From Alphaproteobacteria bacterium (lineage in GTDB: Bacteria > Pseudomonadota > Alphaproteobacteria > Sphingomonadales > Kordiimonadaceae): DNA of 64,000 bases. The stretch spans positions 62,001 to 126,000 of the forward strand of contig JAJFIU010000162.1 of assembly GCA_021774695.1 (NCBI GenBank). Reading direction: 5' to 3'. Below, piece by piece: positions 1 to 64,000 of the stretch. Positions within the stretch are counted from its first letter, which is position 1; each line of letters starts with the position of its first letter. Position numbers and translations under genes: made by a program. Under the pieces are notes generated by a model that saw only the letters and a list, made by a program, of their open reading frames with translations, searched no databases and was not told where the DNA came from.

Positions 1-1
1 C

Positions 2-1144
2 GACATAAAGCAACTTCGTGGTCAGGCTTTTTCCGTAGCTCAGAAGCCTCCCAGCACCGAAATCCCTGACGCAATCTGCGAAACCGCCGCGCGGCTGGTG
101 TTGGTAAACGGTCGTTTTGACGTAGAGCGAAGCAACTTCGGCGACCTGCTACAAGCAATGTCTATTCGCCCAATAGCCAATCATCTGATGGCAAACAATG
201 ACCGCGCCAATGAATTGCATAGCGGCAGCGACGCACTTACGGTTTTGAACACTGCTTTGATGCGGGATGGGTTAGTTTTTTCAGTGCCTGCAGGCGTTGA
301 AATAGAAGAGCCTATCGAGATTGTCCACCTGATGTCCGGTGCAGACGGCGCGGCCGCCCATGTGCGACATCTTATTGAATTGGGCGAAGGTGCAAAGGCT
401 ACGATCCTGGAGCGGTTTGTCGGTGATGAAAGCACCTACTGGTTCAATTCCGTGCTGCAAGCCCGGGTTGCCGAAGGGGCTGCACTCAACCATTACCGCC
501 TGCAAACAGAAGGCCCGCAGGCCATTCATACCGCCAAAGCTGTTGTTAGTGTCGGCGCTGGCGGAAACTATAATGCCTGTAATATCTCGCTCGGGGCATC
601 GCTATCGCGGTTTGATGCCGAGGTGAGACTATTGGTTGACGGGGCAAACGCCACAATCGACGGGGTAGCGCTAGCGGCCAGCCGCCAAAGCCATGACATG
701 CTGGTTCATGTGGACCACCGGATGCCAACAACCACCAGCGATCAGGTTTTCCGCACCGTTGCAGATGCGCTGGGTAAAAGCTCTTTCCAGGGCAAAATTA
801 CAGTCGCTGTGGGTGCCCAACAAACCCTGGCTGACCAGTCTTTCAAGGCACTGTTGCTGGCCCGCACGGCGGAAGCTAACGCCAAACCCGAGCTTGAGAT
901 ATATGCTGACGATGTAAAATGCAGCCACGGCGCCACAATCGGCGAACTGGATGCAAAGGCAATGTTTTACCTGATGTCACGGGGTATTGACCCAGCCACC
1001 GCGAGGCAGATGCTGGTGGAAGCTTTCACGGACGACGCGCTTGAGCGCATCGATAACGCGAGTGTTGCAGACGCTTTCCGCGACCGTATCAAAAGTTGGA
1101 TGATGGCACATGCGCCGACACAGCTTGAGAAAGATGTCGCCTGA
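2..1144 (+). CDS. sufD: SufD, Fe-S cluster scaffold subunit (5' end outside window)
   Basis: SufD is a subunit of the cytoplasmic SufBCD complex, on which Fe-S clusters are built. The reading frame is open from base 2, so the gene starts upstream of the window; an internal GTG at 98 is not the start. About 380 residues are visible. They carry the SufB/SufD beta-helix core and the C-terminal stretch SHGATIGELD followed by FYLMSRGI, which is typical of the family. Its TGA overlaps the ATG of sufS (TGATG), so the two are translationally coupled. sufT and sufA follow, which supports the call. SufB would also match the core, but sufS directly downstream fits SufD better. Confidence 0.95.
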   Translation, partial: DIKQLRGQAFSVAQKPPSTEIPDAICETAARLVLVNGRFDVERSNFGDLLQAMSIRPIANHLMANNDRANELHSGSDALTVLNTALMRDGLVFSVPAGVEIEEPIEIVHLMSGADGAAAHVRHLIELGEGAKATILERFVGDESTYWFNSVLQARVAEGAALNHYRLQTEGPQAIHTAKAVVSVGAGGNYNACNISLGASLSRFDAEVRLLVDGANATIDGVALAASRQSHDMLVHVDHRMPTTTSDQVFRTVADALGKSSFQGKITVAVGAQQTLADQSFKALLLARTAEANAKPELEIYADDVKCSHGATIGELDAKAMFYLMSRGIDPATARQMLVEAFTDDALERIDNASVADAFRDRIKSWMMAHAPTQLEKDVA

Positions 1145-2412
1145 TGTCGGACACCGCTAAAAATATCAACCCGGCGCCTCAATTGGCACCAACGCCTTTG
1201 GACGTAGCGGCAATTCGCGCTGATTTTCCAATTTTCAGCCAAACGGTATATGGGAAACCACTAACGTTCCTCGATTCCGCTGCCAGCGCCCAAAAACCAA
1301 GTGTGGTCATCGAGGCGGAAAAAGACCTGTATGAGCATTATTACGCCAACATCCACCGCGGCGTATACAAGTTCAGTCAAGACGCGACCGAAGCTTACGA
1401 GCAAACCCGCGAGACGGTTCGCACTTTTATAAACGCGCGTAGGTCGCGAGAATGTATTTTTGTGCGCGGTGCCACCGAGGGCATTAATCTGGTTGCTCAA
1501 ACCTGGGGCAGACACAATATCGCTGAGGGCGATGAAATTATCCTGTCGGAGCTAGAGCACCACTCGAACATCGTTCCCTGGCAAATGTTGGCCGAGGAAA
1601 AAGGCGCCTCTATCAGGGTGATCCCGCTTCTGGATGACGGCTCGGTGGACATGGAAACCTACGCCTCGCTATTGAGCGAGCGCACAAAACTGGTCGCGGT
1701 TGCCCATATTTCCAATGCTATCGGTACTCATTTGCCGGTGGAGGAAATTATTCGCGCAGCCCACGCAGTTGGCGCAAAAGTGTTGATAGACGGGTGTCAG
1801 GCCGCACCGCACTGCCCCATTGACGTTCAGGCACTGGACGCAGATTTTTATGTCTTTTCAGCGCACAAAGTTTACGGCCCGACCGGCATAGGCGTGCTGT
1901 ACGGCAAAAAAGCATTGCTGGACGAAATGCCGCCATGGCAGGGCGGCGGCGACATGATCTCAACCGTTACCTTTGCCAAAACAACTTACAATGACCTACC
2001 GCACAAATTTGAAGCCGGCACACCGAACATCGCGGGCGGCATTGCATTTCGCCATGCGCTCGACTATGTCAGTGCCATTGGATTTGACCGTATCGCCGCT
2101 CACGAAGTTGACCTGCGTGACTATACCACCAGCCAGTTGCAAGGCTCGAACAGCGTTCGGTTGATCGGCACGGCAGAAGGCAAAGGCGCAATTATCAGCT
2201 TTGTGATGGAGCAAGCCCACCCGCACGATATAGGCACAATCCTTGACCGCCAGGGCATTGCAATACGGGCCGGCCATCACTGTGCGCAACCGCTGATGGA
2301 CCGGTTTGATATTCCTGGTACTGTTCGTGCCAGCTTTGGTATTTATAATGACCGCAATGACGTTGACAGGCTGATAGAGGGCCTGAAAAAAGTAGTGGAT
2401 ATTTTCGGATGA
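1144..2412 (+). CDS. sufS: SufS, PLP-dependent cysteine desulfurase
   Basis: Class-V aminotransferase-fold enzyme that takes sulfur from cysteine, giving alanine and a persulfide for Fe-S assembly. At 422 residues it is slightly longer than usual because of a 20-residue N-terminal extension. The PLP lysine is K242 in FSAHKVYGPTG, and the persulfide cysteine is C380 in RAGHHCAQP, the group II (SufS) arrangement. The ATG overlaps the sufD stop, and its own stop overlaps the sufT ATG (ATGA), so it sits in a tightly coupled operon. No SufE gene is visible in this part of the operon; the sulfur acceptor may be elsewhere. Confidence 0.97.
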   Translation: MSDTAKNINPAPQLAPTPLDVAAIRADFPIFSQTVYGKPLTFLDSAASAQKPSVVIEAEKDLYEHYYANIHRGVYKFSQDATEAYEQTRETVRTFINARRSRECIFVRGATEGINLVAQTWGRHNIAEGDEIILSELEHHSNIVPWQMLAEEKGASIRVIPLLDDGSVDMETYASLLSERTKLVAVAHISNAIGTHLPVEEIIRAAHAVGAKVLIDGCQAAPHCPIDVQALDADFYVFSAHKVYGPTGIGVLYGKKALLDEMPPWQGGGDMISTVTFAKTTYNDLPHKFEAGTPNIAGGIAFRHALDYVSAIGFDRIAAHEVDLRDYTTSQLQGSNSVRLIGTAEGKGAIISFVMEQAHPHDIGTILDRQGIAIRAGHHCAQPLMDRFDIPGTVRASFGIYNDRNDVDRLIEGLKKVVDIFG

Positions 2413-2936
2413 CGGACGAAAGCAAAAGAGATGTTTTGGATGTGGCGACCAAGGATGTGCCGCCGGAAAACCAACCAAAAAACATTGAGCGCCCGATGGT
2501 AAGCCCGCAGGAAGGCGCCTATTTTCTGGACAAGTTTCTCGACCAAAAAGCCGACTCTGAGTCGGCGGAGTCGGATGGCGATTCGCCAAATGGATCAGAC
2601 GAGACTACTGCCGCACCTGCGCCTTCTACGCCCGAAGAGCTTCAAGGCAATATCGTTACGGCGCTGCAGGAAATATATGACCCGGAAATTCCGGTAAACA
2701 TCTATGAGTTGGGTTTGATTTATTCAGTTGACGTTGCAACGGACTTTTCAACTCGGGTAACCATGACACTCACCACACCTCACTGCCCGGTCGCAGAATC
2801 TATGCCCGGCGAAGTAGAATTAAAAGTTAGTTCGGTCAACGGTGTTAACGGCGTTCAGGTTGACCTTGTTTGGGAACCACCGTGGGAAATGTCCATGATG
2901 TCTGATGAAGCACGACTTGAACTCGGTTTGTTGTAA
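2409..2936 (+). CDS. sufT: SufT, MIP18/DUF59-family Fe-S assembly factor
   Basis: A 175-residue protein. Its C-terminal ~105 residues are the DUF59/MIP18 domain, seen in EIYDPEIPVNIYELGLIY and the TLTTPHCP motif with its conserved cysteine, ending in DLVWEPPW and ARLELGLL. The N-terminal ~70 residues are acidic, low-complexity and probably disordered. Family members act as auxiliary factors in Fe-S maturation. The start overlaps the sufS stop by four bases, and its end is followed within 14 bases by sufA, so it belongs to the operon. The long acidic N-terminus is the only odd feature. Confidence 0.9.
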   Translation: MTDESKRDVLDVATKDVPPENQPKNIERPMVSPQEGAYFLDKFLDQKADSESAESDGDSPNGSDETTAAPAPSTPEELQGNIVTALQEIYDPEIPVNIYELGLIYSVDVATDFSTRVTMTLTTPHCPVAESMPGEVELKVSSVNGVNGVQVDLVWEPPWEMSMMSDEARLELGLL

Positions 2937-2949
2937 AGGAGTATCAGCG

Positions 2950-3279
2950 ATGAAATCAGCGATTGAAATTACCGACAAGGCAGCCAATCACATTCGCGCG
3001 CTTTTGGCAAAAAATGCAGATGCAATCGGCATCAAACTTGGCACCGAAACCCACGGCTGTTCAGGGCTTGGTTATACTGTGGACTATCTGTCCGCCGCTG
3101 ACCCCGAGTGCGAAATGGTGGAAGACAAAGGCGTTAAGGTTTTTGTCGACCGCAAGTCACTTTTGTTTTTGCTGGGCACGCAGATGGACTGGGAAGACAC
3201 CATGTTTTCCACCGGGTTCAAATTCACCAACCCTAACGAAAAAGGCCGCTGTGGCTGCGGCGAAAGCTTCCATACATAG
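2950..3279 (+). CDS. sufA: SufA/IscA-family A-type Fe-S carrier
   Basis: A 109-residue HesB/IscA-fold protein. The three cluster-ligand cysteines are present: C37 in HGCSGLGY, and C101 and C103 in the C-terminal CGCGESF. It is expected to receive clusters from SufBCD and pass them to apo-proteins. The start is ATG at 2950, preceded by AAAGGAG about eight bases upstream. A longer open frame from 2905 overlaps sufT and lacks a ribosome site, so it is rejected. It is the last gene of the suf operon here; arfB converges on it 30 bases downstream. Confidence 0.95.
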   Translation: MKSAIEITDKAANHIRALLAKNADAIGIKLGTETHGCSGLGYTVDYLSAADPECEMVEDKGVKVFVDRKSLLFLLGTQMDWEDTMFSTGFKFTNPNEKGRCGCGESFHT

Positions 3280-3309
3280 AGCCGAGAGCAACGAGCAGGT
3301 GTGTGCGCC

Positions 3310-3732
3310 TTAATCGTCGCGCGTTACCTTGCCGCGGGTCTTTTTCCTACCACCGACAATTTTTTTATCCGTCAGCCGTCGTAGTTTGGACGATTTTGAT
3401 GGGCGAGTTTTGACTCTATAAACCGGTTTCACGGCTGCTTTCTTCAACAGATCAGCCAACCGCTCCAGCGCATCACGCCGATTTTCACCTTGGGTGCGAA
3501 ACCGGTTGGCAGTCAGTACCAACACACCGTCGCGCGTTAGTTTTTTGCCCGCGACTGTGCTGAGGCGAATAAGCATTTTCTCATCGATATCAGTCGATTT
3601 TTTGGCGTCAAACCGCAGCTGAACCGCTGTCGCCACCTTATTGACATTTTGCCCCCCCGGCCCAGCCGAACGAATAAAGCTGAGCTGAATTTCGCGCTCA
3701 TCAATAATGATATTCGGGGTGATTTCCAGCAT
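3310..3732 (-). CDS. arfB: ArfB (YaeJ), stalled-ribosome rescue hydrolase
   Basis: A 140-residue release-factor-like protein, matching the family length. The GGQ motif is at residues 26-28 in SAGPGGQNVNK, the catalytic loop that hydrolyses peptidyl-tRNA. The C-terminal tail is strongly basic (TRPSKSSKLRRLTDKK, then GGRKKTRGK), as needed to enter the empty mRNA channel of a stalled ribosome. The start is the ATG of MLEITPNI at 3732; the frame is open 19 codons further, but those residues do not resemble the family. It stands alone, convergent to the suf operon. Confidence 0.95.
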   Translation of the reverse strand: MLEITPNIIIDEREIQLSFIRSAGPGGQNVNKVATAVQLRFDAKKSTDIDEKMLIRLSTVAGKKLTRDGVLVLTANRFRTQGENRRDALERLADLLKKAAVKPVYRVKTRPSKSSKLRRLTDKKIVGGRKKTRGKVTRDD

Positions 3733-3890
3733 ACGCCAACCATACCAGTTGCGCCCAGTTCTGCAACGGTGGTGGCTGGTGCCAGGCACCTCGTCCCTAT
3801 CTATAGTTCAATTACAAATTATACCGCGAGGACACCAAGTGGCATTTTACCGCGGATATGTTATTGTCTCGTCAAGATGGAGAAAACACC

Positions 3891-4307
3891 ATGCGCAACC
3901 TATCGCTAGCAATTTTGATTAGCACTTTTTTGGCCATGCCTTCTTACTCGGCAGCAGATGAAACCCCCGTAGCCGATGACCAGGCCAAAATTGAGCGGCT
4001 GGAACTAGAGGTAAAACAACTCACTGAAGAATTACAGAGGGTACAGATGCAATATATCGCACTGCAAACCCAACTGGACAGTGTTCGAAATATTATAGGC
4101 AATAAAACCGATATAACTCTCAACGACGGTGAAGATGTTGACAAACAGCTATGTCTGACAAGACTTTTGGAATTAAATGAAACCAACGCAAAGTTGAAAA
4201 GTCTTGGCTATACCGATCAACATCCGGATATGAAAAACATTAATAGGAACATTGAATCGCATATGCTTGAATGCGGGCAATCTGGCGACAAGCCTTTTGA
4301 TGGCTAA
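3891..4307 (+). CDS. Small exported coiled-coil protein, unknown function
   Basis: A 138-residue product, not recognised. It starts with a clear signal peptide (MRNLSLAILISTFLAMPSYSAADE, likely cleaved after the SA of YSA). A heptad-rich helix with leucine, glutamate and glutamine follows at about residues 35-70 (KIERLELEVKQLTEELQR), then a C-terminal region with two cysteines that could form a disulfide in the periplasm. The ATG at 3891 is preceded by GGAG in AGATGGAGAAAACACC. A longer frame from 3858 would bury the signal peptide. It is a single gene between arfB and an unrelated minus-strand gene. A periplasmic role is inferred only. Confidence 0.75.
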   Translation: MRNLSLAILISTFLAMPSYSAADETPVADDQAKIERLELEVKQLTEELQRVQMQYIALQTQLDSVRNIIGNKTDITLNDGEDVDKQLCLTRLLELNETNAKLKSLGYTDQHPDMKNINRNIESHMLECGQSGDKPFDG

Positions 4308-4443
4308 CCGACGGCATGGCTAACGCCTGAGCTTGTCCGCAAGCAGGGCGACCCATCCTTTCGGCTGATGGCATCTGACACAGAGGTGCGTTTATTGCTT
4401 TCATTGTGGGCCGAACCACGCTGCCACCCTGCAGTCAACTACG

Positions 4444-4815
4444 TCACGCGCCGACTACCCATTTGCGCGCACGGGCCAAACTACCGGTAACGAGCAAGTC
4501 AATATCTGATTTCTCAAGGGCTTTGCGATAGGCTACGCTCAAATCAACGATTGCCGGCAAGGTGGCCACGACAGCAATTTTGTTCCTACGCGTTATTTTA
4601 CTGGCGACATGATCCCTGACGGCCAACTCAATCACGTCATATTCCGAAACAACAATTTCAGTCACATCCAGATAATCAAAAATCTCGTATTGCATCCTAT
4701 CGAATCCAGGCCCCTCCCAAAATTTGATCGTGGCTTCCAGAATATCCTCATAGGTGCATTTGCCGCTAAAGTGGACGCAGACACCAGCTGGTTCGTAATT
4801 TATAACATAAGACAA
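4444..4815 (-). CDS. Small STAS/SpoIIAA-like protein, hypothetical
   Basis: A 123-residue soluble protein, predicted alpha/beta. The spacing of strands and helices (INYEPAGVCVHFSGKCTYED, then YEIFDYLDVTEI) is reminiscent of the SpoIIAA-like/STAS-related small proteins of Proteobacteria, but no diagnostic motif is visible and the match is by general resemblance. It has no signal peptide or membrane segment. It stands alone, downstream of the haem operon on the same strand but separated by 132 bases, so it is probably transcribed separately. Confidence 0.6.
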   Translation of the reverse strand: MSYVINYEPAGVCVHFSGKCTYEDILEATIKFWEGPGFDRMQYEIFDYLDVTEIVVSEYDVIELAVRDHVASKITRRNKIAVVATLPAIVDLSVAYRKALEKSDIDLLVTGSLARARKWVVGA

Positions 4816-4947
4816 AGTGACCCCCCGCAGTCAAATCATGCTTTGTTCGCAAACTATAGTTCCTTAAAACAATTTTTACAGGTGTCAATTTTTTGAGTCC
4901 GCCCACTACGCGCTGTAAACCCAAAAAAGTGCGACCAGACAATAGTG

Positions 4948-6297
4948 CTACCGCGCCGGGTTGTCGGCCAGTAATGCGATGGTGCTGTCGGCTTCAAACG
5001 CCTGATTAGGCTTGATAACAACGGGCCTGGCCGACCATTCCAAACTGTCAAAGCTACTGCAAGACGAACAGAGCGGTGACCATCCTTTCGGCTGAAACCC
5101 GCACTCGCCGCACTGCCAGTGCGCGCCGTCGCTCGCATGTTTTAACGCGGTCTCGATGGGGTCTGGGTCTTCCTTGAGCACATGAGCCAAAGCCAGGCGG
5201 TATTGCCACGCTGCCCTCGACGGGGCCTCTTTCAGCAATGCCTCAAGCACCGGTTTAACCGCCTCATACTGGCCTGCGTCCATCATGGCGTCCACAAGCA
5301 ACAGCTTTGCTTCCGGGTGGTCCGGTGACAGTTTCACAAGCGTCCTAACCCGCTTCAACCAATCGACCGCACTCTCCTGGGCGTCCAGTTCTTTGAAAGC
5401 TGCTGCCAAGGTCGGATGTGGTTCTTTTGCCCAGGCATCGGATATGATTTTGGTTGCCCGACCGGCGTTATTGTCGCCCAGCTCAAGCCGCGCCAGTGCA
5501 ACGGTGGCCGGGGTAAAGGCTGGTCTATGGCTGATCGCTTTCTTCAGTGCCTTTCGCGCAAGTGCTTTGTCGCCTTTTAACTTCAATTCAGTTGCTTCGG
5601 CGTAAGCGATAGCGCCGCGATGCTGCGCAATTTGAGGCTTATCAAGCAAGTTTTCTTTGGAGACTTTATCCAGCGCGGCTTCAGCCTCGCGCCAGTTGCC
5701 AGCGAAAACCTCCAGCGCAAACAGGGTTTTCAACACCCACGGACTTTTGCGGTTTTCCTCAAAGGTAAGCCGCGCTATTCGCAAGGCTTCATTCTCGTGC
5801 CCCGTGCGCCGGGCTTCCACAAGCAAGCCACGCAAGCCAAGCAGCCGACCATCTTCAGTGTCTTCCAGTTCTGAGTAGCGTTTCGACGCCGCGACAAAAT
5901 CACCACTTCTGGTCGCTGCCTCAGCCGCAATCAGATGCACCATTGGTTGCGGCGGCAGCAAAACTTCAGCGCGCTCAACTAACGTTCGGGCAAGTTTGGG
6001 ATCACCAGCGGAAAGTGCGACTAGCGACTGGTTGAGCATTTTAAAACCGCGGCGTTGGCGTTTGATAACCTGATTGCTGCCAAAAACCGGCATATCCCGC
6101 CGCAGCCAGCCGATAAGCCACACTGCCGCAGCCGAACCAGCAGCGATCAGTACAAAAATAAGTGTTAATGCAGCAAAACTGGTGTCAATTTCAAAGGCTT
6201 GAAACCGGACAGTAACTGCGCCCGGGTGGTCCGCCAGCCATGCCGCAGCGGCGGCAAGTCCAAGCACAACCAAAAACCAGATCGCCAGACGAATCAA
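4948..6297 (-). CDS. hemY: HemY-like membrane-anchored TPR protein with C-terminal zinc ribbon
   Basis: A 449-residue protein named HemY after its operon position; it is not the protoporphyrinogen oxidase of that name. Two hydrophobic segments lie in the first 70 residues (about 4-22 and 42-65), followed by helical TPR-like repeats to residue ~385. A zinc-ribbon/rubredoxin-like knuckle follows: C396-x2-C399 and C410-x2-C413 in CGECGFQPKGWSPLCSSC. The overall plan (membrane anchor, TPRs, terminal metal ribbon) resembles LapB. The start ATG overlaps the stop of the Mic60 gene (ATGA). It is the last gene of the hem operon; a scaffold role in the inner membrane is inferred. Confidence 0.85.
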   Translation of the reverse strand: MIRLAIWFLVVLGLAAAAAWLADHPGAVTVRFQAFEIDTSFAALTLIFVLIAAGSAAAVWLIGWLRRDMPVFGSNQVIKRQRRGFKMLNQSLVALSAGDPKLARTLVERAEVLLPPQPMVHLIAAEAATRSGDFVAASKRYSELEDTEDGRLLGLRGLLVEARRTGHENEALRIARLTFEENRKSPWVLKTLFALEVFAGNWREAEAALDKVSKENLLDKPQIAQHRGAIAYAEATELKLKGDKALARKALKKAISHRPAFTPATVALARLELGDNNAGRATKIISDAWAKEPHPTLAAAFKELDAQESAVDWLKRVRTLVKLSPDHPEAKLLLVDAMMDAGQYEAVKPVLEALLKEAPSRAAWQYRLALAHVLKEDPDPIETALKHASDGAHWQCGECGFQPKGWSPLCSSCSSFDSLEWSARPVVIKPNQAFEADSTIALLADNPAR

Positions 6298-7505
6298 CGG
6301 GCATCTCCGGTCGTAGAAGCTGAAATTTTACGAAGTAATCGGTCGAAAGCCGCGAGAACATCACGGTGTGCGATGGCCTTTTGTTTCCAGTCTGCGATAG
6401 CCTCAGCGCCGCTGCTTGGCAGCTCGTCCAGTGCCGTCAACGCCCCGTCCAAATCTCGCACCGCCAACCGTTTTTCAGCCGTTAGCAAAACCGCGTCAAA
6501 GCCCACGGCATTTTCGTCGGTACGGCGCACGGTGAAAAGCGAAGCGAGCAAGCTACCATCAGCTTTTTCCTGTGCTTTCTTCGCCGCACTAGCTACGGCA
6601 TCGAAGGACCGTGTGAGGTTCTCAAATGGTTCAATGCCCTGCTGATTGGCCGCTAAAACCGCCACATCAGCGCCAATCAACTGTTGGTCAAGGGCGGGCA
6701 GTTCAGCAATATCAAGCCGGATTGCGTCCAGCTCTCCTCCAAGCGGTGATCCAGCAAGCGCACGGTCCTTGAGGCGACCCAAAACCAGCAGCAACCTTCC
6801 ACGCGGCGATACATCGAGCGCCCCAGCCTGCATTTGCACCACGGCGGCCTCGAGCAACGCCAGTTTGGTTTTCAATTGATTTGTCTCGGCTCTGGCCAGT
6901 GCGATTGAACCCGTTAGCCCAGTGATCTCCGGGTCATCGGAACCAGATAATGCAGCAAGCCGGGCAACTTCACCGGTTATTTCTGTGAGCCTTGCCTCCA
7001 GCTGTTGCACGGCTTGCGAACTTGCTCCGGCGTCGACATTTATCCGACCTGGTTGCCCCGCGATTAGCGCAACATCGTCGCCTATTTGTTTGCGCGCCGC
7101 TGTTGCCTCGTTGAGTTGGGTAGTGTGCTCGGCTAGCAGCTCCTGAAAACGGGAAACAGTTACATCCAATTCAGACAGCTGGCTTGCCAGCGCCGCCATA
7201 TTTGCCTCAGTAGCCTGGTTCGGTCCGGCTTCGACTATAGTCGGCGTGACAGGCGCGAGAATTCCCATCGATCGCAGACCCTCTGCGCCGTAGGGAGCAG
7301 CAAAAACACCACCGATGAAAGCCGCCAACAGGCCAGCGCTAATCCAGCCTGCTTTGCTACTTTTTGGCTTTGCTACGGATACCTCTTCAACGGTTTTCAC
7401 AGGCTCAGCCTGCGGCGACGGCTTGGGGTCAACACTCGGGTCTTCGATAATTTCCGCATCGATCACATCTGGTTCAGAGCTTGGGTCGTCTTTTTTGTTC
7501 GCCAT
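6294..7505 (-). CDS. Alphaproteobacterial Mic60/mitofilin homologue
   Basis: A 403-residue inner-membrane protein. Residues 1-50 are acidic and proline-rich and cytoplasmic. One transmembrane helix lies around 53-72 (AGWISAGLLAAFIGGVFAAP). A long helical coiled-coil region follows (about 100-240), then a C-terminal helical mitofilin-like domain. The position between hemD and hemY is the recognised location of the alphaproteobacterial Mic60 gene (COG4223), which is related to the mitochondrial crista-junction protein. It is likely to contact outer-membrane proteins and shape the inner membrane. Coupled by overlap to hemY, 19 bases after hemD. Confidence 0.88.
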   Translation of the reverse strand: MANKKDDPSSEPDVIDAEIIEDPSVDPKPSPQAEPVKTVEEVSVAKPKSSKAGWISAGLLAAFIGGVFAAPYGAEGLRSMGILAPVTPTIVEAGPNQATEANMAALASQLSELDVTVSRFQELLAEHTTQLNEATAARKQIGDDVALIAGQPGRINVDAGASSQAVQQLEARLTEITGEVARLAALSGSDDPEITGLTGSIALARAETNQLKTKLALLEAAVVQMQAGALDVSPRGRLLLVLGRLKDRALAGSPLGGELDAIRLDIAELPALDQQLIGADVAVLAANQQGIEPFENLTRSFDAVASAAKKAQEKADGSLLASLFTVRRTDENAVGFDAVLLTAEKRLAVRDLDGALTALDELPSSGAEAIADWKQKAIAHRDVLAAFDRLLRKISASTTGDAR

Positions 7506-7524
7506 TGATGGTTTCCTGGCTATC

Positions 7525-8235
7525 TCACGATTTTTTGGCCGCGCCTAACATGCTAAACATGGCCTTCTCTGTAGGGATCACTGCATATTCCTTGCTTTGC
7601 CATGGTCCCAGCAAATTATCCGCAACTCGCGTTGACAGACACAAGGCATCCAGGCTTCTCAGCCAATCTGACCGCCCGTATTCAGCCACCACTTCTTCAA
7701 AGATGGTGGCACTACGCGGAGAATAAAAGAGTGCAATGTCAATTCCGCCTTCGTCGAGCGCTTCCTGGACACCAACACTCAAGCCGCGCACGGCTCTGGT
7801 TTGGTAGGTAACGGTATTTTCCGCATCCAGACCTTCATTCTTTAAAACATCACAAATATTGTAGGAAAGATTGGTTCCACACAGATGGGTATATTTGCGT
7901 TTTTCCGTCAGCCCGCACTCAAGCAGTAAGGGTACAAGCTGTCTCGCGGTTCCGGGGCCAACCGTTACATTCGTGAAGCCTAAACTTCGTGCCTCCTCGG
8001 CTGTTTTCTCGCCGACGGCAAAAACCGGTCGTTCCTTATCGCCAATATTTACCAGGCCCATTTTGACGCCGTTCTTGCTGGTAACAATAACACTGCGATT
8101 GTCTTCTGGTAGCTCGAAAGAAACCGGTTCGACCCGAATAACCGGCGCCATTACCACCCGGTGCCCCATTGCTTCCAATTTTTCAGCTGTTTGCATCGCC
8201 TCATCGATTGGACGGGTAATCAAAATTGTACTCAT
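7525..8235 (-). CDS. hemD: Uroporphyrinogen-III synthase HemD
   Basis: A 236-residue two-domain enzyme that closes and inverts ring D of hydroxymethylbilane to give uroporphyrinogen III. The N-terminus (MSTILITRPIDEAMQTAEKL) and the middle motifs SKNGV, FAVGEKTAEEA and the later YSPRSA are typical of this poorly conserved family. The identification is secured by context: its ATG overlaps the hemC stop by four bases (ATGA) and Mic60 follows. Cytoplasmic. Confidence 0.93.
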   Translation of the reverse strand: MSTILITRPIDEAMQTAEKLEAMGHRVVMAPVIRVEPVSFELPEDNRSVIVTSKNGVKMGLVNIGDKERPVFAVGEKTAEEARSLGFTNVTVGPGTARQLVPLLLECGLTEKRKYTHLCGTNLSYNICDVLKNEGLDAENTVTYQTRAVRGLSVGVQEALDEGGIDIALFYSPRSATIFEEVVAEYGRSDWLRSLDALCLSTRVADNLLGPWQSKEYAVIPTEKAMFSMLGAAKKS

Positions 8236-9209
8236 GAAATCTCCGCTTCAACCTGCGCCGCCAGATCATCAAAAAACTTCGAACCAGCGTCTGCCTTTAT
8301 TTGCTGGCCAAGCTCTGCGCCGAGTTTGACCGCCTCACTTGTAGATGCTGCCGCTGAACCGCCAGCCTGAAAAACAGCTTGCCCGTCGATCGACAACAAC
8401 ATCGCCTGCATGATAATCAAATTTCCTTGCCGTGTCGCGTGTGCAGCAATAGGAGTTCGACAAGACCCATCCAGGGCCGCCAGCAAAGCGCGCTCTGCCG
8501 CAACAGCCAGCGCAGTGTCTGTGTGATGAAGCGGCAACAACCGGGACGCCGTCCGCTCGTCGTCAATGCGGGTCTCTATTGTCACTGCGCCCTGCGCAGG
8601 TGCGGGCAAAAAATCTTCAAGGCTCAACTTCTCAGCTGCTGCAGATGCCATCGACAATCGGTTGAGCCCAGCGACCGCCAGGAAGGTTGCGTCTGCATCG
8701 CCGTCTTCAAGCTTGCGCAGCCGGGTCTGCACATTGCCACGGAAAGTTACAATCTTCAGGTCAGGTCGCAAACGCAGCGCCTGCGCCCTGCGCCGCAATG
8801 ATGCAGTGCCCACAACCGCACCTGTTGGCAAATCAAGAAAATGCGAAAACCGGGGGCTGATAAAAGCGTCACGCGGGTCCTCGCGCTCCAGAAAGGCTGA
8901 AAGCTCTAACCCAGGCGGCAGTGCGGTCGGCATATCCTTGCTTGAGTGCACGGCGCAATCAATCGACCCCGCCAGCAAGGCGTCTTCAATTTCCTTGGTG
9001 AAAAGGCCCTTACCGCCAGCATACATCAGATGACGATCAAGAATTCGATCACCGCTGGTTTTGATCACCACAATTTCAATAGTATTGGCAGATAGGTCGT
9101 CGTGCGCTGCAACCAACCGGGTGCGCACGTCTTCTGCCTGAGCCAACGCCAGCGGACTGCCCCTTGTTCCTATCTTCAGTTGGGTCCCTATCTTCAGTGC
9201 GGCGGCCAC
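8232..9209 (-). CDS. hemC: Porphobilinogen deaminase HemC (hydroxymethylbilane synthase)
   Basis: Joins four porphobilinogens into hydroxymethylbilane on a covalently bound dipyrromethane cofactor. The substrate-binding segments TSGD, VHSSKDMPT and GTASLRRRAQ are present, and the cofactor cysteine lies in DGSCRTPIA (residue 250 from this start). The start chosen is GTG at 9209, preceded by AAAGGGTAGGA; a TTG at 9239 in the same frame is the alternative. The N-terminus contains an in-frame repeat (LKIGTQLKIGTRG), from a 12-bp sequence repeated at 18-bp spacing (9169-9180 and 9187-9198). First gene of the hem operon, divergent from tsaD. Confidence 0.95.
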   Translation of the reverse strand: MAAALKIGTQLKIGTRGSPLALAQAEDVRTRLVAAHDDLSANTIEIVVIKTSGDRILDRHLMYAGGKGLFTKEIEDALLAGSIDCAVHSSKDMPTALPPGLELSAFLEREDPRDAFISPRFSHFLDLPTGAVVGTASLRRRAQALRLRPDLKIVTFRGNVQTRLRKLEDGDADATFLAVAGLNRLSMASAAAEKLSLEDFLPAPAQGAVTIETRIDDERTASRLLPLHHTDTALAVAAERALLAALDGSCRTPIAAHATRQGNLIIMQAMLLSIDGQAVFQAGGSAAASTSEAVKLGAELGQQIKADAGSKFFDDLAAQVEAEIS

Positions 9210-9300
9210 TCCTACCCTTTCGTGATCATTTGAAAACAATAGATTAGACTTCTCATTTTGTTACTTGGCGTATAGAAGCGGGACTGTAAAGGCAGAAGTC

Positions 9301-9328
9301 TTAGCAAAATGCGCTGTGAAACTATAAT
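9301..9328 (+). promoter_or_regulatory. Candidate sigma-70 promoter for tsaD
   Basis: TTAGCA at 9301-9306 and a perfect TATAAT at 9323-9328, separated by 16 bases, in the region between divergent hemC and tsaD. The start site would lie near 9335, about 47 bases before the tsaD ATG. The -10 is consensus and the -35 is weak. Confidence 0.5.
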
Positions 9329-9381
9329 CAGGCTCGGTAATGAGTCCGCAAACCTAACCATAGAGTGCGTTATAGATCAAA

Positions 9382-10506
9382 ATGATGGCAGACAATTCCA
9401 ATAATAATGGCAAAAAAATTGCAAATCTGCTCGTGATGGGAATTGAGACCAGCTGCGATGAAACCGCTGTTGCTATTGTTGATAGCGAAAAAAACATTCT
9501 GGCCCACTCGGTTCTGTCTCAAATCGGTGATCATGCGGAATACGGCGGCGTCGTTCCTGAAATTGCTGCGCGCCAGCATATTTCAAATCTTGATCATCTG
9601 ATCCGTCGCACCATTGAACAGGCGGGCGTGTCGATCAGTGATCTCAGCGCTGTTGCTGCAACAACCGGCCCCGGCCTAGTGGGCGGCCTTATGGTAGGCG
9701 TAATGACCGCCAAAGCCATTGCTGCGGCAGCAGGCAAGCCATTTGTCGCGGTTAATCACCTTGAAGGGCATGCACTGACTGTACGTTTAGTCGAAGATAT
9801 CGAGTTTCCTTATCTACTGTTGCTGATGTCCGGCGGGCATTGCCAGTTGCTCGCGGCGTACGGTGTCGGCGATTACCAAAGGCTAGGTAGCACCATCGAC
9901 GACGCAGCAGGTGAGGCCTTCGATAAAACTGCAAAGCTTTTGGGGCTCGGGTATCCCGGCGGACCAGCGGTAGAATTGGCCGCTCGGGAGGGTGATCCGT
10001 CCCGGTTCCAACTGCCAACGCCGATGAAAGGGCGCGCGGGCTGTGATTTTTCCTTTTCTGGGCTTAAAACAGCCGTACGGCGGATCGCAGAAGCCTGCGC
10101 CAGCGAGCGCGGCGCGTTGTACCCCGATGATCGCAACGATATTTGCGCCGCATTCCAAAAAGCAATGGGTATCTGCATTCAGGACCGGCTGCAAAACGCG
10201 ATTGATCTGTTCCGCGAAAAGGCGGGTACGGCCACATTGCCGCTGGTGGTCGCTGGCGGGGTCGCAGCCAATCAATATTTGCGCGATTGTACCCAGACCA
10301 CAGCGCACAATAACAGAATGACCTTCCACGCCCCGCCGCTTGAGCTGTGTACTGATAACGGTGCTATGATCGCATGGGCTGGGTTGGAGAGGTTTGTTCG
10401 CAACCCTGATATTGACGACCGAAGTATAGCCCCGCGACCCCGGTGGCCGCTGGACACCAGTGCAGCGCCAAAGATGGGAAGCGGCCGCAAGGGGCCCAAA
10501 GCATAA
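9382..10506 (+). CDS. tsaD: TsaD, tRNA N6-threonylcarbamoyladenosine transferase
   Basis: A 374-residue Kae1/TsaD-family enzyme that transfers the threonylcarbamoyl group to A37 of ANN-decoding tRNAs, with TsaB and TsaE encoded elsewhere. ASKHA-fold motifs are clear: GIETSCDETAVA near the N-terminus, TGPGLVGGLMVG, and the metal-binding HLEGH (H126 and H130), plus MSGGHCQL and VVAGGVAAN. ATG codons at 9382 and 9385 are both possible starts; no strong ribosome site precedes either. It heads a plus-strand group with gpsA, YciI and EVE genes. The C-terminal ~20 residues are basic and not family-like. Confidence 0.96.
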   Translation: MMADNSNNNGKKIANLLVMGIETSCDETAVAIVDSEKNILAHSVLSQIGDHAEYGGVVPEIAARQHISNLDHLIRRTIEQAGVSISDLSAVAATTGPGLVGGLMVGVMTAKAIAAAAGKPFVAVNHLEGHALTVRLVEDIEFPYLLLLMSGGHCQLLAAYGVGDYQRLGSTIDDAAGEAFDKTAKLLGLGYPGGPAVELAAREGDPSRFQLPTPMKGRAGCDFSFSGLKTAVRRIAEACASERGALYPDDRNDICAAFQKAMGICIQDRLQNAIDLFREKAGTATLPLVVAGGVAANQYLRDCTQTTAHNNRMTFHAPPLELCTDNGAMIAWAGLERFVRNPDIDDRSIAPRPRWPLDTSAAPKMGSGRKGPKA

Positions 10507-10558
10507 GACACTTGCAGTCGGCGGGTAGCATTGGCACAATTAGGGTTATGGAGGACCA

Positions 10559-11557
10559 GTGATTTTGGATAAAATAGGTATATTGGGAGGCGGTGCCTGG
10601 GGCACAGCGATTGCAGCGGTTGCGGCGCAGGCTGGCCGCGACACATTGTTGTGGGCGCGCGAACCAGACGTGGTTAATGCAGTTAACAGCCACCATGAAA
10701 ACAGCATGTTTTTGCCTGGAATCACCCTGGACCCAAAACTCAAAGCAACCAATAGACTTTCAGACATGGCGGACCGCGACGCGGTTCTAATGGTGACACC
10801 TGCCCAGTACACGAGGGCAATGGCCAAAGACCTCGCCAGTCACGTCCGGCCAGATGTTCCGCTGATCATTTGCTCCAAAGGTATTGAAGTTTCAACCGGA
10901 GACCTGCTCAGCACTGTGCTGGGTGAAGCAGCACCCGGACACCCGGTTTGTGTTCTTTCCGGGCCAACATTTGCCGGTGAAGTCGCGCGCGGATTGCCCT
11001 GCGCCGTTACCTTGGCAGTGGAAGACCAAAAGCTTGGACAGCAGCTAGTTGCCGCATTGGGTCTACCCACATTTCGCCCCTACCTCAGTAGCGATATTGT
11101 TGGTGCCCAAATCGGCGGAGCAATTAAAAATGTTCTGGCAATAGCAACCGGCGTCGCCGCAGGCCTCGGGACCGGTGAAAATGCCCGCGCCGCCGTGATC
11201 ACACGCGGACTGGCGGAAATTGTTCGCTTCGGCAACCTGTACGGCGCACAGCGAGAAACATTGATGGGTCTCTCGGGTCTTGGTGACCTTATTTTAACCT
11301 GTTCCAGTACACAGTCTCGTAACATGTCACTGGGCAAAGCAATCGGCGAAGGTAAAACTTTGGCTGAAATAATGGCCGAGAGAAACTCGGTCGCCGAAGG
11401 AGCACACACGGTTGACATCGTGTATAAGATTGCCCAGGAAAAAAAGCTGGATATGCCGATTACCAATGCCGTTTACCGCATACTGAAGGAAGGACGGCCG
11501 GCAAAGGAAGTGATGGACATTTTACTCGCCCGTCCGTTTACCGGCGAAACCGTATAG
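10559..11557 (+). CDS. gpsA: Glycerol-3-phosphate dehydrogenase GpsA
   Basis: A 332-residue NAD(P)-dependent enzyme that reduces dihydroxyacetone phosphate to sn-glycerol 3-phosphate for phospholipid synthesis. The Rossmann motif GILGGGAWGTAIA is at the N-terminus, with SGPTFAGEVA and the catalytic-domain motifs IGGAIKNVLAIATGVA and GLSGLGDLILTC. It starts with GTG at 10559, preceded by GGAGG at 10550-10554. tsaD-gpsA adjacency is common in this class. The product is cytoplasmic. Confidence 0.97.
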   Translation: MILDKIGILGGGAWGTAIAAVAAQAGRDTLLWAREPDVVNAVNSHHENSMFLPGITLDPKLKATNRLSDMADRDAVLMVTPAQYTRAMAKDLASHVRPDVPLIICSKGIEVSTGDLLSTVLGEAAPGHPVCVLSGPTFAGEVARGLPCAVTLAVEDQKLGQQLVAALGLPTFRPYLSSDIVGAQIGGAIKNVLAIATGVAAGLGTGENARAAVITRGLAEIVRFGNLYGAQRETLMGLSGLGDLILTCSSTQSRNMSLGKAIGEGKTLAEIMAERNSVAEGAHTVDIVYKIAQEKKLDMPITNAVYRILKEGRPAKEVMDILLARPFTGETV

Positions 11558-11566
11558 GAGACCACC

Positions 11567-11866
11567 ATGCTGTTTGCGATATTATGTTTCGACAAGCCTA
11601 ACGGCTTAAACGTTCGGCAAGCCACTCGGCCACTGCATCTGGAATATCTCGCTGACGCCGGTGACCGGGTTAAGCTGGCGGGACCCATGATGGGGCCGGG
11701 TGAAGATGGCGCACCGATCGGCAGTATGATTGTTATCGATGCTGCCAGCGAGGCGGCGGTTCAGCTTTTCGCCAGCAACGACCCTTATGCAACAGCCGGC
11801 TTGTTCGAACGGGTTGAAATTCACCCCTGGGTTCGGGGGATGGGCGCTTGGGGCGCTGACGCTTAA
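11567..11866 (+). CDS. YciI-family protein
   Basis: A 99-residue ferredoxin-like alpha/beta protein with the YciI features: N-terminal MLFAILCFDKP, the R-x2-HLEYL histidine segment (RPLHLEYLADAG), AGPM and the ASNDPYATAGLF segment with conserved D and P. Family members are suspected dimeric enzymes, but the reaction is not established. It starts nine bases after gpsA, with an AGGAG site (TAGGAGACCACC), so it is cotranscribed. The EVE-domain gene follows 24 bases on. Confidence 0.9.
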   Translation: MLFAILCFDKPNGLNVRQATRPLHLEYLADAGDRVKLAGPMMGPGEDGAPIGSMIVIDAASEAAVQLFASNDPYATAGLFERVEIHPWVRGMGAWGADA

Positions 11867-11890
11867 GAGAAGGCCACAGGAGACACGAGC

Positions 11891-12298
11891 ATGGCACACT
11901 GGCTGGTTAAATCAGAACCTCACACCTGGTCATGGCAGGATCAGCTGGATGTGGACAAGGAACCCTGGGACGGCGTACGAAATTTTCAGGCCCAAAAAAA
12001 CATGCGGTCCATGGCAGTGGGCGACACGGTCTTATTTTACCATTCAGGCAAAGAGAGGGCCGTAGTTGGCTTGTGCCGCGTGGCAGTGGCCCCTTACCCC
12101 GACCCGGACGATGATAGCGGGCGCTTTTGTCTAGTAGACCTAAGCGCTGTGAAGTCTGCAACAATGCCTGCAACACTGGCCAACATCAAGGCAACGCCTG
12201 CGCTTGAAAACATCGCCCTCGTTCGACAGTCCAGGCTTTCGGTCATGCCCATTGATGCCCATGCTTTCGGTATAATCTGCGATATGGCAGGGCTTTGA
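11891..12298 (+). CDS. EVE domain protein (PUA-like)
   Basis: A 135-residue single-domain protein with the EVE hallmarks WLVKSEPHTWSW and WDGVRNFQA near the N-terminus, and MAVGDTVLFYHSG in the middle. EVE domains have a PUA-like fold and bind modified bases in RNA or DNA. Stand-alone EVE genes next to gpsA and YciI genes are a common housekeeping arrangement in alphaproteobacteria, so it is not by itself a defence gene. The stop TGA overlaps the TTG start of the next gene. Confidence 0.92.
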   Translation: MAHWLVKSEPHTWSWQDQLDVDKEPWDGVRNFQAQKNMRSMAVGDTVLFYHSGKERAVVGLCRVAVAPYPDPDDDSGRFCLVDLSAVKSATMPATLANIKATPALENIALVRQSRLSVMPIDAHAFGIICDMAGL

Positions 12299-12681
12299 AG
12301 AACAGCGCGCCCAGTCCGTTGTCACTCGCTGATCTGGAGGGCACGCCGCCGACCGGAACGCTGCTTTTTAATGTTGCTGACTTGCCGGACCACGGCGGCA
12401 AAGAAATTATTTTCGCCGAGGGTCGCTTGCGAACAAGTATATTTGTTCAAAAAACTGACGATGCTATCGCGGTTTTTTTGAACCACTGTCCGCACGCAGG
12501 AACGCCGCTCAATATGCTCGGTGACAGGTTTCTTGATATAAGGGGCAAAAATATTCTTTGCCGTACCCACGGTGCCACTTTTGATCGCATAAGCGGCGAG
12601 TGTATCGCAGGCCCCTGCAAAGGCCGCTACCTGACACCCATCGCATGCCGAATAGAAAACGGCGCGGTTATTAGCCTTTAA
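12295..12681 (+). CDS. Rieske-type [2Fe-2S] ferredoxin-like protein
   Basis: A 128-residue protein with a Rieske cluster site: C65-x-H67 (CPHAGTPLN) and C89-x2-H92 (CRTHGATFD), followed by GECIAGPCKG. It lacks a membrane anchor or an oxygenase domain, so it resembles soluble Rieske ferredoxins, possibly an electron carrier. It begins with TTG at 12295, overlapping the EVE stop; no ATG fits. Last gene of the tsaD group. The partner redox enzyme is unknown. Confidence 0.88.
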   Translation: MKNSAPSPLSLADLEGTPPTGTLLFNVADLPDHGGKEIIFAEGRLRTSIFVQKTDDAIAVFLNHCPHAGTPLNMLGDRFLDIRGKNILCRTHGATFDRISGECIAGPCKGRYLTPIACRIENGAVISL

Positions 12682-12702
12682 AAATATTCCGTTCACACGG
12701 GC

Positions 12703-13371
12703 TTAGATCAGCACTGTCCCGGTGCGTCGGTTGGTCGGCTCGGGTGCTGCATCAGGATTATCCGGTTCATCAACTGAGACAACAACCCAGTAATTCTGAA
12801 AATTCTGACCCCTAACAACAGATTTCAGCACCATTGAGCGTTCAGCGTCAAAATAAAGCGTATCTGTTTTTTTCCGGGTATTACCGTTCCAACTAAATTC
12901 CCATTCCAGTTGAAGGACAAACGTTCGGCGTGGGCCGTCTTTCAGGTCAACAGTCTTTTCCCCCACCACTTCCACATGGGTATAAAAATCTGCCGATTGG
13001 CCGCGGTCCACATAATACATGGTGCCGGAAACACCTATGGATTTGCCCGGCTTGAGCGGAAACAGGTTTTCCAACTCGCTTTCATCGAAATTGGATTCGT
13101 AGCTCAAACCCTGATCGGTACCACTTACTGGGAAAAAGCCGCGATAAAGATTTACTTCCCTGATAACCTCGCCGCGCAAATCTCGAAACTCAGTGGAGAC
13201 AAGTTTGTCGATCACTTCGGTAACTTCGGCAATCACATCTTGACCGTGCATTTTAATATTGGCTCGAGTGCCAACCAGCGCGCCCGGTGCTGCAGGCACA
13301 CGTTCTACCCCGTCGCAGGCCGCAACAAGAAATAATAACAAAACCGAAAAATATCTCAAATGGCGCGACAC
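12703..13371 (-). CDS. Putative lipoprotein, unknown function
   Basis: A 222-residue protein with a lipoprotein signal: hydrophobic residues 8-18 and a lipobox LVAAC with the acylated cysteine at 19. The mature part is predicted to be beta-rich (alternating strands such as TFVLQLEWEFSWNG and NYWVVVSVDEP). The C-terminus is proline-rich and polar. No family was recognised. It converges with the Rieske gene and is probably monocistronic. Location at the inner or outer membrane is inferred from the lipobox only. Confidence 0.75.
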   Translation of the reverse strand: MSRHLRYFSVLLLFLVAACDGVERVPAAPGALVGTRANIKMHGQDVIAEVTEVIDKLVSTEFRDLRGEVIREVNLYRGFFPVSGTDQGLSYESNFDESELENLFPLKPGKSIGVSGTMYYVDRGQSADFYTHVEVVGEKTVDLKDGPRRTFVLQLEWEFSWNGNTRKKTDTLYFDAERSMVLKSVVRGQNFQNYWVVVSVDEPDNPDAAPEPTNRRTGTVLI

Positions 13372-13464
13372 GTTTTTCCTTCACTGACATTGGCAGGCTT
13401 CACAGCAACGTGCGAAAATAACTTTGTTTTTAACAATTGGGTAAGCCGGTATTGAAAATCAACA

Positions 13465-13986
13465 TCAAGTCGGTTTTTCATACTTAATATGCCTGGGTTT
13501 CATATGTCTGGGTTTCATATACTTGGGTTTCGTTTTTTGAGCATATTGTTCAAGTATTGCCACATTTGTTGCCAGTGTCTTGGATTTCGGCGCAATACGC
13601 AGCCCGCGCCGATAACTTTCTCGCGCTTGGTCCAACTGGCCCAATCCTAAATATACGTTGCCGCGGTTATTAAAAAAGCGCCAATTCGTCGGCGCAATTT
13701 CAATGGCTGCATCGCATTGCAGCATGGCCTCGCTCCATGCCTCTTCTTTAATATTTGCAACACACAAACTATTATGTGCGTTGGCCCGTTGCCGGGATGT
13801 CAGGCTGCTTTTCAGCGCTCTGGACAATGTCTCTTTAGCTTTTTCTATCTCGCCTGATTCTATATATGAATTGCCACGCCTAATTAGGCTAGATGGCTGC
13901 AAAATAATCTCAACCATATCTGCCGATACTGCGTGAGACAGGCCGACAAGCAAACACCCAACAATTATTTTCCGCGCCGTCTTCAC
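13465..13986 (-). CDS. Exported TPR-repeat protein with a basic repeat tail
   Basis: A 173-residue product read from a GTG at 13986 that is preceded by CAGGA, giving a good signal peptide (VKTARKIIVGCLLVGLSHAVSA). The frame is open to 14061, but that would place 25 residues before the signal. Two or three TPR units follow; NWRFFNNRGNVYLGLGQLDQ is diagnostic. The last ~20 residues are a short repeat rich in K, P, R and H (KPRHM, KPRHI). Such proteins usually serve as periplasmic scaffolds; no partner is evident. Confidence 0.72.
   Translation of the reverse strand: MKTARKIIVGCLLVGLSHAVSADMVEIILQPSSLIRRGNSYIESGEIEKAKETLSRALKSSLTSRQRANAHNSLCVANIKEEAWSEAMLQCDAAIEIAPTNWRFFNNRGNVYLGLGQLDQARESYRRGLRIAPKSKTLATNVAILEQYAQKTKPKYMKPRHMKPRHIKYEKPT
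13489..13533. repeat. Three 15-bp tandem repeats in the TPR gene 3' end
   Basis: Three consecutive 15-bp units (13489-13503, 13504-13518, 13519-13533) of the form ATGTCTGGGTTTCAT, with a few substitutions. They encode the 5-residue K-P-R-H-x repeats at the C-terminus of the TPR protein on the minus strand. The length is a multiple of three, so copy-number changes would keep the frame. Confidence 0.85.
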
Positions 13987-14121
13987 TATTTTTCCTGCAT
14001 TCGCTGTTTCAAGCTCGATCAGTAACTCGTCTAGTATAACCGATGCGGCGTGCTTAGGCAAAAACGCAACCCAGCCAGAACCAACGCTCGTTACCCTATA
14101 ACAGATAACAAAGCAGCGATA

Positions 14122-14646
14122 CTAAACTATCGTTTTGTCTTTTGGCTTGAAAAAATCAACTAGGCAACCTGTCCCCACGCCGATGTTTTTAAAGCTATCT
14201 ATATCAAAGCTAAGTTCGGCAAACGCAGCTGTCGGCATCTTGCGAGCAACACGTGCCAACGTGCCTTCAGACTTTTCCCTGCCAGTTAACCCCATAACGA
14301 CGTCCTGGAACCCGGGATTGTGGCCAACCAGAAAAAGGCTGTCAGCGGCGTCCGGTTGCTGTCTGATAAGACCCAGAATACTATCGGCGCTGGCCCCGTA
14401 TAGTTTTGGTTCAAGCGTGATCGGCCACCTGCAGTCTGCAGCTAACATCACGGCATCCAGAGTTTCCCTGGCCCGCACTGCACTTGAACATAAAACCCGG
14501 TCGGGACTGAAACCACGCTTACGCAGCAGTTGGCCTGTCTTTTCACAAGCGCGGCGGCCCCGAGCATTAAGCGGCCGCTCGTGATCCGAGAGGTCAAAAT
14601 TGTTCCAATCGGATTTAGCGTGCCTTAGAAAATACAATGTCTTCAT
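14122..14646 (-). CDS. SixA-like histidine phosphatase
   Basis: A 174-residue member of the histidine phosphatase (phosphoglycerate mutase-like) superfamily. The catalytic RHAKSDW (R8, H9) is at the N-terminus, ERPLNARGRRA follows, SSAVRARET is in the middle and the second histidine is in VGHNPG. The short length and lack of an inserted lid fit the SixA branch, which removes phosphate from phosphohistidine proteins, although the substrate here is unknown. It lies downstream of a GST gene on the same strand. Confidence 0.88.
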   Translation of the reverse strand: MKTLYFLRHAKSDWNNFDLSDHERPLNARGRRACEKTGQLLRKRGFSPDRVLCSSAVRARETLDAVMLAADCRWPITLEPKLYGASADSILGLIRQQPDAADSLFLVGHNPGFQDVVMGLTGREKSEGTLARVARKMPTAAFAELSFDIDSFKNIGVGTGCLVDFFKPKDKTIV

Positions 14647-14655
14647 ATCATTTCC

Positions 14656-14671
14656 AAAAAACCGGTTTTTT
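14656..14671. other. 16-bp perfect palindrome between GST and phosphatase genes
   Basis: AAAAAACCGGTTTTTT lies in the 50-base gap upstream of the SixA-like gene. Next to it at about 14674-14687 is a short GC hairpin (CCGCAGGGATGCGG). It could be an operator or a weak terminator of the upstream GST gene; the stem is mostly A-T and the loop short, so the role is undecided. Confidence 0.4.
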
Positions 14672-14696
14672 ACCGCCGCAGGGATGCGGTCAAAAT

Positions 14697-15362
14697 TCAG
14701 CGCTGAACCATTTTTTGCCCTGCTTTTACGGTGCTGTCACCGTCGATGGCGCGCGGCGGTTGCAATAGGCCCCGTTGCACTGCAGGGCGTGCGGCTATCT
14801 CCGCATGCCAGGCTTGCAGTGCATCAAGTCCGTCCAGCGAAACGCCAGCCCAATCGTGGCTTCTAACCCAGGTCCAATTGGCAATGTCAGCTATACTATA
14901 GTCATTTCCTGCCAAATATCTGCTTTCACCGAGACGACGGTTGAGCACGCCGTACAAGCGCCTTGTTTCATTTTGATAACGACTAACCACACTCTCAATT
15001 TTCTCTGGGAAATACCGAAAAAAAACATGGGCTTGTCCCTGCATGGGCCCCAAGCCGCCCATCTGAAACATAAGCCACTGGATGGTGATCGATTTCTCTT
15101 TGGGGGCCGACGGTATTAGCCGTCCGGTCTTTTCCGCCAGGTAGGTCAATATCGCACCCGACTCGAAAACCGCGAAGTCGTCCGTACCGTGATCAATGAT
15201 AACAGGGATTCGGCCATTGGGGTTAAGGTCCAAAAACCAATTCTGTTTTTGCTCACCTGCCCCGAGGTCTATGGGTTTCAGCTTATATTCAAGGCCCAGT
15301 TCTTCCAGCGCAATAGACGCTTTGTAACCGTTTGGTGTTGCGGCAGAATAAAGCGTTATCAT
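14697..15362 (-). CDS. Glutathione S-transferase, YfcG/Nu-like
   Basis: A 221-residue protein with an N-terminal thioredoxin-fold domain ([20 protein letters not shown]) and an all-helical C-terminal domain with the [10 protein letters not shown] segment. The glutathione-contacting motifs [11 protein letters not shown] and [13 protein letters not shown] are present. The TPNGYK start and the helix [17 protein letters not shown] match the Nu-class/YfcG group, which often has disulfide-bond reductase activity. Substrate unknown. Lies between acs and the SixA-like gene on the minus strand. Confidence 0.92.
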
Positions 15363-15376
15363 TTCAGGCCTACTCT

Positions 15377-17314
15377 TCAGCGGTTCACTCGGTTCTCTAT
15401 CAGATCATCCACAACTGCTGGCTCAGCCAGCGTAGACGTATCTCCTAGGTTACCGAATTCATTTTCGGCTATCTTTCGCAAAATCCGGCGCATGATTTTG
15501 CCAGATCTGGTTTTTGGCAAGCTGGGGGTAAACTGGATAAGGTCCGGCGTGGCAACAGGGCCTATCTCTTTTCTAACCCATTGCACCAGAGCTTTTCTCA
15601 GCGCCTCGTCCGGCTCTACACCAAGCGGCGAGGTTACAAAGGCATATATGCCCTGCCCTTTAATGTCATGAGGATAACCCACAACCGCTGCTTCACTTAC
15701 ATCCGGATGAGCATCAAGCGCGGATTCGATTTCTGCAGTGCCAATCCGGTGACCGGACACGTTAATCACATCATCAACCCGGCCAGTTATCCAATAATAA
15801 CCGTCGTTGTCACGGCGGCAGCCATCACCGGTGAAATACAAGCCCTTGTAGGTGGAGAAATACGTTTGAATGAAGCGATCATGATCACCGTAAAGCGTGC
15901 GCATCTGGCCGGGCCAGCTGTCGGTTATGACCAGATTACCGGAGGTTGCCCCCTCAAGAAAATTACCGTCGCCGTCAACCAGTGCTGGTTGAACACCGAA
16001 AAACGGCTTTGTGGCCGACCCCGGCTTCAGCGCTGTCGCACCGGGCAGCGGCGAAATCATCACACCGCCAGTTTCGGTTTGCCACCAGGTATCAACAATC
16101 GGGCAGCGTTCCTCGCCGACAACCCGGTGATACCAGAGCCAGGCTTCCGGGTTAATAGGTTCGCCGACAGACCCAAGCAAACGAATTGAAGACCGGTCAT
16201 ATTTTTTGACAGGTTCGTCGCCCATCCGCATCAACGCTCTGATCGCTGTAGGTGCTGTATAAAAAATATTCACTTTATGCTTCTCGCATACCTGCCAAAA
16301 CCGGCTTGCATCCGGATATGTTGGTACACCCTCAAACACCACAGATGTCGCCCCGTTGGCCAGCGGGCCATAGACGATATAGCTGTGCCCGGTCACCCAG
16401 CCCACATCAGCGGTACACCAGTAAACTTCACCCTGCTTGTAATCGAACACATATTCGTGGGTCATCGATGCCCAAACCATATAGCCACCGGTGGTATGCA
16501 ACACACCTTTTGGCTGGCCGGTAGAGCCAGAAGTATAGAGAATGAACAGCGGGTCTTCGGCGTTCATTTCTTCCGGTGCGCAGTCAGTTGGCTGGTCAGC
16601 CACCAGATCATGGTACCAAACATCGCGGTCCGCAAACCAATCGGTTTTGCCGCCCGTGCGTTTCAGCACCACCACGGTGTCCACATCGGGGCAGCGTTCG
16701 AGGGCCGCATCTACATTGGCCTTGAGCGGGATCGGTTTAGCGCCCCGCAGGCCTTCATCAGCAGTGATCACATGGGTAGAGCGACAGTCCAGGATACGCC
16801 CGGCAAGCGCCTCCGGCGAAAATCCGCCAAATACAACGCTATGAACTGCGCCCACGCGAGCGCAAGCCAGCATGGCATAAACCGCCTCTGGCACCATCGG
16901 CATATAGATGGTTACCCGGTCGCCTTTTTTAACACCGCGCGCGCGCAGACCGCCAGCCAGGCGACACACATTGTCATATAAATCCTGATAGGTGATAGTT
17001 TCGGAGACGTTGGGGTCATCACCCTCCCAAATCAAAGCTGTGTCCTGCGCCTTTTCAGGCAGATGTCGATCAATGCAATTTACGCTGGCATTCAGGGTGC
17101 CGTCTTCGAACCAGCGAATGCTAACATCACCATCAAAACTGGTGTTTTTGACCTTTGTAAATGGTTTTATCCAATCAATCCTGGCGCCGTGCTCGCGCCA
17201 AAACATGTCAGGGTCAGCGACGGAATTGGCGTATAATTCCTGATATTGAGCGTTGTTACACAACGTGTCGCTAGCGGCGCTGTCCGGCACCGGAAATATA
17301 AGGTCTTCAGTCAT
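15377..17314 (-). CDS. acs: Acetyl-CoA synthetase Acs
   Basis: A 645-residue AMP-forming enzyme that converts acetate, ATP and CoA to acetyl-CoA. The adenylation P-loop [12 protein letters not shown], the [11 protein letters not shown] motif and [20 protein letters not shown] are all present. The C-terminal [12 protein letters not shown] contains the catalytic lysine normally controlled by acetylation. Length and motifs match bacterial Acs, not propionyl-CoA synthetase. It starts at an ATG 141 bases from the divergent EamA gene. Confidence 0.97.
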
Positions 17315-17455
17315 CGAGCTATCCTATCAGTCAAAGGCTGGGTCAGGCTTTTTACCCAGATGGTATATTTACAAGTTTGGCGCATTTTTCCAACTATTGC
17401 CACAGAGTATCTGACAAGATATCTACAGTCGTCAATCATTCAAAAGGCCACTTAT

Positions 17456-18355
17456 ATGACACCGCGTCCTGCCTCCTGGGGCATTACATCTATTTTGCTG
17501 GGCGGCGTTGCTATCGGCTCTGCCGCTATTTTCATGCGCCTTGCACCGGTTGCACCGTCTGCGGCCGCCTTTTGGCGTATGGCGTTAAGCATCCCGGTGT
17601 TTGTGGTCTTTACCCTCGCTGTGCCCGCCAACAGACAACAGCTGAAAGCAATCAATCAACAACAATTAGTTCAAATGGCTCTGGTTGGATTTTGGTTCGC
17701 TCTTGATTTGTATTTTTGGCACTGGGCCGTCGCCCGCACCACCGTTGCAAACGCAACGTTGTTGGCGAACCTGGCATCGGTTTTCACCGTTGTGGTTGGT
17801 TTTTTCCTGTTTAAGGAAAGTTTTTCAAAACTGTTTTTGGCGGGCCTTGTGCTTGCGGTGGTTGGCGCAGCCACGCTTGTTGGGCAGAATGCAGCATACA
17901 GTCCGCAGTATTTAACCGGGGATTTTCTGGGCCTAGTCACCGCCTGTGCCTTAACCGGCTACATAATAACCGCAGCAAAAGCCCGTACCGTGCTGTCTAC
18001 GACAATATTGATGACAGGGTCCGCGATCGTCAGCGCTGCCCTCCTACTAGCGCCGGCGTTATTGGCAGACGGAGCATTCATACCCGCTAACCTAGAAGGT
18101 TGGCTGCCGCTTGTCGGTTTGGCACTGGTAACGCATGTGTTGGGACAGGGGCTGATTATATACGGCCTCGCGCATATATCAGCGTCTTACGGGTCTATAG
18201 GGCTGCTGATACAGCCTGTTGTTGCGGCCATATTGGCTTGGCTAATTTTCAGCGAAACGCTGGGGCCACTTCATATTGCCGGTGCTGTTATGATACTGGC
18301 CGGCATTGCCGTTTCGCAGCAGCGTCGACGCCGGGACAATGGAATAAATTTATAG
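17456..18355 (+). CDS. EamA/DMT-family membrane transporter
   Basis: A 299-residue integral membrane protein with about ten hydrophobic helices in two EamA repeats, e.g. ITSILLGGVAIGSAAIFMRL and, in the second half, IGLLIQPVVAAILAWLIF. The drug/metabolite transporter family exports amino acids or metabolites; the substrate here is not predictable. The start is ATG at 17456; the frame is open upstream to 17246 but overlaps acs and has no membrane character. Convergent with the methyltransferase gene. Confidence 0.9.
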   Translation: MTPRPASWGITSILLGGVAIGSAAIFMRLAPVAPSAAAFWRMALSIPVFVVFTLAVPANRQQLKAINQQQLVQMALVGFWFALDLYFWHWAVARTTVANATLLANLASVFTVVVGFFLFKESFSKLFLAGLVLAVVGAATLVGQNAAYSPQYLTGDFLGLVTACALTGYIITAAKARTVLSTTILMTGSAIVSAALLLAPALLADGAFIPANLEGWLPLVGLALVTHVLGQGLIIYGLAHISASYGSIGLLIQPVVAAILAWLIFSETLGPLHIAGAVMILAGIAVSQQRRRRDNGINL

Positions 18356-18370
18356 AAATACCCCTGTGAG

Positions 18371-19360
18371 CTACCAATCAGACATCATCGATGGCCCGGT
18401 GGATTTCTTGTTTGCAACTATCCGCCACAGTTTAATATCACCCGATTCCAGCAGTTTCTTGCGGCGAGTCCAGAACTCTGCCTCGCGCATCAATATCTGA
18501 ATTTTCTGGGTGCCATCGTCGTCACGCGCAAGCTTGGCAGCGACGGCATCAGCGCCCGCCCACGCCTTATTGATCATTTCAATATATTGTGTTGAAATAT
18601 CTTCGGAAACCCGAACCTGCATGCGGTTATTCTTAACCAGTTCCACCATATCTTCGGCTAGAACAGGGTAGGGTTTTTGACGCTCTCCCTGGACCCATTC
18701 CTTATAACGATCTTTGCCAATCGTCGCATCTGATCCCAAAACATACTCGGTCATGAGAAACAGGCCGCCAGGTTTTAATTTGTCTTCAATGTTGGCAATA
18801 ATATTATTTTTGTCCTGAATAGTGAATAGCGCCTCTTTGGATAAAGCCCGATCAAATTTGCGGCCAAAACTCTCCAGATCCTCCGGATCATAATGCTCAA
18901 GCACCGCCTTCTTCTCCATACCGTTCATTTTGGAGAGTTTGTTACCCTTATCGACCAAAGTTTTTGACGAGTCGTAGCCGGTCATCCACACGCCGAATTT
19001 GTCTGCCAAGACACGCGCGGGACCGCCAAGACCGGCGCCTATCTGCAACATGGACATTTCCGGACTAAGCGCCAACAGTTTTGACAGTGAAACAATAAAC
19101 TCAGGGCCACCTGGGCCGCAAAAACCCTTGCCCCAAATATATTGGGCGATATCAATCGTTTCCTCATCCCATGGGTCTATCGTATCGACAGTAATTTTTT
19201 TGGTTTCCGTGGCTACAGGGTTCTCCACGGTTTCAGGAACCGGCGTACGGTCCTTGATGCGTTTTTTAATCTCGTCGGGGTCATATCCCTCCCACCACGC
19301 TTTGACACGCAGCCCGAGTGGCATGTTAGCTCCTGATTTTTTACTCGTCTTGGCAGCCAA
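18371..19360 (-). CDS. SAM-dependent class I methyltransferase
   Basis: A 329-residue protein. The SAM-binding motif I is LQIGAGLGGPARVLA at about residues 100-114, followed by a Rossmann fold with MTGYDSSKTLVDKGN and the post-motif KLKPGGLFLMTEY. The N-terminal ~70 residues contain a basic leader and a WWEGYDPDE segment; the C-terminal third is helical. The pattern resembles small-molecule or lipid-type methyltransferases, but the acceptor is unknown. It is monocistronic, 129 bases upstream of the end of pheT. Confidence 0.82.
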   Translation of the reverse strand: MAAKTSKKSGANMPLGLRVKAWWEGYDPDEIKKRIKDRTPVPETVENPVATETKKITVDTIDPWDEETIDIAQYIWGKGFCGPGGPEFIVSLSKLLALSPEMSMLQIGAGLGGPARVLADKFGVWMTGYDSSKTLVDKGNKLSKMNGMEKKAVLEHYDPEDLESFGRKFDRALSKEALFTIQDKNNIIANIEDKLKPGGLFLMTEYVLGSDATIGKDRYKEWVQGERQKPYPVLAEDMVELVKNNRMQVRVSEDISTQYIEMINKAWAGADAVAAKLARDDDGTQKIQILMREAEFWTRRKKLLESGDIKLWRIVANKKSTGPSMMSDW

Positions 19361-19489
19361 TTTTATACCCTAAACTCTCTCAGTGCGCGCAGGTCGTTCG
19401 CCCCAGTCTTGTACCCGAAGCAAAATTCAACCGATTTTAACTTCGATATAAAGACAGAAATTCGTTGACAATTGATGAAGATGTTCATG

Positions 19490-21889
19490 TCAACTGCGCA
19501 ATATCGCACCAACGGCTTTTTCTGCAGCAGCAATAATTTTAGCCGCAAGTGTCTCAATTTCCTGATCAGAGAAAGTTTCAGTTTTTGGTTCAAAGACGGC
19601 GGATATCGCAATTGATCGCTGCCCTTCGGGCACACCCTTGCCGTCATAAACGTCAAACACCGATACACCGGCAATAGCTGCTTTATCTGCGCCTTTCACG
19701 GCCTTTACCAGATCTGCTACCGGACAATTAGCGTCGATTAAAAAAGCAAAATCGCGCTCTACCGATTGCAAATTGGACAGCGCCAAAGCGCCCTTGTTAG
19801 CATTTTTGCGCTTAGCGGCAGGAATAGCGTCCAGCATCACTTCAAAGCCAATCATCGGCCCGTCAATACCCATGGCTTTCATCATGCCGGGATGTAATTC
19901 ACCGAAACTTGCCAGAATGTTTTTAGGCCCCAACCGCAATGTGCCAGAACGGCCAGGGTGATACCAAGTCGCCGCCCCGGCAAAAACCTGCAGGTTTCCG
20001 GTAGGCGCACCCGCGGCCTCAAGCGCAGCAATTGCATCACGTTTAGCATCAAAAACACTAACCTGGTGCTGGGCAACCGACCAATGGCGTGGTCCGCTGG
20101 TGCCAGCTCTTACGCCCGCAGCAACCAATCGCTGCCCGGTCTCGCTATCGTTTTCGTAGGTTGGTCCAACTTCGAATAAAGCAATGCCTTCAAGACCCCG
20201 GTCTTTATTGCGCTGTGCGGCCTGCATCAGATTCGGCAATATTGACGGGCGCATACAGTCCAGCTCGTTGGAAATCGGGTTATCAACAACCAGCGATTGG
20301 TCGCCGCCGCCAAATAGCGCCGCAAAATCGCGGCGCATGAATGACCATGTCATCACTTCGTGCAGGCCAGCACTGGCCAAACGCCGCTTTACCCGACGGG
20401 CCTTTTTCTGGCTGACATTCAGGGTTGTTCCAGCTTTGTGGTCAAGAACCGGCAATTGCACTGACGGAATATCGTCGTAACCATGGATTCGCAGAACTTC
20501 TTCCACGATGTCTGCCTCGCCCTCAATGTCCACACGCCAGCTGGGCACAGCAACCGTGTAAGGGTCATCGCCTGAAACTTCAAAGCCCAGTTTTTCCAAA
20601 ATCGCAACAGATTCTGCCGCAGCGATATCAAGACCACCAAGTGTGAGCACACGCGCCGACCTGAACGGAACGGTTTTAGTCCATATTGGCTCGGCGCCCG
20701 CGCTGAAACCCGCGCTGGCTTCGCCGCCGCATAGATCAAGGATCATCTTGCTGGCTATCTCAACGCCGCTCAAGGCGAACAACGGATCAACACCGCGCTC
20801 AAACCGGTAACGCGCATCAGAGATAATGCCGTGTGTGCGACCAGTTACTGCTGTTTTAACCCGGTCAAACAAGGCACATTCAAGAACAACTTCAGTGGTC
20901 TCAGCGCTGCAGCCGCTGGCTTCGCCGCCAATAATGCCGCCAAATCCCAGTACGCCCGCATCGTCGGCGATCACTGTTTCGCCGCCCTCGCAGGTGTAGT
21001 CATTGTCATCCAGCGCCAGAAAACTTTCACCTGCATCAGCCGCACGCACATGAATATCGCCGGTTAGTTTCGCAGCGTCATAAACATGAAGCGGGCGACC
21101 AAGATCATGGGTGATGAAGTTGGTAATATCCACAAGCTTGGAGATTGGTCGCAGACCGATAGAGGTCAAACGGTCTTGCAGCCACTGCGGGCTTGGCCCG
21201 TTTTTAACGCCAGTAAACTTGCGGCCCATAAACAGTGTGCAGGCAGATACGTTATCGTCGTCCAGTTTAAGTGAAACACTGACATCGCTATCAAACCCGC
21301 CGCTGACAGTTGCAGTATCCAAACTCTTCAACGTGCCAAGGCCTGCCGCAGCCAAGTCGCGTGCAATACCGCGCACGCCCAGGCAGTCCTGCCGGTTAGG
21401 CGTAATCTCAATATCCACCACCGGGTCATCAAGCCTGGCATAGTCAACGAAGGACTGGCCAACCACTGCACTATCATCAAGCTCGATGATACCGTCATGA
21501 TCATCGCCCAGCTCAAGCTCACGGTATGAACACATCATACCGTTCGATTCGACGCCGCGAATGGTCGCTTTCTTAAGGGTCACATCGATACCGGGTACAT
21601 AGTCGCCCGGCTGGCCGAGCACTACCTTGATGCCAGTGCGGGCATTGGTTGCGCCGCAAACAATTTGCATCTGGTTGGTACCGTCTGAAACCTGACATAA
21701 TTTTAACTTGTCAGCGTCCGGATGTTTCTCCGCCGAGAGGACTTCCGCCACCGTGAACGGGGCCAGTTTTTCAGCTGGATTTTCTACCGTGTCCACTTCA
21801 AGACCGATAGCATTGAGTGTTCGAACAATCTCATCGATTGTCGCATCGGTTTCCAAATGCAATTTGAGCCAGCTTAAGGAAAATTTCAT
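19490..21889 (-). CDS. pheT: Phenylalanyl-tRNA synthetase beta subunit PheT
   Basis: A 799-residue beta chain of the alpha2-beta2 enzyme that charges tRNA-Phe. Domains in order: N-terminal B1, EMAP-like tRNA-binding domain ([20 protein letters not shown]), B3/B4 editing module in the first half, B5 near the middle ([20 protein letters not shown]), the catalytic-like core, and a C-terminal anticodon-binding FDX-ACB domain ([18 protein letters not shown]). Its ATG overlaps the pheS stop by four bases, so the two are coupled. Confidence 0.97.
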
Positions 21890-22965
21890 CGGCTTAATCC
21901 CCCTGCAAGCGTCGGTAGGTCGAGCGCCCTAAATCCGTAATGTCTGAGCCACCTCAGGTCGCCGTCGAAAAAGGCGCGCAGGTCGTTCATACCGTATTTG
22001 AGCATGGCGAGCCGGTCGATACCGCAACCGAATGCAAAACCCTGATACACGTCCGGGTCCAGATTGCAGGCCTTGAGCACGTTAGAATGCACCATGCCCG
22101 ACCCCAATATTTCCAACCAATCATTGCCGTCACCAATTTTAACATTGCCGCCAGCAAAGCTGCACTGCACATCGACTTCCATCGATGGTTCGGTGAAGGG
22201 AAAATAACTGGGGCGCAGCCGCAGTGTTACCGTATCTACCTCAAAAAATGCCTTCAAAAAGGCTTCAAGCGTTCCTTTAAGGTGTCCAAGATGCGTATCC
22301 TTATCAATCACCAACCCTTCAAGCTGGTGGAACATAGGCGTGTGAGTCGCGTCCGAGTCGGAACGGTAGGTTCGGCCCGGCGCAATGATGCGAATGGGCG
22401 GTTCCTTACTCAGCATGGTTCTGATCTGCACAGGGCTGGTATGGGTGCGCAGCACCTTGCGGTCACCATTCTCGTCTGGTGACAGATAGAAAGTATCATG
22501 ATCCTGACGCGCCGGATGTTCTTCCGGGATATTCAGCGCGGTGAAATTATGAAAGTCACTTTCAAGATCTGGGCCCTCGGCCACATCAAAGCCCATACCG
22601 GCAAAAATCTCAGCGATTTCGTCCATAACTTGGCTGTTGGGGTGAATGCTGCCTGCAGCATGCCCGAGCACAGGCAATGACACATCGATGCGCTCGCCTT
22701 CCAGCCGGGCTTCCAGCTCTGCGGTTTCCAGCACCGTTTTGCGCGCAGCAATGTCGCCCGCAACATCGGCTTTTAGGCTATTGAGCGCAGGACCCATAAC
22801 TTGGCGTTCCTCAGGGCTCATGCCGCCAAGGCCTTTCATCAAGCCAGACACGCAGCCTTTTTTGCCGAGCGCTGCGATGCGCACGTCTTCAAGGGCAGTG
22901 ATACTGTCCGCCGCGGCAATGCGCGCCGTGATATCCGCTTTCAGCGATGCAATCTGTTCCTGCAT
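21886..22965 (-). CDS. pheS: Phenylalanyl-tRNA synthetase alpha subunit PheS
   Basis: A 359-residue catalytic subunit. It has an N-terminal coiled coil ([13 protein letters not shown]) and a class II core with motif 2 ([20 protein letters not shown]), then SYFPFTEPS and the glycine-rich motif 3 ([17 protein letters not shown]). The start chosen is ATG at 22965, since the coiled coil then begins at the usual place. In-frame ATG at 23001 and an opening to 23028 exist, and no strong ribosome site separates them. It follows rplT with a 111-base gap containing a terminator-like hairpin. Confidence 0.95.
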
Positions 22966-22998
22966 AGTCTCTAGACCCCGAATCGATATGATACATTC

Positions 22999-23042
22999 CA
23001 TAAAAACAAAATAAGGGAGCCTCACCAACCGGCCAGGCCCCC
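22999..23042 (-). terminator. Terminator-like hairpin (possible attenuator) before pheS
   Basis: Read on the minus strand, GGGGGCCT and AGGCTCCC can pair as an 8-bp stem with one G-U, around a 12-base loop. It is followed by TTATTTTGTTTTTATGG. This looks like an intrinsic terminator placed between rplT and pheS, where it could cut down or attenuate pheST transcription. No Phe-rich leader peptide was found upstream of it. Confidence 0.5.
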
Positions 23043-23076
23043 TTTAATTTCACTTGGTTGCGAACGCAAACCAGCT

Positions 23077-23436
23077 TTAGGTAGCGAGGGCGGCCTTAGC
23101 CTGATCCACAAGCGCTTCAAAAGCTGTTGGTTCGTGCACAGCGAGGTCGCTCAGCACTTTCCGGTCCAGCTCGACGCCTGCGAGTTTTAGACCGTGCATA
23201 AATTGACCGTACGGCAACCCAAGCTGGCGCGTACCAGCATTGATACGCTGGATCCACAAAGCGCGGAAATTGCGTTTGCGAGCCTTGCGGTCGCGGTATG
23301 CGTACTGGCCAGCTTTTTCAACAGCCTGCCGCGCAGTTTTAATGGTATTCTTACGACGACCCCGATAGCCTTTGGCTTCTTCGAGGACTTTCTTGTGACG
23401 AGCGTGCGATACTACACCGCGTTTAACACGTGCCAT
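23077..23436 (-). CDS. rplT: 50S ribosomal protein L20
   Basis: A 119-residue basic protein with the L20 signature: N-terminal [24 protein letters not shown] (first part) and the [19 protein letters not shown] segment that contacts 23S rRNA. L20 is essential for early 50S assembly and represses its own operon in other bacteria. It lies 36 bases after rpmI and upstream of pheS, the usual rpmI-rplT-pheST order, but infC is not adjacent here. Confidence 0.98.
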
Positions 23437-23472
23437 GATATTTCTCCTAAACCTGAAAGGTACAGCCCGGCA

Positions 23473-23670
23473 TTAGCCGTAGGGCATGAATTTCTTGATG
23501 ATTCTGGCGTCACAATCGGCAAGGATTGTGGTGCCACGCTGGTTGCGGAGTTGCTTGTTGGTGCGCTTGATCATACCATGCTGTTTACCAGCCTGAGCAG
23601 ACACAACCTTACCAGTGGCAGTGAGCTTGAAGCGTTTCTTAACGCTCGACTTAGTCTTCATCTTGGGCAT
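23473..23670 (-). CDS. rpmI: 50S ribosomal protein L35
   Basis: A 65-residue basic protein beginning [20 protein letters not shown] and ending KKFMPYG, an unambiguous L35. The ATG is preceded by GAGGAAG. It is the first gene of the operon with rplT and pheST; the infC gene that often precedes it is absent, and a promoter is visible 87 bases upstream. Confidence 0.98.
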
Positions 23671-23756
23671 TTTTCTTCCTCACATTGCGTAAAGAGTGAT
23701 CAGTTTGAACAACCTCGGCAGCCCTTTTTCTAGCCGGATCATTCGACGAATGGGGG

Positions 23757-23785
23757 TGTATAGGGTGGTTTTCTGCGCTTTGCAA
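23757..23785 (-). promoter_or_regulatory. Sigma-70 promoter for rpmI-rplT-pheST
   Basis: On the minus strand TTGCAA (23785-23780) and TATACA (23762-23757) are separated by exactly 17 bases. Transcription would start near 23750, leaving a leader of about 80 bases before rpmI, long enough for L20 autoregulation. Confidence 0.65.
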
Positions 23786-23807
23786 GCAGATTCAGCCGCT
23801 TTTTATC

Positions 23808-25370
23808 CTATTTTAGCGTCAGGTCAATTTGCCGCCCAAGCGCTGGCGCTTCAACCTTGTCATGGTTGGCGAAATACGAAAGAAGTATCTCCGAAATCAG
23901 CCCGGCGTTCCCCGTCTTTTCAACTTCGGTAAAAGTCGTGAATAAATCGGCCCCATTTGCAATTATCGTGGGTGCAGCGGCGGTGAAAACATCGTCCGGT
24001 TTAACTGGCTTTCCGCCTCTGGAAACCGACAAAACCCTTTGTCTCTCTGGCTTTGAGCGATCATAGGTTACTTCAAATCCGGAAATCTCCAACAGGCCGC
24101 GCTCAAACGTCAGCGATTGCTCAACAAGGTCTCTAATTTGGCGACCGTTTAGCTCCATCGTAAGCACATGATCTATGAAAGGATACACATCCAGAATATC
24201 AACACGCCGGATATCACCGGCTGGAAGGTCCTTCCTGAGGCTACCGGGATGAAGAAAAGCAATATCAGTGCCTGCTTTTTCCCTGAAAATGTCTGCAAAC
24301 AGGTTACCGAGCGCCGATTCTTCCATATATTTACGGTTCATATAGGTGGATGACTTGCCGATCACTTCAAATAGTTCAGGAAATTGGGCGCGGGCGGCTT
24401 CAATTTTGGCACGCACTAGCGGGTCAGGCGCATACTTGTCGGCGTCCACCGGAATAAGTTTGCCGTCATAGCTGGTTATTTGCCGGGTATCGCCGTCGAG
24501 GGTAAGCTCCAGAAAACCCAGATGAGTGGCCTGCCCGTATGTCTGCATAATCAGCGTGCCGGTTTCCGGATGCACAACTGGTTCCGGCGTGCCAGCGTCT
24601 GCATGACCGGAAAACATAACGTCAACGCCGGTGACAGCACCTGCAAGGCGGATGTCTGCGTCGATATCGCGCTGAGTACGAGGGTCTGTTTCAGCGTCCG
24701 TTTGCATGGGGGCGGTTTTACCCTGATGGGTTAGTAACACGACAATATCAACCTCACCCCGGATCGCATCGACAGACTTCTGCACAGCAATGGCTTCGTC
24801 GGTTACGTCCAGCGGCGCGATAAAGGCAGGAATGATCGCCGACACCGCATCACGGCCCATGATAGCGACAACGCCGATACGAACGCCGTCCCGCTCGATG
24901 ATCGTGTGGGCCTGCGCAAAAGGAAGGTCGGTTCCCTTGTAAAACATATTGGCGGAAAGAACGGGAAAAGGTGCGCGGTTCTTTTGCCAGCCAAACACTT
25001 CTACGCCGTATTCAAATTCATGGTTGCCGATGCCCAGCGCGTCATATCCCATTGCAGCCATAAGATCGAACGCCAGCGCACCCTGCGTTTCCTTTGCGAG
25101 CGCTCCGGTAAAGATATCACCCGAGTCGAAAAGGAAGGTTGGGGTTTGCCGTAACCGGATTTCATTGATTAGGGTGGTCATCTCGGCAATGCCGCCGATG
25201 CGCTCCAGGCCATCGAGCCAAAATGCCGGAATCGGGTCATACGCACTTTCCACATCATTGGTGAACAATAGCGTGACCTTCTTCTCGGCCGCTATCGCTG
25301 GCAAGCCGAACCACAAAACCGACCAAAAACAGACTATTTTGAGACTAAAAAAAAAGGCATTATTACGCAT
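23808..25370 (-). CDS. Exported 5'-nucleotidase/UDP-sugar hydrolase family phosphoesterase
   Basis: A 520-residue periplasmic enzyme of the UshA family: signal peptide (cleavage near residue 28), N-terminal metallophosphoesterase domain and C-terminal nucleotide-recognition domain (residues ~330-520). Metal ligands seen: D39 in FTNDVES, D85 in FDSGDIF, N116-H117 in GNHEFEYG, H215 in LLTHQGK and H256 in SGHADA. In UshA the positions matching E41 and D258 are H and Q, so the first metal site has acidic substitutions. Likely a nucleotide scavenger; substrate unproven. Monocistronic. Confidence 0.85.
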   Translation of the reverse strand: MRNNAFFFSLKIVCFWSVLWFGLPAIAAEKKVTLLFTNDVESAYDPIPAFWLDGLERIGGIAEMTTLINEIRLRQTPTFLFDSGDIFTGALAKETQGALAFDLMAAMGYDALGIGNHEFEYGVEVFGWQKNRAPFPVLSANMFYKGTDLPFAQAHTIIERDGVRIGVVAIMGRDAVSAIIPAFIAPLDVTDEAIAVQKSVDAIRGEVDIVVLLTHQGKTAPMQTDAETDPRTQRDIDADIRLAGAVTGVDVMFSGHADAGTPEPVVHPETGTLIMQTYGQATHLGFLELTLDGDTRQITSYDGKLIPVDADKYAPDPLVRAKIEAARAQFPELFEVIGKSSTYMNRKYMEESALGNLFADIFREKAGTDIAFLHPGSLRKDLPAGDIRRVDILDVYPFIDHVLTMELNGRQIRDLVEQSLTFERGLLEISGFEVTYDRSKPERQRVLSVSRGGKPVKPDDVFTAAAPTIIANGADLFTTFTEVEKTGNAGLISEILLSYFANHDKVEAPALGRQIDLTLK

Positions 25371-25520
25371 TCAAGTTCTCCCCGGCCGGGATTAGAGGCG
25401 AATGACCGCCTCCAGGCAAACTTTTTTTTAGCGCTTGCCAAGGTAAGCTCAAATAGGGAGAGACCGAAGTTGGGATATTCAGGCCAAAAGCTGGTGATTG
25501 ATAGTAAGCTGCCGTAACAA

Positions 25521-26198
25521 CTACGCTGCTGGCACCGCGATATAATCCAAATGTCCTGTTTTGACCCATAGGCGTGCGCCGTTGTCGCCAGCCTCAATGT
25601 TTAAACCATAACCCTCCGGCACTCGCAGCCAGCTATTTTTGGTGAATTTTTCACCCGATTCGGTGAAGTCGCCCTCCAGCACTAGCAGTTCTGCTCCGCC
25701 CTTGGTATTGATGCTGGCACGCGCGCCGGCAGCCCAGCGTTCCAGCCGCACATTTTCGTGCGCGTCTTTAAACAAGGGCATGGTTTCAACACCGGCTTGC
25801 GCCCTGTCAGCAACGAACGTACCGCTGCTCATATTGATATTCACATGGGTGCGATCTTCCCTATCAAATTGCCAAAGTTTGACAAAAATTACACAGCCCT
25901 GTTCAGACCCCGGCGTATGGAAAGATGTCGGCGGGTTACGAATATAGGAACCAGCAGGATAGTCACCGTGCTCATCCTGAAACACGCCGCCCAATACAAT
26001 AAATTCTTCACCGCCGGTGTGGGTGTGCGCCGAAAAATGGCTGCCCGGGTCATAACGAACAATGGTGGTTGCCCGGGCCACTTCATCGCCCATACGGTCC
26101 AACATGCGGCGGCTGACGCCTTTCATGGGGGATGCTGACCAATTAAGGGTTTCGCTGTGAACCGCCGCGCGGGCGCTGAAGTCTGCATTTATATCCAC
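25521..26198 (-). CDS. ChrR-like cupin-domain protein
   Basis: A 225-residue protein with two cupin halves. The first shows a metal site in HFSAHTHTGGEEFIVLGG and SFHTPGSEQG; the second (about residues 135-225) has lost most histidines. This layout resembles the cupin_7/ChrR anti-sigma cupin family, but no zinc-binding anti-sigma domain and no neighbouring sigma factor are present. The start is taken as GTG at 26198 because AGGGG precedes it; a TTG at 26246 in frame has no ribosome site. It follows the GST gene on the minus strand. Confidence 0.78.
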   Translation of the reverse strand: MDINADFSARAAVHSETLNWSASPMKGVSRRMLDRMGDEVARATTIVRYDPGSHFSAHTHTGGEEFIVLGGVFQDEHGDYPAGSYIRNPPTSFHTPGSEQGCVIFVKLWQFDREDRTHVNINMSSGTFVADRAQAGVETMPLFKDAHENVRLERWAAGARASINTKGGAELLVLEGDFTESGEKFTKNSWLRVPEGYGLNIEAGDNGARLWVKTGHLDYIAVPAA

Positions 26199-26252
26199 GA
26201 TATTACCCCTACGAAGTGGCGAGTCCGGCGGCCCACCAATATCCAAAATCGC

Positions 26253-26879
26253 TCATGCCAGCACAGCTATGCTCGGGCGGGCATTCATCCGCGCTTTCCA
26301 CGCAGCGATATTGTCGAAGTTTGCTGGCGTTTCTATTCCGGCAAAATCCGCAAAAGCAAACCCTGCAAAAGCGGTAATGTCTACAACCGTCAAACGATCA
26401 CCGGCGAAAAAGTCGCTATCAACCAATTTCCCGTCCATCCATTCCATCGTTTTAAGCGCGACAGCTCGGCGGCGCTCACCGTAACCTGCATTTTCATAGG
26501 TCTCAATATCCGGTCCCAAACCGGGTGTGGCAAAATGGAAATAATTGGAAACCGCGTCAAGTAGCCCATCCTCAACCTTGCGCTGCAGCATATGAATGAC
26601 ACCGCGTTCTTTGGCATCGAGCCCGGTCAGGGTTGGCGCCCCCGTTACATGATCAAGATATTCTGTAATCGCCGTCGATTCCGATAAAATCGTTCCATCG
26701 TCCAATTCCAGAACAGGAACTGCACCTGAAGGGTTTTTGGCCAGGAATTCTGGCGTGCGGTGTTCGCCCGCAGGCACATCCACATGCAAAAATTCAACCT
26801 CGTCATGCAAACCCTTCTCTGCCAAGGCCAGACGAACGCGGGTTGGATTAGGGAAGCCTTTGTAATCATAAATGCGCAT
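26253..26879 (-). CDS. Glutathione S-transferase, likely TetR-controlled
   Basis: A 208-residue GST: N-terminal thioredoxin fold (MRIYDYKGFPNPTRVRLAL), the glutathione-binding KNPSGAVPVLELDDGT and SESTAITEYLDH, and a helical C-terminal domain with FAGDRLTVVDITAFAGF. It is divergent from a TetR-family gene across a 117-base gap that holds two matching operators, so it is the probable target of that regulator. The cupin gene lies just downstream and may be cotranscribed. Substrate unknown. Confidence 0.9.
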   Translation of the reverse strand: MRIYDYKGFPNPTRVRLALAEKGLHDEVEFLHVDVPAGEHRTPEFLAKNPSGAVPVLELDDGTILSESTAITEYLDHVTGAPTLTGLDAKERGVIHMLQRKVEDGLLDAVSNYFHFATPGLGPDIETYENAGYGERRRAVALKTMEWMDGKLVDSDFFAGDRLTVVDITAFAGFAFADFAGIETPANFDNIAAWKARMNARPSIAVLA

Positions 26880-26918
26880 TTGTTTTCCTATTTAGGGGTG
26901 ATTATCGTTATATTTTAT

Positions 26919-26936
26919 CTATCTACTGATAGGTAG
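26919..26936. promoter_or_regulatory. Candidate TetR operator, copy 1 (GST side)
   Basis: CTATCTACTGATAGGTAG, an imperfect inverted repeat. It matches copy 2 (26971-26988) at 15 of 18 positions; the shared consensus is CTATCTwCTGrTAGrTAG. It lies 40 bases upstream of the GST start, where it would block the minus-strand promoter. Confidence 0.65.
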
Positions 26937-26970
26937 TTTTTCTAAATAATCAAAACGATCTTGTCAACCC

Positions 26971-26988
26971 CTATCTTCTGGTAGATAG
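26971..26988. promoter_or_regulatory. Candidate TetR operator, copy 2 (regulator side)
   Basis: CTATCTTCTGGTAGATAG, an inverted repeat with arms CTATCT and AGATAG around a 6-base centre. It ends eight bases before the TetR ATG, so binding would shut off the regulator itself. The centre-to-centre distance to copy 1 is 52 bases, close to five helical turns. Confidence 0.7.
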
Positions 26989-26996
26989 TTATATTT

Positions 26997-27566
26997 ATGA
27001 AAAAAACATACTCAGCAAAAGCCAATGAAATTATGGATGTGGCAGAAGCCCACATGCGAAAAGGTGGTTTTGATGCCGTCAGCTTCCGCGACTTAGCATC
27101 AGCGGTTGGTGTAAAAAGCGCCAGCGTCCATTATCATTTTCCGCAAAAACCTGACCTTGGCCAAGCTATAGTCTCGCGCTATCGCAGCCGAATCGCAGAG
27201 ACACTCGGTGACGCCGCTGATAGTCGGGCTTCCATTGCCAAACTGAAACTGTTGTTTTCGGTTTACTCCACCGCACTGAACAGCGGCGATAGCGTGTGTC
27301 TGTGTTGTATGCTGGGCGCCGAATCGCGGTATCTGCCGACGGACGTAGCGGCGGAAGTTTCCCTGTTTTTTGGCGATATGACTGACTGGACGCGCGGTGC
27401 TCTCCAAGCCGACTTGCCAAAAGCCAGAGCTGCAGCACTGGCTGCTCACATCATCAGCGCACTGCAAGGTGCGATGGTACTATCGGTTGCGCTTGACGAC
27501 AACAGCCACCTTACTAATACACAGAAAATGCTTTTGCGGTTCGTAAAAAGCGAACTTGAAAGCTGA
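26997..27566 (+). CDS. TetR-family transcriptional regulator
   Basis: A 189-residue repressor-type protein. The helix-turn-helix is at residues ~25-45 (FRDLASAVGVKSASVHYHF), followed by the conserved P-x-K-x-D-L-G segment and a helical ligand-binding domain with a cysteine cluster (CLCCMLGAES) that could sense a reactive compound. It is divergent from the GST gene with two near-identical palindromes between them. No clear Shine-Dalgarno is seen, as the operator occupies that region. Convergent with pyrF two bases downstream. Confidence 0.92.
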   Translation: MKKTYSAKANEIMDVAEAHMRKGGFDAVSFRDLASAVGVKSASVHYHFPQKPDLGQAIVSRYRSRIAETLGDAADSRASIAKLKLLFSVYSTALNSGDSVCLCCMLGAESRYLPTDVAAEVSLFFGDMTDWTRGALQADLPKARAAALAAHIISALQGAMVLSVALDDNSHLTNTQKMLLRFVKSELES

Positions 27567-27568
27567 GT

Positions 27569-28288
27569 TCAAAGACTGGCAGCAATTGCTTTAGCGGCCG
27601 CAACCGGATCATCCGCGCCGGTTATCGGACGCCCAATCACCAGAATATCAGCACCAGCAGAAATGACTTCGCGCGGTGCCATCACCCGTTTTTGATCACC
27701 TGCGGCGGAGCCCAAAGGCCTGATGCCCGGCACCACCAGCTTAAAGTCTTGTGCGGTTTGGCTTCGTACCATGGCGATTTCTTTGGGGCTGCAAACAATA
27801 CCGTCCAAGCCCGACGCCTGAGCAAGCCCCGCCAACGTAGGCACGACGGTATCGGTCGAGCCGGAAATTGACATCGCGGCCAGATCATCGTTATCGAGAC
27901 TGGTTAAAAGCGTCACCCCCACCACCCACGGCGCAGCCACGCCGTGTCTGTCAGCTTCTTCCGCGGCTGTTTCAGCGGCGCGGCGCATCATCTCGGGTCC
28001 GCCCTGGGTGTGGATAGTCAATATTTTGGGTGCCAGCGGCATCACGGCGCGAAGTGCGCCCACCACTGTATTGGGAATATCGTGAAACTTGAGATCCAGA
28101 AAAATTGGCATCCCGGTGTCGGCCACTGCCTTGAAACCGTCCGCCCCATTCGCGCAATAAAACTCCAGCCCCAGCTTGATACCGCCCACGACACCCAACA
28201 GATTTGACGCGGCCGCAACCGCTGCTTCGGTATTGGTTGTATCAAGCGCACAAAAGATACGATCGCTAGGCTTCACATCGGCTGTCAT
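27569..28288 (-). CDS. pyrF: Orotidine 5'-phosphate decarboxylase PyrF
   Basis: A 239-residue TIM-barrel enzyme that makes UMP from OMP. The catalytic D65-x-K67-x-x-D70 motif is in FLDLKFHDIPNTV, the N-terminal substrate segment is IFCALDTTN, and the phosphate-binding end is VPGIRPLG with VIGRPITGADDP. Length and motifs are standard for group I OMP decarboxylases. It is the last gene of the minus-strand ihfB-lapA-pyrF set. Confidence 0.97.
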   Translation of the reverse strand: MTADVKPSDRIFCALDTTNTEAAVAAASNLLGVVGGIKLGLEFYCANGADGFKAVADTGMPIFLDLKFHDIPNTVVGALRAVMPLAPKILTIHTQGGPEMMRRAAETAAEEADRHGVAAPWVVGVTLLTSLDNDDLAAMSISGSTDTVVPTLAGLAQASGLDGIVCSPKEIAMVRSQTAQDFKLVVPGIRPLGSAAGDQKRVMAPREVISAGADILVIGRPITGADDPVAAAKAIAASL

Positions 28289-28374
28289 AAAAGGCTCCCA
28301 GGCTGACGGTGGAATATCTCTTGCGTCGTACCGGCAAACAACCTGAAGCGCAAGGTCTGCATCGCAAGAACCAG

Positions 28375-28749
28375 CTAACTCTCTTTAGGAACAACTGCAG
28401 TGTCGCTATCCAGGTCGCTGGCAGCAGTGTGGGCTTTGGCGGCCCGGTGCTGGTGCGCGTCTTCCGCAAGTGCAGATACCTGACCCTCCAGATAATTGGT
28501 TCGGCGTTCCGCTTTGCGTCTTTTGGCAAATCCCTGCAGCCTGAGCCATCCGGTAACGCCTGCAGCTGCCACCACGCCGATAAAAATACCGAGAAACAAT
28601 AGCAAATAGGCTGGCATGGGCGGCAGAAAGCCCAGCGGCTCCACAGACAACACAATCAGCTGGCGATTATTGATGGCAAACAGAATCAGAATGAGGGCTA
28701 AAACCAGCCACAACAGGCGGCGACATATAATCCAAAAACTCTTCAACAT
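28375..28749 (-). CDS. LapA-family (DUF1049) inner-membrane protein
   Basis: A 124-residue protein with two transmembrane helices (about 10-28 and 46-66) separated by a short loop, in the DUF1049/LapA pattern (ILFAINNRQLIVLSVEPLG). A basic, charged cytoplasmic tail follows. In enterobacteria LapA works with LapB in control of lipopolysaccharide synthesis, and ihfB-lapA-pyrF is the common alphaproteobacterial order. The tail from residue 75 on is polar and probably disordered. Confidence 0.85.
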   Translation of the reverse strand: MLKSFWIICRRLLWLVLALILILFAINNRQLIVLSVEPLGFLPPMPAYLLLFLGIFIGVVAAAGVTGWLRLQGFAKRRKAERRTNYLEGQVSALAEDAHQHRAAKAHTAASDLDSDTAVVPKES

Positions 28750-28812
28750 GCGCTTGGGTCTCGTCGGACTATAGGGGAATGTATGTCTTTAAAATGAGTA
28801 TGAATCGAAACA

Positions 28813-28829
28813 GTCTCCAATCGGGAGAC
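28813..28829 (-). terminator. Hairpin downstream of ihfB
   Basis: GTCTCC and GGAGAC form a perfect 6-bp inverted repeat with a 5-base loop, 67 bases after the end of ihfB on the minus strand. The following sequence (TGTTTCG) is only weakly T-rich, so it may be a partial terminator, a processing site or an operator for lapA. Confidence 0.4.
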
Positions 28830-28895
28830 AGAAACATCAAAAACCACGCGCTTTGCCAGCGCCCGAATACCTTGTCCCGAATTATTTATCCCTAA

Positions 28896-29174
28896 TTATT
28901 TATTCAGGCGCTCGCGGAGGTCTTTGCCGGTTTTAAAATAGGGTACCCGCTTGTCAGCTACTTCAACCTTTTCACCCGTTCGTGGGTTTCGGCCGATGCG
29001 TGCTGGCCGTTCTTTCACGGAGAAAGCACCAAAACCACGCAACTCAACACGATCACCTCGGGAAAGAGCCCCGGTAATCTCATCGAAAATCTTTGATACA
29101 ATACGCTCTACATCCCGGTAATAGAGATGTGGATTAGCATCTGCAATTTTCGCAATCAACTCGGACTTGATCAT
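28896..29174 (-). CDS. ihfB: Integration host factor beta subunit
   Basis: A 92-residue HU/IHF-family DNA-bending protein. N-terminal [21 protein letters not shown] and the beta-arm segment [23 protein letters not shown] fit IHF beta. It pairs with IHF alpha encoded elsewhere. The start is ATG at 29174, preceded by GGGAGGACG; the frame is open 7 codons further without family similarity. Downstream of rpsA as in many Proteobacteria, but separated from it by 420 bases and a strong terminator. Confidence 0.96.
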
Positions 29175-29460
29175 AAACGTCCTCCCGCAAGGCACCCTTT
29201 TTTATCCCCACTCGAAACCGGGATGCCTTTGTAAATTTTCGAAAGCGTGCCACCTCATTGAGCGTCCGTCAAGATAAGCCTTTCAAAGAAAAGGGGTTTT
29301 GATGCGATTTTATGGCAATCGCTGCCCAAATACCATAAAAATGGCTATGAAATTCGACGCTTTTAATCAAATTCCACCCTCAGCGCTCCAAGTTTTGCCG
29401 AAGATTCGCCAGAGGCAATGTCTGAACAACACCCTCGACCAAGGTGATTCTCTGCCGCCG

Positions 29461-29496
29461 GGCGAACAAACTGGCGAACAAACTGGCGAACAAACT
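29461..29496. repeat. Three perfect 12-bp tandem repeats
   Basis: GGCGAACAAACT is repeated three times without mismatch (29461-29472, 29473-29484, 29485-29496) in the rpsA-ihfB gap. Perfect identity suggests recent slippage. No function is apparent. Confidence 0.9.
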
Positions 29497-29521
29497 TTGG
29501 GCGATGCGGCTGACCAAGCAC

Positions 29522-29560
29522 AAAAAAGCCGCCCCCCGGAATAACCAGGGAGCGGCTTTT
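29522..29560 (-). terminator. Strong intrinsic terminator of rpsA
   Basis: On the minus strand AAAAGCCGCTCCCTGG pairs over 16 bp (two G-U) with CCGGGGGGCGGCTTTT around the loop TTATT and runs into six T. It starts 34 bases after the rpsA stop. The symmetric A/T flanks mean it could also end transcripts arriving on the plus strand. Confidence 0.85.
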
Positions 29561-29594
29561 AGAAACACTTGTAAGGCAAATAACCAGATTAGGT

Positions 29595-31295
29595 TTATTT
29601 GTCTTCTTTGGCTTTCTCAAGCGCAGCGCCAAGAATATCGCCGAGGCTTGCGCCAGCATCGGTTGAACCATATTGCTCAACAGCGGCTTTTTCTTCGGCA
29701 ACTTCAAGGGCTTTAATAGACAGGTTGAGCTTGCGGCTCGACTTGTCAACGCCAGTAACCATTGCGTCAACCTTGTCACCAACAGCGAAGCGCTCTGGGC
29801 GCTGATCACCGCGATCACGTGCTAGGTCGTTGCGACGAATAAAGGCAGAAGCGCCAGTTTCACCAACTACAACTTCGATGCCATTGTCGTTAACAACTTT
29901 AACAACGCAGGTAACCTGCTCGCCGCGTTTCTTGGATACAACATCCTTGAACGGGTCGCCGCTAAGCTGCTTAACACCAAGGCTGATGCGTTCTTTCTTC
30001 ATGTCTACATCAAGGACAACGGCTTTCACCATATCGCCTTTTGTGTATTCCTGAATTGCATCTTCGCCTGAACGGTCCCAGTTAAGGTCAGACAGGTGAA
30101 CCATGCCGTCAACGTCGCCTTCAAGGCCGATGAACAAACCAAATTCGGTGATGTTCTTAACTTCGCCTTCGATCTCGGTGCCCTGTGGATACTTGGCAGC
30201 AAATGCTTCCCAAGGATTATCACCACACTGCTTGAGACCAAGTGAAATACGGCGCTTGGCTGGATCAACTTCCAGAACCATCACTTCAACGTCCTGGCTG
30301 GTAGAAACAATCTTGCCAGGGTGTACGTTTTTCTTAACCCAGCTCATCTCGCTTACGTGCACAAGACCTTCAACGCCGGCTTCCAGCTCAACAAAAGCAC
30401 CATAATCAGTGATGTTGGTAACCCGGCCCTGATACTTGGTACCAAGCGGGTATTTCGTTTCGATGTCATCCCACGGATCGTCGGCAAGCTGCTTCATACC
30501 AAGGCTGATACGCTGAGTTTCAGGATTGATACGAACGATCTGAACTTTAACGGTTTCACCGATTGTCAGAACTTCGCTTGGGTGATTAACCCGGCGCCAC
30601 GAAATATCAGTGACGTGCAACAGGCCGTCGATACCACCAAGGTCAACAAAGGCGCCGTAATCAGTGATGTTTTTCACAATACCGTCAACAGCATCGCCTT
30701 CTTTAACCTGGTTCATCAGTTCAGCGCGCTGACCTTGACGATCTTCCTCAAGAATAGCCCGGCGCGAAACAACGATGTTGCCGCGGCGACGATCCATTTT
30801 CAGAACCTGGAAAGGCTGTTTGATGTTCATCAAAGGTGTTACGTCGCGAATTGGACGAATATCAACTTGGCTGCCCGGCAAGAAAGCAACAGCGCCGTTA
30901 AGGTCTACTGTAAAGCCTCCTTTAACCCGGCCGAAGATAACACCTTCAACACGACTGTCATTTTCAAAGGCTTTCTCAAGCTCGGTCCAGGCTTCTTCGC
31001 GGCGTGCTTTGTCGCGCGACAGAATAGCTTCGCCCATCGCGTTTTCAACGCGGTCGACATAAACTTCAACCTCGTCGCCAACAACAAGCTCTGCTTCTTG
31101 GCCTGGAGCCATAAATTCACGGAGTGGAACGCGACCTTCAGCCTTGAGGCCGATATCGATAATCGCGAAATCATTTTCAATGGAAACGATCATCCCTTTA
31201 ACAACACGGCCCTCAAAGCCTGTGTCTGCTGGCATCGTTTCGTTCAGAAGTGCCTCAAAATCGGAGAGGCCTGGCATGGTTGCCACTTCAGACAT
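29595..31295 (-). CDS. rpsA: 30S ribosomal protein S1
   Basis: A 566-residue protein built from six S1 (OB-fold) repeats; four central ones are clear from the recurring pattern ITDYGAFVDLGG...GLLHVTDISW, GLVHVSEMSW and GMVHLSDLNW. It binds mRNA and helps initiation at weak ribosome sites. The start is ATG at 31295 with AAAGGA seven bases upstream; an in-frame codon at 31310 precedes this site. The cmk gene is upstream on the same strand, 200 bases away, which leaves space for its own promoter. Confidence 0.98.
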   Translation of the reverse strand: MSEVATMPGLSDFEALLNETMPADTGFEGRVVKGMIVSIENDFAIIDIGLKAEGRVPLREFMAPGQEAELVVGDEVEVYVDRVENAMGEAILSRDKARREEAWTELEKAFENDSRVEGVIFGRVKGGFTVDLNGAVAFLPGSQVDIRPIRDVTPLMNIKQPFQVLKMDRRRGNIVVSRRAILEEDRQGQRAELMNQVKEGDAVDGIVKNITDYGAFVDLGGIDGLLHVTDISWRRVNHPSEVLTIGETVKVQIVRINPETQRISLGMKQLADDPWDDIETKYPLGTKYQGRVTNITDYGAFVELEAGVEGLVHVSEMSWVKKNVHPGKIVSTSQDVEVMVLEVDPAKRRISLGLKQCGDNPWEAFAAKYPQGTEIEGEVKNITEFGLFIGLEGDVDGMVHLSDLNWDRSGEDAIQEYTKGDMVKAVVLDVDMKKERISLGVKQLSGDPFKDVVSKKRGEQVTCVVKVVNDNGIEVVVGETGASAFIRRNDLARDRGDQRPERFAVGDKVDAMVTGVDKSSRKLNLSIKALEVAEEKAAVEQYGSTDAGASLGDILGAALEKAKEDK

Positions 31296-31495
31296 ATAGT
31301 GTCCTTTCAAATACTCTTGTTTTCGTGCCTGCCGGTTGGTTCCGGCGGTCTTCTTTCGAGTTTTTCAAGCGTGGGACCATCCCTCGCTTTTCTGTGGCCC
31401 GAAAGCCTCTAACACAACAATAAAAAACCAATCCGCGACCGAAGGTATTCCCGGTTGCGAATAGCCCGCTTATGCAGCGTCTTCGGATATTGGGG

Positions 31496-32128
31496 CTAAA
31501 GCCGTTCTTTCACCAGATCGACCGCCCTTAAAAACACGGCGTCTATAGCGAGTTCCGTTGTATCTAGCAAGAGGGCATCTTCAGCGGGCTTCAAAGGCGC
31601 ATCTGCGCGGCCCATATCCCTTGTATCGCGGGCCTGCACATCAGCAAGGATTTGCTCGTAGGTAACAGCGGGTTCGCGGTCCTTAAGCTCCACAAAACGG
31701 CGGCGTGCCCGCACGTCAGCACTTGCAGTAACATAGAGCTTCAAATTGGCGTCCGGGCAAACCACAGTGCCTATATCGCGGCCATCGAGCACGGCCCCTG
31801 TTTTGCCGCCTGGCGGGCAGACAGAGAAATTACGTTGAAATTTCAATAAGTTGGCCCTGACACCCGGCATCGCAGCTACCTTGGAGGCAGCGTCGCCGGT
31901 GCGCTCTTCACGCAGCGCAGGATCGCCGAGCAAGGCCGGATCAAGATTTGCCGACACGCCAACAGCAGCAGCAACGTCATCCGCTTTAAAACCAGCTCGC
32001 AGCACTCCGAGCCCCACGGCGCGGTACAGACTGCCTGTGTCCAGGTAGGCGTAATTAAATTCCGCTGCCAATCGCCGCGCCAGTGTACCTTTTCCCGCCG
32101 CAGCAGGCCCATCAATCGCAATAATCAC
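31496..32128 (-). CDS. cmk: Cytidylate kinase Cmk
   Basis: A 210-residue P-loop kinase that phosphorylates CMP and dCMP. The Walker A motif GPAAAGKGT is at residues 7-15, the LDTGSLYRAVGL segment follows, and DGRDIGTVVCPDANLK and the lid ADVRARRRFVEL are present. Located between aroA and rpsA, the standard order. Cytoplasmic. Confidence 0.96.
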   Translation of the reverse strand: MIIAIDGPAAAGKGTLARRLAAEFNYAYLDTGSLYRAVGLGVLRAGFKADDVAAAVGVSANLDPALLGDPALREERTGDAASKVAAMPGVRANLLKFQRNFSVCPPGGKTGAVLDGRDIGTVVCPDANLKLYVTASADVRARRRFVELKDREPAVTYEQILADVQARDTRDMGRADAPLKPAEDALLLDTTELAIDAVFLRAVDLVKERL

Positions 32129-32386
32129 CGCGAATCACCTTACCTAAAGTTTGGCGTGTTATAAGAAAGCCTGCGTAAAAACGCCAGAAATTAGCGTTGT
32201 TGGCCACCGCATTGACTCTGAACAGCTCGTTTGTTAAAAAGAACAAAATAAGAACGCAAGGAGGCTGCTAAGCGCAATATGGGACGTTTTTTGCCTGAAA
32301 AACTGTTACTTATCTTGCCATTTTTTCTGGCTGTTTCCGTTGCTGAAAATCTCAAGTCAACAGCCCAAATAATTGAGGGACAAACC

Positions 32387-32797
32387 ATGGAAAACTCTGC
32401 ACCCAATGTAACCACCATAACTGCTTTGCTACCGGTGGAAATAGTTGAGCCCAATGCGATATTTTTTGAAAAAATTGGCTTCAGTCGGACCAGCGAAGTC
32501 AGTGAGGATCCGAGCGACCCATCAACGCCGCTTGGTTTTGTAATTATGGTCAGCGGCAAAACACAAGTGATGTTGCAAAGCGTTCAAAGTATCAAAAATG
32601 ACGCACCTGAAATGATCCCTGAAGGCGGCACCACCAGCTTTTTATTCATTGAAGTTAACGATCTGGATGCGGTGATAAATAGTTTAAAAGACTATCCCGT
32701 TTTCATGGAGCGGCGCACCACATTTTACGGCTCGGAAGAAATTGGCATCACAAGTCCCGGCGGCCACAAAGTGACATTTGCCAAGTTTGACCGCTAA
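32387..32797 (+). CDS. VOC (glyoxalase/bleomycin-resistance fold) protein
   Basis: A 136-residue protein with one VOC domain: TALLPVEIVEPNAIFFEKIGF, the middle strand VIMVSGKTQVMLQS and the C-terminal half FLFIEVNDLDAVINSL with GSEEIGITSPGGHKVTFAKF. Members are dimeric metal enzymes or binding proteins; too few metal ligands are certain here to choose. The ATG at 32387 follows GAGGGA; a longer frame from 32279 would add a signal-like segment but lacks a ribosome site. It is inserted on the plus strand between cmk and aroA. Confidence 0.8.
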   Translation: MENSAPNVTTITALLPVEIVEPNAIFFEKIGFSRTSEVSEDPSDPSTPLGFVIMVSGKTQVMLQSVQSIKNDAPEMIPEGGTTSFLFIEVNDLDAVINSLKDYPVFMERRTTFYGSEEIGITSPGGHKVTFAKFDR

Positions 32798-32820
32798 AAA
32801 GCACTCGAAGAAACGAACCG

Positions 32821-34140
32821 TTAGGTTTTTAGACCAGCGCCCAGCCCTGTCATCAACTCGGTAAAACCCGGAAAACTGGTTTGGATGGGGCTGGCATCAT
32901 CAATGGTAACCGGTGCCTTCGCCATTTGGCCCAAAACTGAAAAGCTCATCGCGATACGATGATCAAGATGGGTTTCCACGCTGCCACCGCCCGGCACTCT
33001 GCCGCCAGCGCCGTGAATGACAAGGCCGTCCGGTAGTTCCTCAACCTGTACCCCGTTTGCCGCAAGGCCTTGTGCCATAGCAGCCAGACGATCAGATTCC
33101 TTAACCCGCAATTCCTCCAGACCGGTAAATCGGCTAACGCCCTCAGCAACCGCGGCAGCACAAAACAACACCGGAAACTCGTCGATCATGGTCGAAGGGT
33201 CGACCGCCAGATCGCTTACTGCCGTCAGGGCTGCGGCTCTAACCCGCAAAGTGCCAACAGGTTCACCGCCCAAAACCGTTTGGTCTTCAACCTCAATATC
33301 AGCGCCCATCGCGGTTAGCGCCCCGATAATCCCGGTTCGCAGCGGATTAAGGCCAACATTCTTAACAGTAATATCCGAGCCCGGCACCATAGAAGCCGCA
33401 GCCAGCAAAAAAGCTGTGGACGATATATCGCCGGGCACATCAACCTGGATCGGCGACAATTCCGGCTGGCCTTCGATACTAACCACCCGCACACCTTCTT
33501 CATCGTTAACCCTTATATCAGCACCCATGGCAGTAAGCATGCGCTCGCTATGGTCCCGAGTCGCCACTTTTTCACGCACAATGGTACGACCGGGGGTGTT
33601 CAAGCCCGCCAGCAACACCGCTGACTTAACCTGAGCACTTGCCATCGGTGGGCTATAATCAAGCACTAGTGGTCGCGGCGTTCCTTTGATAGTGAGCGGT
33701 AGGTACCGCCCTTCGCGCGCGCTAAATTCAGCACCCAGATCTTGCAGCGGCACCGTCACCCGGTCCATAGGCCGCGACCTGAGCGAGGCGTCGCCGGTCA
33801 TGGTAACGGTAATATCGTGGCTGGCGATTAGACCCAACAACAAGCGTGTTGAAGTGCCGGAATTGCCCATATCGATGACGTCATCAGGGCTGACAAGCCC
33901 GCCAACACCAACGCCGAACACCTCATAGTGGCCGGCGCCGAGCCGGTTAATGGTCGCGCCCATTGCGCGCATGGCGGTGGCGGTTGCAAGCACATCTTCG
34001 CCCTCCAACAGGCCGCGAATTTCTGACCGACCAACGGCCAGTGCCGACAGCATCAAAGCACGGTGCGATATTGATTTATCTCCGGGCACGCGCACACGGC
34101 CGCTGAGGGCAGAATTTGGGCTTGAAATCAGTTTGGGCAC
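32821..34140 (-). CDS. aroA: EPSP synthase AroA
   Basis: A 439-residue enzyme of the shikimate pathway joining shikimate 3-phosphate and PEP. Motifs: RVRVPGDKSISHRALML at the N-terminus, LGNSGT-type MGNSGTSTRLL, GDASLRSRPM, and VKESDRLAAMAQGL. The MASAQVKSAVLLAGL segment fits class II (CP4-like) enzymes. The start is probably GTG at 34140 (AGCGGA upstream); a TTG at 34164 in frame is possible. Divergent from the TIGR02300 gene, with cmk and rpsA downstream. Confidence 0.96.
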   Translation of the reverse strand: MPKLISSPNSALSGRVRVPGDKSISHRALMLSALAVGRSEIRGLLEGEDVLATATAMRAMGATINRLGAGHYEVFGVGVGGLVSPDDVIDMGNSGTSTRLLLGLIASHDITVTMTGDASLRSRPMDRVTVPLQDLGAEFSAREGRYLPLTIKGTPRPLVLDYSPPMASAQVKSAVLLAGLNTPGRTIVREKVATRDHSERMLTAMGADIRVNDEEGVRVVSIEGQPELSPIQVDVPGDISSTAFLLAAASMVPGSDITVKNVGLNPLRTGIIGALTAMGADIEVEDQTVLGGEPVGTLRVRAAALTAVSDLAVDPSTMIDEFPVLFCAAAVAEGVSRFTGLEELRVKESDRLAAMAQGLAANGVQVEELPDGLVIHGAGGRVPGGGSVETHLDHRIAMSFSVLGQMAKAPVTIDDASPIQTSFPGFTELMTGLGAGLKT

Positions 34141-34260
34141 GATGAAGTTTCCGCTTTGTAGCAATTGTTGTCAGTAAAGCTTTGACAGGCGCGTGTGATC
34201 ATGGCAAGTGGAGCGCCGAATTCTTTGCTGCAAACCGCATTAAATTGCAAGGAGATTAGC

Positions 34261-34563
34261 GTGGCAAATCCTGAATGGGGTAAAAAGCAGACCTGTCCAA
34301 AGTGTGGCGAAAGCTTTTATGATCTTTGTAAAGAAAACCCGTATGTGTGCATCGCCTGTGCCCACGAGTGGGTTCCTGAACCAATATTGAAAACTAAACA
34401 GCCAATTGCTGTGAAAAAAGAACCTGAGCCTGAAGAGGCTGAAGACGACGAAGACGACATCGATCTGGACGATGAGGATGATGCCGTTGTAAGTCTCGAC
34501 AATGACGACGACGAAGATGTTGCCGCGATTGTTGATACATCTTTGGCTGACAAAGAGACTTAA
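34261..34563 (+). CDS. TIGR02300 family zinc-ribbon protein with acidic tail
   Basis: A 100-residue protein starting with GTG at 34261 behind AAGGAG. The N-terminus NPEWGKKQTCPKCGESFYDL and a second C-x2-C (C30, C33) form a zinc ribbon. The remainder, residues 45-100, is almost entirely acidic (DDEDDIDLDDEDD). This is the TIGR02300 family, widespread in alphaproteobacteria and typically divergent from aroA, as here. Function is unknown. The acidic tail suggests binding to a basic partner such as RNA-polymerase or ribosomal proteins, which is inference. Confidence 0.92.
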   Translation: MANPEWGKKQTCPKCGESFYDLCKENPYVCIACAHEWVPEPILKTKQPIAVKKEPEPEEAEDDEDDIDLDDEDDAVVSLDNDDDEDVAAIVDTSLADKET

Positions 34564-34571
34564 CCAAGTTC

Positions 34572-34596
34572 GCCGGGCAGCAAGCTGCCGCCCGGC
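34572..34596 (+). terminator. Hairpin after TIGR02300 gene
   Basis: GCCGGGC (34572-34578) and GCCCGGC (34590-34596) form a perfect 7-bp stem right after the stop codon. The tail TTAACTCTCT has only scattered T residues, so termination efficiency is doubtful. Confidence 0.45.
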
Positions 34597-34700
34597 TTAA
34601 CTCTCTGCGACCAGACTTGGCCGCAGAATCCGGTGGTCATGAATAATTTGGCCGCCAATGACCCGGACCCAAATGTGCGGGCTTAACTTCCCAATATTAT

Positions 34701-34776
34701 GGGGCCGTAGCTCAGCTGGGAGAGCGCCTCGCTGGCAGCGAGGAGGTCAGGGGTTCGAGCCCCCTCGGCTCCACCA
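34701..34776 (+). tRNA. tRNA-Ala (anticodon GGC)
   Basis: A 76-base cloverleaf with encoded CCA. The acceptor stem GGGGCCG pairs with CGGCTCC, including the G3-U70 pair that identifies alanine tRNA. The anticodon arm CCTCG-CTGGCAG-CGAGG gives anticodon GGC (reads GCC/GCU). The T-arm is GGGGTTCGAGCCCC with TTCGA. No attachment-site-like repeat of its 3' end was seen nearby. Confidence 0.97.
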
Positions 34777-34797
34777 ATTTCTTCTATATATGCCTAG

Positions 34798-35481
34798 TTA
34801 GTCATCGCCCTTGTCAGTTGAGATTCGGGTTTTCAGTTCGGCGAACTTTTCGCCGGCTGTATCCGTTCCCCTGCCGACAGCTGCCCCGAGCCGGGCCCAA
34901 ATCAAATCGCCTTGCTGGCTCACCAGCTTCACGCCCACGATATATCCCGCATAAGCCGCCAGCAACCAAATCCAGCCGTTATCCATGTTCACATAATTAG
35001 GCAATGTGACAAACCAGGCGAACGCCAACCCAATATTGGTAAAGGAATTGATGATAAATCCAATTATCAAATCAAAGCCCAGATAGTCGAACCATTCACC
35101 GGGCGAGAACACAACACCCAGGAATTCAAAAATTTCCCCAACTTCAATGACAAAATAGGCGAACAGCGCCATTGTTCCGTAAAAACCACCGCCAAAAAAC
35201 ATCACTTTGTTATGTAAAAGATCGCTTCCGGCATCTTTGTGGAGAAAAGGTTTTTTCGGCGGCGCGGGGGCTGGCTCTTCACCGGCTTTTTTTCGCCGTT
35301 TTGCCTCGGCTTTGGCCTCTGACTTGGTTTTTTTGTGGTCTTTAAACTGTTGCTTGAGACCTTTGCTGTCGTCAAACCGGCTCAACCGCCCAGAGGTGAT
35401 GGACCACTGCAAAATAAGAAAGGTAAAAGCCGCCACTGGCGCGCTACCAAACAATATAGCTCTGATACTATCGCCGATCAT
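34798..35481 (-). CDS. Hypothetical inner-membrane protein
   Basis: A 227-residue protein, not recognised. It has one N-terminal hydrophobic helix (about 10-27), a strongly basic charged region (residues 40-80, KTKSEAKAEAKRRKKAGEE) followed by PAPAPPKKP, and three further membrane helices (about 95-117, 133-158 and 163-184). The C-terminal 40 residues are soluble. It lies directly downstream of the tRNA on the opposite strand and upstream of the DUF427 gene end. Function unknown. Confidence 0.7.
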   Translation of the reverse strand: MIGDSIRAILFGSAPVAAFTFLILQWSITSGRLSRFDDSKGLKQQFKDHKKTKSEAKAEAKRRKKAGEEPAPAPPKKPFLHKDAGSDLLHNKVMFFGGGFYGTMALFAYFVIEVGEIFEFLGVVFSPGEWFDYLGFDLIIGFIINSFTNIGLAFAWFVTLPNYVNMDNGWIWLLAAYAGYIVGVKLVSQQGDLIWARLGAAVGRGTDTAGEKFAELKTRISTDKGDD

Positions 35482-35577
35482 TGCCGCACCCCATCACTAT
35501 TGCCTCCAGCTAATAAGGCTATTTTCGAGGTTGGTTTCAAGCGGTATCAACGCCGACATCAATATTTACCGCCTGCC

Positions 35578-35997
35578 CTATTGCGTCATCGGCTGGCCAT
35601 CCAACAGGATTTTTTCCACCCGGTCCGGGTAAAAAAAAGCGACATAGTCTGAAAGCTGAGCTACTTCGTCGTAGGGGCTGTCGTATCCCCAAACTGCGGC
35701 GCTGGCACCGCCGCCGCCTGCCTGAATGTCCCAGTAACGAGCCTCGCCTTTAAACGGGCAATAAGTCGTATTTGAGTTCGCCTGCAAAAGATCAAACCGC
35801 ACGTCGTCGCGGGGCAGATAAACCACCGGTGGGTAGCCACCTTCCCGAAGCAATATAGCTTGCGACGTTTCGGCAATGACCTGACCAAAGGCTTCAACCT
35901 GCACAGAGCCCAAAAGCGGCTCCAGCGTTATTGTATGATCAGGGTGTTTTTTGAACCCCGGAGCTAAATTAGTAGCGGCTGAATCGGTGTTTGGCAT
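35578..35997 (-). CDS. DUF427 domain protein
   Basis: A 139-residue protein with the DUF427 signature: VEAFGQVIAETSQAILLRE, PPVVYLPRDDVR and TYCPFKGEARYWDI, ending with VAFFYPDRVEKILLDG. The conserved histidine, cysteine and tryptophan positions suggest an enzymatic or ligand-binding pocket, but no activity is established. The ATG at 35997 is preceded by GAGGAA; the longer frame to 36135 is not family-like and reaches the divergent amidohydrolase. Confidence 0.9.
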   Translation of the reverse strand: MPNTDSAATNLAPGFKKHPDHTITLEPLLGSVQVEAFGQVIAETSQAILLREGGYPPVVYLPRDDVRFDLLQANSNTTYCPFKGEARYWDIQAGGGGASAAVWGYDSPYDEVAQLSDYVAFFYPDRVEKILLDGQPMTQ

Positions 35998-36156
35998 CAC
36001 TCGTTCCTCGACTGTATAGGCCAACCATAACCCGCGATGCAGCCGCGAGACAGGCGTTATTTTGAGCCTGCCAATTGCATAAACGCACCAATTGCCGTTT
36101 AATATGGCCAAAGAATAATCCAAATGGCACAGCACGGCGACAAAGGGGCACTCGCA

Positions 36157-39100
36157 ATGATCATTTTCTCAAACCTATTTACCCGGACCAGCACGTCCAT
36201 TCTTGCAGCAAGCTTGTTGCTGGCACCCGCGTTGTGGGCGGCTGACGCCAAGAAAAAACCTGAGCTACCGCTGGCGGGCGTCACCGAAAAACTCAGCTTT
36301 GAGACCAATGAGGGCACATGGATGTCGCTAGATGTCACCCCCGACGGCCAACAGATAATTTTTGAGTTGCTGGGCGATATCTACGAAATGCCCATGGCTG
36401 GCGGCGCCGCCACCCGGATCACCGAAGGCATGGGTTACGATAGCATGCCGCGCGTGTCGCAGGACGGAAAATGGATCAGCTTCATCAGCGACCGAGACGG
36501 CGATGATAACCTGTGGGTCGCCAACCGCGACGGCACCAAGCCGCGCAAACTATCAGGCGAAAAATACTCCCGGTTGGTCGCACCCGCCTGGTCGCCGGAC
36601 AGCCAATATGTCGCCATGACCGTCGGCGGGCGCAAAACCACCATCAAAATGTTTCATGTGAACGGCGGTAAGGGTCTGACGCTTGCAAGCGATGACAAAG
36701 CCAATCCGGCAAGCGGTGTTGGCCTCGCCTTCTCGCCGGACGGCAAGCATATTTATTACACTCAGCGCTCCCGGAACGCTCAGGGTCGCCGCGGCGCAAT
36801 GCCCGCAGGCCAAATTGCACGCTTTGACCGCGAGACAGGCGAGGTTGACAGCGTCAGCCAAGGCGAAGGCGGCGGGGTAAAACCACTAGTATCGCCGGAC
36901 GGTAAAACGCTTGTCTACCTATCCCGCAAAGAGACCAAAACCGGCATTCGGGTGCGCGACCTTGAAAGCGGTGCGGACCGCATGATCGTGTGGCCAATCC
37001 AGCGCGACGCCCAGGAAGCTGGCCGCCTGCCCAGCCGTGATTATTACCCCGGCTATGCCTTCACGCCAGACAGCAGCGCGCTTATCCTGCACACAGGCGG
37101 CAAGATTGAGCGTATCGACATAACTGACGGCAGCCGTGTGGTTATCCCCTTCACCGCGCAGGTGGATCTGGATATCGGCCCCGATCTGACCTCGCCCTAC
37201 CGGGTGGAGCAAGGCCCGGTTACGGCCCGCCTCGTTCAGAACCCAGTTCACGCGCCAGACGGCAGTAAAATCGCCGCGTCTATCCTGACCAAAATCTATA
37301 TTACCGACAACGAAGCTGATGCTACACCCAAGCGGCTAACCAAGGGAGACGCGTGGGAATTTAAACCCGCATGGTCGCCTGATGGTCGCTGGATCGCCTA
37401 TGTTACGTGGTCGATGGACGACGGCGGTCATATCTGGAAAATGCGCTCTAATGGGCGCGGTAGGCCGCAACAGCTAACCGAACATGCCGCCTTTTACACC
37501 GATCTGGCCTTCAGCCCGGACGGCGAGCAAATCGTCGCCATGCGCGGTAACGAATACCAGCGCCACCAAACCTTCAGCGAGTTTACCGGTCTCGGTGTGC
37601 CGCTTGACCTTATCTCGCTTTCATCCGACGGCGGCGACGTGAGCCTAATCGCGTCGGCCAACGGTGCGCGCACCCCGCATTTCTCTGCAGACCCTAACCG
37701 TATTTACCTATACTCCGGCGATGCGCTGATCTCGCTGCGGTTTGACGGCAGCGACAAGCGCGAGCATTTGGTTGTTGAACTGCCCAAAGGCAATCGCAGC
37801 TTCAGCGACGACGCACCCAAGGCCGAGGACATCCGCATTAGCCCGGACGGCAATTACGCATTAGCGTTTGGCATCAAACAATTGTGGGCCTTGCCTATTC
37901 CGCGCATTGGCGCTAGCACACCCAAGGTTTCAGTGCGCGGCGCAAGCGTACCCGCGATCCAGCTTACCACTATCGGTGCCGACAGCTTCGGCTGGGCCGA
38001 CGGCGGTAAAACCGTGACTTGGGCCATTGGCCACACGGTTTACACACGGCCTTTTGACAGCATCGAGTTCCTCAAGGAGGATGAAGACAAAGACAAGGCG
38101 GATAAAGACGGCGCTGCGAAAGAAGGCGCAGAACCTTCCGAAGAAGCCGATAAACCAAAAGAAGAAAAGAAGCCTGAATTCCTCGAAGACAATGAGCATG
38201 TCACGGCGATAAAAATTGCCCTTGAGGTCCCGCGTGATACCCCGTCTGGCAGCATCATTCTGGCGGGCGCTAATGTTATCACCATGGCGGGTGCAAACAC
38301 AGCTGCCATGAACACAGTGCTGGCCAATCAGGATATTTTGGTCAACAACAACCGCATCATCGCGGTGGGCGATCACGGCACGCTCACCGCCCCCGACGGC
38401 ACAACCACCGTTGATATGACCGGCAAATATATCATGCCCGGCTTCATCGACACCCACGCCCACTGGGAATTCCGAACCGGCGATGTGCTGGAGCCCCAGA
38501 ACTGGAGCCTTATTGCCAATCTGGCTTACGGCGTAACCGCAGGCCTGGACGTGCAAACCGCTTACGAAGATTATTTCGCTTACCAGGACATGGTTGAAAC
38601 CGGTCAGTCGTTGGGCCAGCGTGCCTTCATGACCGGCCCCGGTGTTTTCGGCCGCAATGACTTCCAGTCTTACGATGCCGTGCTTGGTTATCTGAAACGC
38701 TACTCGGACCATTACCGCACCAAAAACATCAAGTCTTACCTTGCTGGTAACCGCAAACAGCGCCAGTGGGTGGTAAAGGCCGCCAAGGAACTGGGCCTGA
38801 TGCCAACAACCGAAGGCGGCGGTGATATGCGCCTTGATATCACCCATGCCATCGACGGTATGCACGGCAACGAGCACACGCTAACCATCGCGCCCATGTA
38901 TAAGGACGTGATCGAGCTCTATGCCAAAACACAAACCGCTTACACGCCGACAATGATTGTCCAATATAACGGCATCAGCATGACCAATTATTTCTTCACC
39001 CGCACCGAGGTGCATGACGACGCCAAGCTGAACCGTTTTTACCCCCACAACAAGCTGGACGAGCTGACCCGGCGTAAAGGCGGTTGGGCGCGTGACGACG

Positions 39101-39501
39101 AATTTTCAGTAGACCAAATGGTTGCTGCCGCAGCCACACTGCAGCGTGCTGGTGGGCTTGTCGGTGTTGGGGCGCACGGCGAACTGCAAGGCCTTGGTTA
39201 CCACTGGGAAATGTGGGCATATGCCATGGGCGGCATGACCCCAGTAGAGATTTTGCGCGCTGCCACCATCGACGGCGCGAAAATCATCGGCATCAGCGAA
39301 GACCTGGGCTCCATTGCCCCCGGAAAACTGGCTGATATGGTTATCCTGAACGCCAACCCGCTGGCCGACATCAAAAACACCAATAGCATCTCGCAAGTGA
39401 TGAAAAACGGCGCGCTCTATGACGGTGATACGCTAACCCAAACATGGCCCGTACGCAAAGAAATGGCCCCCTTCTGGTGGTGGGACGAGGCACGGCATTA
39501 G
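36157..39501 (+). CDS. Large exported PD40 beta-propeller/amidohydrolase fusion
   Basis: A 1114-residue protein with a signal peptide (residues 1-28, cut near LWAAD). Residues ~35-640 hold many TolB/PD40-like beta-propeller repeats (FSPDGKHIYYT, WSPDGRWIAYV, FSPDGEQIV). A lysine- and glutamate-rich linker follows at ~640-680. The C-terminal amidohydrolase domain has the HxH metal motif in MPGFIDTHAHWEF near residue 765 and a late GVGAHGEL, ending with the domain's IAPGKLADMVIL. Such fusions are known as hypothetical periplasmic hydrolases, possibly acting on cyclic peptides or amides; the substrate is unknown. An ATG at 36124 is an alternative start. Confidence 0.88.
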   Translation: MIIFSNLFTRTSTSILAASLLLAPALWAADAKKKPELPLAGVTEKLSFETNEGTWMSLDVTPDGQQIIFELLGDIYEMPMAGGAATRITEGMGYDSMPRVSQDGKWISFISDRDGDDNLWVANRDGTKPRKLSGEKYSRLVAPAWSPDSQYVAMTVGGRKTTIKMFHVNGGKGLTLASDDKANPASGVGLAFSPDGKHIYYTQRSRNAQGRRGAMPAGQIARFDRETGEVDSVSQGEGGGVKPLVSPDGKTLVYLSRKETKTGIRVRDLESGADRMIVWPIQRDAQEAGRLPSRDYYPGYAFTPDSSALILHTGGKIERIDITDGSRVVIPFTAQVDLDIGPDLTSPYRVEQGPVTARLVQNPVHAPDGSKIAASILTKIYITDNEADATPKRLTKGDAWEFKPAWSPDGRWIAYVTWSMDDGGHIWKMRSNGRGRPQQLTEHAAFYTDLAFSPDGEQIVAMRGNEYQRHQTFSEFTGLGVPLDLISLSSDGGDVSLIASANGARTPHFSADPNRIYLYSGDALISLRFDGSDKREHLVVELPKGNRSFSDDAPKAEDIRISPDGNYALAFGIKQLWALPIPRIGASTPKVSVRGASVPAIQLTTIGADSFGWADGGKTVTWAIGHTVYTRPFDSIEFLKEDEDKDKADKDGAAKEGAEPSEEADKPKEEKKPEFLEDNEHVTAIKIALEVPRDTPSGSIILAGANVITMAGANTAAMNTVLANQDILVNNNRIIAVGDHGTLTAPDGTTTVDMTGKYIMPGFIDTHAHWEFRTGDVLEPQNWSLIANLAYGVTAGLDVQTAYEDYFAYQDMVETGQSLGQRAFMTGPGVFGRNDFQSYDAVLGYLKRYSDHYRTKNIKSYLAGNRKQRQWVVKAAKELGLMPTTEGGGDMRLDITHAIDGMHGNEHTLTIAPMYKDVIELYAKTQTAYTPTMIVQYNGISMTNYFFTRTEVHDDAKLNRFYPHNKLDELTRRKGGWARDDEFSVDQMVAAAATLQRAGGLVGVGAHGELQGLGYHWEMWAYAMGGMTPVEILRAATIDGAKIIGISEDLGSIAPGKLADMVILNANPLADIKNTNSISQVMKNGALYDGDTLTQTWPVRKEMAPFWWWDEARH

Positions 39502-39564
39502 GGAAAGGGCGATACTTGGCTATTTAATATTTTGAATAAGTAATGAAGTGAGACCTGCATTAAG

Positions 39565-39780
39565 ATGACGAAAATAGATAGCGTGCTCTCTGCTGATGGA
39601 GCAGAAATTATAGACATAATTGAAAGCCAACCCGGGGTGTATAGGTTGCATCGCTATGAGAAAAAATATGACCCGGAAGAGCAGTCTAAATATATAATTC
39701 GTGTTCTGCCAGATCCAGACGGGTTGTTCGGCGATTTAGCCAGTGCTACAGCGGAGGCTAATCGATTGGTAGCTTTATAG
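39565..39780 (+). CDS. Small hypothetical protein (71 aa)
   Basis: A 71-residue acidic protein (IDIIESQPGVYRLHRYEKKYDPEEQ) with no signal peptide or recognised motif. The composition is protein-like and the codon use resembles neighbours, but the upstream sequence (GTGAGACCTGCATTAAG) is only a weak ribosome site. It follows the amidohydrolase by 63 bases. Confidence 0.5.
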   Translation: MTKIDSVLSADGAEIIDIIESQPGVYRLHRYEKKYDPEEQSKYIIRVLPDPDGLFGDLASATAEANRLVAL

Positions 39781-39873
39781 GGACTGTCCTAGCTTAAGAG
39801 TTCATCCCATTGCCCTGCGGCACATGGGGAAAGCATATATTAATACTAAAATTAATTGACCGATAGGTAGGCC

Positions 39874-40266
39874 GTGGCAAGCGACGACACCCTAACCATT
39901 TTGCGTGATCTGGAAATTGAACTCCATCAATTTTCTGTTCGTAGTGACCCCGAACGCCTTGATGAATTGCTTCACAATTCTTTTGTTGAATTTGGCCGTT
40001 CCGGAAAGCGTTACGATAAAGCGGGTATAATTGCGCTTTTATCGACAGAGGCAGACCACGGCCCTGCCCCTTGGTCACAAGATTACGCACTATCGGAATT
40101 GACGGAGGACTTGGCGCAGATAACCTATAGGTCCGCCCACATTGATGATGCCGGAGAGCTTTCACGGCATACGCTGCGGTCATCCCTATGGCAAAAAACT
40201 GACGGCAAATGGCAAGTGCGTTTCCATCAAGGGACAGCAACCGAAGCCTTTGTTAAAACTCCCTGA
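39874..40266 (+). CDS. NTF2-like/DUF4440-type small protein
   Basis: A 130-residue soluble protein with an SnoaL/DUF4440-like layout: a helical N-terminus (ILRDLEIELHQFSVRSDPE), the DELLHNSFVEFGRSGKRYDKAG strand-turn region (first part seen in FVEFGRSGKRYDKAGI) and a C-terminal strand SSLWQKTDGKWQVRFHQGT that is very characteristic of the fold. Start is GTG at 39874 after AGGTAGG. Convergent with the glycosyltransferase gene 16 bases on. Confidence 0.82.
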   Translation: MASDDTLTILRDLEIELHQFSVRSDPERLDELLHNSFVEFGRSGKRYDKAGIIALLSTEADHGPAPWSQDYALSELTEDLAQITYRSAHIDDAGELSRHTLRSSLWQKTDGKWQVRFHQGTATEAFVKTP

Positions 40267-40282
40267 TAAAACCATAAACCAT

Positions 40283-41479
40283 CTAACCGTGGATCAGTGC
40301 AAGTTGGGCACGCAGTGCATCTTGCAGCTTGAACCGGCTCATGATGGTTTTGCGAGCGCTGGCGGTCAGGTTGGCGCGAAGCTGCTTGTCATCCAACATC
40401 TCACTCATGCGTTTAGTTATCGCGGGAACATCGTTCGGGTCTACCAACAAGCCACTAGCCCCTTCGGTGATCACTTCGCGCACCGGTTCGTTGTCACTGG
40501 CCAGCACCGGTACGCCCGCACTCATGGCGTTCAGGCACGACCATGACAGCACAAAGGGTATCGACAGATACACATGCAGCCTTGAGATTTGCAGCATTTT
40601 GACGAACTCGCGCTCCGGCAACAAACCAACAAAATGGGTTCGGGCGGGGTCATAATCCACGGTAGTTTCGGCCCATTTTTTCAGGCCCGCCGAGCCGCGG
40701 CCGGGGTCGTAACACAGCCGGTCTTTTGCCGCGATTATCACATGGCAGTTGGGGCGCTTTTTCTGCACCTCTGCAATGGCCTGCATAAACTGCGGGAAGC
40801 CGCGCGCCTTTTCCATACCGCGTGCTGCGTAGGTGATAACCTCCGTGGCAGCGGTGAATTTCTGGTCACCAACTGTAAGCTCCGCATTATCATCCGGGCG
40901 GTACAGGTCTGTATCAATACCCTCATGGCACACTTGAATATCCCGCTGCCAACGGGCTGGAAACTGGCTTTTCTGGAAGGTGGTCGGGGTATAGACCCCG
41001 TCGGCCTGATCAAACTCATGGGCGATGATGCTGTTGCGCGCAGTGTTGCTGGCGCACTGCCGGTAAAAGGCCTGCGGGTTGCGCACGCCAGCGGGGTTCG
41101 GGTTCTGGTAATACCATTCCAGAAAACAGGTGATCCGCGCCTTGGGGAACAGGTCGCGCAGAAAATAAGACGCACCTTTCGAGGCATGCACAACGATGTA
41201 ATCCGGGTGCCGCCCGGCGTCCGCCATAGGTTTTAATTTGCGGTACAGATCGTGCCCCAGTGCGGCGGCTTCCATGCGGGCACCCATTCGCGCACCCGGT
41301 TTGGCAGCCTGGGCAGCAGCATCCGCCGGAACATCATAAACAATCTGCTCAATCGGCAGATCAAGGGTTGAGCCCTTGCGGCTGGCCGCAATAATCTCAT
41401 GGTCGCCCGCTCTATATAAATGCCGGAATAAATGCACAAACTGGCCGGGGAACGCATCATGAATGAACAGGTACCGCAT
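40283..41479 (-). CDS. GT4-family glycosyltransferase
   Basis: A 398-residue GT-B fold enzyme. N-terminal MRYLFIHDAFPGQFVHLFRH, a middle region with YAARGMEKARGFPQFMQAI, and the C-terminal nucleotide-sugar domain with HFVGLLPEREFVKMLQ, LSIPFVLSWSCLNAMSAGVP and ASDNEPVREVI (the EPVREVI replaces the common E-x7-E segment). The product probably adds a sugar to a surface glycan, but no polysaccharide cluster surrounds it. Single gene, divergent from parA. Confidence 0.88.
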   Translation of the reverse strand: MRYLFIHDAFPGQFVHLFRHLYRAGDHEIIAASRKGSTLDLPIEQIVYDVPADAAAQAAKPGARMGARMEAAALGHDLYRKLKPMADAGRHPDYIVVHASKGASYFLRDLFPKARITCFLEWYYQNPNPAGVRNPQAFYRQCASNTARNSIIAHEFDQADGVYTPTTFQKSQFPARWQRDIQVCHEGIDTDLYRPDDNAELTVGDQKFTAATEVITYAARGMEKARGFPQFMQAIAEVQKKRPNCHVIIAAKDRLCYDPGRGSAGLKKWAETTVDYDPARTHFVGLLPEREFVKMLQISRLHVYLSIPFVLSWSCLNAMSAGVPVLASDNEPVREVITEGASGLLVDPNDVPAITKRMSEMLDDKQLRANLTASARKTIMSRFKLQDALRAQLALIHG

Positions 41480-41693
41480 GGGCGCAGCTTAGAAAGGCGC
41501 GGCGATTATGTCTATGTAGATTTAACTAAGATTGTAATTAGAATTGATGTTTATTTTCCTATTGTTACCCTAAAATTGAAGCCGGTTCTTAAACAGATTT
41601 TCACTTCCTTCGAAGATGCTAACCAGTTCAGGCAACCCAGGCGCGGCGAACGATCCGCGCGCAATTATCCATTACGGATAGTGGAGATCAGGC

Positions 41694-42416
41694 ATGCGTA
41701 TCATCGCGGTATCGTCGCAAAAAGGCGGCTCAGGAAAAACAACCATTACTGGCCATCTGGCCGTGGAAGCAGCGCGCCAAACCGGCGAGCCCGTGGCACT
41801 GGTGGACACCGACCCGCAGGGCAGCTTGTCCGACTGGTGGAACGAGCGCGAGGCAGACCAGCCCGCCTTTGCCCAGGCAACACTCGCGACACTGGACGCT
41901 GATTTGGCGGCGCTCCGCGATCAGGGCTTTCGCACAGTTTTCATCGACACGCCGCCCGCCATCACTGGCGCAATTCAAACGGTGGTGGTGAAATCTGACC
42001 TAGTGATTATTCCGACCCGGCCAAGCCCCCATGACCTGCGGGCAGCAGGCAAAACCGTGGACCTGGTGGAGCGCGCGGGCAAACCGCTGGTGTTTGTGGT
42101 TAACGGCGCAACGGTACGCGCACGGCTGACCGGCGAGGCGGCAATTGCCCTATCGCAGCACGGCACTGTCGCCCCGACCATCCTGCATAACCGGCAGGAT
42201 TTTGCCGCCAGCATGATCGACGGACGAACCGTGATGGAAGCCAACCCAGCTGGGCGCTCCGCAGCCGAAGTGGAAAAACTGTGGCTCTATATCAGCGAGC
42301 GGATCAAACGCCTGCCGGTGAAAGCCCAGTTTAAAAGCCTGCCCACCCAGCGCGCAGGCTTTGGCAACCGGCCCCACGCGGCAGTCGCCTCAGCAACACA
42401 TCCGGCGGCGCTTTAG
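41694..42416 (+). CDS. Orphan ParA/MinD-type ATPase
   Basis: A 240-residue deviant Walker-type ATPase. KGGSGKTT (residues 10-17) carries the extra ParA lysine, VDTDPQGSLSDW is the switch-I region, and FIDTPPAI is Walker B. The C-terminal ~35 residues are basic and proline-rich. It is not next to a chromosome-segregation parB or oriC genes. Instead a small RHH-like gene follows 70 bases on, similar to McdA-McdB or PpfA-type cargo-positioning pairs. The ATG follows TGGAGATCAGGC. The cargo is unknown. Confidence 0.85.
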   Translation: MRIIAVSSQKGGSGKTTITGHLAVEAARQTGEPVALVDTDPQGSLSDWWNEREADQPAFAQATLATLDADLAALRDQGFRTVFIDTPPAITGAIQTVVVKSDLVIIPTRPSPHDLRAAGKTVDLVERAGKPLVFVVNGATVRARLTGEAAIALSQHGTVAPTILHNRQDFAASMIDGRTVMEANPAGRSAAEVEKLWLYISERIKRLPVKAQFKSLPTQRAGFGNRPHAAVASATHPAAL

Positions 42417-42424
42417 ATAATTAC

Positions 42425-42435
42425 GTTACCGTAAC
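42425..42435. promoter_or_regulatory. Palindrome in the parA-partner gap
   Basis: GTTACCGTAAC, an 11-bp palindrome, just after the parA stop and before two tandem copies of CAACGCCCCAAA (42444-42467). It could be a binding site for the small RHH-like partner, but only one copy is present. Confidence 0.35.
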
Positions 42436-42486
42436 AACCCAGACAACGCCCCAAACAACGCCCCAAACAACACACAGGAGACCGAC

Positions 42487-42819
42487 ATGGCAATGGCCTC
42501 TCTTAACGCATCACTGCTCGCCCCCAAGGGCGGCGCTTACCCTTCGGCGAACGCGCCTACATTAGTGCCCAGCAACCCGCTGCAGCACTCAGCAATTGGG
42601 CAGATCGCTCATAGCCCTCGCAAAATACGCGAGCCAAAACAAAGCAGCACGGAAAAGAAAACCAAGAAAAAGTCGCTACGGTTAAGTGCGAGCATGGACA
42701 AGGACCTGCGCCTGCTTGCCGTGCGCAATGGGCTCAGCCAGCAGGCGCTGCTGGAGCTGGCGGTTAGTGACTATCTGGATAGGGCTTTTGCGTCCGGCGA
42801 ATGTATGTGCAGGCGGTAA
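42487..42819 (+). CDS. Small RHH-like partner of the orphan ParA
   Basis: A 110-residue basic protein. The first ~60 residues are low-complexity, rich in A, P, S and N, and probably disordered. The C-terminal 50 residues (KKSLRLSASMDKDLRLLAVR then SQQALLELAVSDYLDRAF) have the pattern of a ribbon-helix-helix domain. The ribosome site AGGAG is at 42475-42480. Its position directly after the ParA-like gene suggests it stimulates or directs that ATPase, like McdB-type partners, possibly by binding DNA or cargo. No close family recognised. Confidence 0.78.
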   Translation: MAMASLNASLLAPKGGAYPSANAPTLVPSNPLQHSAIGQIAHSPRKIREPKQSSTEKKTKKKSLRLSASMDKDLRLLAVRNGLSQQALLELAVSDYLDRAFASGECMCRR

Positions 42820-43008
42820 CTACCCGATATCGGTGCGAAATAGTTGGTACCACCGGCATCCTAATACCCCGGTAAAATACGGCCTGGGGCGAAACCACAC
42901 AGTGAAAATAGCGCTTGTTTTTGATGTGGGTTTCGTGTGCGCGGGAGCCGGAGATATGCGGCCGGTTCCCGCGCAATTTAACCGCAAAAATTTGAGTAAG
43001 CTTAGGCG

Positions 43009-43986
43009 CTAACCTGGTGGTTTGGCGAAACAGTCAAACCCGGCGCGTTTCAAGCCAACACACAGGCTGACCGCCGAATGCAGGCCTTCAACAGGGCCAA
43101 ACAACAAGCGATAACGACCGATGCGATTGGGCGATTCAATTATATCGCCGAACAACCCCTTAATGGTTTCAGCTTGGTCCCTTTTTATTCGTTCCATCAT
43201 TGCTTTTGCATCGTCTTCGCGCAGGGCAAAACCAACTTCCAAGCGCCAAACAGTTGTCCAATCTTCGGGTTTGGCAGCGGCCTCTTCTTTTTCGTCGGCC
43301 ACCCAGCCTTCAACCAGCAGGTCCATGCCGATCAGTTCGTCGGTAAAGCCCAGCTCATCAAGCCGCTCCCCGTAAACCTGTCCGGCCGAACGCGCCTTGC
43401 CCGGAAGCTGCGCCCGCATGGTGAGTTCCGACTGAATTGCATCATTATATCCGGTTTGCGCCGACCGCCACACCAAGCCGTAACCCCGTAGTGGATCTGG
43501 CGTACGGCCATTTTCACCATTCCAATAAATGATGCCAAGCAGGTAAGCAGCTTCAGCGTTTCCCTGCAGGGCAAATGTTTGCCAGGTTGCCAATGCCTCT
43601 GAAATTTCGGTGGGGGTACCGGCGCCGTCAAAATACAGGATATTGGCTAATTTCATTGCCGCTTTTTCGTTGCCCAGCTTGCCCGCTAGGCGGTAATACA
43701 TCACGGCAACCGGGATTGATTTCTCGCTGCCAATGCCCAAACGGGCCATTTCGGCTAGGTGATATATCGCATCCGGGTTTGCCTGGTCCGCCAACCGTTT
43801 CAGCTGGTTAATTCCTTTGGTAGTTTCCTTGTTGCGGATATCATCGAGCGCCTCTTCAATCGTCCGGTCATCAGCGCTTTGCGTGGACGGGTCTTGCGCC
43901 GTCGCACTCCCGGTCCATGCAATCGAACCGCCCATGAAGGCCAGTGAAAAAAATGCAAAAAATAACCATTTACCTGTCAGTTTCAT
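43009..43986 (-). CDS. Exported Sel1-repeat protein with C-terminal SPOR-like domain
   Basis: A 325-residue protein. A signal peptide (residues 1-30, ending SATAQD) is followed by Sel1/TPR-type repeats in residues ~50-190 (ANPDAIYHLAEMARLGIGSE and GNAEAAYLLGIIYWNGENG). The last ~80 residues (WRLEVGFALREDDAKAMMER through YRLLFGPVEGLHSAVSLCVG) look like a SPOR domain, which binds denuded peptidoglycan at septa. Divergent from a second SPOR protein, with the repeat array between them. Confidence 0.82.
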   Translation of the reverse strand: MKLTGKWLFFAFFSLAFMGGSIAWTGSATAQDPSTQSADDRTIEEALDDIRNKETTKGINQLKRLADQANPDAIYHLAEMARLGIGSEKSIPVAVMYYRLAGKLGNEKAAMKLANILYFDGAGTPTEISEALATWQTFALQGNAEAAYLLGIIYWNGENGRTPDPLRGYGLVWRSAQTGYNDAIQSELTMRAQLPGKARSAGQVYGERLDELGFTDELIGMDLLVEGWVADEKEEAAAKPEDWTTVWRLEVGFALREDDAKAMMERIKRDQAETIKGLFGDIIESPNRIGRYRLLFGPVEGLHSAVSLCVGLKRAGFDCFAKPPG

Positions 43987-43995
43987 GACTCAACC

Positions 43996-44100
43996 CGCTA
44001 AAATCAGAACCAAACTCGCCGTAATAAGAGTTTAACTCGCTAAAATCAGAACCAAAGTCGCTAAAATTAGACCTAAACTCGCCTAAAATGCATGCCTTAA
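43996..44100. repeat. Five-unit 21-bp tandem repeat array in a divergent promoter
   Basis: Five 21-bp units in exact phase start at 43996, 44017, 44038, 44059 and 44080, each beginning CGC. Units 1, 3 and 4 share CGCTAAAATCAGAACC with a few changes; units 2 and 5 are more diverged (CGCCGTAATAAGAG and CGCCTAAAATGCAT). The period is two helical turns, so a repeated binding site would face one side of DNA. It lies between the divergent Sel1-SPOR and TPR-SPOR genes and reaches within 10 bases of the former's start. Confidence 0.85.
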
Positions 44101-44220
44101 TTTAAATCTTCCTTCAGGCCTGATGCCTATCATTCAGATTGAATATTACAGGCAAACATCAAACGGTCAAAATTATCTGGATACGTTCAGAAAACGATCG
44201 GTCAACTATCAGGCAAAATC

Positions 44221-45564
44221 ATGGCAATTTTACGTGCGTTCAAACCCATTGTTGCAAGTTGTAGCGGCTTACTGCTCGTCGCCTGCGGATACGCTAGTGC
44301 TGTCCCGCAGGAGGTTACTGCCGCGCAGGCTTCGCCTGCGGCCCAAGCACAGGGCGGCTTGATGACAATCGCGGCTGAAATGGCAGCCAAAGGTGACCAT
44401 GAAGGTGCAATCCCACTATTTCGCCATGCGGCGGCAACCACCCGAACCCCTGGGTCGCTCACCGGGCTTGCCGACAGCCTGCTGGCCATGGGTAACCTGG
44501 ACGCAGCATACCGAATTCTGGCTGATTTGATCGCAGACGAGAGCACGCCGCTACCGGGCGCCACTTACTATAGCTACGGCAAAGCCGCACTTGCGCTGGG
44601 CAACTTCAGTGCAGCGCTGGACGGCTTTTCCCGCGCGGCACTTTTGCTGCCCGGCGACCCGCGCCCCAAATCAGGCAAAGCAATTGCGCTTGCAGCGACG
44701 GGGCGAATTGTCGAAGCGGTTGCCGCGTTGAACGGCGCGGATGACCCTTCAAGCCTGTCGAACAAAGCTTTGATACTCGCCGCTATCGGTAACGCCAAGG
44801 CTGCGGTCAAAATTCTGGAACCGCTGCTGCGCTCAGGCAGCGCGCAGGCGCGTGACCGGCAAAATTTGGCGATGGCTTATCTGCTTTCAGGCCAGGAGGA
44901 ACGCGCGTTTCAAGTGGCGCGGCTTGATCTGGACGGCGCCAGTGTAAATGAGACTTTCACCTTTTACCGCGGGCTTGCCAGTCTAAATCCGGCTGAGCGC
45001 ATGCAAGCGCTGGTCACCGGCACCATTGACCCCGAATGGACCAAGGCCGAAGTTGCCAACCTGTCGCTGGAGGAAAACAAAGGCAGGCAGTTGGCGGCAA
45101 AGCGCATGGTTGCCAAAAACCCAGAACCAAAGCCAGAACCAAAACCAGAGCCCAAAGTTGTGGAAGCCCCAAAACCCGCGCTCAAGAAGCCAACAACAGA
45201 AAAGATAGTTACCCCGGCCAACTATGAGCCCAGCGACGTGCCGCCGCTCTTGGAGCCAGAAGGCTGGGCGCTGCAAATCGGTGCTTACCGCACGTTGAAG
45301 CGATTAACTGCAGGCTGGGGAATATTATACGAGCGCAATATTGATATCCTCAAGGATATCCCGCCGCGCCGGTCAGAAGTTGATTTCGGCACCCGCACCG
45401 AAGGCCCGTCTGGCTTTTACTTCCGCCTGAACGCCGGGCCGCTTAAAACACTTGGCGAGGCGAAGGTGCTGTGCACCGAACTGCGCAAACGCGGCACCAG
45501 CTGCTGGATCAGGCCACCCGAGAGTAGCGAAGGTAAATTACCTGCTTCACAAAAGGTAAAGTAG
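44221..45564 (+). CDS. TPR lipoprotein with SPOR-like C-terminus
   Basis: A 447-residue protein. The lipobox LLVACGY puts the acylated cysteine at residue 22. TPR-like repeats occupy residues ~48-265 (ATYYSYGKAALALGNFSAAL). A PEPKPEPKPEPK proline/lysine linker lies at ~300-312, and the C-terminal ~90 residues (GWALQIGAYRTLKRLTAGWG and FYFRLNAGPLKTLGEAKVLC) form a SPOR domain. The TPR part resembles TadD-type lipoproteins. It is expected to bridge the outer membrane and septal peptidoglycan. Start ATG at 44221 has a weak site upstream. Confidence 0.84.
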   Translation: MAILRAFKPIVASCSGLLLVACGYASAVPQEVTAAQASPAAQAQGGLMTIAAEMAAKGDHEGAIPLFRHAAATTRTPGSLTGLADSLLAMGNLDAAYRILADLIADESTPLPGATYYSYGKAALALGNFSAALDGFSRAALLLPGDPRPKSGKAIALAATGRIVEAVAALNGADDPSSLSNKALILAAIGNAKAAVKILEPLLRSGSAQARDRQNLAMAYLLSGQEERAFQVARLDLDGASVNETFTFYRGLASLNPAERMQALVTGTIDPEWTKAEVANLSLEENKGRQLAAKRMVAKNPEPKPEPKPEPKVVEAPKPALKKPTTEKIVTPANYEPSDVPPLLEPEGWALQIGAYRTLKRLTAGWGILYERNIDILKDIPPRRSEVDFGTRTEGPSGFYFRLNAGPLKTLGEAKVLCTELRKRGTSCWIRPPESSEGKLPASQKVK

Positions 45565-45669
45565 CTGACGCAGAGGGCCAAAAGACCACCAGCCAGTAAC
45601 GGGGCCAACTCCACTACTAACGCTTCAACCGACCAATCGTTTCAATTCCTCTTGATGCCCTCAATTTTC

Positions 45670-45699
45670 CTTGAAGCAAGCCGTCTGCTCGCGCACAAT
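45670..45699 (+). promoter_or_regulatory. Candidate heat-shock promoter for hsp20
   Basis: CTTGAAG at 45670-45676 matches the RpoH -35; the -10 region (CGCACAAT at 45692-45699, 15-base spacer) is a poor match to CCCCATNT. The leader that follows contains a hairpin (TTGGGGCCG pairing with CGGCCCAA at about 45715-45741), so translational control is also possible. Confidence 0.3.
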
Positions 45700-45804
45700 A
45701 GGGCTCGGTGCCCATTTGGGGCCGAAGGTGTGTGCGGCCCAACCACCATTGAAGACAATTTGGCAGCGACACCCGTGTGACCACGCTCAAAAGGGAGGTG
45801 CCCC

Positions 45805-46215
45805 ATGTCGCGCATGTCAGTGTTTAACAGCCCGTTTATTCTGGGTTTTGACCAATTGGAAGACCTTCTGGACAGCGTCGCCAAAAACGCCGGTGAAGGC
45901 TATCCGCCCTATAATATCGAACATCTGGCCGACGAAGCGATCCGAATCACCCTCGCGGTTGCCGGGTTTACGCAGGACGATGTGGCCATTTCGCTGGAAG
46001 CCAACCAGTTGATCATCCGCGGCAAGCAAGGCGAAGTGCCCGCAGGCAAAGAATTCCTGCACCGCGGCATCGCCGCCCGCCAGTTCGTGCGCAAATTTGT
46101 GCTCGCCGACGGCATGGAAGTGACCGACGCCTTCATGGAAAACGGCCTATTGCATATTGATCTGCACCGCCCCATCAGCGAGCCCGTGATCAAGACAATC
46201 CCGATTAGGGTGTGA
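45805..46215 (+). CDS. Small heat shock protein, Hsp20 family
   Basis: A 136-residue alpha-crystallin-domain chaperone. The N-terminal arm (FNSPFILGFDQLEDLLDSV) matches IbpA-class proteins; the core contains IRITLAVAGFTQDDVAISLE, LIIRGKQ, RGIAARQFVRKFVLADGMEV and NGLLHIDL. The C-terminal anchoring motif is IPIRV. The last ~50 bases of the gene recur at 49325-49377 as a fragment. GGAGGT precedes the ATG. It holds denatured proteins for later refolding. Confidence 0.95.
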   Translation: MSRMSVFNSPFILGFDQLEDLLDSVAKNAGEGYPPYNIEHLADEAIRITLAVAGFTQDDVAISLEANQLIIRGKQGEVPAGKEFLHRGIAARQFVRKFVLADGMEVTDAFMENGLLHIDLHRPISEPVIKTIPIRV

Positions 46216-46217
46216 GG
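46165..46217. repeat. Left-end repeat, copy 1 (hsp20 3' end)
   Basis: These 53 bases, from CACCGCC to GTGAGG, cover the last 17 codons of hsp20. They recur at 49325-49377 with 47 of 53 identities. They mark the start of unit 1 of the two-unit structure. Confidence 0.9.
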
Positions 46218-46278
46218 AAGCGCGGGCACAGCTACTTTCGCCCAACAACGGAAACTCTAGAGCTATGACGAAGGCCCC

Positions 46279-46899
46279 TTAATTATTCATCTCATTGGCG
46301 GCAGCACCGTCAGCATCTGGCCTATTTATAAGTTCGAATGTATCCAACAATAAACCATAAGTGTCAGAGCTGGTTTGAATGTGCTGCAACCTTATTTTCT
46401 CTAAGTACATGTGCGGGTCAAGACCCTCTCTAACCAAAACAAAATTCCCGCAAACGGAAGAATATTGGCTGTTAAGAAAAGCATAATGACCAATCAAAAA
46501 TTGCAGATCTTTCCTAGGGTTTTCATAGATGATGAGGCTTCCGAATTTAGAATTCTTTTTATTATTAATTGACGCAGTTAGATATCGCGTCCCCTTGGCG
46601 TCTTCGAGTTTCATGATGCTCGGTTCATCAACACCTGGCGGGTACCAATAAACATGAAAGTCACCGCGCCATGATCTTTTTATTTTGACCTTTGGAAAAA
46701 TAATCCGTTTCGGAGTATTTGCTGATCTGCAGCCGGTGTAAGCACCGCAGTACCTATTCAAATTACTAACAAATATGGAGTGAATTGATCTCACAACAAA
46801 TCTGACTATCAGCAAGGGCACAAGAACCAAAAACACCCAGCCAGCATTTTCGACTACGCCACCAACCATTTGTTCCCAGTAGCCATTCGGCAATTCCAT
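46279..46899 (-). CDS. Hypothetical membrane-anchored protein (island A)
   Basis: A 206-residue protein, not recognised. One hydrophobic helix (about residues 16-37, NAGWVFLVLVPLLIVRFVVR) is followed by a soluble domain of alternating charged and aromatic residues (FPKVKIKRSWRGDFHVYWYP, YLTASINNKK). The region is visibly more AT-rich than hsp20 upstream, which suggests transfer. It lies 54 bases after the 273-residue gene on the same strand and may be cotranscribed. Function unknown. Confidence 0.65.
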   Translation of the reverse strand: MELPNGYWEQMVGGVVENAGWVFLVLVPLLIVRFVVRSIHSIFVSNLNRYCGAYTGCRSANTPKRIIFPKVKIKRSWRGDFHVYWYPPGVDEPSIMKLEDAKGTRYLTASINNKKNSKFGSLIIYENPRKDLQFLIGHYAFLNSQYSSVCGNFVLVREGLDPHMYLEKIRLQHIQTSSDTYGLLLDTFELINRPDADGAAANEMNN

Positions 46900-46953
46900 A
46901 AAAATTATCTTTCTGTTGGCCTATCGGCTCCTCTAATTATCCAATTCCAATCC

Positions 46954-47775
46954 CTACTCAAAAAGCTCTGCTTGTTTGATGAACGGTGGATAAAATACGC
47001 CAATAATCACGTATGGATTTGGAGCATTCATATTGTGAAACTTGAGGGTAGTTCCTAGGAAGAGGTACACGTCTTTGGTCATGGCGATATCGTCGAAATA
47101 CTTTTCTTTCACCTTGGCTATCGCAGCTTTCTCATCACCATTTTTCAAGCAATTCCAGTACAATTGCCCAATTTCCCAGTCTTCGATCATCATAGTGCTT
47201 TCGCGGCCATGACCATCTACAAACCGATATGAAAACTTGTAGGGTAGTTTCTTCACTAATTTAAAATCTGAGTGGTCGTTTTCTTGAAATAAAGACCCTT
47301 GGTTTAAACTAGCTTCTGCGGCCTGTTTGCGGCTGACATCCCATTCCCGGTCAACTGCTGAAACCCTAAAATCAAGGATTTTTGCTGGTTTAAGAATAGC
47401 AAAAGAGAAAGTATTGCTTTTAGCGCCGTCAATAACTTCATCCAAACTTGAGTAAACTGGATTATTATCCAAGATAAACTTCCTGCGCTCTTCCCAATTA
47501 CGGTCTGTGCTGATCACTTCGCCTAATTGGATAGTGTCAATATTTGTGGGGCTATAACTTTCAGGTCGTTGATCTTTTATATTTTTTTTAAGATCAAGCT
47601 CAATCCACTGGTATTTTCGATAGCGCTGATTGTCTTCTAAAAACCGGAATGGCGAAGGGTAGATTCTTATCCAAGAGCCATCCTCACGAAATCCCGCAGT
47701 GCACACAAGTTCAATATGTTTCTGAGATAATACAGGGTAGGTTTTAACTGCAATTAGAACCCGTGTGCGTGCCAT
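46954..47775 (-). CDS. Unknown protein paired with a DUF488 gene (island A)
   Basis: A 273-residue soluble protein. The N-terminus MARTRVLIAVKTYPVLSQKH, with VCTAGFREDGSWIRIYPSPFR and the DQRPESYSP segment, forms a compact alpha/beta region. The C-terminus KDVYLFLGTTLKFHNMNAPN then VIIGVFYPP is the second conserved-looking block. Proteins of this general look are often encoded next to DUF488 proteins, as here (13-base gap, same strand), so the two probably act together. No enzymatic motif is certain. AT-rich relative to neighbours. Confidence 0.72.
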   Translation of the reverse strand: MARTRVLIAVKTYPVLSQKHIELVCTAGFREDGSWIRIYPSPFRFLEDNQRYRKYQWIELDLKKNIKDQRPESYSPTNIDTIQLGEVISTDRNWEERRKFILDNNPVYSSLDEVIDGAKSNTFSFAILKPAKILDFRVSAVDREWDVSRKQAAEASLNQGSLFQENDHSDFKLVKKLPYKFSYRFVDGHGRESTMMIEDWEIGQLYWNCLKNGDEKAAIAKVKEKYFDDIAMTKDVYLFLGTTLKFHNMNAPNPYVIIGVFYPPFIKQAELFE

Positions 47776-47788
47776 TTAGAAAACCTTG

Positions 47789-48691
47789 TCATAAGTGTTG
47801 TATGTCATATTTCCATTCTGGTAAGGCTTGCAAAGCTTTTACAACTCGTCCGCGATGGCACATACAAGCTTCGGCCTCAAAGCATGTGATCGCTACGCGC
47901 CCATATTGCATAAATATATTATATAATTGTCTCACAGACGCAATGTTTTCTTTTAAAACAGTATCTTCGTATTCATCAAAAAGCCGATCATAATCACTCT
48001 GGCTTTTCAGTGATTGACGTTTTTCCGATACAATGCCCAACTCTGGAAAATGCAGATACTCGATTTCGAGTTTAGCCAAAGTCCCAGACAACGTCTTCTT
48101 TGAAAAACCATATTTGCGGCTTAATGGGTTCTTTCTTACATCAACTAAAACAGAGATATTGTTTTGGATGAGCTTGTTCAAATAATTTTCGAATGATGAG
48201 CCTTCATAACCGATTGTGAAAAAACAGTGCTCTTTTGAGGAAGGTCGCGCGTCTTGAATTTTTTGCATATCAGCGTCTGACATCAAATCATAGGCTATTT
48301 CACTACGTGTCGCGAAATACGGATATTTTTTGTATACTTCGTGAATTAAGTCATTGCCCTTAACCGCGCTGTATTTTTGCTGGAACAACTCTATTTTCTG
48401 CCTATCTTCACGTTTAATAGAAGCTAAAAACGTTGCCCCGTCTTCCAATTCCCATGCGTCGACACTTTTCAATACACCCATTTCGGTCAGTCGACGGCGA
48501 TCAGCATATGACTGGAAGGAAAAGCAGCCATATTTAAATGGTACAAATTCATAGCTTTTTTCTTTTTGGCAAATCTGAGTAAAGAGAAACAAATACTTCT
48601 GAAGGTCAATTTTAGATAGTCTTCCACCAAACGCTTCCAGTAATGAAAGCATTATTCTCTGACGATAAAAATAAGTAGGGCTTTTTTCCAT
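47789..48691 (-). CDS. DUF488 protein with an N-terminal winged-helix/SocA-like domain
   Basis: A 300-residue fusion. Residues 1-150 (RLSKIDLQKYLFLFTQICQK and FVPFKYGCFSFQSYADRRRL) resemble the regulatory domain related to SocA/Panacea antitoxins. Residues ~155-295 are DUF488: FFTIGYEGSSFENYL, VLVDVRKNPLSRKYGFSK, and the C-terminal CFEAEACMCHRG (C270, C276, C278, H279, R280). It is the first gene of a two- or three-gene AT-rich operon. A role in stress response, toxin-antitoxin or phage defence is possible but not shown. Confidence 0.8.
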   Translation of the reverse strand: MEKSPTYFYRQRIMLSLLEAFGGRLSKIDLQKYLFLFTQICQKEKSYEFVPFKYGCFSFQSYADRRRLTEMGVLKSVDAWELEDGATFLASIKREDRQKIELFQQKYSAVKGNDLIHEVYKKYPYFATRSEIAYDLMSDADMQKIQDARPSSKEHCFFTIGYEGSSFENYLNKLIQNNISVLVDVRKNPLSRKYGFSKKTLSGTLAKLEIEYLHFPELGIVSEKRQSLKSQSDYDRLFDEYEDTVLKENIASVRQLYNIFMQYGRVAITCFEAEACMCHRGRVVKALQALPEWKYDIQHL

Positions 48692-48902
48692 TGTTCAGAT
48701 TCTACACAAGTTCTATGTCTTTACCAAGTTTAAGGTTGCTCTTGTATACTTGTTTATCCACCGACATCAACGCCCGTTCCTCCTACCTTCTAAATTTAAG
48801 CATGGTACACTCATGTCATGTTCACGGCCCATTGAAAAAAAGAGCGCTATATAAGCGGAGGAAAATTCATAAGCCAAATTTTTGCGATCAGGGCAGAAGA
48901 CC

Positions 48903-49322
48903 ATGCACCAGCATCACGACACAATTACCAAACAAACAAGGGGCCAAGGCTGCTGCGATATCAGCCGTGATGTTGCCGCGTTTGTTGCTGAAAGCGGCGT
49001 GCAAAACGGCTTGCTAACGCTGTTGATCCAGCACACATCGGCGTCGCTCACGATTCAGGAAAATGCCGACCCGGACGTGCAGCTTGACCTGACAGCGGCG
49101 CTTGACCGACTAGCACCCGAAAGCAACCGCCTGTACCGCCACAGCGCCGAAGGGCCGGACGACATGCCCGCGCATATCAAATCAGCGCTTACCGATACGT
49201 CACTTTCCATTCCGGTTATGGACGGGCGCCTGCGGCTCGGGACATGGCAAGGCATCTATATACTCGAGCACCGACGACACGGGCATGAGCGCAGCATCGC
49301 CTGTCATATCATGGGTGAATAG
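48903..49322 (+). CDS. yjbQ: YjbQ/UPF0047 family protein (secondary thiamine-phosphate synthase-like)
   Basis: A 139-residue protein of the UPF0047/YjbQ family: FVAESGVQNGLLTLLIQHTS, ASLTIQENADPDVQLDL and the histidine-rich RHSAEGPDDMPAHIKSAL, then LRLGTWQGIYILEHR. YjbQ shows weak thiamine-phosphate synthase activity in E. coli. The start is ATG at 48903 after GGGCAGAAGACC; a GTG-type upstream opening at 48882 is less likely. Its last 36 bases recur at 54129-54164, and an hsp20 end fragment begins three bases after its stop. Confidence 0.92.
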   Translation: MHQHHDTITKQTRGQGCCDISRDVAAFVAESGVQNGLLTLLIQHTSASLTIQENADPDVQLDLTAALDRLAPESNRLYRHSAEGPDDMPAHIKSALTDTSLSIPVMDGRLRLGTWQGIYILEHRRHGHERSIACHIMGE

Positions 49323-49324
49323 CC
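49289..49324. repeat. Right-end repeat, copy 1 (yjbQ 3' end)
   Basis: 36 bases from GCGCAGCATCGCC to GAATAGCC, covering the last 11 codons of intact yjbQ. Identical to 54129-54164 at 35 of 36 positions. They close unit 1. Confidence 0.9.
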
Positions 49325-49377
49325 CACCGCCGCATCAGCGAGCCCGCGGTCAAGACAATCCCGGTCCGGGTGTGAGG
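49325..49377 (+). pseudogene. Remnant 3' end of a second hsp20 (left-end repeat, copy 2)
   Basis: 53 bases with 47 identities to the end of hsp20. Translated in frame they give HRRISEPAVKTIPVRV and a stop, versus HRPISEPVIKTIPIRV in the intact gene. The changes are conservative and keep the C-terminal I-x-V anchor, so this is the scar of a divergent functional hsp20, not random sequence. No other hsp20 part is present nearby. Confidence 0.85.
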
Positions 49378-49407
49378 GTGAGTGAAAGCAGCCTGAATTA
49401 TTGCCTA

Positions 49408-49436
49408 TTATAATACCAAGGCAATTCATGTATAAT
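49408..49436 (+). promoter_or_regulatory. Candidate promoter of the island B genes
   Basis: A perfect TATAAT at 49431-49436, with a poor -35 (TTATAA at 49408-49413, 17-base spacer), about 50 bases before the first exported-protein gene. The surrounding 60 bases are AT-rich. Confidence 0.35.
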
Positions 49437-49485
49437 CACTGATCAATGGTTCCGAGTAATCTCAAAAGAGAGAAAAGGAAAAACC

Positions 49486-50079
49486 ATGCGTGTATTTATT
49501 GTCCTGTTATTGATGACAACTGTTGGTTCTACAGTTCATGCACAGCTGACACCCGGTGACGTTGTATCCTTGGCTCAAGCGCTGTTTGAGGCACGCATGG
49601 ACATACACAATGCTCAAGAAGACGCTGAAGGCAATACAAACGATGCCGACACGGTCGAACCCGAGTATAATCCGTCAGATGCCTTGGCTACCAGTTGTTA
49701 TGGTGATTTCCCTTGTAAGGTATGCATGAAGCCCGCAATTGACGTTGCAAATGATGCTTATGAAGTTCTGGCACGCAATCACGCCTGGAAGAAATGGGTT
49801 GATGGGGAATACAAACGTATGGACGCGCTTGCTACGGCGGCTTCTGGTTTAAACCCTTATGCGAAAACCGCTTATGCGCTCACAAAATCAAGGGATGTCT
49901 TGCCTGCCAAAAGGGCGTTTGAGGAAAATGTAAAAACCGCCCAGACAACCACGCTAAACAGTCTCAAGAGTGCTTTCTTGAAAATTGGTCAATGCGAAGC
50001 TGAACATCTTGGCACCGATGACTTCACCCAGATAGCCTTGCTTACCTGGCAGATTATGAAGGTGAAATATGTTGATTAA
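49486..50079 (+). CDS. Exported hypothetical protein with a cysteine cluster (island B)
   Basis: A 197-residue protein with a signal peptide (MRVFIVLLLMTTVGSTVHAQ, cut after HA). The mature part is helical, with three cysteines close together (SCYGDFPCKVCMKP, near residues 70-80) and one more at ~170 (LKIGQCEAEH), enough for two disulfides. The cluster also resembles a small metal or redox site, but no family was recognised. The ATG follows AAAGGAAAAACC. It overlaps the next gene by 11 bases, so the two are coupled. Confidence 0.75.
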   Translation: MRVFIVLLLMTTVGSTVHAQLTPGDVVSLAQALFEARMDIHNAQEDAEGNTNDADTVEPEYNPSDALATSCYGDFPCKVCMKPAIDVANDAYEVLARNHAWKKWVDGEYKRMDALATAASGLNPYAKTAYALTKSRDVLPAKRAFEENVKTAQTTTLNSLKSAFLKIGQCEAEHLGTDDFTQIALLTWQIMKVKYVD

Positions 50080-50695
50080 CCCTGTGAATAAAATCGCGCT
50101 TTTTGCTCTTCTAACTATGTTTTTTTCAGCGTTCAGTTCTGCTCAGGAACTTGATGCTGAAGCAAGCCGGGATGCAGGCGATGATTATGCCAGCGCGCTG
50201 CGTATCAGGGTTAACACCCCTCTGGACAAGCCCAAGGGCCGCACAATGTCATGGCGCGGTAGCGTAAGCTCAAATGATAGAATTGACGCTTTCAAATTCT
50301 CCCCGACACCCGTGAAAGGCCAGATCATCATGCTGGCGGTACAAAGCGAAGCCGGGCCTTTGGAGGTTCGTATAATCGACCGTCGGTCTGGCAGCATACT
50401 TGTTGAAGCAGAGAAGGTAGGTGACACATACGGAGCGATTTTTATGCCCCAAACCGGCGTGTTGGTAACTATTGGATTTGTTGAGGGTGACACCAACCAG
50501 CCGTATCATGCCGGTATAGTATTTTCCAAACCTGAAGAAATGGGCATTCCTTCGCAAGACGCTGCAACAAAAGCTTTTGCCGAGGCAATGAAGCGCAAAC
50601 CAACCATGAAAGGCTTGCCGGAGGGTTTCAGTTTAATTGTTCCCAAAGACAAAGACGCGAAAAAAGACGACGACGGATCGGACAGAGACGGCTGA
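50069..50695 (+). CDS. Exported beta-rich protein, PPC-domain-like (island B)
   Basis: A 208-residue protein. After a signal peptide (cut near FSSAQE, residue 26), the stretch DAGDDYASALRIRVNTP, then WRGSVSSNDRIDAFKFS, has the pattern of bacterial pre-peptidase C-terminal beta-sandwich domains. The domain ends near residue 165; the rest is a charged tail (KDKDAKKDDDGSDRDG). It is translated with the upstream gene. Its stop lies directly against the stop of the convergent gene (50696), with no gap. Confidence 0.75.
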   Translation: MLINPVNKIALFALLTMFFSAFSSAQELDAEASRDAGDDYASALRIRVNTPLDKPKGRTMSWRGSVSSNDRIDAFKFSPTPVKGQIIMLAVQSEAGPLEVRIIDRRSGSILVEAEKVGDTYGAIFMPQTGVLVTIGFVEGDTNQPYHAGIVFSKPEEMGIPSQDAATKAFAEAMKRKPTMKGLPEGFSLIVPKDKDAKKDDDGSDRDG

Positions 50696-51586
50696 TTATC
50701 GTTTAAGAGCGAAACCTACCAAAAGCCATGAACCGCCTTCATTATTAGCCTCAAATGTCATCTTTGGTTTTATTTTGGAAAAACCCGCAAGCGGGTTGCG
50801 CTTACCCATTGTCACTTCAACCAAAGCCGACCAGTGATCACCGTCCAGCGTTTCCTCAATAATCAACCAGGATTCAATGTCCTGAAACAACAGCTTTGTC
50901 GTGGCCTCGTTGCGTGCACGCTTCGACGCGGCATCCGCACGCCATAAAGGTGCAATTTCATCCCCTATCTTTTTGACAGCCGGGCGCATTGTTGCGGGCT
51001 TTTTCAGGTCAACCACAGATCTGTTAGCAACCAGAAAATCGAGATATGCCTTCAATGTGGAATCGGCGCTCTTTGCCGGCTCCAGCTTTTGCGCTTTGGG
51101 CAGAACAACGACGGTTTCCTCAATTACTTTCTTTGGTCGTTTGTCGATTGATCTTAGAAACATCCAGTTGCCTTCTGATCGAATAAAGCGAAACGCAAAC
51201 GGAATTGGTTCACTTTGCCGTGGCTGGACCGATGTGAAGGCAACGTCAGCGCGGGCCACGTCTCCTGCAACACGCACATCGCTAATCACCCATGATTTCG
51301 GGCCATGAAATACCAGTTTGGCAACCAGATCGACTTCAGGCACTTCACCGCTTGATATCCTGCTGGTTTCGGTTGATCTAACAAAATGCGTCATCGAATG
51401 ACTAATGAGAGGCATTGTTGTTGATTGCCCGCTGCTGTCTTTCGCACCGCGTGCAGCGGCAGACAATCGGGAAAACTCGGTAAAAAAATCGTCGATAAAG
51501 GCGCTCAATACTGCATCTTCACTGGTTTCAGCAGTTGATGAAACAGACATAAACACCAGCATCGCGGTTGCTATTAATTTCTTCAA
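50696..51586 (-). CDS. Exported hypothetical protein, two NTF2-like halves (island B)
   Basis: A 296-residue protein with a signal peptide (cut after STA at ~19). Two similar halves are suggested: AVLSAFIDDFFTEFSRLSAA...WVISDVRVAGDVARADVAF with RSEGNWMFLRSI, and LKAYLDFLVANRSV...WLIIEETLDGDHWSALVEV with EGGSWLLVGF. Each runs helix pair, then curved sheet, as in NTF2/DUF4878 folds. This is inference from pattern. It follows the VWA gene by three bases on the same strand. Confidence 0.7.
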   Translation of the reverse strand: MKKLIATAMLVFMSVSSTAETSEDAVLSAFIDDFFTEFSRLSAAARGAKDSSGQSTTMPLISHSMTHFVRSTETSRISSGEVPEVDLVAKLVFHGPKSWVISDVRVAGDVARADVAFTSVQPRQSEPIPFAFRFIRSEGNWMFLRSIDKRPKKVIEETVVVLPKAQKLEPAKSADSTLKAYLDFLVANRSVVDLKKPATMRPAVKKIGDEIAPLWRADAASKRARNEATTKLLFQDIESWLIIEETLDGDHWSALVEVTMGKRNPLAGFSKIKPKMTFEANNEGGSWLLVGFALKR

Positions 51587-51589
51587 TGA

Positions 51590-53977
51590 TCAATCCTCCA
51601 CGACAAACGTATATGATGTAAAAGCCTTGTTTCCGGCCATTTGACTGAAAATTTGCAACATCACATCTCGCGTATCGGGTGGTAAATCAAAAAACAAAGC
51701 CTGACGCCCGGTTAAACCGTTAAATCGCTTGATCGTGCGCTCTGTATCCAGGTTTTTCAGCAGTACGCGATATTTGAATGCAGGATCGGTAAAGTTGATA
51801 ACGACCCCCAGTTCTTCCGAGCCATCCTGTATGCCCGTTATTTCGAAACTATCTGATCTGTCTTGCAGACCGATATGTCCGACCACGTCTTGGTAAACAT
51901 TGACAGTCCTTATGTCTGGGGCAAGGTCATCCGGTGCTTCATATTCGGCCACCACATCACCCGCCTCGTCAATGAAAAGATCAAAGCGCGTGTCTTTATT
52001 TATCATCATGGCATTAGCGCGCACATGGATATAGACGCCGTCTCCGGTCATATCCAGTATCTGCGCTTCTTTCTGCTCGCCGGGTTCAGCCGACCTGAAC
52101 GTTAGCTGGCGGTAGGGACCTGCTATTTTTTCTCCGTCAGCCTGTTTGAATTCAGCCCAGAAGTTGGAAAAGTCGAAGCCTTTCATTTCGACCAATTTGC
52201 CGTCTTTGTTGAGGCTAATAATCCTGCCTTGCGCTGTTACGATTATGCGCAGGCGTTGTGCTTTTTTTAGAGGTACAAAGAAATATTGCTCTTCGCCTTT
52301 ATTAAGATGCTGAGTAAATGTGTATGCACCTTCATCAAGAGTTACCGCCTCATCGATCGAAGCGCCACCTTGCACGGGATTAACAAAACGGCCCCAATCA
52401 AGATCGATTTTGTCTGCGACAACTTCGGTAATTTTCAACATTGCTTCTTCAAGTTCGAAGGCAGTAGGAGCATCAATATACAGCCCGCAACCGGCTGCAG
52501 CATTGGCCTGCATTTCTGCACGCGCTTTGGGGTCCAGATCAAATCCGACAATATGCAGGTTTGTATCAACACATATATCTGCCAATGCCCTGATGGCGGC
52601 AATCGGGTCTCCGCCGCAAGTTTCTTCACCGTCTGTTATCAGAACGATCTGCCGACGACGGTCTGCAAACGCCTTGAGGTCCTCACCGGCTGCAGTAACA
52701 CTGGCGGCAATCGGCGTGTAGCCGTAGGGCGACAACTGTCTGGCTGCCGCCAAAATATTGTCGGACTGGCCAACTGCAAACGGCATCAAAAGGTCAGTAT
52801 TTGGGCAAGATGCTTCCGGTGTTTTTTCCACTGTATTATCGAATCCGTAGGCCCTGAAACCAACGGTAATGTGCGGGGCATCCAAGGCCCCGATTGATTT
52901 TTCAAGCGCTGCCATCGCTTGCAGCATTTTGGCCCTGCCATCAATCCAGGCGGCCATTGAACCGGACACATCCAGGATCAATTCCACTGCAACCGGCTTG
53001 GGCGCAGCAGCCTCATCTGGCGGCAGTTTAATCTCCACTTTGAGGGGCTGGTCCGGAGGCAACGGCGCAAGAACAGGTGGGCTCGACCCAGCTCCTGTGC
53101 CCGCAGCCGGAGCTTGGGCGGCAGCCGCAGCGGGGCCTCCTGCGCCAGCTTTGGCCGCACCGGCCGCAGCTCCTGAACCGCCACCGCCGCCTGACCCTGC
53201 TGAACCTCCTGACCCTGAACCACCAGAACCTGAACCTCCAGCGCCCGCAGGCATGCCGCCCGCACCACCTGCTGGCATATCGCCCATGGCACTCGGCGGC
53301 ATATCAGACATTGCCGGTAGCATCGCACCCATCGCATTTGCAAATTCGCCGTAGTTTGAGGCTAAGGAAAAACTGGCCCCTGACGATAATCCAAGTTCCG
53401 CCAAGCCCGCCACATCCGCAGCTTCACCAAGGCCGACAACGTCCATCTGCATGCCGCCTGACCCGAACTCTTCCGCTGCCGGAACAGGGTCCTGGCCGCA
53501 GGTGTCCATGCCATCGGAGATGATGATAATTCGCCGGGGGCCGGTCCATCCTTTCAAGTCGTCGTGCGCCAATTCTATGGCATGGGTCAGAGGCGTTTTT
53601 TTGCCTTTTGCCCAGAGTTCACTTTGCAGCGCCTCCAGCACACCAATTTTTCGCGAGCCAAACGGCAATACAAAGGAAGTCGCTTTGCAATTTTCTTCCC
53701 GGGTGTCGGCTTGGCCGCCAGCAAAAAACCGAACAGCTACATATTCGCTGCCTTCAAACTCTTTTGAAAGCGCAGCAAAAAGAGTGCGTCCCATATCGAT
53801 TTTGCGCACGCCGTCCAGGAGGGTGTTCATTGAGCCAGATCGGTCGAACAAGATGACAATTCGCTCTGGTTTTTCTAGTGCAGGATCGGCTGGCTTTTCT
53901 TGTGCACGAACGACTGGACCGATAATTTGTAAGGCTAAACCCATAACCAAGGCTGCCGCCAGAGAAAATTTGCGCAT
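51590..53977 (-). CDS. Exported protein with two von Willebrand A domains (island B)
   Basis: A 795-residue protein starting at ATG 53977 (AGGAG upstream). Signal peptide residues 1-25. VWA domain 1 (~38-215) has the MIDAS motif DRSGSM at 45-50. A Gly/Ala/Ser/Pro-rich linker fills ~222-308. VWA domain 2 (~328-495) has DVSGS at 336-340 and TDGEETCGGDP. A beta-rich C-terminal third follows, starting with YTFTQHLNKGEEQYFFVPL, which resembles the sandwich after VWA domains in some secreted proteins. It probably binds metal-dependent protein partners outside the cytoplasm. Confidence 0.85.
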   Translation of the reverse strand: MRKFSLAAALVMGLALQIIGPVVRAQEKPADPALEKPERIVILFDRSGSMNTLLDGVRKIDMGRTLFAALSKEFEGSEYVAVRFFAGGQADTREENCKATSFVLPFGSRKIGVLEALQSELWAKGKKTPLTHAIELAHDDLKGWTGPRRIIIISDGMDTCGQDPVPAAEEFGSGGMQMDVVGLGEAADVAGLAELGLSSGASFSLASNYGEFANAMGAMLPAMSDMPPSAMGDMPAGGAGGMPAGAGGSGSGGSGSGGSAGSGGGGGSGAAAGAAKAGAGGPAAAAAQAPAAGTGAGSSPPVLAPLPPDQPLKVEIKLPPDEAAAPKPVAVELILDVSGSMAAWIDGRAKMLQAMAALEKSIGALDAPHITVGFRAYGFDNTVEKTPEASCPNTDLLMPFAVGQSDNILAAARQLSPYGYTPIAASVTAAGEDLKAFADRRRQIVLITDGEETCGGDPIAAIRALADICVDTNLHIVGFDLDPKARAEMQANAAAGCGLYIDAPTAFELEEAMLKITEVVADKIDLDWGRFVNPVQGGASIDEAVTLDEGAYTFTQHLNKGEEQYFFVPLKKAQRLRIIVTAQGRIISLNKDGKLVEMKGFDFSNFWAEFKQADGEKIAGPYRQLTFRSAEPGEQKEAQILDMTGDGVYIHVRANAMMINKDTRFDLFIDEAGDVVAEYEAPDDLAPDIRTVNVYQDVVGHIGLQDRSDSFEITGIQDGSEELGVVINFTDPAFKYRVLLKNLDTERTIKRFNGLTGRQALFFDLPPDTRDVMLQIFSQMAGNKAFTSYTFVVED

Positions 53978-54102
53978 TACAGATTGCTCCTGCCAAGAAC
54001 CGCAACGATACCACACCAAAGCCTTTCGGCACAGCAGCAATCCCCGGGACGTCTCGCTGAGTTTGAAAAAATACTACCCAATCAGTCCCAAACCAAAATA
54101 GG

Positions 54103-54164
54103 CGACACGGGCAAACTCTCCAGCTTAGGCGCAGCATCGCCTGTCATATCATTGGTGAATAGCC
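54103..54164 (+). pseudogene. Remnant 3' end of a second yjbQ (right-end repeat, copy 2)
   Basis: The last 36 bases (54129-54164) match the yjbQ end at 35 of 36 positions. Upstream, CGACACGGGCA at 54103-54113 also matches yjbQ (49275-49285) after a 12-base net insertion. The whole stretch reads in frame as RHGQTLQLRRSIACHIIGE and stop, versus RHGHERSIACHIMGE. So it comes from another yjbQ allele with a 4-codon loop difference; the rest of that gene is missing. Confidence 0.78.
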
Positions 54165-54171
54165 AGCTTTT

Positions 54172-55155
54172 CTAAAACTTATAGACCAGCGTTGCGCGGG
54201 TGATGGTATCCCACGAGGCGGCACCGGCGGGAGAATCCGAATCATATTGCACCTGAAGCGACAGTTGCGCTGCAAGGCTTGAATTGATCTGCGCCCCCAG
54301 GCTGGCGCGGTTGTCAAAGGTGAAGGACCCAGTGCCAAAAATGACAGAGGCCTGATCTTTAAAATCAATATTGTCGGTCAGTTTCAGCTCGTAGGTGCTG
54401 GATACCCGACCGAGAAATTCGGTTGAGGTTGCGCCGGTATCTTCAAACTTGTTGAAGCGCACACCCGGTCCGCCTTCAAGCCGCAAGGACTGGCGGTCAG
54501 TTTTCAACAACTGTGTGCCAAGGCCGAGGCTGTCAATGATCCGGTAATCAAACCCGGAGAAGCGGCTCACATCCACTTCCAGATAATTGGCAACATAAAT
54601 ACTGTCCCACGCTTTATAAAGTGTGTTGAACCGGGTTTGAAGACGGCGGCGGGTTGTGGTGCCGCGGCTGCGGGCGAAATCAAAATCAAGATTGATGTCA
54701 TGTTCCCACTTGTCGAAATCACGGCTCAGGGCCAAGCCAAAAGCGATAGACTGCTCGTCGGTGTCGCCGGTGCTGGTGGAGGCACCAAGCTGCGCAGTGA
54801 CATTCCACAAGGATGGATCCAGGTACCAGATGACGCCGCGGTCCCGGGATTTTTTCTCGGCGGCGATGACGGCTTGCTCAGCGGCAGCGACTTCGCGGCG
54901 GAAATCGGCTGAGACCCAATCGGCTTGCACAGCCGCTGCAGCCTTGAGAATGTCAATCCGTGCGGCGGGCCAAGTTTCCAGCGCCATGGTAACCATGGTA
55001 GCAAACGCGCGCTCGTCGCCTTTGGCAGCGGCAGTTTTCAGCATGTCTTCCAGACCCGGCGGCGTGGCGGCCGACGCGGGCACTGCCCAACCGGCCAGCA
55101 GCAGCATTGCAGCAACACAATATTTTTTTAATTTGAAAGAGGTGGTCACAGTCAT
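54172..55155 (-). CDS. DUF481-family outer-membrane beta-barrel protein
   Basis: A 327-residue protein. Signal peptide residues 1-29 (AVPASAAT). A helical N-terminal part (~30-110) is followed by amphipathic beta strands (WNVTAQLGASTSTGDTDEQS, WEHDINLDFDFARSRGTTTR) to a C-terminal phenylalanine (TLVYKF), the outer-membrane insertion signal. This is the DUF481/YdiY salt-inducible group. Function unknown. It starts the conserved region right of the variable locus; its 3' end is eight bases from the yjbQ remnant. Confidence 0.88.
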   Translation of the reverse strand: MTVTTSFKLKKYCVAAMLLLAGWAVPASAATPPGLEDMLKTAAAKGDERAFATMVTMALETWPAARIDILKAAAAVQADWVSADFRREVAAAEQAVIAAEKKSRDRGVIWYLDPSLWNVTAQLGASTSTGDTDEQSIAFGLALSRDFDKWEHDINLDFDFARSRGTTTRRRLQTRFNTLYKAWDSIYVANYLEVDVSRFSGFDYRIIDSLGLGTQLLKTDRQSLRLEGGPGVRFNKFEDTGATSTEFLGRVSSTYELKLTDNIDFKDQASVIFGTGSFTFDNRASLGAQINSSLAAQLSLQVQYDSDSPAGAASWDTITRATLVYKF

Positions 55156-55257
55156 TATTTTAATCCCGTCATAGATAGTCTAGTGATTTCCCCCAATTCG
55201 CTAGTCATCTACCGGCAAGTCGTTATGGTGGCAAGCTCATTTTAGGAGGGACTTTAA

Positions 55258-56253
55258 ATGCCCACAGCGTTTGTAACTGGTGCAACTGGCTTTATCGGCA
55301 GACATCTTGTTGAAGTATTGCGCGAAGATGGCTGGACAATTGTCGCCGGTGTGCGGGATACCGCGCGGGCGGCAACGCTGCTGGGCGACGATATTACGCT
55401 GGTGAAAGCAGACCTTTTGAGCCCGGCGTCAATTCAACGAGCCATGCCCGATGTGGCCGACTGTGTTTTTCATGTTGCGGCTGATGTTAGCTCCTGGTCG
55501 AAAGATGCTGACCGACAGTATCAAACCAACGTTGAAGGCACGGCGGCGCTATTGCAGTCAACGCTGAACAAAGAGATCAAACGGCTGGTTCATGTTTCCT
55601 CCATCGTTACTTACGGCGAGCATGACGATGTCATTGACGATTTCACACCTCGGCTGGGCGCCACCAGCTGGGTAAGCTATGTGAGCACAAAGTCATACGC
55701 GGAGCGCAAAGTTAAAGAAGCGGTTGATCGCGGACTTGATGCGGTGATTGTTAACCCAACCGACATCGTCGGCAAATATGACGACCAAAACTGGATCCGC
55801 CTGATCAAAATGGTTGCAGACGACACGCTGCCGGCGGTACCGCCGGGCAACGGTAACTTCGCCAATGGCCGCGCTGTCGCTGAAGGGATTCTCGCAGCCT
55901 ACAAGCACGGCATTACCGGCGAAAATTATATATTGGGCGGGCCTTATGCCACGTTCCACGAGTTCTTGAGTTTGGCGGCCTCAAAGCTGGGCAAACCAGA
56001 GCCCAAGAAACCGATTTCACCGGTCGTGTTGAAACTTTATGCAAGGGTTTTGGAACTGGCCTCGAAAATAACCGGCAAACGCCCCGCTGTGACCAAAGAA
56101 GAAGCCTATTTTTCCTGCCAAAGCTACCGGGTTAATTACGACCGAGCGATCAATGACCTTGGTTACCGCGATGTGCCGCTGGAACAATCGATCGATGAAG
56201 CCATTGCATATTTGCGCGAAAAAGGGCTTATTTGCGCGAAAAAGGCGACCTGA
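55258..56253 (+). CDS. NAD-dependent epimerase/dehydratase (extended SDR)
   Basis: A 331-residue Rossmann-fold protein. The nucleotide site TGATGFIGRHLVEVL is at residues 8-22, VFHVAADVSSWSKDADRQYQ follows, and YVSTKSYAERKVKEA has the YxxxK catalytic pair. It is most like dihydroflavonol-reductase/3-beta-HSD-type proteins; substrate unknown. The C-terminal residues LICAKKAT come from a 20-bp duplication that shifted the frame (see findings). The end overlaps the MFS gene by 26 bases on the other strand. Confidence 0.9.
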   Translation: MPTAFVTGATGFIGRHLVEVLREDGWTIVAGVRDTARAATLLGDDITLVKADLLSPASIQRAMPDVADCVFHVAADVSSWSKDADRQYQTNVEGTAALLQSTLNKEIKRLVHVSSIVTYGEHDDVIDDFTPRLGATSWVSYVSTKSYAERKVKEAVDRGLDAVIVNPTDIVGKYDDQNWIRLIKMVADDTLPAVPPGNGNFANGRAVAEGILAAYKHGITGENYILGGPYATFHEFLSLAASKLGKPEPKKPISPVVLKLYARVLELASKITGKRPAVTKEEAYFSCQSYRVNYDRAINDLGYRDVPLEQSIDEAIAYLREKGLICAKKAT

Positions 56254-57478
56254 CCCCCTGAATTCTGACGCCCTGAAGCGCCACCGGCAAAACCAGCGCC
56301 ATAGCAGCAAAACAGGTAACGGCACCAGCGGCCAACACCGCTGTTAGCCCGTACTCCCCCTCAAGCGCCAACCCGATGATAAAAGGGGAAAGCGCCGTTG
56401 ACACCACCACAATGGAGGTGGAAAGCGACTTGATCTCTCCCAGAAACTGGGTGCCGTAAAGTTCCGCCCAAATGGCATTGTTGATCGGCAGGGTAATGCC
56501 TGCGCCCAGCCCGAGCAAACCCATGAAAAGTGCGATGCCCGCAGCGCCGTAATCCGGTACGATCATCAAAAGAGCCCCGGCAAAAAGTGGTGGATACAGT
56601 GGCATCAGGTGACGACCACCATAGCGGTCCACCAGCAGGCCGCCCATGAAGGGAGCCGCCACCGAGCCCAAAGCGTAAAAGCCATAAAAAGCAGTAAAGT
56701 CAATGAACGCCACCTGCTTGAACTGCGCAATTTCAGCCGAAAAAAAGAAAATAGCGGTGATCCAAAACGGGCCAGCCATAAGCGCCGGCAACATCAGGTA
56801 AAACCGCCAGTCCACGAGCACATCGCGGCGGCGAAGATGCAGGTGCGGCGGCTGTTGCGGATTTTGCTGTTCCACAATTTGTGCTTGGCTCCAGTTCGCG
56901 TGCCGAACGCTATGACCCTTGAGCAGCCATAACACCACCGGGAGTGCCACCAGCACCAGCCCGCCCGCAAATATCAGCCAGCCGCTGCGCCAGGCAAAGC
57001 CGCTCATCAGCATAACCGCAACTAACGGCAACACCGCCTGACCAAGGGGGAAGCCAAGGCCAGCAATTGCAACAGACAGCCCCCTGTTCTTGGTATAATA
57101 GCGCGACATGCTGGTCATCGAGGCGTGGGTCAAAAGCCCCTGGCCCAGCAGCCGGACCAGCATCAACGCCACCACCAGAAGCAACAAGTTACTTGCCGTG
57201 CCAACCAGCAGGCACGCAACCGCCATCGCCGTAACCAAAGCGGCAACATACGGAACCAGCCGAACCCGATCGATAATATGGCCCAGCTGGTTGAGACCGA
57301 TAGCACTGACCAATGTGATCAACAGATAATAGAAGCCAAAATCACTGTTGGAGAGGGTAAACTCACCGGTGATGGCCTCTTTATAAACGCCGATAAAATA
57401 AGTTTGACCAAAACTGGACAAGAAGGCCAGCGCTACCCCAAACCCTAAAAACCGGGCATTTTTAGCGATAAATGTCAT
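56228..57478 (-). CDS. MFS transporter
   Basis: A 416-residue integral membrane protein with about 12 hydrophobic helices (FGVALAFLSSFGQTYFIGVY in TM1, LGAGITLPINNAIWAELYG late). The pattern GVYKEAITGEFTLSNSDFGF between TM1 and TM2 is typical of monocarboxylate/oxalate-like MFS exporters, but the substrate cannot be assigned. The start is ATG at 57478, after AAGGGGCGTCG; a longer opening to 57595 overlaps the divergent gene. Confidence 0.9.
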   Translation of the reverse strand: MTFIAKNARFLGFGVALAFLSSFGQTYFIGVYKEAITGEFTLSNSDFGFYYLLITLVSAIGLNQLGHIIDRVRLVPYVAALVTAMAVACLLVGTASNLLLLVVALMLVRLLGQGLLTHASMTSMSRYYTKNRGLSVAIAGLGFPLGQAVLPLVAVMLMSGFAWRSGWLIFAGGLVLVALPVVLWLLKGHSVRHANWSQAQIVEQQNPQQPPHLHLRRRDVLVDWRFYLMLPALMAGPFWITAIFFFSAEIAQFKQVAFIDFTAFYGFYALGSVAAPFMGGLLVDRYGGRHLMPLYPPLFAGALLMIVPDYGAAGIALFMGLLGLGAGITLPINNAIWAELYGTQFLGEIKSLSTSIVVVSTALSPFIIGLALEGEYGLTAVLAAGAVTCFAAMALVLPVALQGVRIQGVRSPFSRK

Positions 57479-57632
57479 CGACGCCCCTTGTTGCCAGTGT
57501 GCGCCCTTCTTTATGGGTTTTTTTAATAAAAACATACCGTTTCTTAACGCTTTTCGTGGAAAGCTTGGGTCTATTGCTGCTTGCCGTGATGGCAACAGTG
57601 CTGCGCAGTCGAAACGCTTAACGGGGATCAGC

Positions 57633-59393
57633 TTGGCCTACGGTGTAAATATTCACTATGAAATACTGGGCCGGCAGGGCAGCGGATGGACGATTCTTGA
57701 GGTTAAAAAAGACCGTGACACTGCAACAAAGCAGGCCGAACAGCTATGGAAAAGCCGCAAATACACTGGTGTCCGTGTTCTTAAGGAGTCGTTCGATCAA
57801 GCCGAAAACGACGTCAAGTCGATCGAGATTTATGCGAGGGGCAGCAACCGCAAGAAATCAAAATACGACGAAACCGGCACCATCTCGCCGTGTCTTACCC
57901 CGGATGACCTCTATCGCCACGATGGCCGCCGGTCTATATGGGACCTGATGAATTCTTCGCTTGCAGAATGGCGCATTACGCCGACCGAATTGCTGCATTC
58001 CCTCGATCACTATTACCGCCTGTATAACGCCGGCACCCGGCTGCAAAATGCGGTTCAACGCACGGCGGTTGCCTTCGAAAATGAAGAAGGCTCGATCCAG
58101 GAACGGATGCGGAAAATATATAAGGTTATCGACCTCTCGATCGACATAATGAAGCAAACCAAAGATACCGTGCCATCGCTGGAGACCAGTCGATTAGCGC
58201 CGATCATTGTCGACCTGGAAGAAAAACCCAACAAGCGCTTCCTGCTTACATGCGCGATAGTTGAATATCTGCGCCCCACTATCACCCTGAGCGACAAACT
58301 TGGCCGAGTGATCATTTTTTTAACCGCCAGCAGGCCAGCCTGGGTCATGGAAATACTCGATCAATTGATTTCAGAATATCTGATGCACGAGCAGGTCCTG
58401 TTCCAGTTGATGGGCGAAAAGGAAGACCGCGCCGCCTTTATGGTTGAGCTAGCCTATTTTCAGAGCGGCGAATTAAACCTGATGGGCGAAGATGAAAGCT
58501 CGCCGCGGTTCAGCGAAGAAGTGCTGCGCCTGAACGGGTTTCTGGCGGAAAATTTACTGCCCCGCAGCGCCCATGTTATGCTGGATCGGCTAAAAACTGA
58601 AATTGAGGCTCCCAAGCCCATCGGCGGCAGCGGCCTGATTGAACAGCTAAAAGGGCTATCCGCAATCGGTGAGGCGTTGGAAAGCCTGCACGAAGACCTG
58701 CACGCCCTCGACCATGTGATGGAAGGCGTACGCGCCCGGGCCGGTCGGCTGATCAACAGCCAGTCAATCGCCGATATGCTGGAGTCATTGCAAAACCCCA
58801 TTGACCAGGTAAATTGCCTGCTCGATCTGGAAGCGGTCACAGTGGGTGATAGCAACAAACGCGTTGTGGCCAATTTTATCTTGCCGATTCTGTCGCGCCC
58901 CGAATATGAAACAGTTTTCATGGGGCTTGACCAAAACCCCATGCGCCGAATGGCTGATTTAGTATCCCTGCAGAAACGGGTTCTGAGCGCTGGCCTGTCA
59001 GAGATGTATAAGCGGAAAATCGCCGCCCAGCTGGACCAGTTTTGCCAGATAATTCTGGATAACACCCAGGTTTTGAAAAAAATTCACCAACTGAATATCG
59101 GTCTGCAAGATAAATCCCGCAAGATACTCAAAATGCTGTCAGAGGATTATTTTACCGATGGCAGCTGTCGCACCGCAGCCGAACATCAGGTGCGTGTCTA
59201 TATGCGTCAACCCGGTTTCACCGAGGGGCTGATCAGCGGTATGAAAAGAAAAGATGCTGAAGCTGAATTACTGGCTTTCAAAATCTTGCTCGAGTACGCG
59301 GGCATCAAAGAGCAGGCAGACGAACCAGCGCCAACCGAAGCAGTAGACGAACAAGCGGAGTTGGACGACGGTGACATGTCGTCAGCGATCTAA
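57633..59393 (+). CDS. Conserved-looking 586-residue soluble protein, unknown function
   Basis: A large cytoplasmic, helix-rich protein. The N-terminus (LAYGVNIHYEILGRQGSGWT then KQAEQLWKSRKYTGVRVLKE) forms a small alpha/beta domain. A long helical region follows (SSLAEWRITPTELLHSLDHY, GEALESLHEDLHALDHVMEG), and the last ~30 residues are acidic. I place the start at TTG 57633, behind GGGG, because the preceding 40 codons from ATG 57513 are basic and look non-coding; that ATG remains possible. No membrane segment, no catalytic motif and no family recognised. Divergent from the MFS gene. Confidence 0.7.
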   Translation: MAYGVNIHYEILGRQGSGWTILEVKKDRDTATKQAEQLWKSRKYTGVRVLKESFDQAENDVKSIEIYARGSNRKKSKYDETGTISPCLTPDDLYRHDGRRSIWDLMNSSLAEWRITPTELLHSLDHYYRLYNAGTRLQNAVQRTAVAFENEEGSIQERMRKIYKVIDLSIDIMKQTKDTVPSLETSRLAPIIVDLEEKPNKRFLLTCAIVEYLRPTITLSDKLGRVIIFLTASRPAWVMEILDQLISEYLMHEQVLFQLMGEKEDRAAFMVELAYFQSGELNLMGEDESSPRFSEEVLRLNGFLAENLLPRSAHVMLDRLKTEIEAPKPIGGSGLIEQLKGLSAIGEALESLHEDLHALDHVMEGVRARAGRLINSQSIADMLESLQNPIDQVNCLLDLEAVTVGDSNKRVVANFILPILSRPEYETVFMGLDQNPMRRMADLVSLQKRVLSAGLSEMYKRKIAAQLDQFCQIILDNTQVLKKIHQLNIGLQDKSRKILKMLSEDYFTDGSCRTAAEHQVRVYMRQPGFTEGLISGMKRKDAEAELLAFKILLEYAGIKEQADEPAPTEAVDEQAELDDGDMSSAI

Positions 59394-59503
59394 ATAGCCA
59401 CATCGTGCCACACAAGAGCTCACCAACATGCGTTAAAAGACTAAAATAGCCAGCCTACAAAGCGGCAAATAGCCGGATTCCGCCAATAAATAGATGGTTG
59501 CCC

Positions 59504-59704
59504 TTAAAAATCAGAAATGATGCCGTTCTTTTCCCAGTCGCCGTAACGAGTTGGCTCGGGGCCTTTGCGGCCGCCAATTTCCACCGCTTTAGGCTTTTGC
59601 TTTCCGGCGCCCTGGACTTTGATGTCCAGTGCATGAGAACCACTATCAGGCCCACAATCAACCCCGCTTTCGACTTCAGTGGGTTTTGGCTTCTCTTGTG
59701 GCAT
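59504..59704 (-). CDS. SDHAF4/DUF1674-type succinate dehydrogenase assembly factor
   Basis: A 66-residue protein whose C-terminus is [20 protein letters not shown] followed by SDF, the DUF1674/SDHAF4 signature. In mitochondria the homologue helps flavinylated SdhA join SdhB. The N-terminal half is polar and disordered, as usual. It is not next to sdh genes here. The neighbouring CPBP gene on the same strand ends upstream, 58 bases away. Confidence 0.9.
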
Positions 59705-59762
59705 GAGGCTATCCTTGGTGTTGCGGTGTAGCGGGGCGTTCGCCTGACGGATTGTTGACGGT

Positions 59763-60656
59763 CTACGATACTACTTTGGCAGCCTTTTCCTCACCCTGAT
59801 AACGCCACCAGAAATACAGTCCAACGGCAAGAATAACAAGCGGCAAAATAAAGCCAAACTCACCGGCATAGCGCCAGGTTTCTTTATATTGGATTGTCAT
59901 TTGCTGCATGATGGTCAGCACATAAATATTGTGCGATGCGTGCAAAATAACGGCGGGCCACAAGCTATCCGATCGCACCCTGAGATAGGTCAAAATGAAC
60001 GACATGCCCACTGTCATTAAGGTATAGTTGAGAAACTGAAGCTCGATATCGTTGGGACCAGCATTATATTTGGTCCAGAAAATTATTGGCAAATGCCACA
60101 AGGCCCAAATCAGCCCAACTGCCAGCGACGCCAACGGAAACGACATCAGTCGCATCAATGTTGGGGTTAAAAACCCCCGCCATCCCATTTCTTCGCCCAG
60201 CGCGGTAGCCAAATGCCATATCATCCCGACCGTGCCGAACATCAGAACACCAAACGCGATTGTTGCACCTTCTGACCAATTGGCAAGGCCGAGAAAATAA
60301 CTGACTTCCTTGACAAATTTTGGATCGATCAACCCACCAAACCCGCCGCCCCAGATAAGTGCATAGGCAACAGCCGCATAGAGCAGTGGCAGCAGATATC
60401 CGGCGGCAATCCAGCGCCCCGACGGCCAGCGCCAACCAAGCGTTGAATAATCAACCGCACGAATTTTACAGGTGGCAAGTGCCGCCAGTGCCGGTGTCCA
60501 CATCAAAAACGAAACATAATAGCGCCGCAAACCGTGCTCGATGACAAAATAATAGGCGACCGACGCAAACAAAGTCGTCAGCCCTAAAAACCACACAAGA
60601 GTTATCACCGTCTGGTTGCGCTCTGCTGCGTTCATTTGCTCGTCTGTCGTCATCAC
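59763..60656 (-). CDS. CPBP-family intramembrane metalloprotease
   Basis: A 297-residue membrane protein with about eight helices. The CPBP/Abi motifs are present: E155-E156-x3-R160 in [20 protein letters not shown] (motif 2) and [11 protein letters not shown] (motif 3), which form the putative zinc site. Family members cleave prenylated CaaX proteins or process peptides; some give bacteriocin immunity. Target unknown. Divergent from htpX. Confidence 0.92.
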
Positions 60657-60777
60657 TCAAATCCAACTTATCTACCCGAGGTGCCAAACATGGGGCATCA
60701 AACTACTGCATTGTGCACCCATTAGGCAGCAATAAACAATGCGTCATACCAGGTGTGTACGCCCGAATGCCAACTCT

Positions 60778-60806
60778 CTTGAACCCTGAGTGCCAAATCA
60801 CCATAT
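60778..60806 (+). promoter_or_regulatory. RpoH-type heat-shock promoter of htpX
   Basis: CTTGAAC (60778-60784), a 14-base spacer and CACCATAT (60799-60806), a close match to the sigma-32 consensus CTTGAAA / CCCCATNT. The start site would be near 60813, about 50 bases before the htpX GTG. Confidence 0.6.
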
Positions 60807-60864
60807 GAAAGAGCAAGAAAAATGAGATGAAATGACCTAAAGCCATCGACAGTCGGAACCAACA

Positions 60865-61800
60865 GTGAACATCTTTCGCACAGCCCTTCTAATGGCCGCC
60901 ATGACCGCCCTGTTTATGGCAGTTGGCGCGCTGATCGGCGGTCAAGTCGGCATGGTGCTTGCCCTTATGGTGGCGCTTGCGACCAACTTGTTTGCCTATT
61001 GGAATGCCGACAAGATGGTACTGAAAATGTACAAGGCTCGTGAAGTCAGCGCCCGTGAGGCCCCCGAACTGGTCAGCATTGTTCAGCAGTTGGCGATGAA
61101 AGCACAGCTGCCGCATCCGAAAATCTATATCATTGAAAACCCGCAGCCCAACGCATTTGCCACCGGGCGCAACCCGGAAAATGCGGCCGTGGCTGCAACA
61201 ACAGGCTTGCTAAAGCTGCTTAACCGGGCAGAAATTGAAGCGGTAATGGCCCACGAGTTAGCGCATGTGAAAAACCGTGACACGCTGACCATGACACTGA
61301 CAGCGACCATAGCCGGTGCCATTTCCATGTTGGCCCAGTTTGGCCTGTTTTTCGGCGGCAACCGCAACAATGCCATGGGTTTTGTCGGTACCCTTCTACT
61401 TGTGCTATTGGCCCCACTGGCTGCAATGATGGTGCAAATGGCCATTTCGCGAACCCGCGAATATGCCGCTGACAAAACCGGTGCCCAGCTATGCGGCAAC
61501 CCGATGGCGCTGGCCAGTGCGCTTAATAAATTGCATCAAGGTACACGCGCAATAAGCAATGCTGAAGCCGAGAAAAACCCGGCGACAGCACATATGTTTA
61601 TCATTAACCCGTTACAGGGTTTGCGGTTTGATAACCTGTTTTCAACCCACCCGCGCGTTGAAGAACGCATATCGCGTCTGTCCGGGATGGCGGGTGGTAG
61701 TTCCGCGCACCATTATAGGGACCAGCGCCAGTTGGAGCGCGACCAACGGCCAGAAAAATCTGTCCGCCCCGAAACCAGACGCCGAGGCCCTTGGGGCTAG
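60865..61800 (+). CDS. htpX: HtpX, M48 membrane metalloprotease
   Basis: A 311-residue inner-membrane zinc protease for quality control of membrane proteins. Two N-terminal helices (residues 5-45), the active site [10 protein letters not shown] (HELAH at 130-134), two more helices (~145-195) and the third zinc ligand in [12 protein letters not shown]. The GTG start at 60865 follows CGGAACCAACA. A heat-shock-type promoter precedes it. The stop lies within a 12-bp tandem repeat (61792-61827, unit GGGGGCTAATCT). Confidence 0.95.
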
Positions 61801-61827
61801 TCCGGGGGCTAATCTGGGGGCTAATCT
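61792..61827. repeat. 12-bp tandem repeat across the htpX stop
   Basis: Three 12-bp units: TGGGGCTAGTCC (61792-61803) and two perfect copies of GGGGGCTAATCT (61804-61815, 61816-61827). The first holds the htpX TAG stop, and the later copies carry TAA in the same phase, so read-through would stop again at once. Confidence 0.8.
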
Positions 61828-61852
61828 GGAACTGGCAAATACTGTTGTTTTG

Positions 61853-62842
61853 CTAGAGGCTCAATTTCTCGGTGGCCAGTTGTTCGAGGCTGACTTCCGC
61901 CCGTGCGCCCAAGTGTGAGATCACCTCGGCCGCCGCAAGGCCGCCAAGCCTAGCGCAGGTTTCCAAGTCGTGCTTTTCGGAAAGACCGTAGAGCACACCG
62001 GCGGCATACAGATCACCTGCACCCGTTGTGTCTTCCACATCGGCCGGAAACGCCGCAACCGCCACTTGCTGGTCTTTGGACAGGATAACCGAGCCACTGG
62101 CGCCGCGGGTTAGAGCGGCAACGCGCACGTGGGGCGTAAGCAAGGCAACGGCTTCATCAAACGTATCCACCTGAAATAAAGCAGTAATTTCCGCCTCGTT
62201 AGCGAAAAGAATATCAACTTTGTCCTTTACCAGTTCCAAAAATTCGTCGCGGAACCGATCAACACAAAAACTGTCTGACAGCGACAGTGACACTTTAGTA
62301 CCGTGCTTGATCGCCATATCCATCGCTTTAACAACCGCGGCTTTCATCGGTGCGGTGTCCCACAGGTAACCTTCCACATAGAGAATATCCGCCGCCGCTA
62401 CCTCAGCCTCGATAACATCGTGTTCCGATATTTCAACACAAGCGCCCAGATGGGTATTCATGGTGCGCTGGGCGTCCGGCGTCACCAGGATCATGCTGGT
62501 TGCTGTGGGTTCGCCGTCGGTCGCCGCAACTGTGTTGAAGGCAACACCGGCGGCGCGAATATCATGGCGGAACACTGTTCCCAGCTGATCATCGTGCACT
62601 TTACCGATATAGCCCGCACTGCCACCGAAGGAGGCGATGCCCGCTGCGGTGTTGCCAGCCGACCCGCCGGAGCGTTCAATCGCTGGTGGCATGTCAGCAT
62701 ATATGCTTGCCGAAGCAGCCGAATCCACCAACATCATCGCGCCTTTGGCCCGGTCATGCTTCTCCAGAAATGCGTCATCAACCCGTGCTATAATATCAAC
62801 GATGGCATTCCCCATGCACAAGACTTTTGCTTCACCAGCCAT
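61853..62842 (-). CDS. PfkB-family sugar kinase, adenosine-kinase-like
   Basis: A 329-residue ribokinase-fold enzyme. N-terminal VLCMGNAIVDIIARVDDAFL, the glycine motif GGSAGNTAAGIASFGG and the PfkB signature DTTGAGDLYAAGVLYG with the catalytic aspartate. The overall sequence fits the adenosine kinase branch common in alphaproteobacteria, which makes AMP from adenosine; other nucleosides are possible. ATG at 62842 follows AAAGGAACTGAT; the opening to 62902 lacks family residues. Confidence 0.92.
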   Translation of the reverse strand: MAGEAKVLCMGNAIVDIIARVDDAFLEKHDRAKGAMMLVDSAASASIYADMPPAIERSGGSAGNTAAGIASFGGSAGYIGKVHDDQLGTVFRHDIRAAGVAFNTVAATDGEPTATSMILVTPDAQRTMNTHLGACVEISEHDVIEAEVAAADILYVEGYLWDTAPMKAAVVKAMDMAIKHGTKVSLSLSDSFCVDRFRDEFLELVKDKVDILFANEAEITALFQVDTFDEAVALLTPHVRVAALTRGASGSVILSKDQQVAVAAFPADVEDTTGAGDLYAAGVLYGLSEKHDLETCARLGGLAAAEVISHLGARAEVSLEQLATEKLSL

Positions 62843-62999
62843 ATCAGTTCCTTTTGATTGCAGTCGTTTGCGGCACAATAGAAAGCAATTCAGGGATTGC
62901 AAGTCTCTTGAAGCTACTTATCTATGTATAAAGGAAAAGCTGGCTTAAAAAAGATCAGCTACCAGTTCGGTAATACCGGCTTACAGTGAGGACAGGCCA

Positions 63000-63740
63000 A
63001 TGATCGCGCTTTCGCTTAATCGCAGCTGGCAACAGCTTCTACACCCCAAATTTCGCGGCGTGATGCTTACCGCTGTCGGTGCGGCAGCGGCTACGCTGGT
63101 TATTTTAACCATGGCCCTCAATGCCTACTGGCCGGAAAGCTACAGTGTTGGGTGGGAATGGCTGGACGAGTTCGGCGACTGGATCGCCAGCGCCGGTTTC
63201 TGGGCGGTCGTCACTGTTGGATCATATTTTTTGTTTCCCGGCATTGTAACCATGGTGATGAGTGTGCTGGCCGACCAAATCGCCACTGCGGTTGAGGAAG
63301 AATATTATCCCAACCGGCCCGGTACCCGCAAAGTGCCCATTTCAGATGTCCTGTGGAGCGCGACCAAACTGACCATTTTGATGGTTACCATCAACCTGTT
63401 GGCGGCTGTCCCCTATTTGATTTTATTTTTTTTCACGGCAAGTACAGGCGCGCTGGCGCTGTTCATTGCCATCAACGGCTACCTGCTTGGCCGCGAATAT
63501 TATGAAATGGTCGCGATACGTCACGTGAACCAACGGGCGGTGACCACAAGCCGCATTGCCAACAGCGGCAAAATCTTTATCGCCGGGGCCTTGATCGCTG
63601 GCATGTTCCTTGTGCCGTTCTTGAATATACTTGCACCTATTATCGGAGCTGCGATGATGACCCATATTGTCCATCAGCTTGGGGTGCCTGAGATGGCGCA
63701 CCGACCACCGAGAGAGAAGCCGGAGAATACCGACCTGTGA
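63000..63740 (+). CDS. EI24/CysZ-like membrane protein
   Basis: A 246-residue protein with four main hydrophobic stretches (about 20-42, 62-90, 120-160, 190-225). The pattern FPGIVTMVMSVLADQIATAVEEEYYP and YLLGREYYEMVAIRH is diagnostic of the EI24/CysZ domain. In E. coli CysZ takes up sulfate; here the substrate is unproven. Its stop overlaps the GTG start of the next gene, so the two are coupled. Confidence 0.92.
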   Translation: MIALSLNRSWQQLLHPKFRGVMLTAVGAAAATLVILTMALNAYWPESYSVGWEWLDEFGDWIASAGFWAVVTVGSYFLFPGIVTMVMSVLADQIATAVEEEYYPNRPGTRKVPISDVLWSATKLTILMVTINLLAAVPYLILFFFTASTGALALFIAINGYLLGREYYEMVAIRHVNQRAVTTSRIANSGKIFIAGALIAGMFLVPFLNILAPIIGAAMMTHIVHQLGVPEMAHRPPREKPENTDL

Positions 63741-64000
63741 TAAGAAGTTTACCTCTGACGCTTGGTCTTTTGGTTGCAGCATGCGCTGCGCCACCCGCAC
63801 CAGTGACCGAAGTGCCGGCCCCTGTGGTGGTTGCGGCGGCACCGGCACAAGAAACTGTTCAGCCAAAACCAGAAGTGCGGCCTGTTGTCCCCGCACCGCT
63901 GGCGGTCGATATGACCCGCATCGAAAATCAAACCCCGACAAATGTGATAGCTTATCTGGGCACACCGTCGCTGGTGCGCCGCGACGATACCGTTCAAGTG
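63737..64000 (+). CDS. Putative lipoprotein (3' end outside window)
   Basis: The first 88 codons of a gene starting with GTG at 63737, inside the EI24 stop. The signal (SLPLTLGLLVAAC) ends in a lipobox with the acylated cysteine at residue 16. A proline- and valine-rich linker follows (residues 18-60). The visible folded start (IENQTPTNVIAYLGTPSLVR) resembles alphaproteobacterial outer-membrane-associated lipoproteins with an SmpA-like domain. The C-terminus is not visible. Confidence 0.82.
   Translation, partial: MIRSLPLTLGLLVAACAAPPAPVTEVPAPVVVAAAPAQETVQPKPEVRPVVPAPLAVDMTRIENQTPTNVIAYLGTPSLVRRDDTVQV

Follow-up and report, generated by a model that had tools for sequence, protein, structure and literature searches.

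Why are the ends of two neighboring core genes, hsp20 and yjbQ, each found twice around unrelated genes? In the window (the whole 64,000-nucleotide stretch of DNA that we analyzed), two units abut between hsp20 and a DUF481 gene. The original prediction was that these units, with common ends and different contents, mark a swap hotspot in which modules are exchanged between hsp20 and yjbQ. We asked what the units contain, how the interval varies across the genus, and how the arrangement may have formed.

Two abutting units with common ends

Pairwise comparison within the window reproduced the reported structure: the hsp20 3' ends at 46165-46217 and 49325-49377 are identical at 47 of 53 positions, the yjbQ 3' ends at 49289-49324 and 54129-54164 are identical at 35 of 36 positions, and units 1 and 2 meet at 49324/49325 with no gap. 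The gene contents given earlier also agree with our search of open reading frames (ORFs) against Pfam (hsp20, PF00011; DUF488; yjbQ, UPF0047; VWA; and DUF481). As had been stated, no integrase or transposase domain lies inside: Pfam found none among the ten ORFs tested. The parts of the locus are as follows.

45805..46215, plus strand: intact hsp20, the left core gene and anchor (PF00011, E 6e-16; sister of the hsp20 of species G015, 95% identical)
46165..46217, plus strand: 3' end of hsp20, left end of unit 1 (47/53 with 49325-49377)
46279..46899, minus strand: small unit 1 ORF with a hydrophobic N-terminal stretch and no family (ORF and Pfam search)
46954..47775, minus strand: PDC-M19B, candidate phage defence (PADLOC PDLC04508, E 2e-114, full length)
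47789..48691, minus strand: PDC-M19A with a C-terminal DUF488 domain, candidate phage defence (PADLOC PDLC04505, E 5e-115, full length; PF04343)
48882..49322, plus strand: intact yjbQ, a core gene, likely start ATG 48903 (PF01894, E 8e-42; vertical in the genus tree)
49325..49377, plus strand: orphan 3' end of hsp20 (hsp20'), start of unit 2 (repeat match; model R2, 47 bits)
49486..50079, plus strand: predicted exported protein B1 of unit 2 (ORF; 70% identical homologue in species G019)
50069..50695, plus strand: predicted exported protein B2 of unit 2 (ORF; weak VgrG/baseplate OB-like match only)
50696..51586, minus strand: predicted exported protein B3 of unit 2 (ORF; similar ORF in the same order on contig C210 of G019)
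51590..54040, minus strand: predicted exported VWA-domain protein B4 of unit 2, likely start an internal ATG at about 53978 (PF13519, E 3e-13; PF00092, E 1e-9)
54096..54164, plus strand: orphan 3' end of yjbQ (yjbQ') (35/36 with 49289-49324; model R1, 51 bits; minus-strand fold)
54172..55155, minus strand: DUF481 gene, the right core gene (PF04338, E 3e-44; adjoins yjbQ in congeners)

Both repeat pairs rank among the longest direct repeats within 43-57 kb, and all of the repeats are gene ends in the correct frame and order, which excludes chance. The joint places hsp20' just 2 bp past the stop codon of yjbQ. The yjbQ end of unit 2 had been given as 36 bp; that match stands, but the end is longer, since with an insertion of about 12 bases the homology reaches back to about 54096 (AGGCGACACGGGCA...). 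The window has other short repeats outside the units: direct repeats with a 21/42-bp unit (for example, CTCGCTAAAATCAGAACCAAA) at 43992-44096, upstream of a SPOR-domain gene, and a 20-bp tandem duplication (95% identical) at 56206-56245, near the 3' end of an epimerase gene.

A compact ancestral locus and its variants

The window's genome (G000) is a 3.8-Mb draft in 172 contigs with 90.7% completeness, and we compared it with 19 other species of the genus. Eleven of these have, in this order, the SPOR-domain gene, hsp20, yjbQ, DUF481 (in reverse orientation), and the epimerase gene, with no module. In the 11 compact species, the gap between hsp20 and yjbQ is mostly below 25 bp (a few are larger, or the genes overlap), and the gap between yjbQ and DUF481 is below 20 bp. 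Thus, the arrangement in the window is derived. In protein trees, hsp20, DUF481, and the epimerase group with G015, the nearest species, and with its sister G010; yjbQ is placed in the corresponding clade, and the intact copy therefore appears to be native. The trees give no support for a foreign origin of yjbQ.

Other species vary at the same place. G006 has a 2.8-kb insert, with an AraC regulator and an amidohydrolase, between its intact yjbQ and DUF481; the insert ends in a 31-bp remnant of the yjbQ 3' end just before DUF481. This remnant is closer to the native junction of G003 than is the 3' end of G006's own intact yjbQ. The topology in G006 is that of the window, but the genes and the anchor are different. 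In G015, a 54-bp yjbQ remnant lies by DUF481 and is followed by genes for a LysR regulator, an alcohol dehydrogenase, and a cytochrome b561; its hsp20 is on a different short contig, ahead of yet another gene. G010 does not contain this 3.2-kb block and runs straight into the genes beyond it. In G008, G002, and G004, yjbQ and/or DUF481 has been lost. An apparently truncated yjbQ in G011 was rejected as a further case and left out of the counts: the gene is cut by a masked run of Ns.

Overall, 7 of 18 species have a changed hsp20-DUF481 interval (several of the changes are gene losses), while the flanking SPOR-hsp20 and DUF481-epimerase junctions are unbroken in 17 of 17 (7/18 versus 0/17, p 0.008). 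If we count only the cases with both ends on one contig, the comparison becomes 3/14 versus 0/17 (p 0.08). The contents between the same core genes differ in each of G000, G006, G015, and G010. These comparisons support a variable interval whose insertions differ among relatives, and that part of the original prediction holds. The idea that modules are swapped cleanly, with constant ends in hsp20 and yjbQ, is not supported: 11 of the 18 informative congeners have no module, and the insert is not always between the hsp20 and yjbQ ends, as in G006 it comes after yjbQ. What we see is a small but real insertion site that varies and keeps readable scars; it is not a proven hotspot in the strict sense.

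Contents of the two units

Unit 1 contains PDC-M19A and PDC-M19B, which are adjacent and match PADLOC profiles over their full length (E 5e-115 and 2e-114). Among 80 PDC-M19 loci that we fetched from other genomes in several phyla, PDC-M19A was directly upstream of PDC-M19B in 79. By these profile matches, the pair is a candidate phage-defence system of PADLOC; we found no paper in the literature that names PDC-M19. The small ORF at 46279..46899 was absent from all 80 of these loci, so it is not part of the pair. The module of unit 1 (module A) has a G+C content of 40%, versus 56-58% in hsp20, yjbQ, and DUF481. No homologue of its DUF488 gene was found in the genus, and a family-wide search gave just one weak, partial match.

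Unit 2 (module B) encodes four proteins, most with signal-like N termini and one with a double VWA domain. We predict an exported, VWA-containing module and nothing more specific. Within the genus, G019 alone has a similar four-gene block; it lies on a contig (C210) that does not contain the anchor genes, and so it is unlinked to hsp20 and yjbQ. The G019 block (1-4316 of the stretch that we fetched) adjoins a transposase fragment. We also considered carriage of the modules by phages or plasmids and dropped the idea: B3 was absent from viral contigs and B2 from plasmids, and only partial DUF488 or VWA matches were found there.

A second yjbQ'-hsp20' junction in the same genome

When we used the yjbQ remnant of G015 as a BLAST query, it matched one place in the window's own genome, on another contig (C15). 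At C15:1545-1648, on the minus strand, there is a truncated, decayed 3' end of yjbQ with its stop codon, followed 7 bp later by a 3' end like that of hsp20'. Our sequence models gave 57 bits to the yjbQ part (R1) and 30 bits to the hsp20 part (R2); the C15 copy was in the training sets of both models, and the yjbQ part had first been found by BLAST. The hsp20 part outscored all of about 20,000 random segments and is closer to hsp20' than to hsp20. The C15 junction is 15-20% diverged from the one in the window. A PQQ dehydrogenase gene flanks it on one side and a small ORF on the other. Neither has any relation to units 1 and 2, and these flanks had no DNA-level conservation in the seven congeners that we searched.

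The 3.8-Mb genome thus contains the composite at two places, which agree in order, have near-identical spacing, and differ in the accessory genes around them. A model search found no such junction in the 19 congeners, and it was absent from viral contigs. Besides intact yjbQ and the remnants at the locus, the model for the yjbQ 3' end found only the single C15 copy, and we rejected the idea that this end is a mobile palindrome or a dispersed repeat. Some extra weak BLAST matches in the window's genome looked like chance on inspection, and a match in G010 (on C221) was an unrelated hairpin. Because the second junction is diverged, and because C15 matches the window's genome in tetranucleotide usage, an assembly error is less likely, and the joint is probably a real feature of the lineage.

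Formation of the locus

We favor, with a probability of about 0.5, a series of insertions, each with a homologous anchor at one end and an illegitimate joint at the other, which pushed older 3' ends aside. The starting point would be the compact order SPOR gene, hsp20, yjbQ, DUF481. Accessory modules would enter the hsp20-DUF481 interval one after another by homology-facilitated illegitimate recombination: one side of the incoming DNA would recombine in the conserved hsp20 or yjbQ, and the other side would join without homology. Each event would leave the gene on the anchor side intact and an orphan core-gene 3' end on the opposite side. For the window, an older step would have given hsp20, module B, a 3' remnant of yjbQ, and DUF481. 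In a later step, DNA with the hsp20 3' end, the PDC-M19 module, and yjbQ would have arrived, anchored in hsp20; its far joint would have fused the position 2 bp past the yjbQ stop to the old hsp20 copy, about 53 bp short of the end of that copy, and that end would thereby have been orphaned at the head of module B.

In favor of stepwise insertion, orphan core-gene 3' ends are found in three lineages (the window, G006, and G015), and the contents are all different. An orphan 3' end behind the insert, with a constant gene on the anchor side, is present at 49325-49377, as the 31-bp remnant of G006, and as the 54-bp remnant of G015. We found no donor genome with hsp20, module A, and yjbQ (the likeliest donors would be strains of the same species), and the direction that we give to the events is an inference. 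We tried to date hsp20' by phylogeny, but its 48 coding bases gave a tie: a sister of hsp20 or an older branch is equally parsimonious. Also, one local insertion by itself would not predict the decayed junction on C15.

The main rival explanation, which fits almost as well and which we consider a serious but tentative possibility, is a tandem duplication of about 0.5 kb, which took in the last 53 bp of hsp20 and everything up to 2 bp past yjbQ, followed by two insertions. Module A would then have entered copy 1 between hsp20 and yjbQ, and module B would have replaced most of the yjbQ of copy 2. The duplication yields the same joints as stepwise insertion, and this one event accounts for both repeat pairs and for the exact joint; the divergence of the two pairs is not significantly different (1/36 versus 6/53, p 0.23), and a multi-copy array could have let the yjbQ'-hsp20' junction move to C15. 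However, two later insertions are required, each starting 2 bp past an hsp20 stop. In addition, two sites have derived states in both hsp20 and G015 but probably ancestral ones in hsp20', and the remnants in G006 and G015 are left unexplained.

The two composites, with their constant order and spacing, different accessory flanks, and shared ends around differing contents, also bring to mind cassettes of an unknown mobile system. Under this explanation, the composite would be the boundary, and a recombinase acting in trans would cut the units out and integrate them, which would have built tandem arrays here and on C15. We consider this unlikely: the 3.8-Mb genome has just two of these junctions and the 19 congeners have none, the units do not carry a recombinase, the G006 insert has the yjbQ end only, and the composite folds no better than shuffled sequences do. 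The related proposal that the composite bounds an undescribed unit, excised and reinserted here and on C15, which spreads defence and exported-protein modules with no integrase of its own, seems quite improbable to us. A chimeric contig, in which the assembler or the binning joined alleles from two strains, might be suspected in an incomplete draft of 172 contigs, but it is very unlikely, as the junction is inside a 193-kb contig, a diverged junction of the same type is on another contig with matching tetranucleotide usage, and repeats that are so short and mismatched rarely produce assembly joins. Finally, integration into a gene end usually yields a direct repeat of the gene's 3' end around the accessory module, and the 53-bp direct repeats might be the attL and attR of an integrase-borne element that entered at the 3' end of hsp20. 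This seems highly improbable: the native, vertically inherited yjbQ lies between the repeats, no integrase was found in the segment and no recombinase domain in the ORFs of the units, and an identity of 89% would be low for an att pair of recent origin. We therefore return to stepwise insertion, which would make the locus a variant of a known process, apart from one oddity: the second junction on C15.

The yjbQ' remnants may have been kept for a reason. On the minus strand, yjbQ' (54096..54164) has a hairpin and a T-rich stretch just behind DUF481. Read outward from DUF481, the remnants of G015 and C15 also have a stable hairpin and then a T-rich stretch (z -2.75 and -2.28); the hairpin in the window is comparable, yet it is unexceptional versus shuffled sequences (z -0.31). 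From these hairpins, it is plausible that yjbQ' is a transcription terminator for DUF481. It may have been retained beside DUF481 in this role, which could explain why the remnants of different genomes start near the same base. If a remnant of yjbQ also serves as a terminator, the survival of such scars would be explained.

Relation to known systems

The locus resembles integron gene-cassette arrays in that its units stand in tandem and have common ends but unrelated contents. Unlike in integrons, the units contain no integrase, no attC-like site was noticed at the boundary, and only two junctions are known.

The closest parallels come from toxin loci. Homology-facilitated illegitimate recombination was proposed for arrays of T6SS effector-immunity modules in Vibrio cholerae (PMC5361080) and for orphan 3' cdi modules in Acinetobacter (PMC6336857). 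As in those arrays, there is a constant upstream gene, modules are added beside it, and displaced orphan 3' ends accumulate in tandem with no integrase. However, the constant genes there are toxin genes, while hsp20 and yjbQ are housekeeping genes; the modules here are a candidate defence pair and a putative exported VWA module; and the remnants are just 31-54 bp. The cDHS1 site of Pseudomonas aeruginosa likewise has variable, defence-bearing content between fixed core genes and no obvious mobile element, but it is a large site, with a median size of 26 kb, that is filled in most strains (PMC10250203), whereas the site described here is small, is empty in most of the genus, and has duplicated core-gene ends. 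Short variable segments that were ascribed to illegitimate recombination also lack known mobile elements; most of those loci are under 500 bp (PMC2884548), while the inserts here measure 2.7-4.7 kb, contain complete genes, and have kept ends of the core genes.

Core genes often have small modules between them, candidate anti-phage systems among these, and no mobile element that would account for their presence. At this locus, scars in three related lineages make the order and mechanism of insertion readable and testable. What is new is the decayed copy of the yjbQ'-hsp20' junction on another contig of the same genome.
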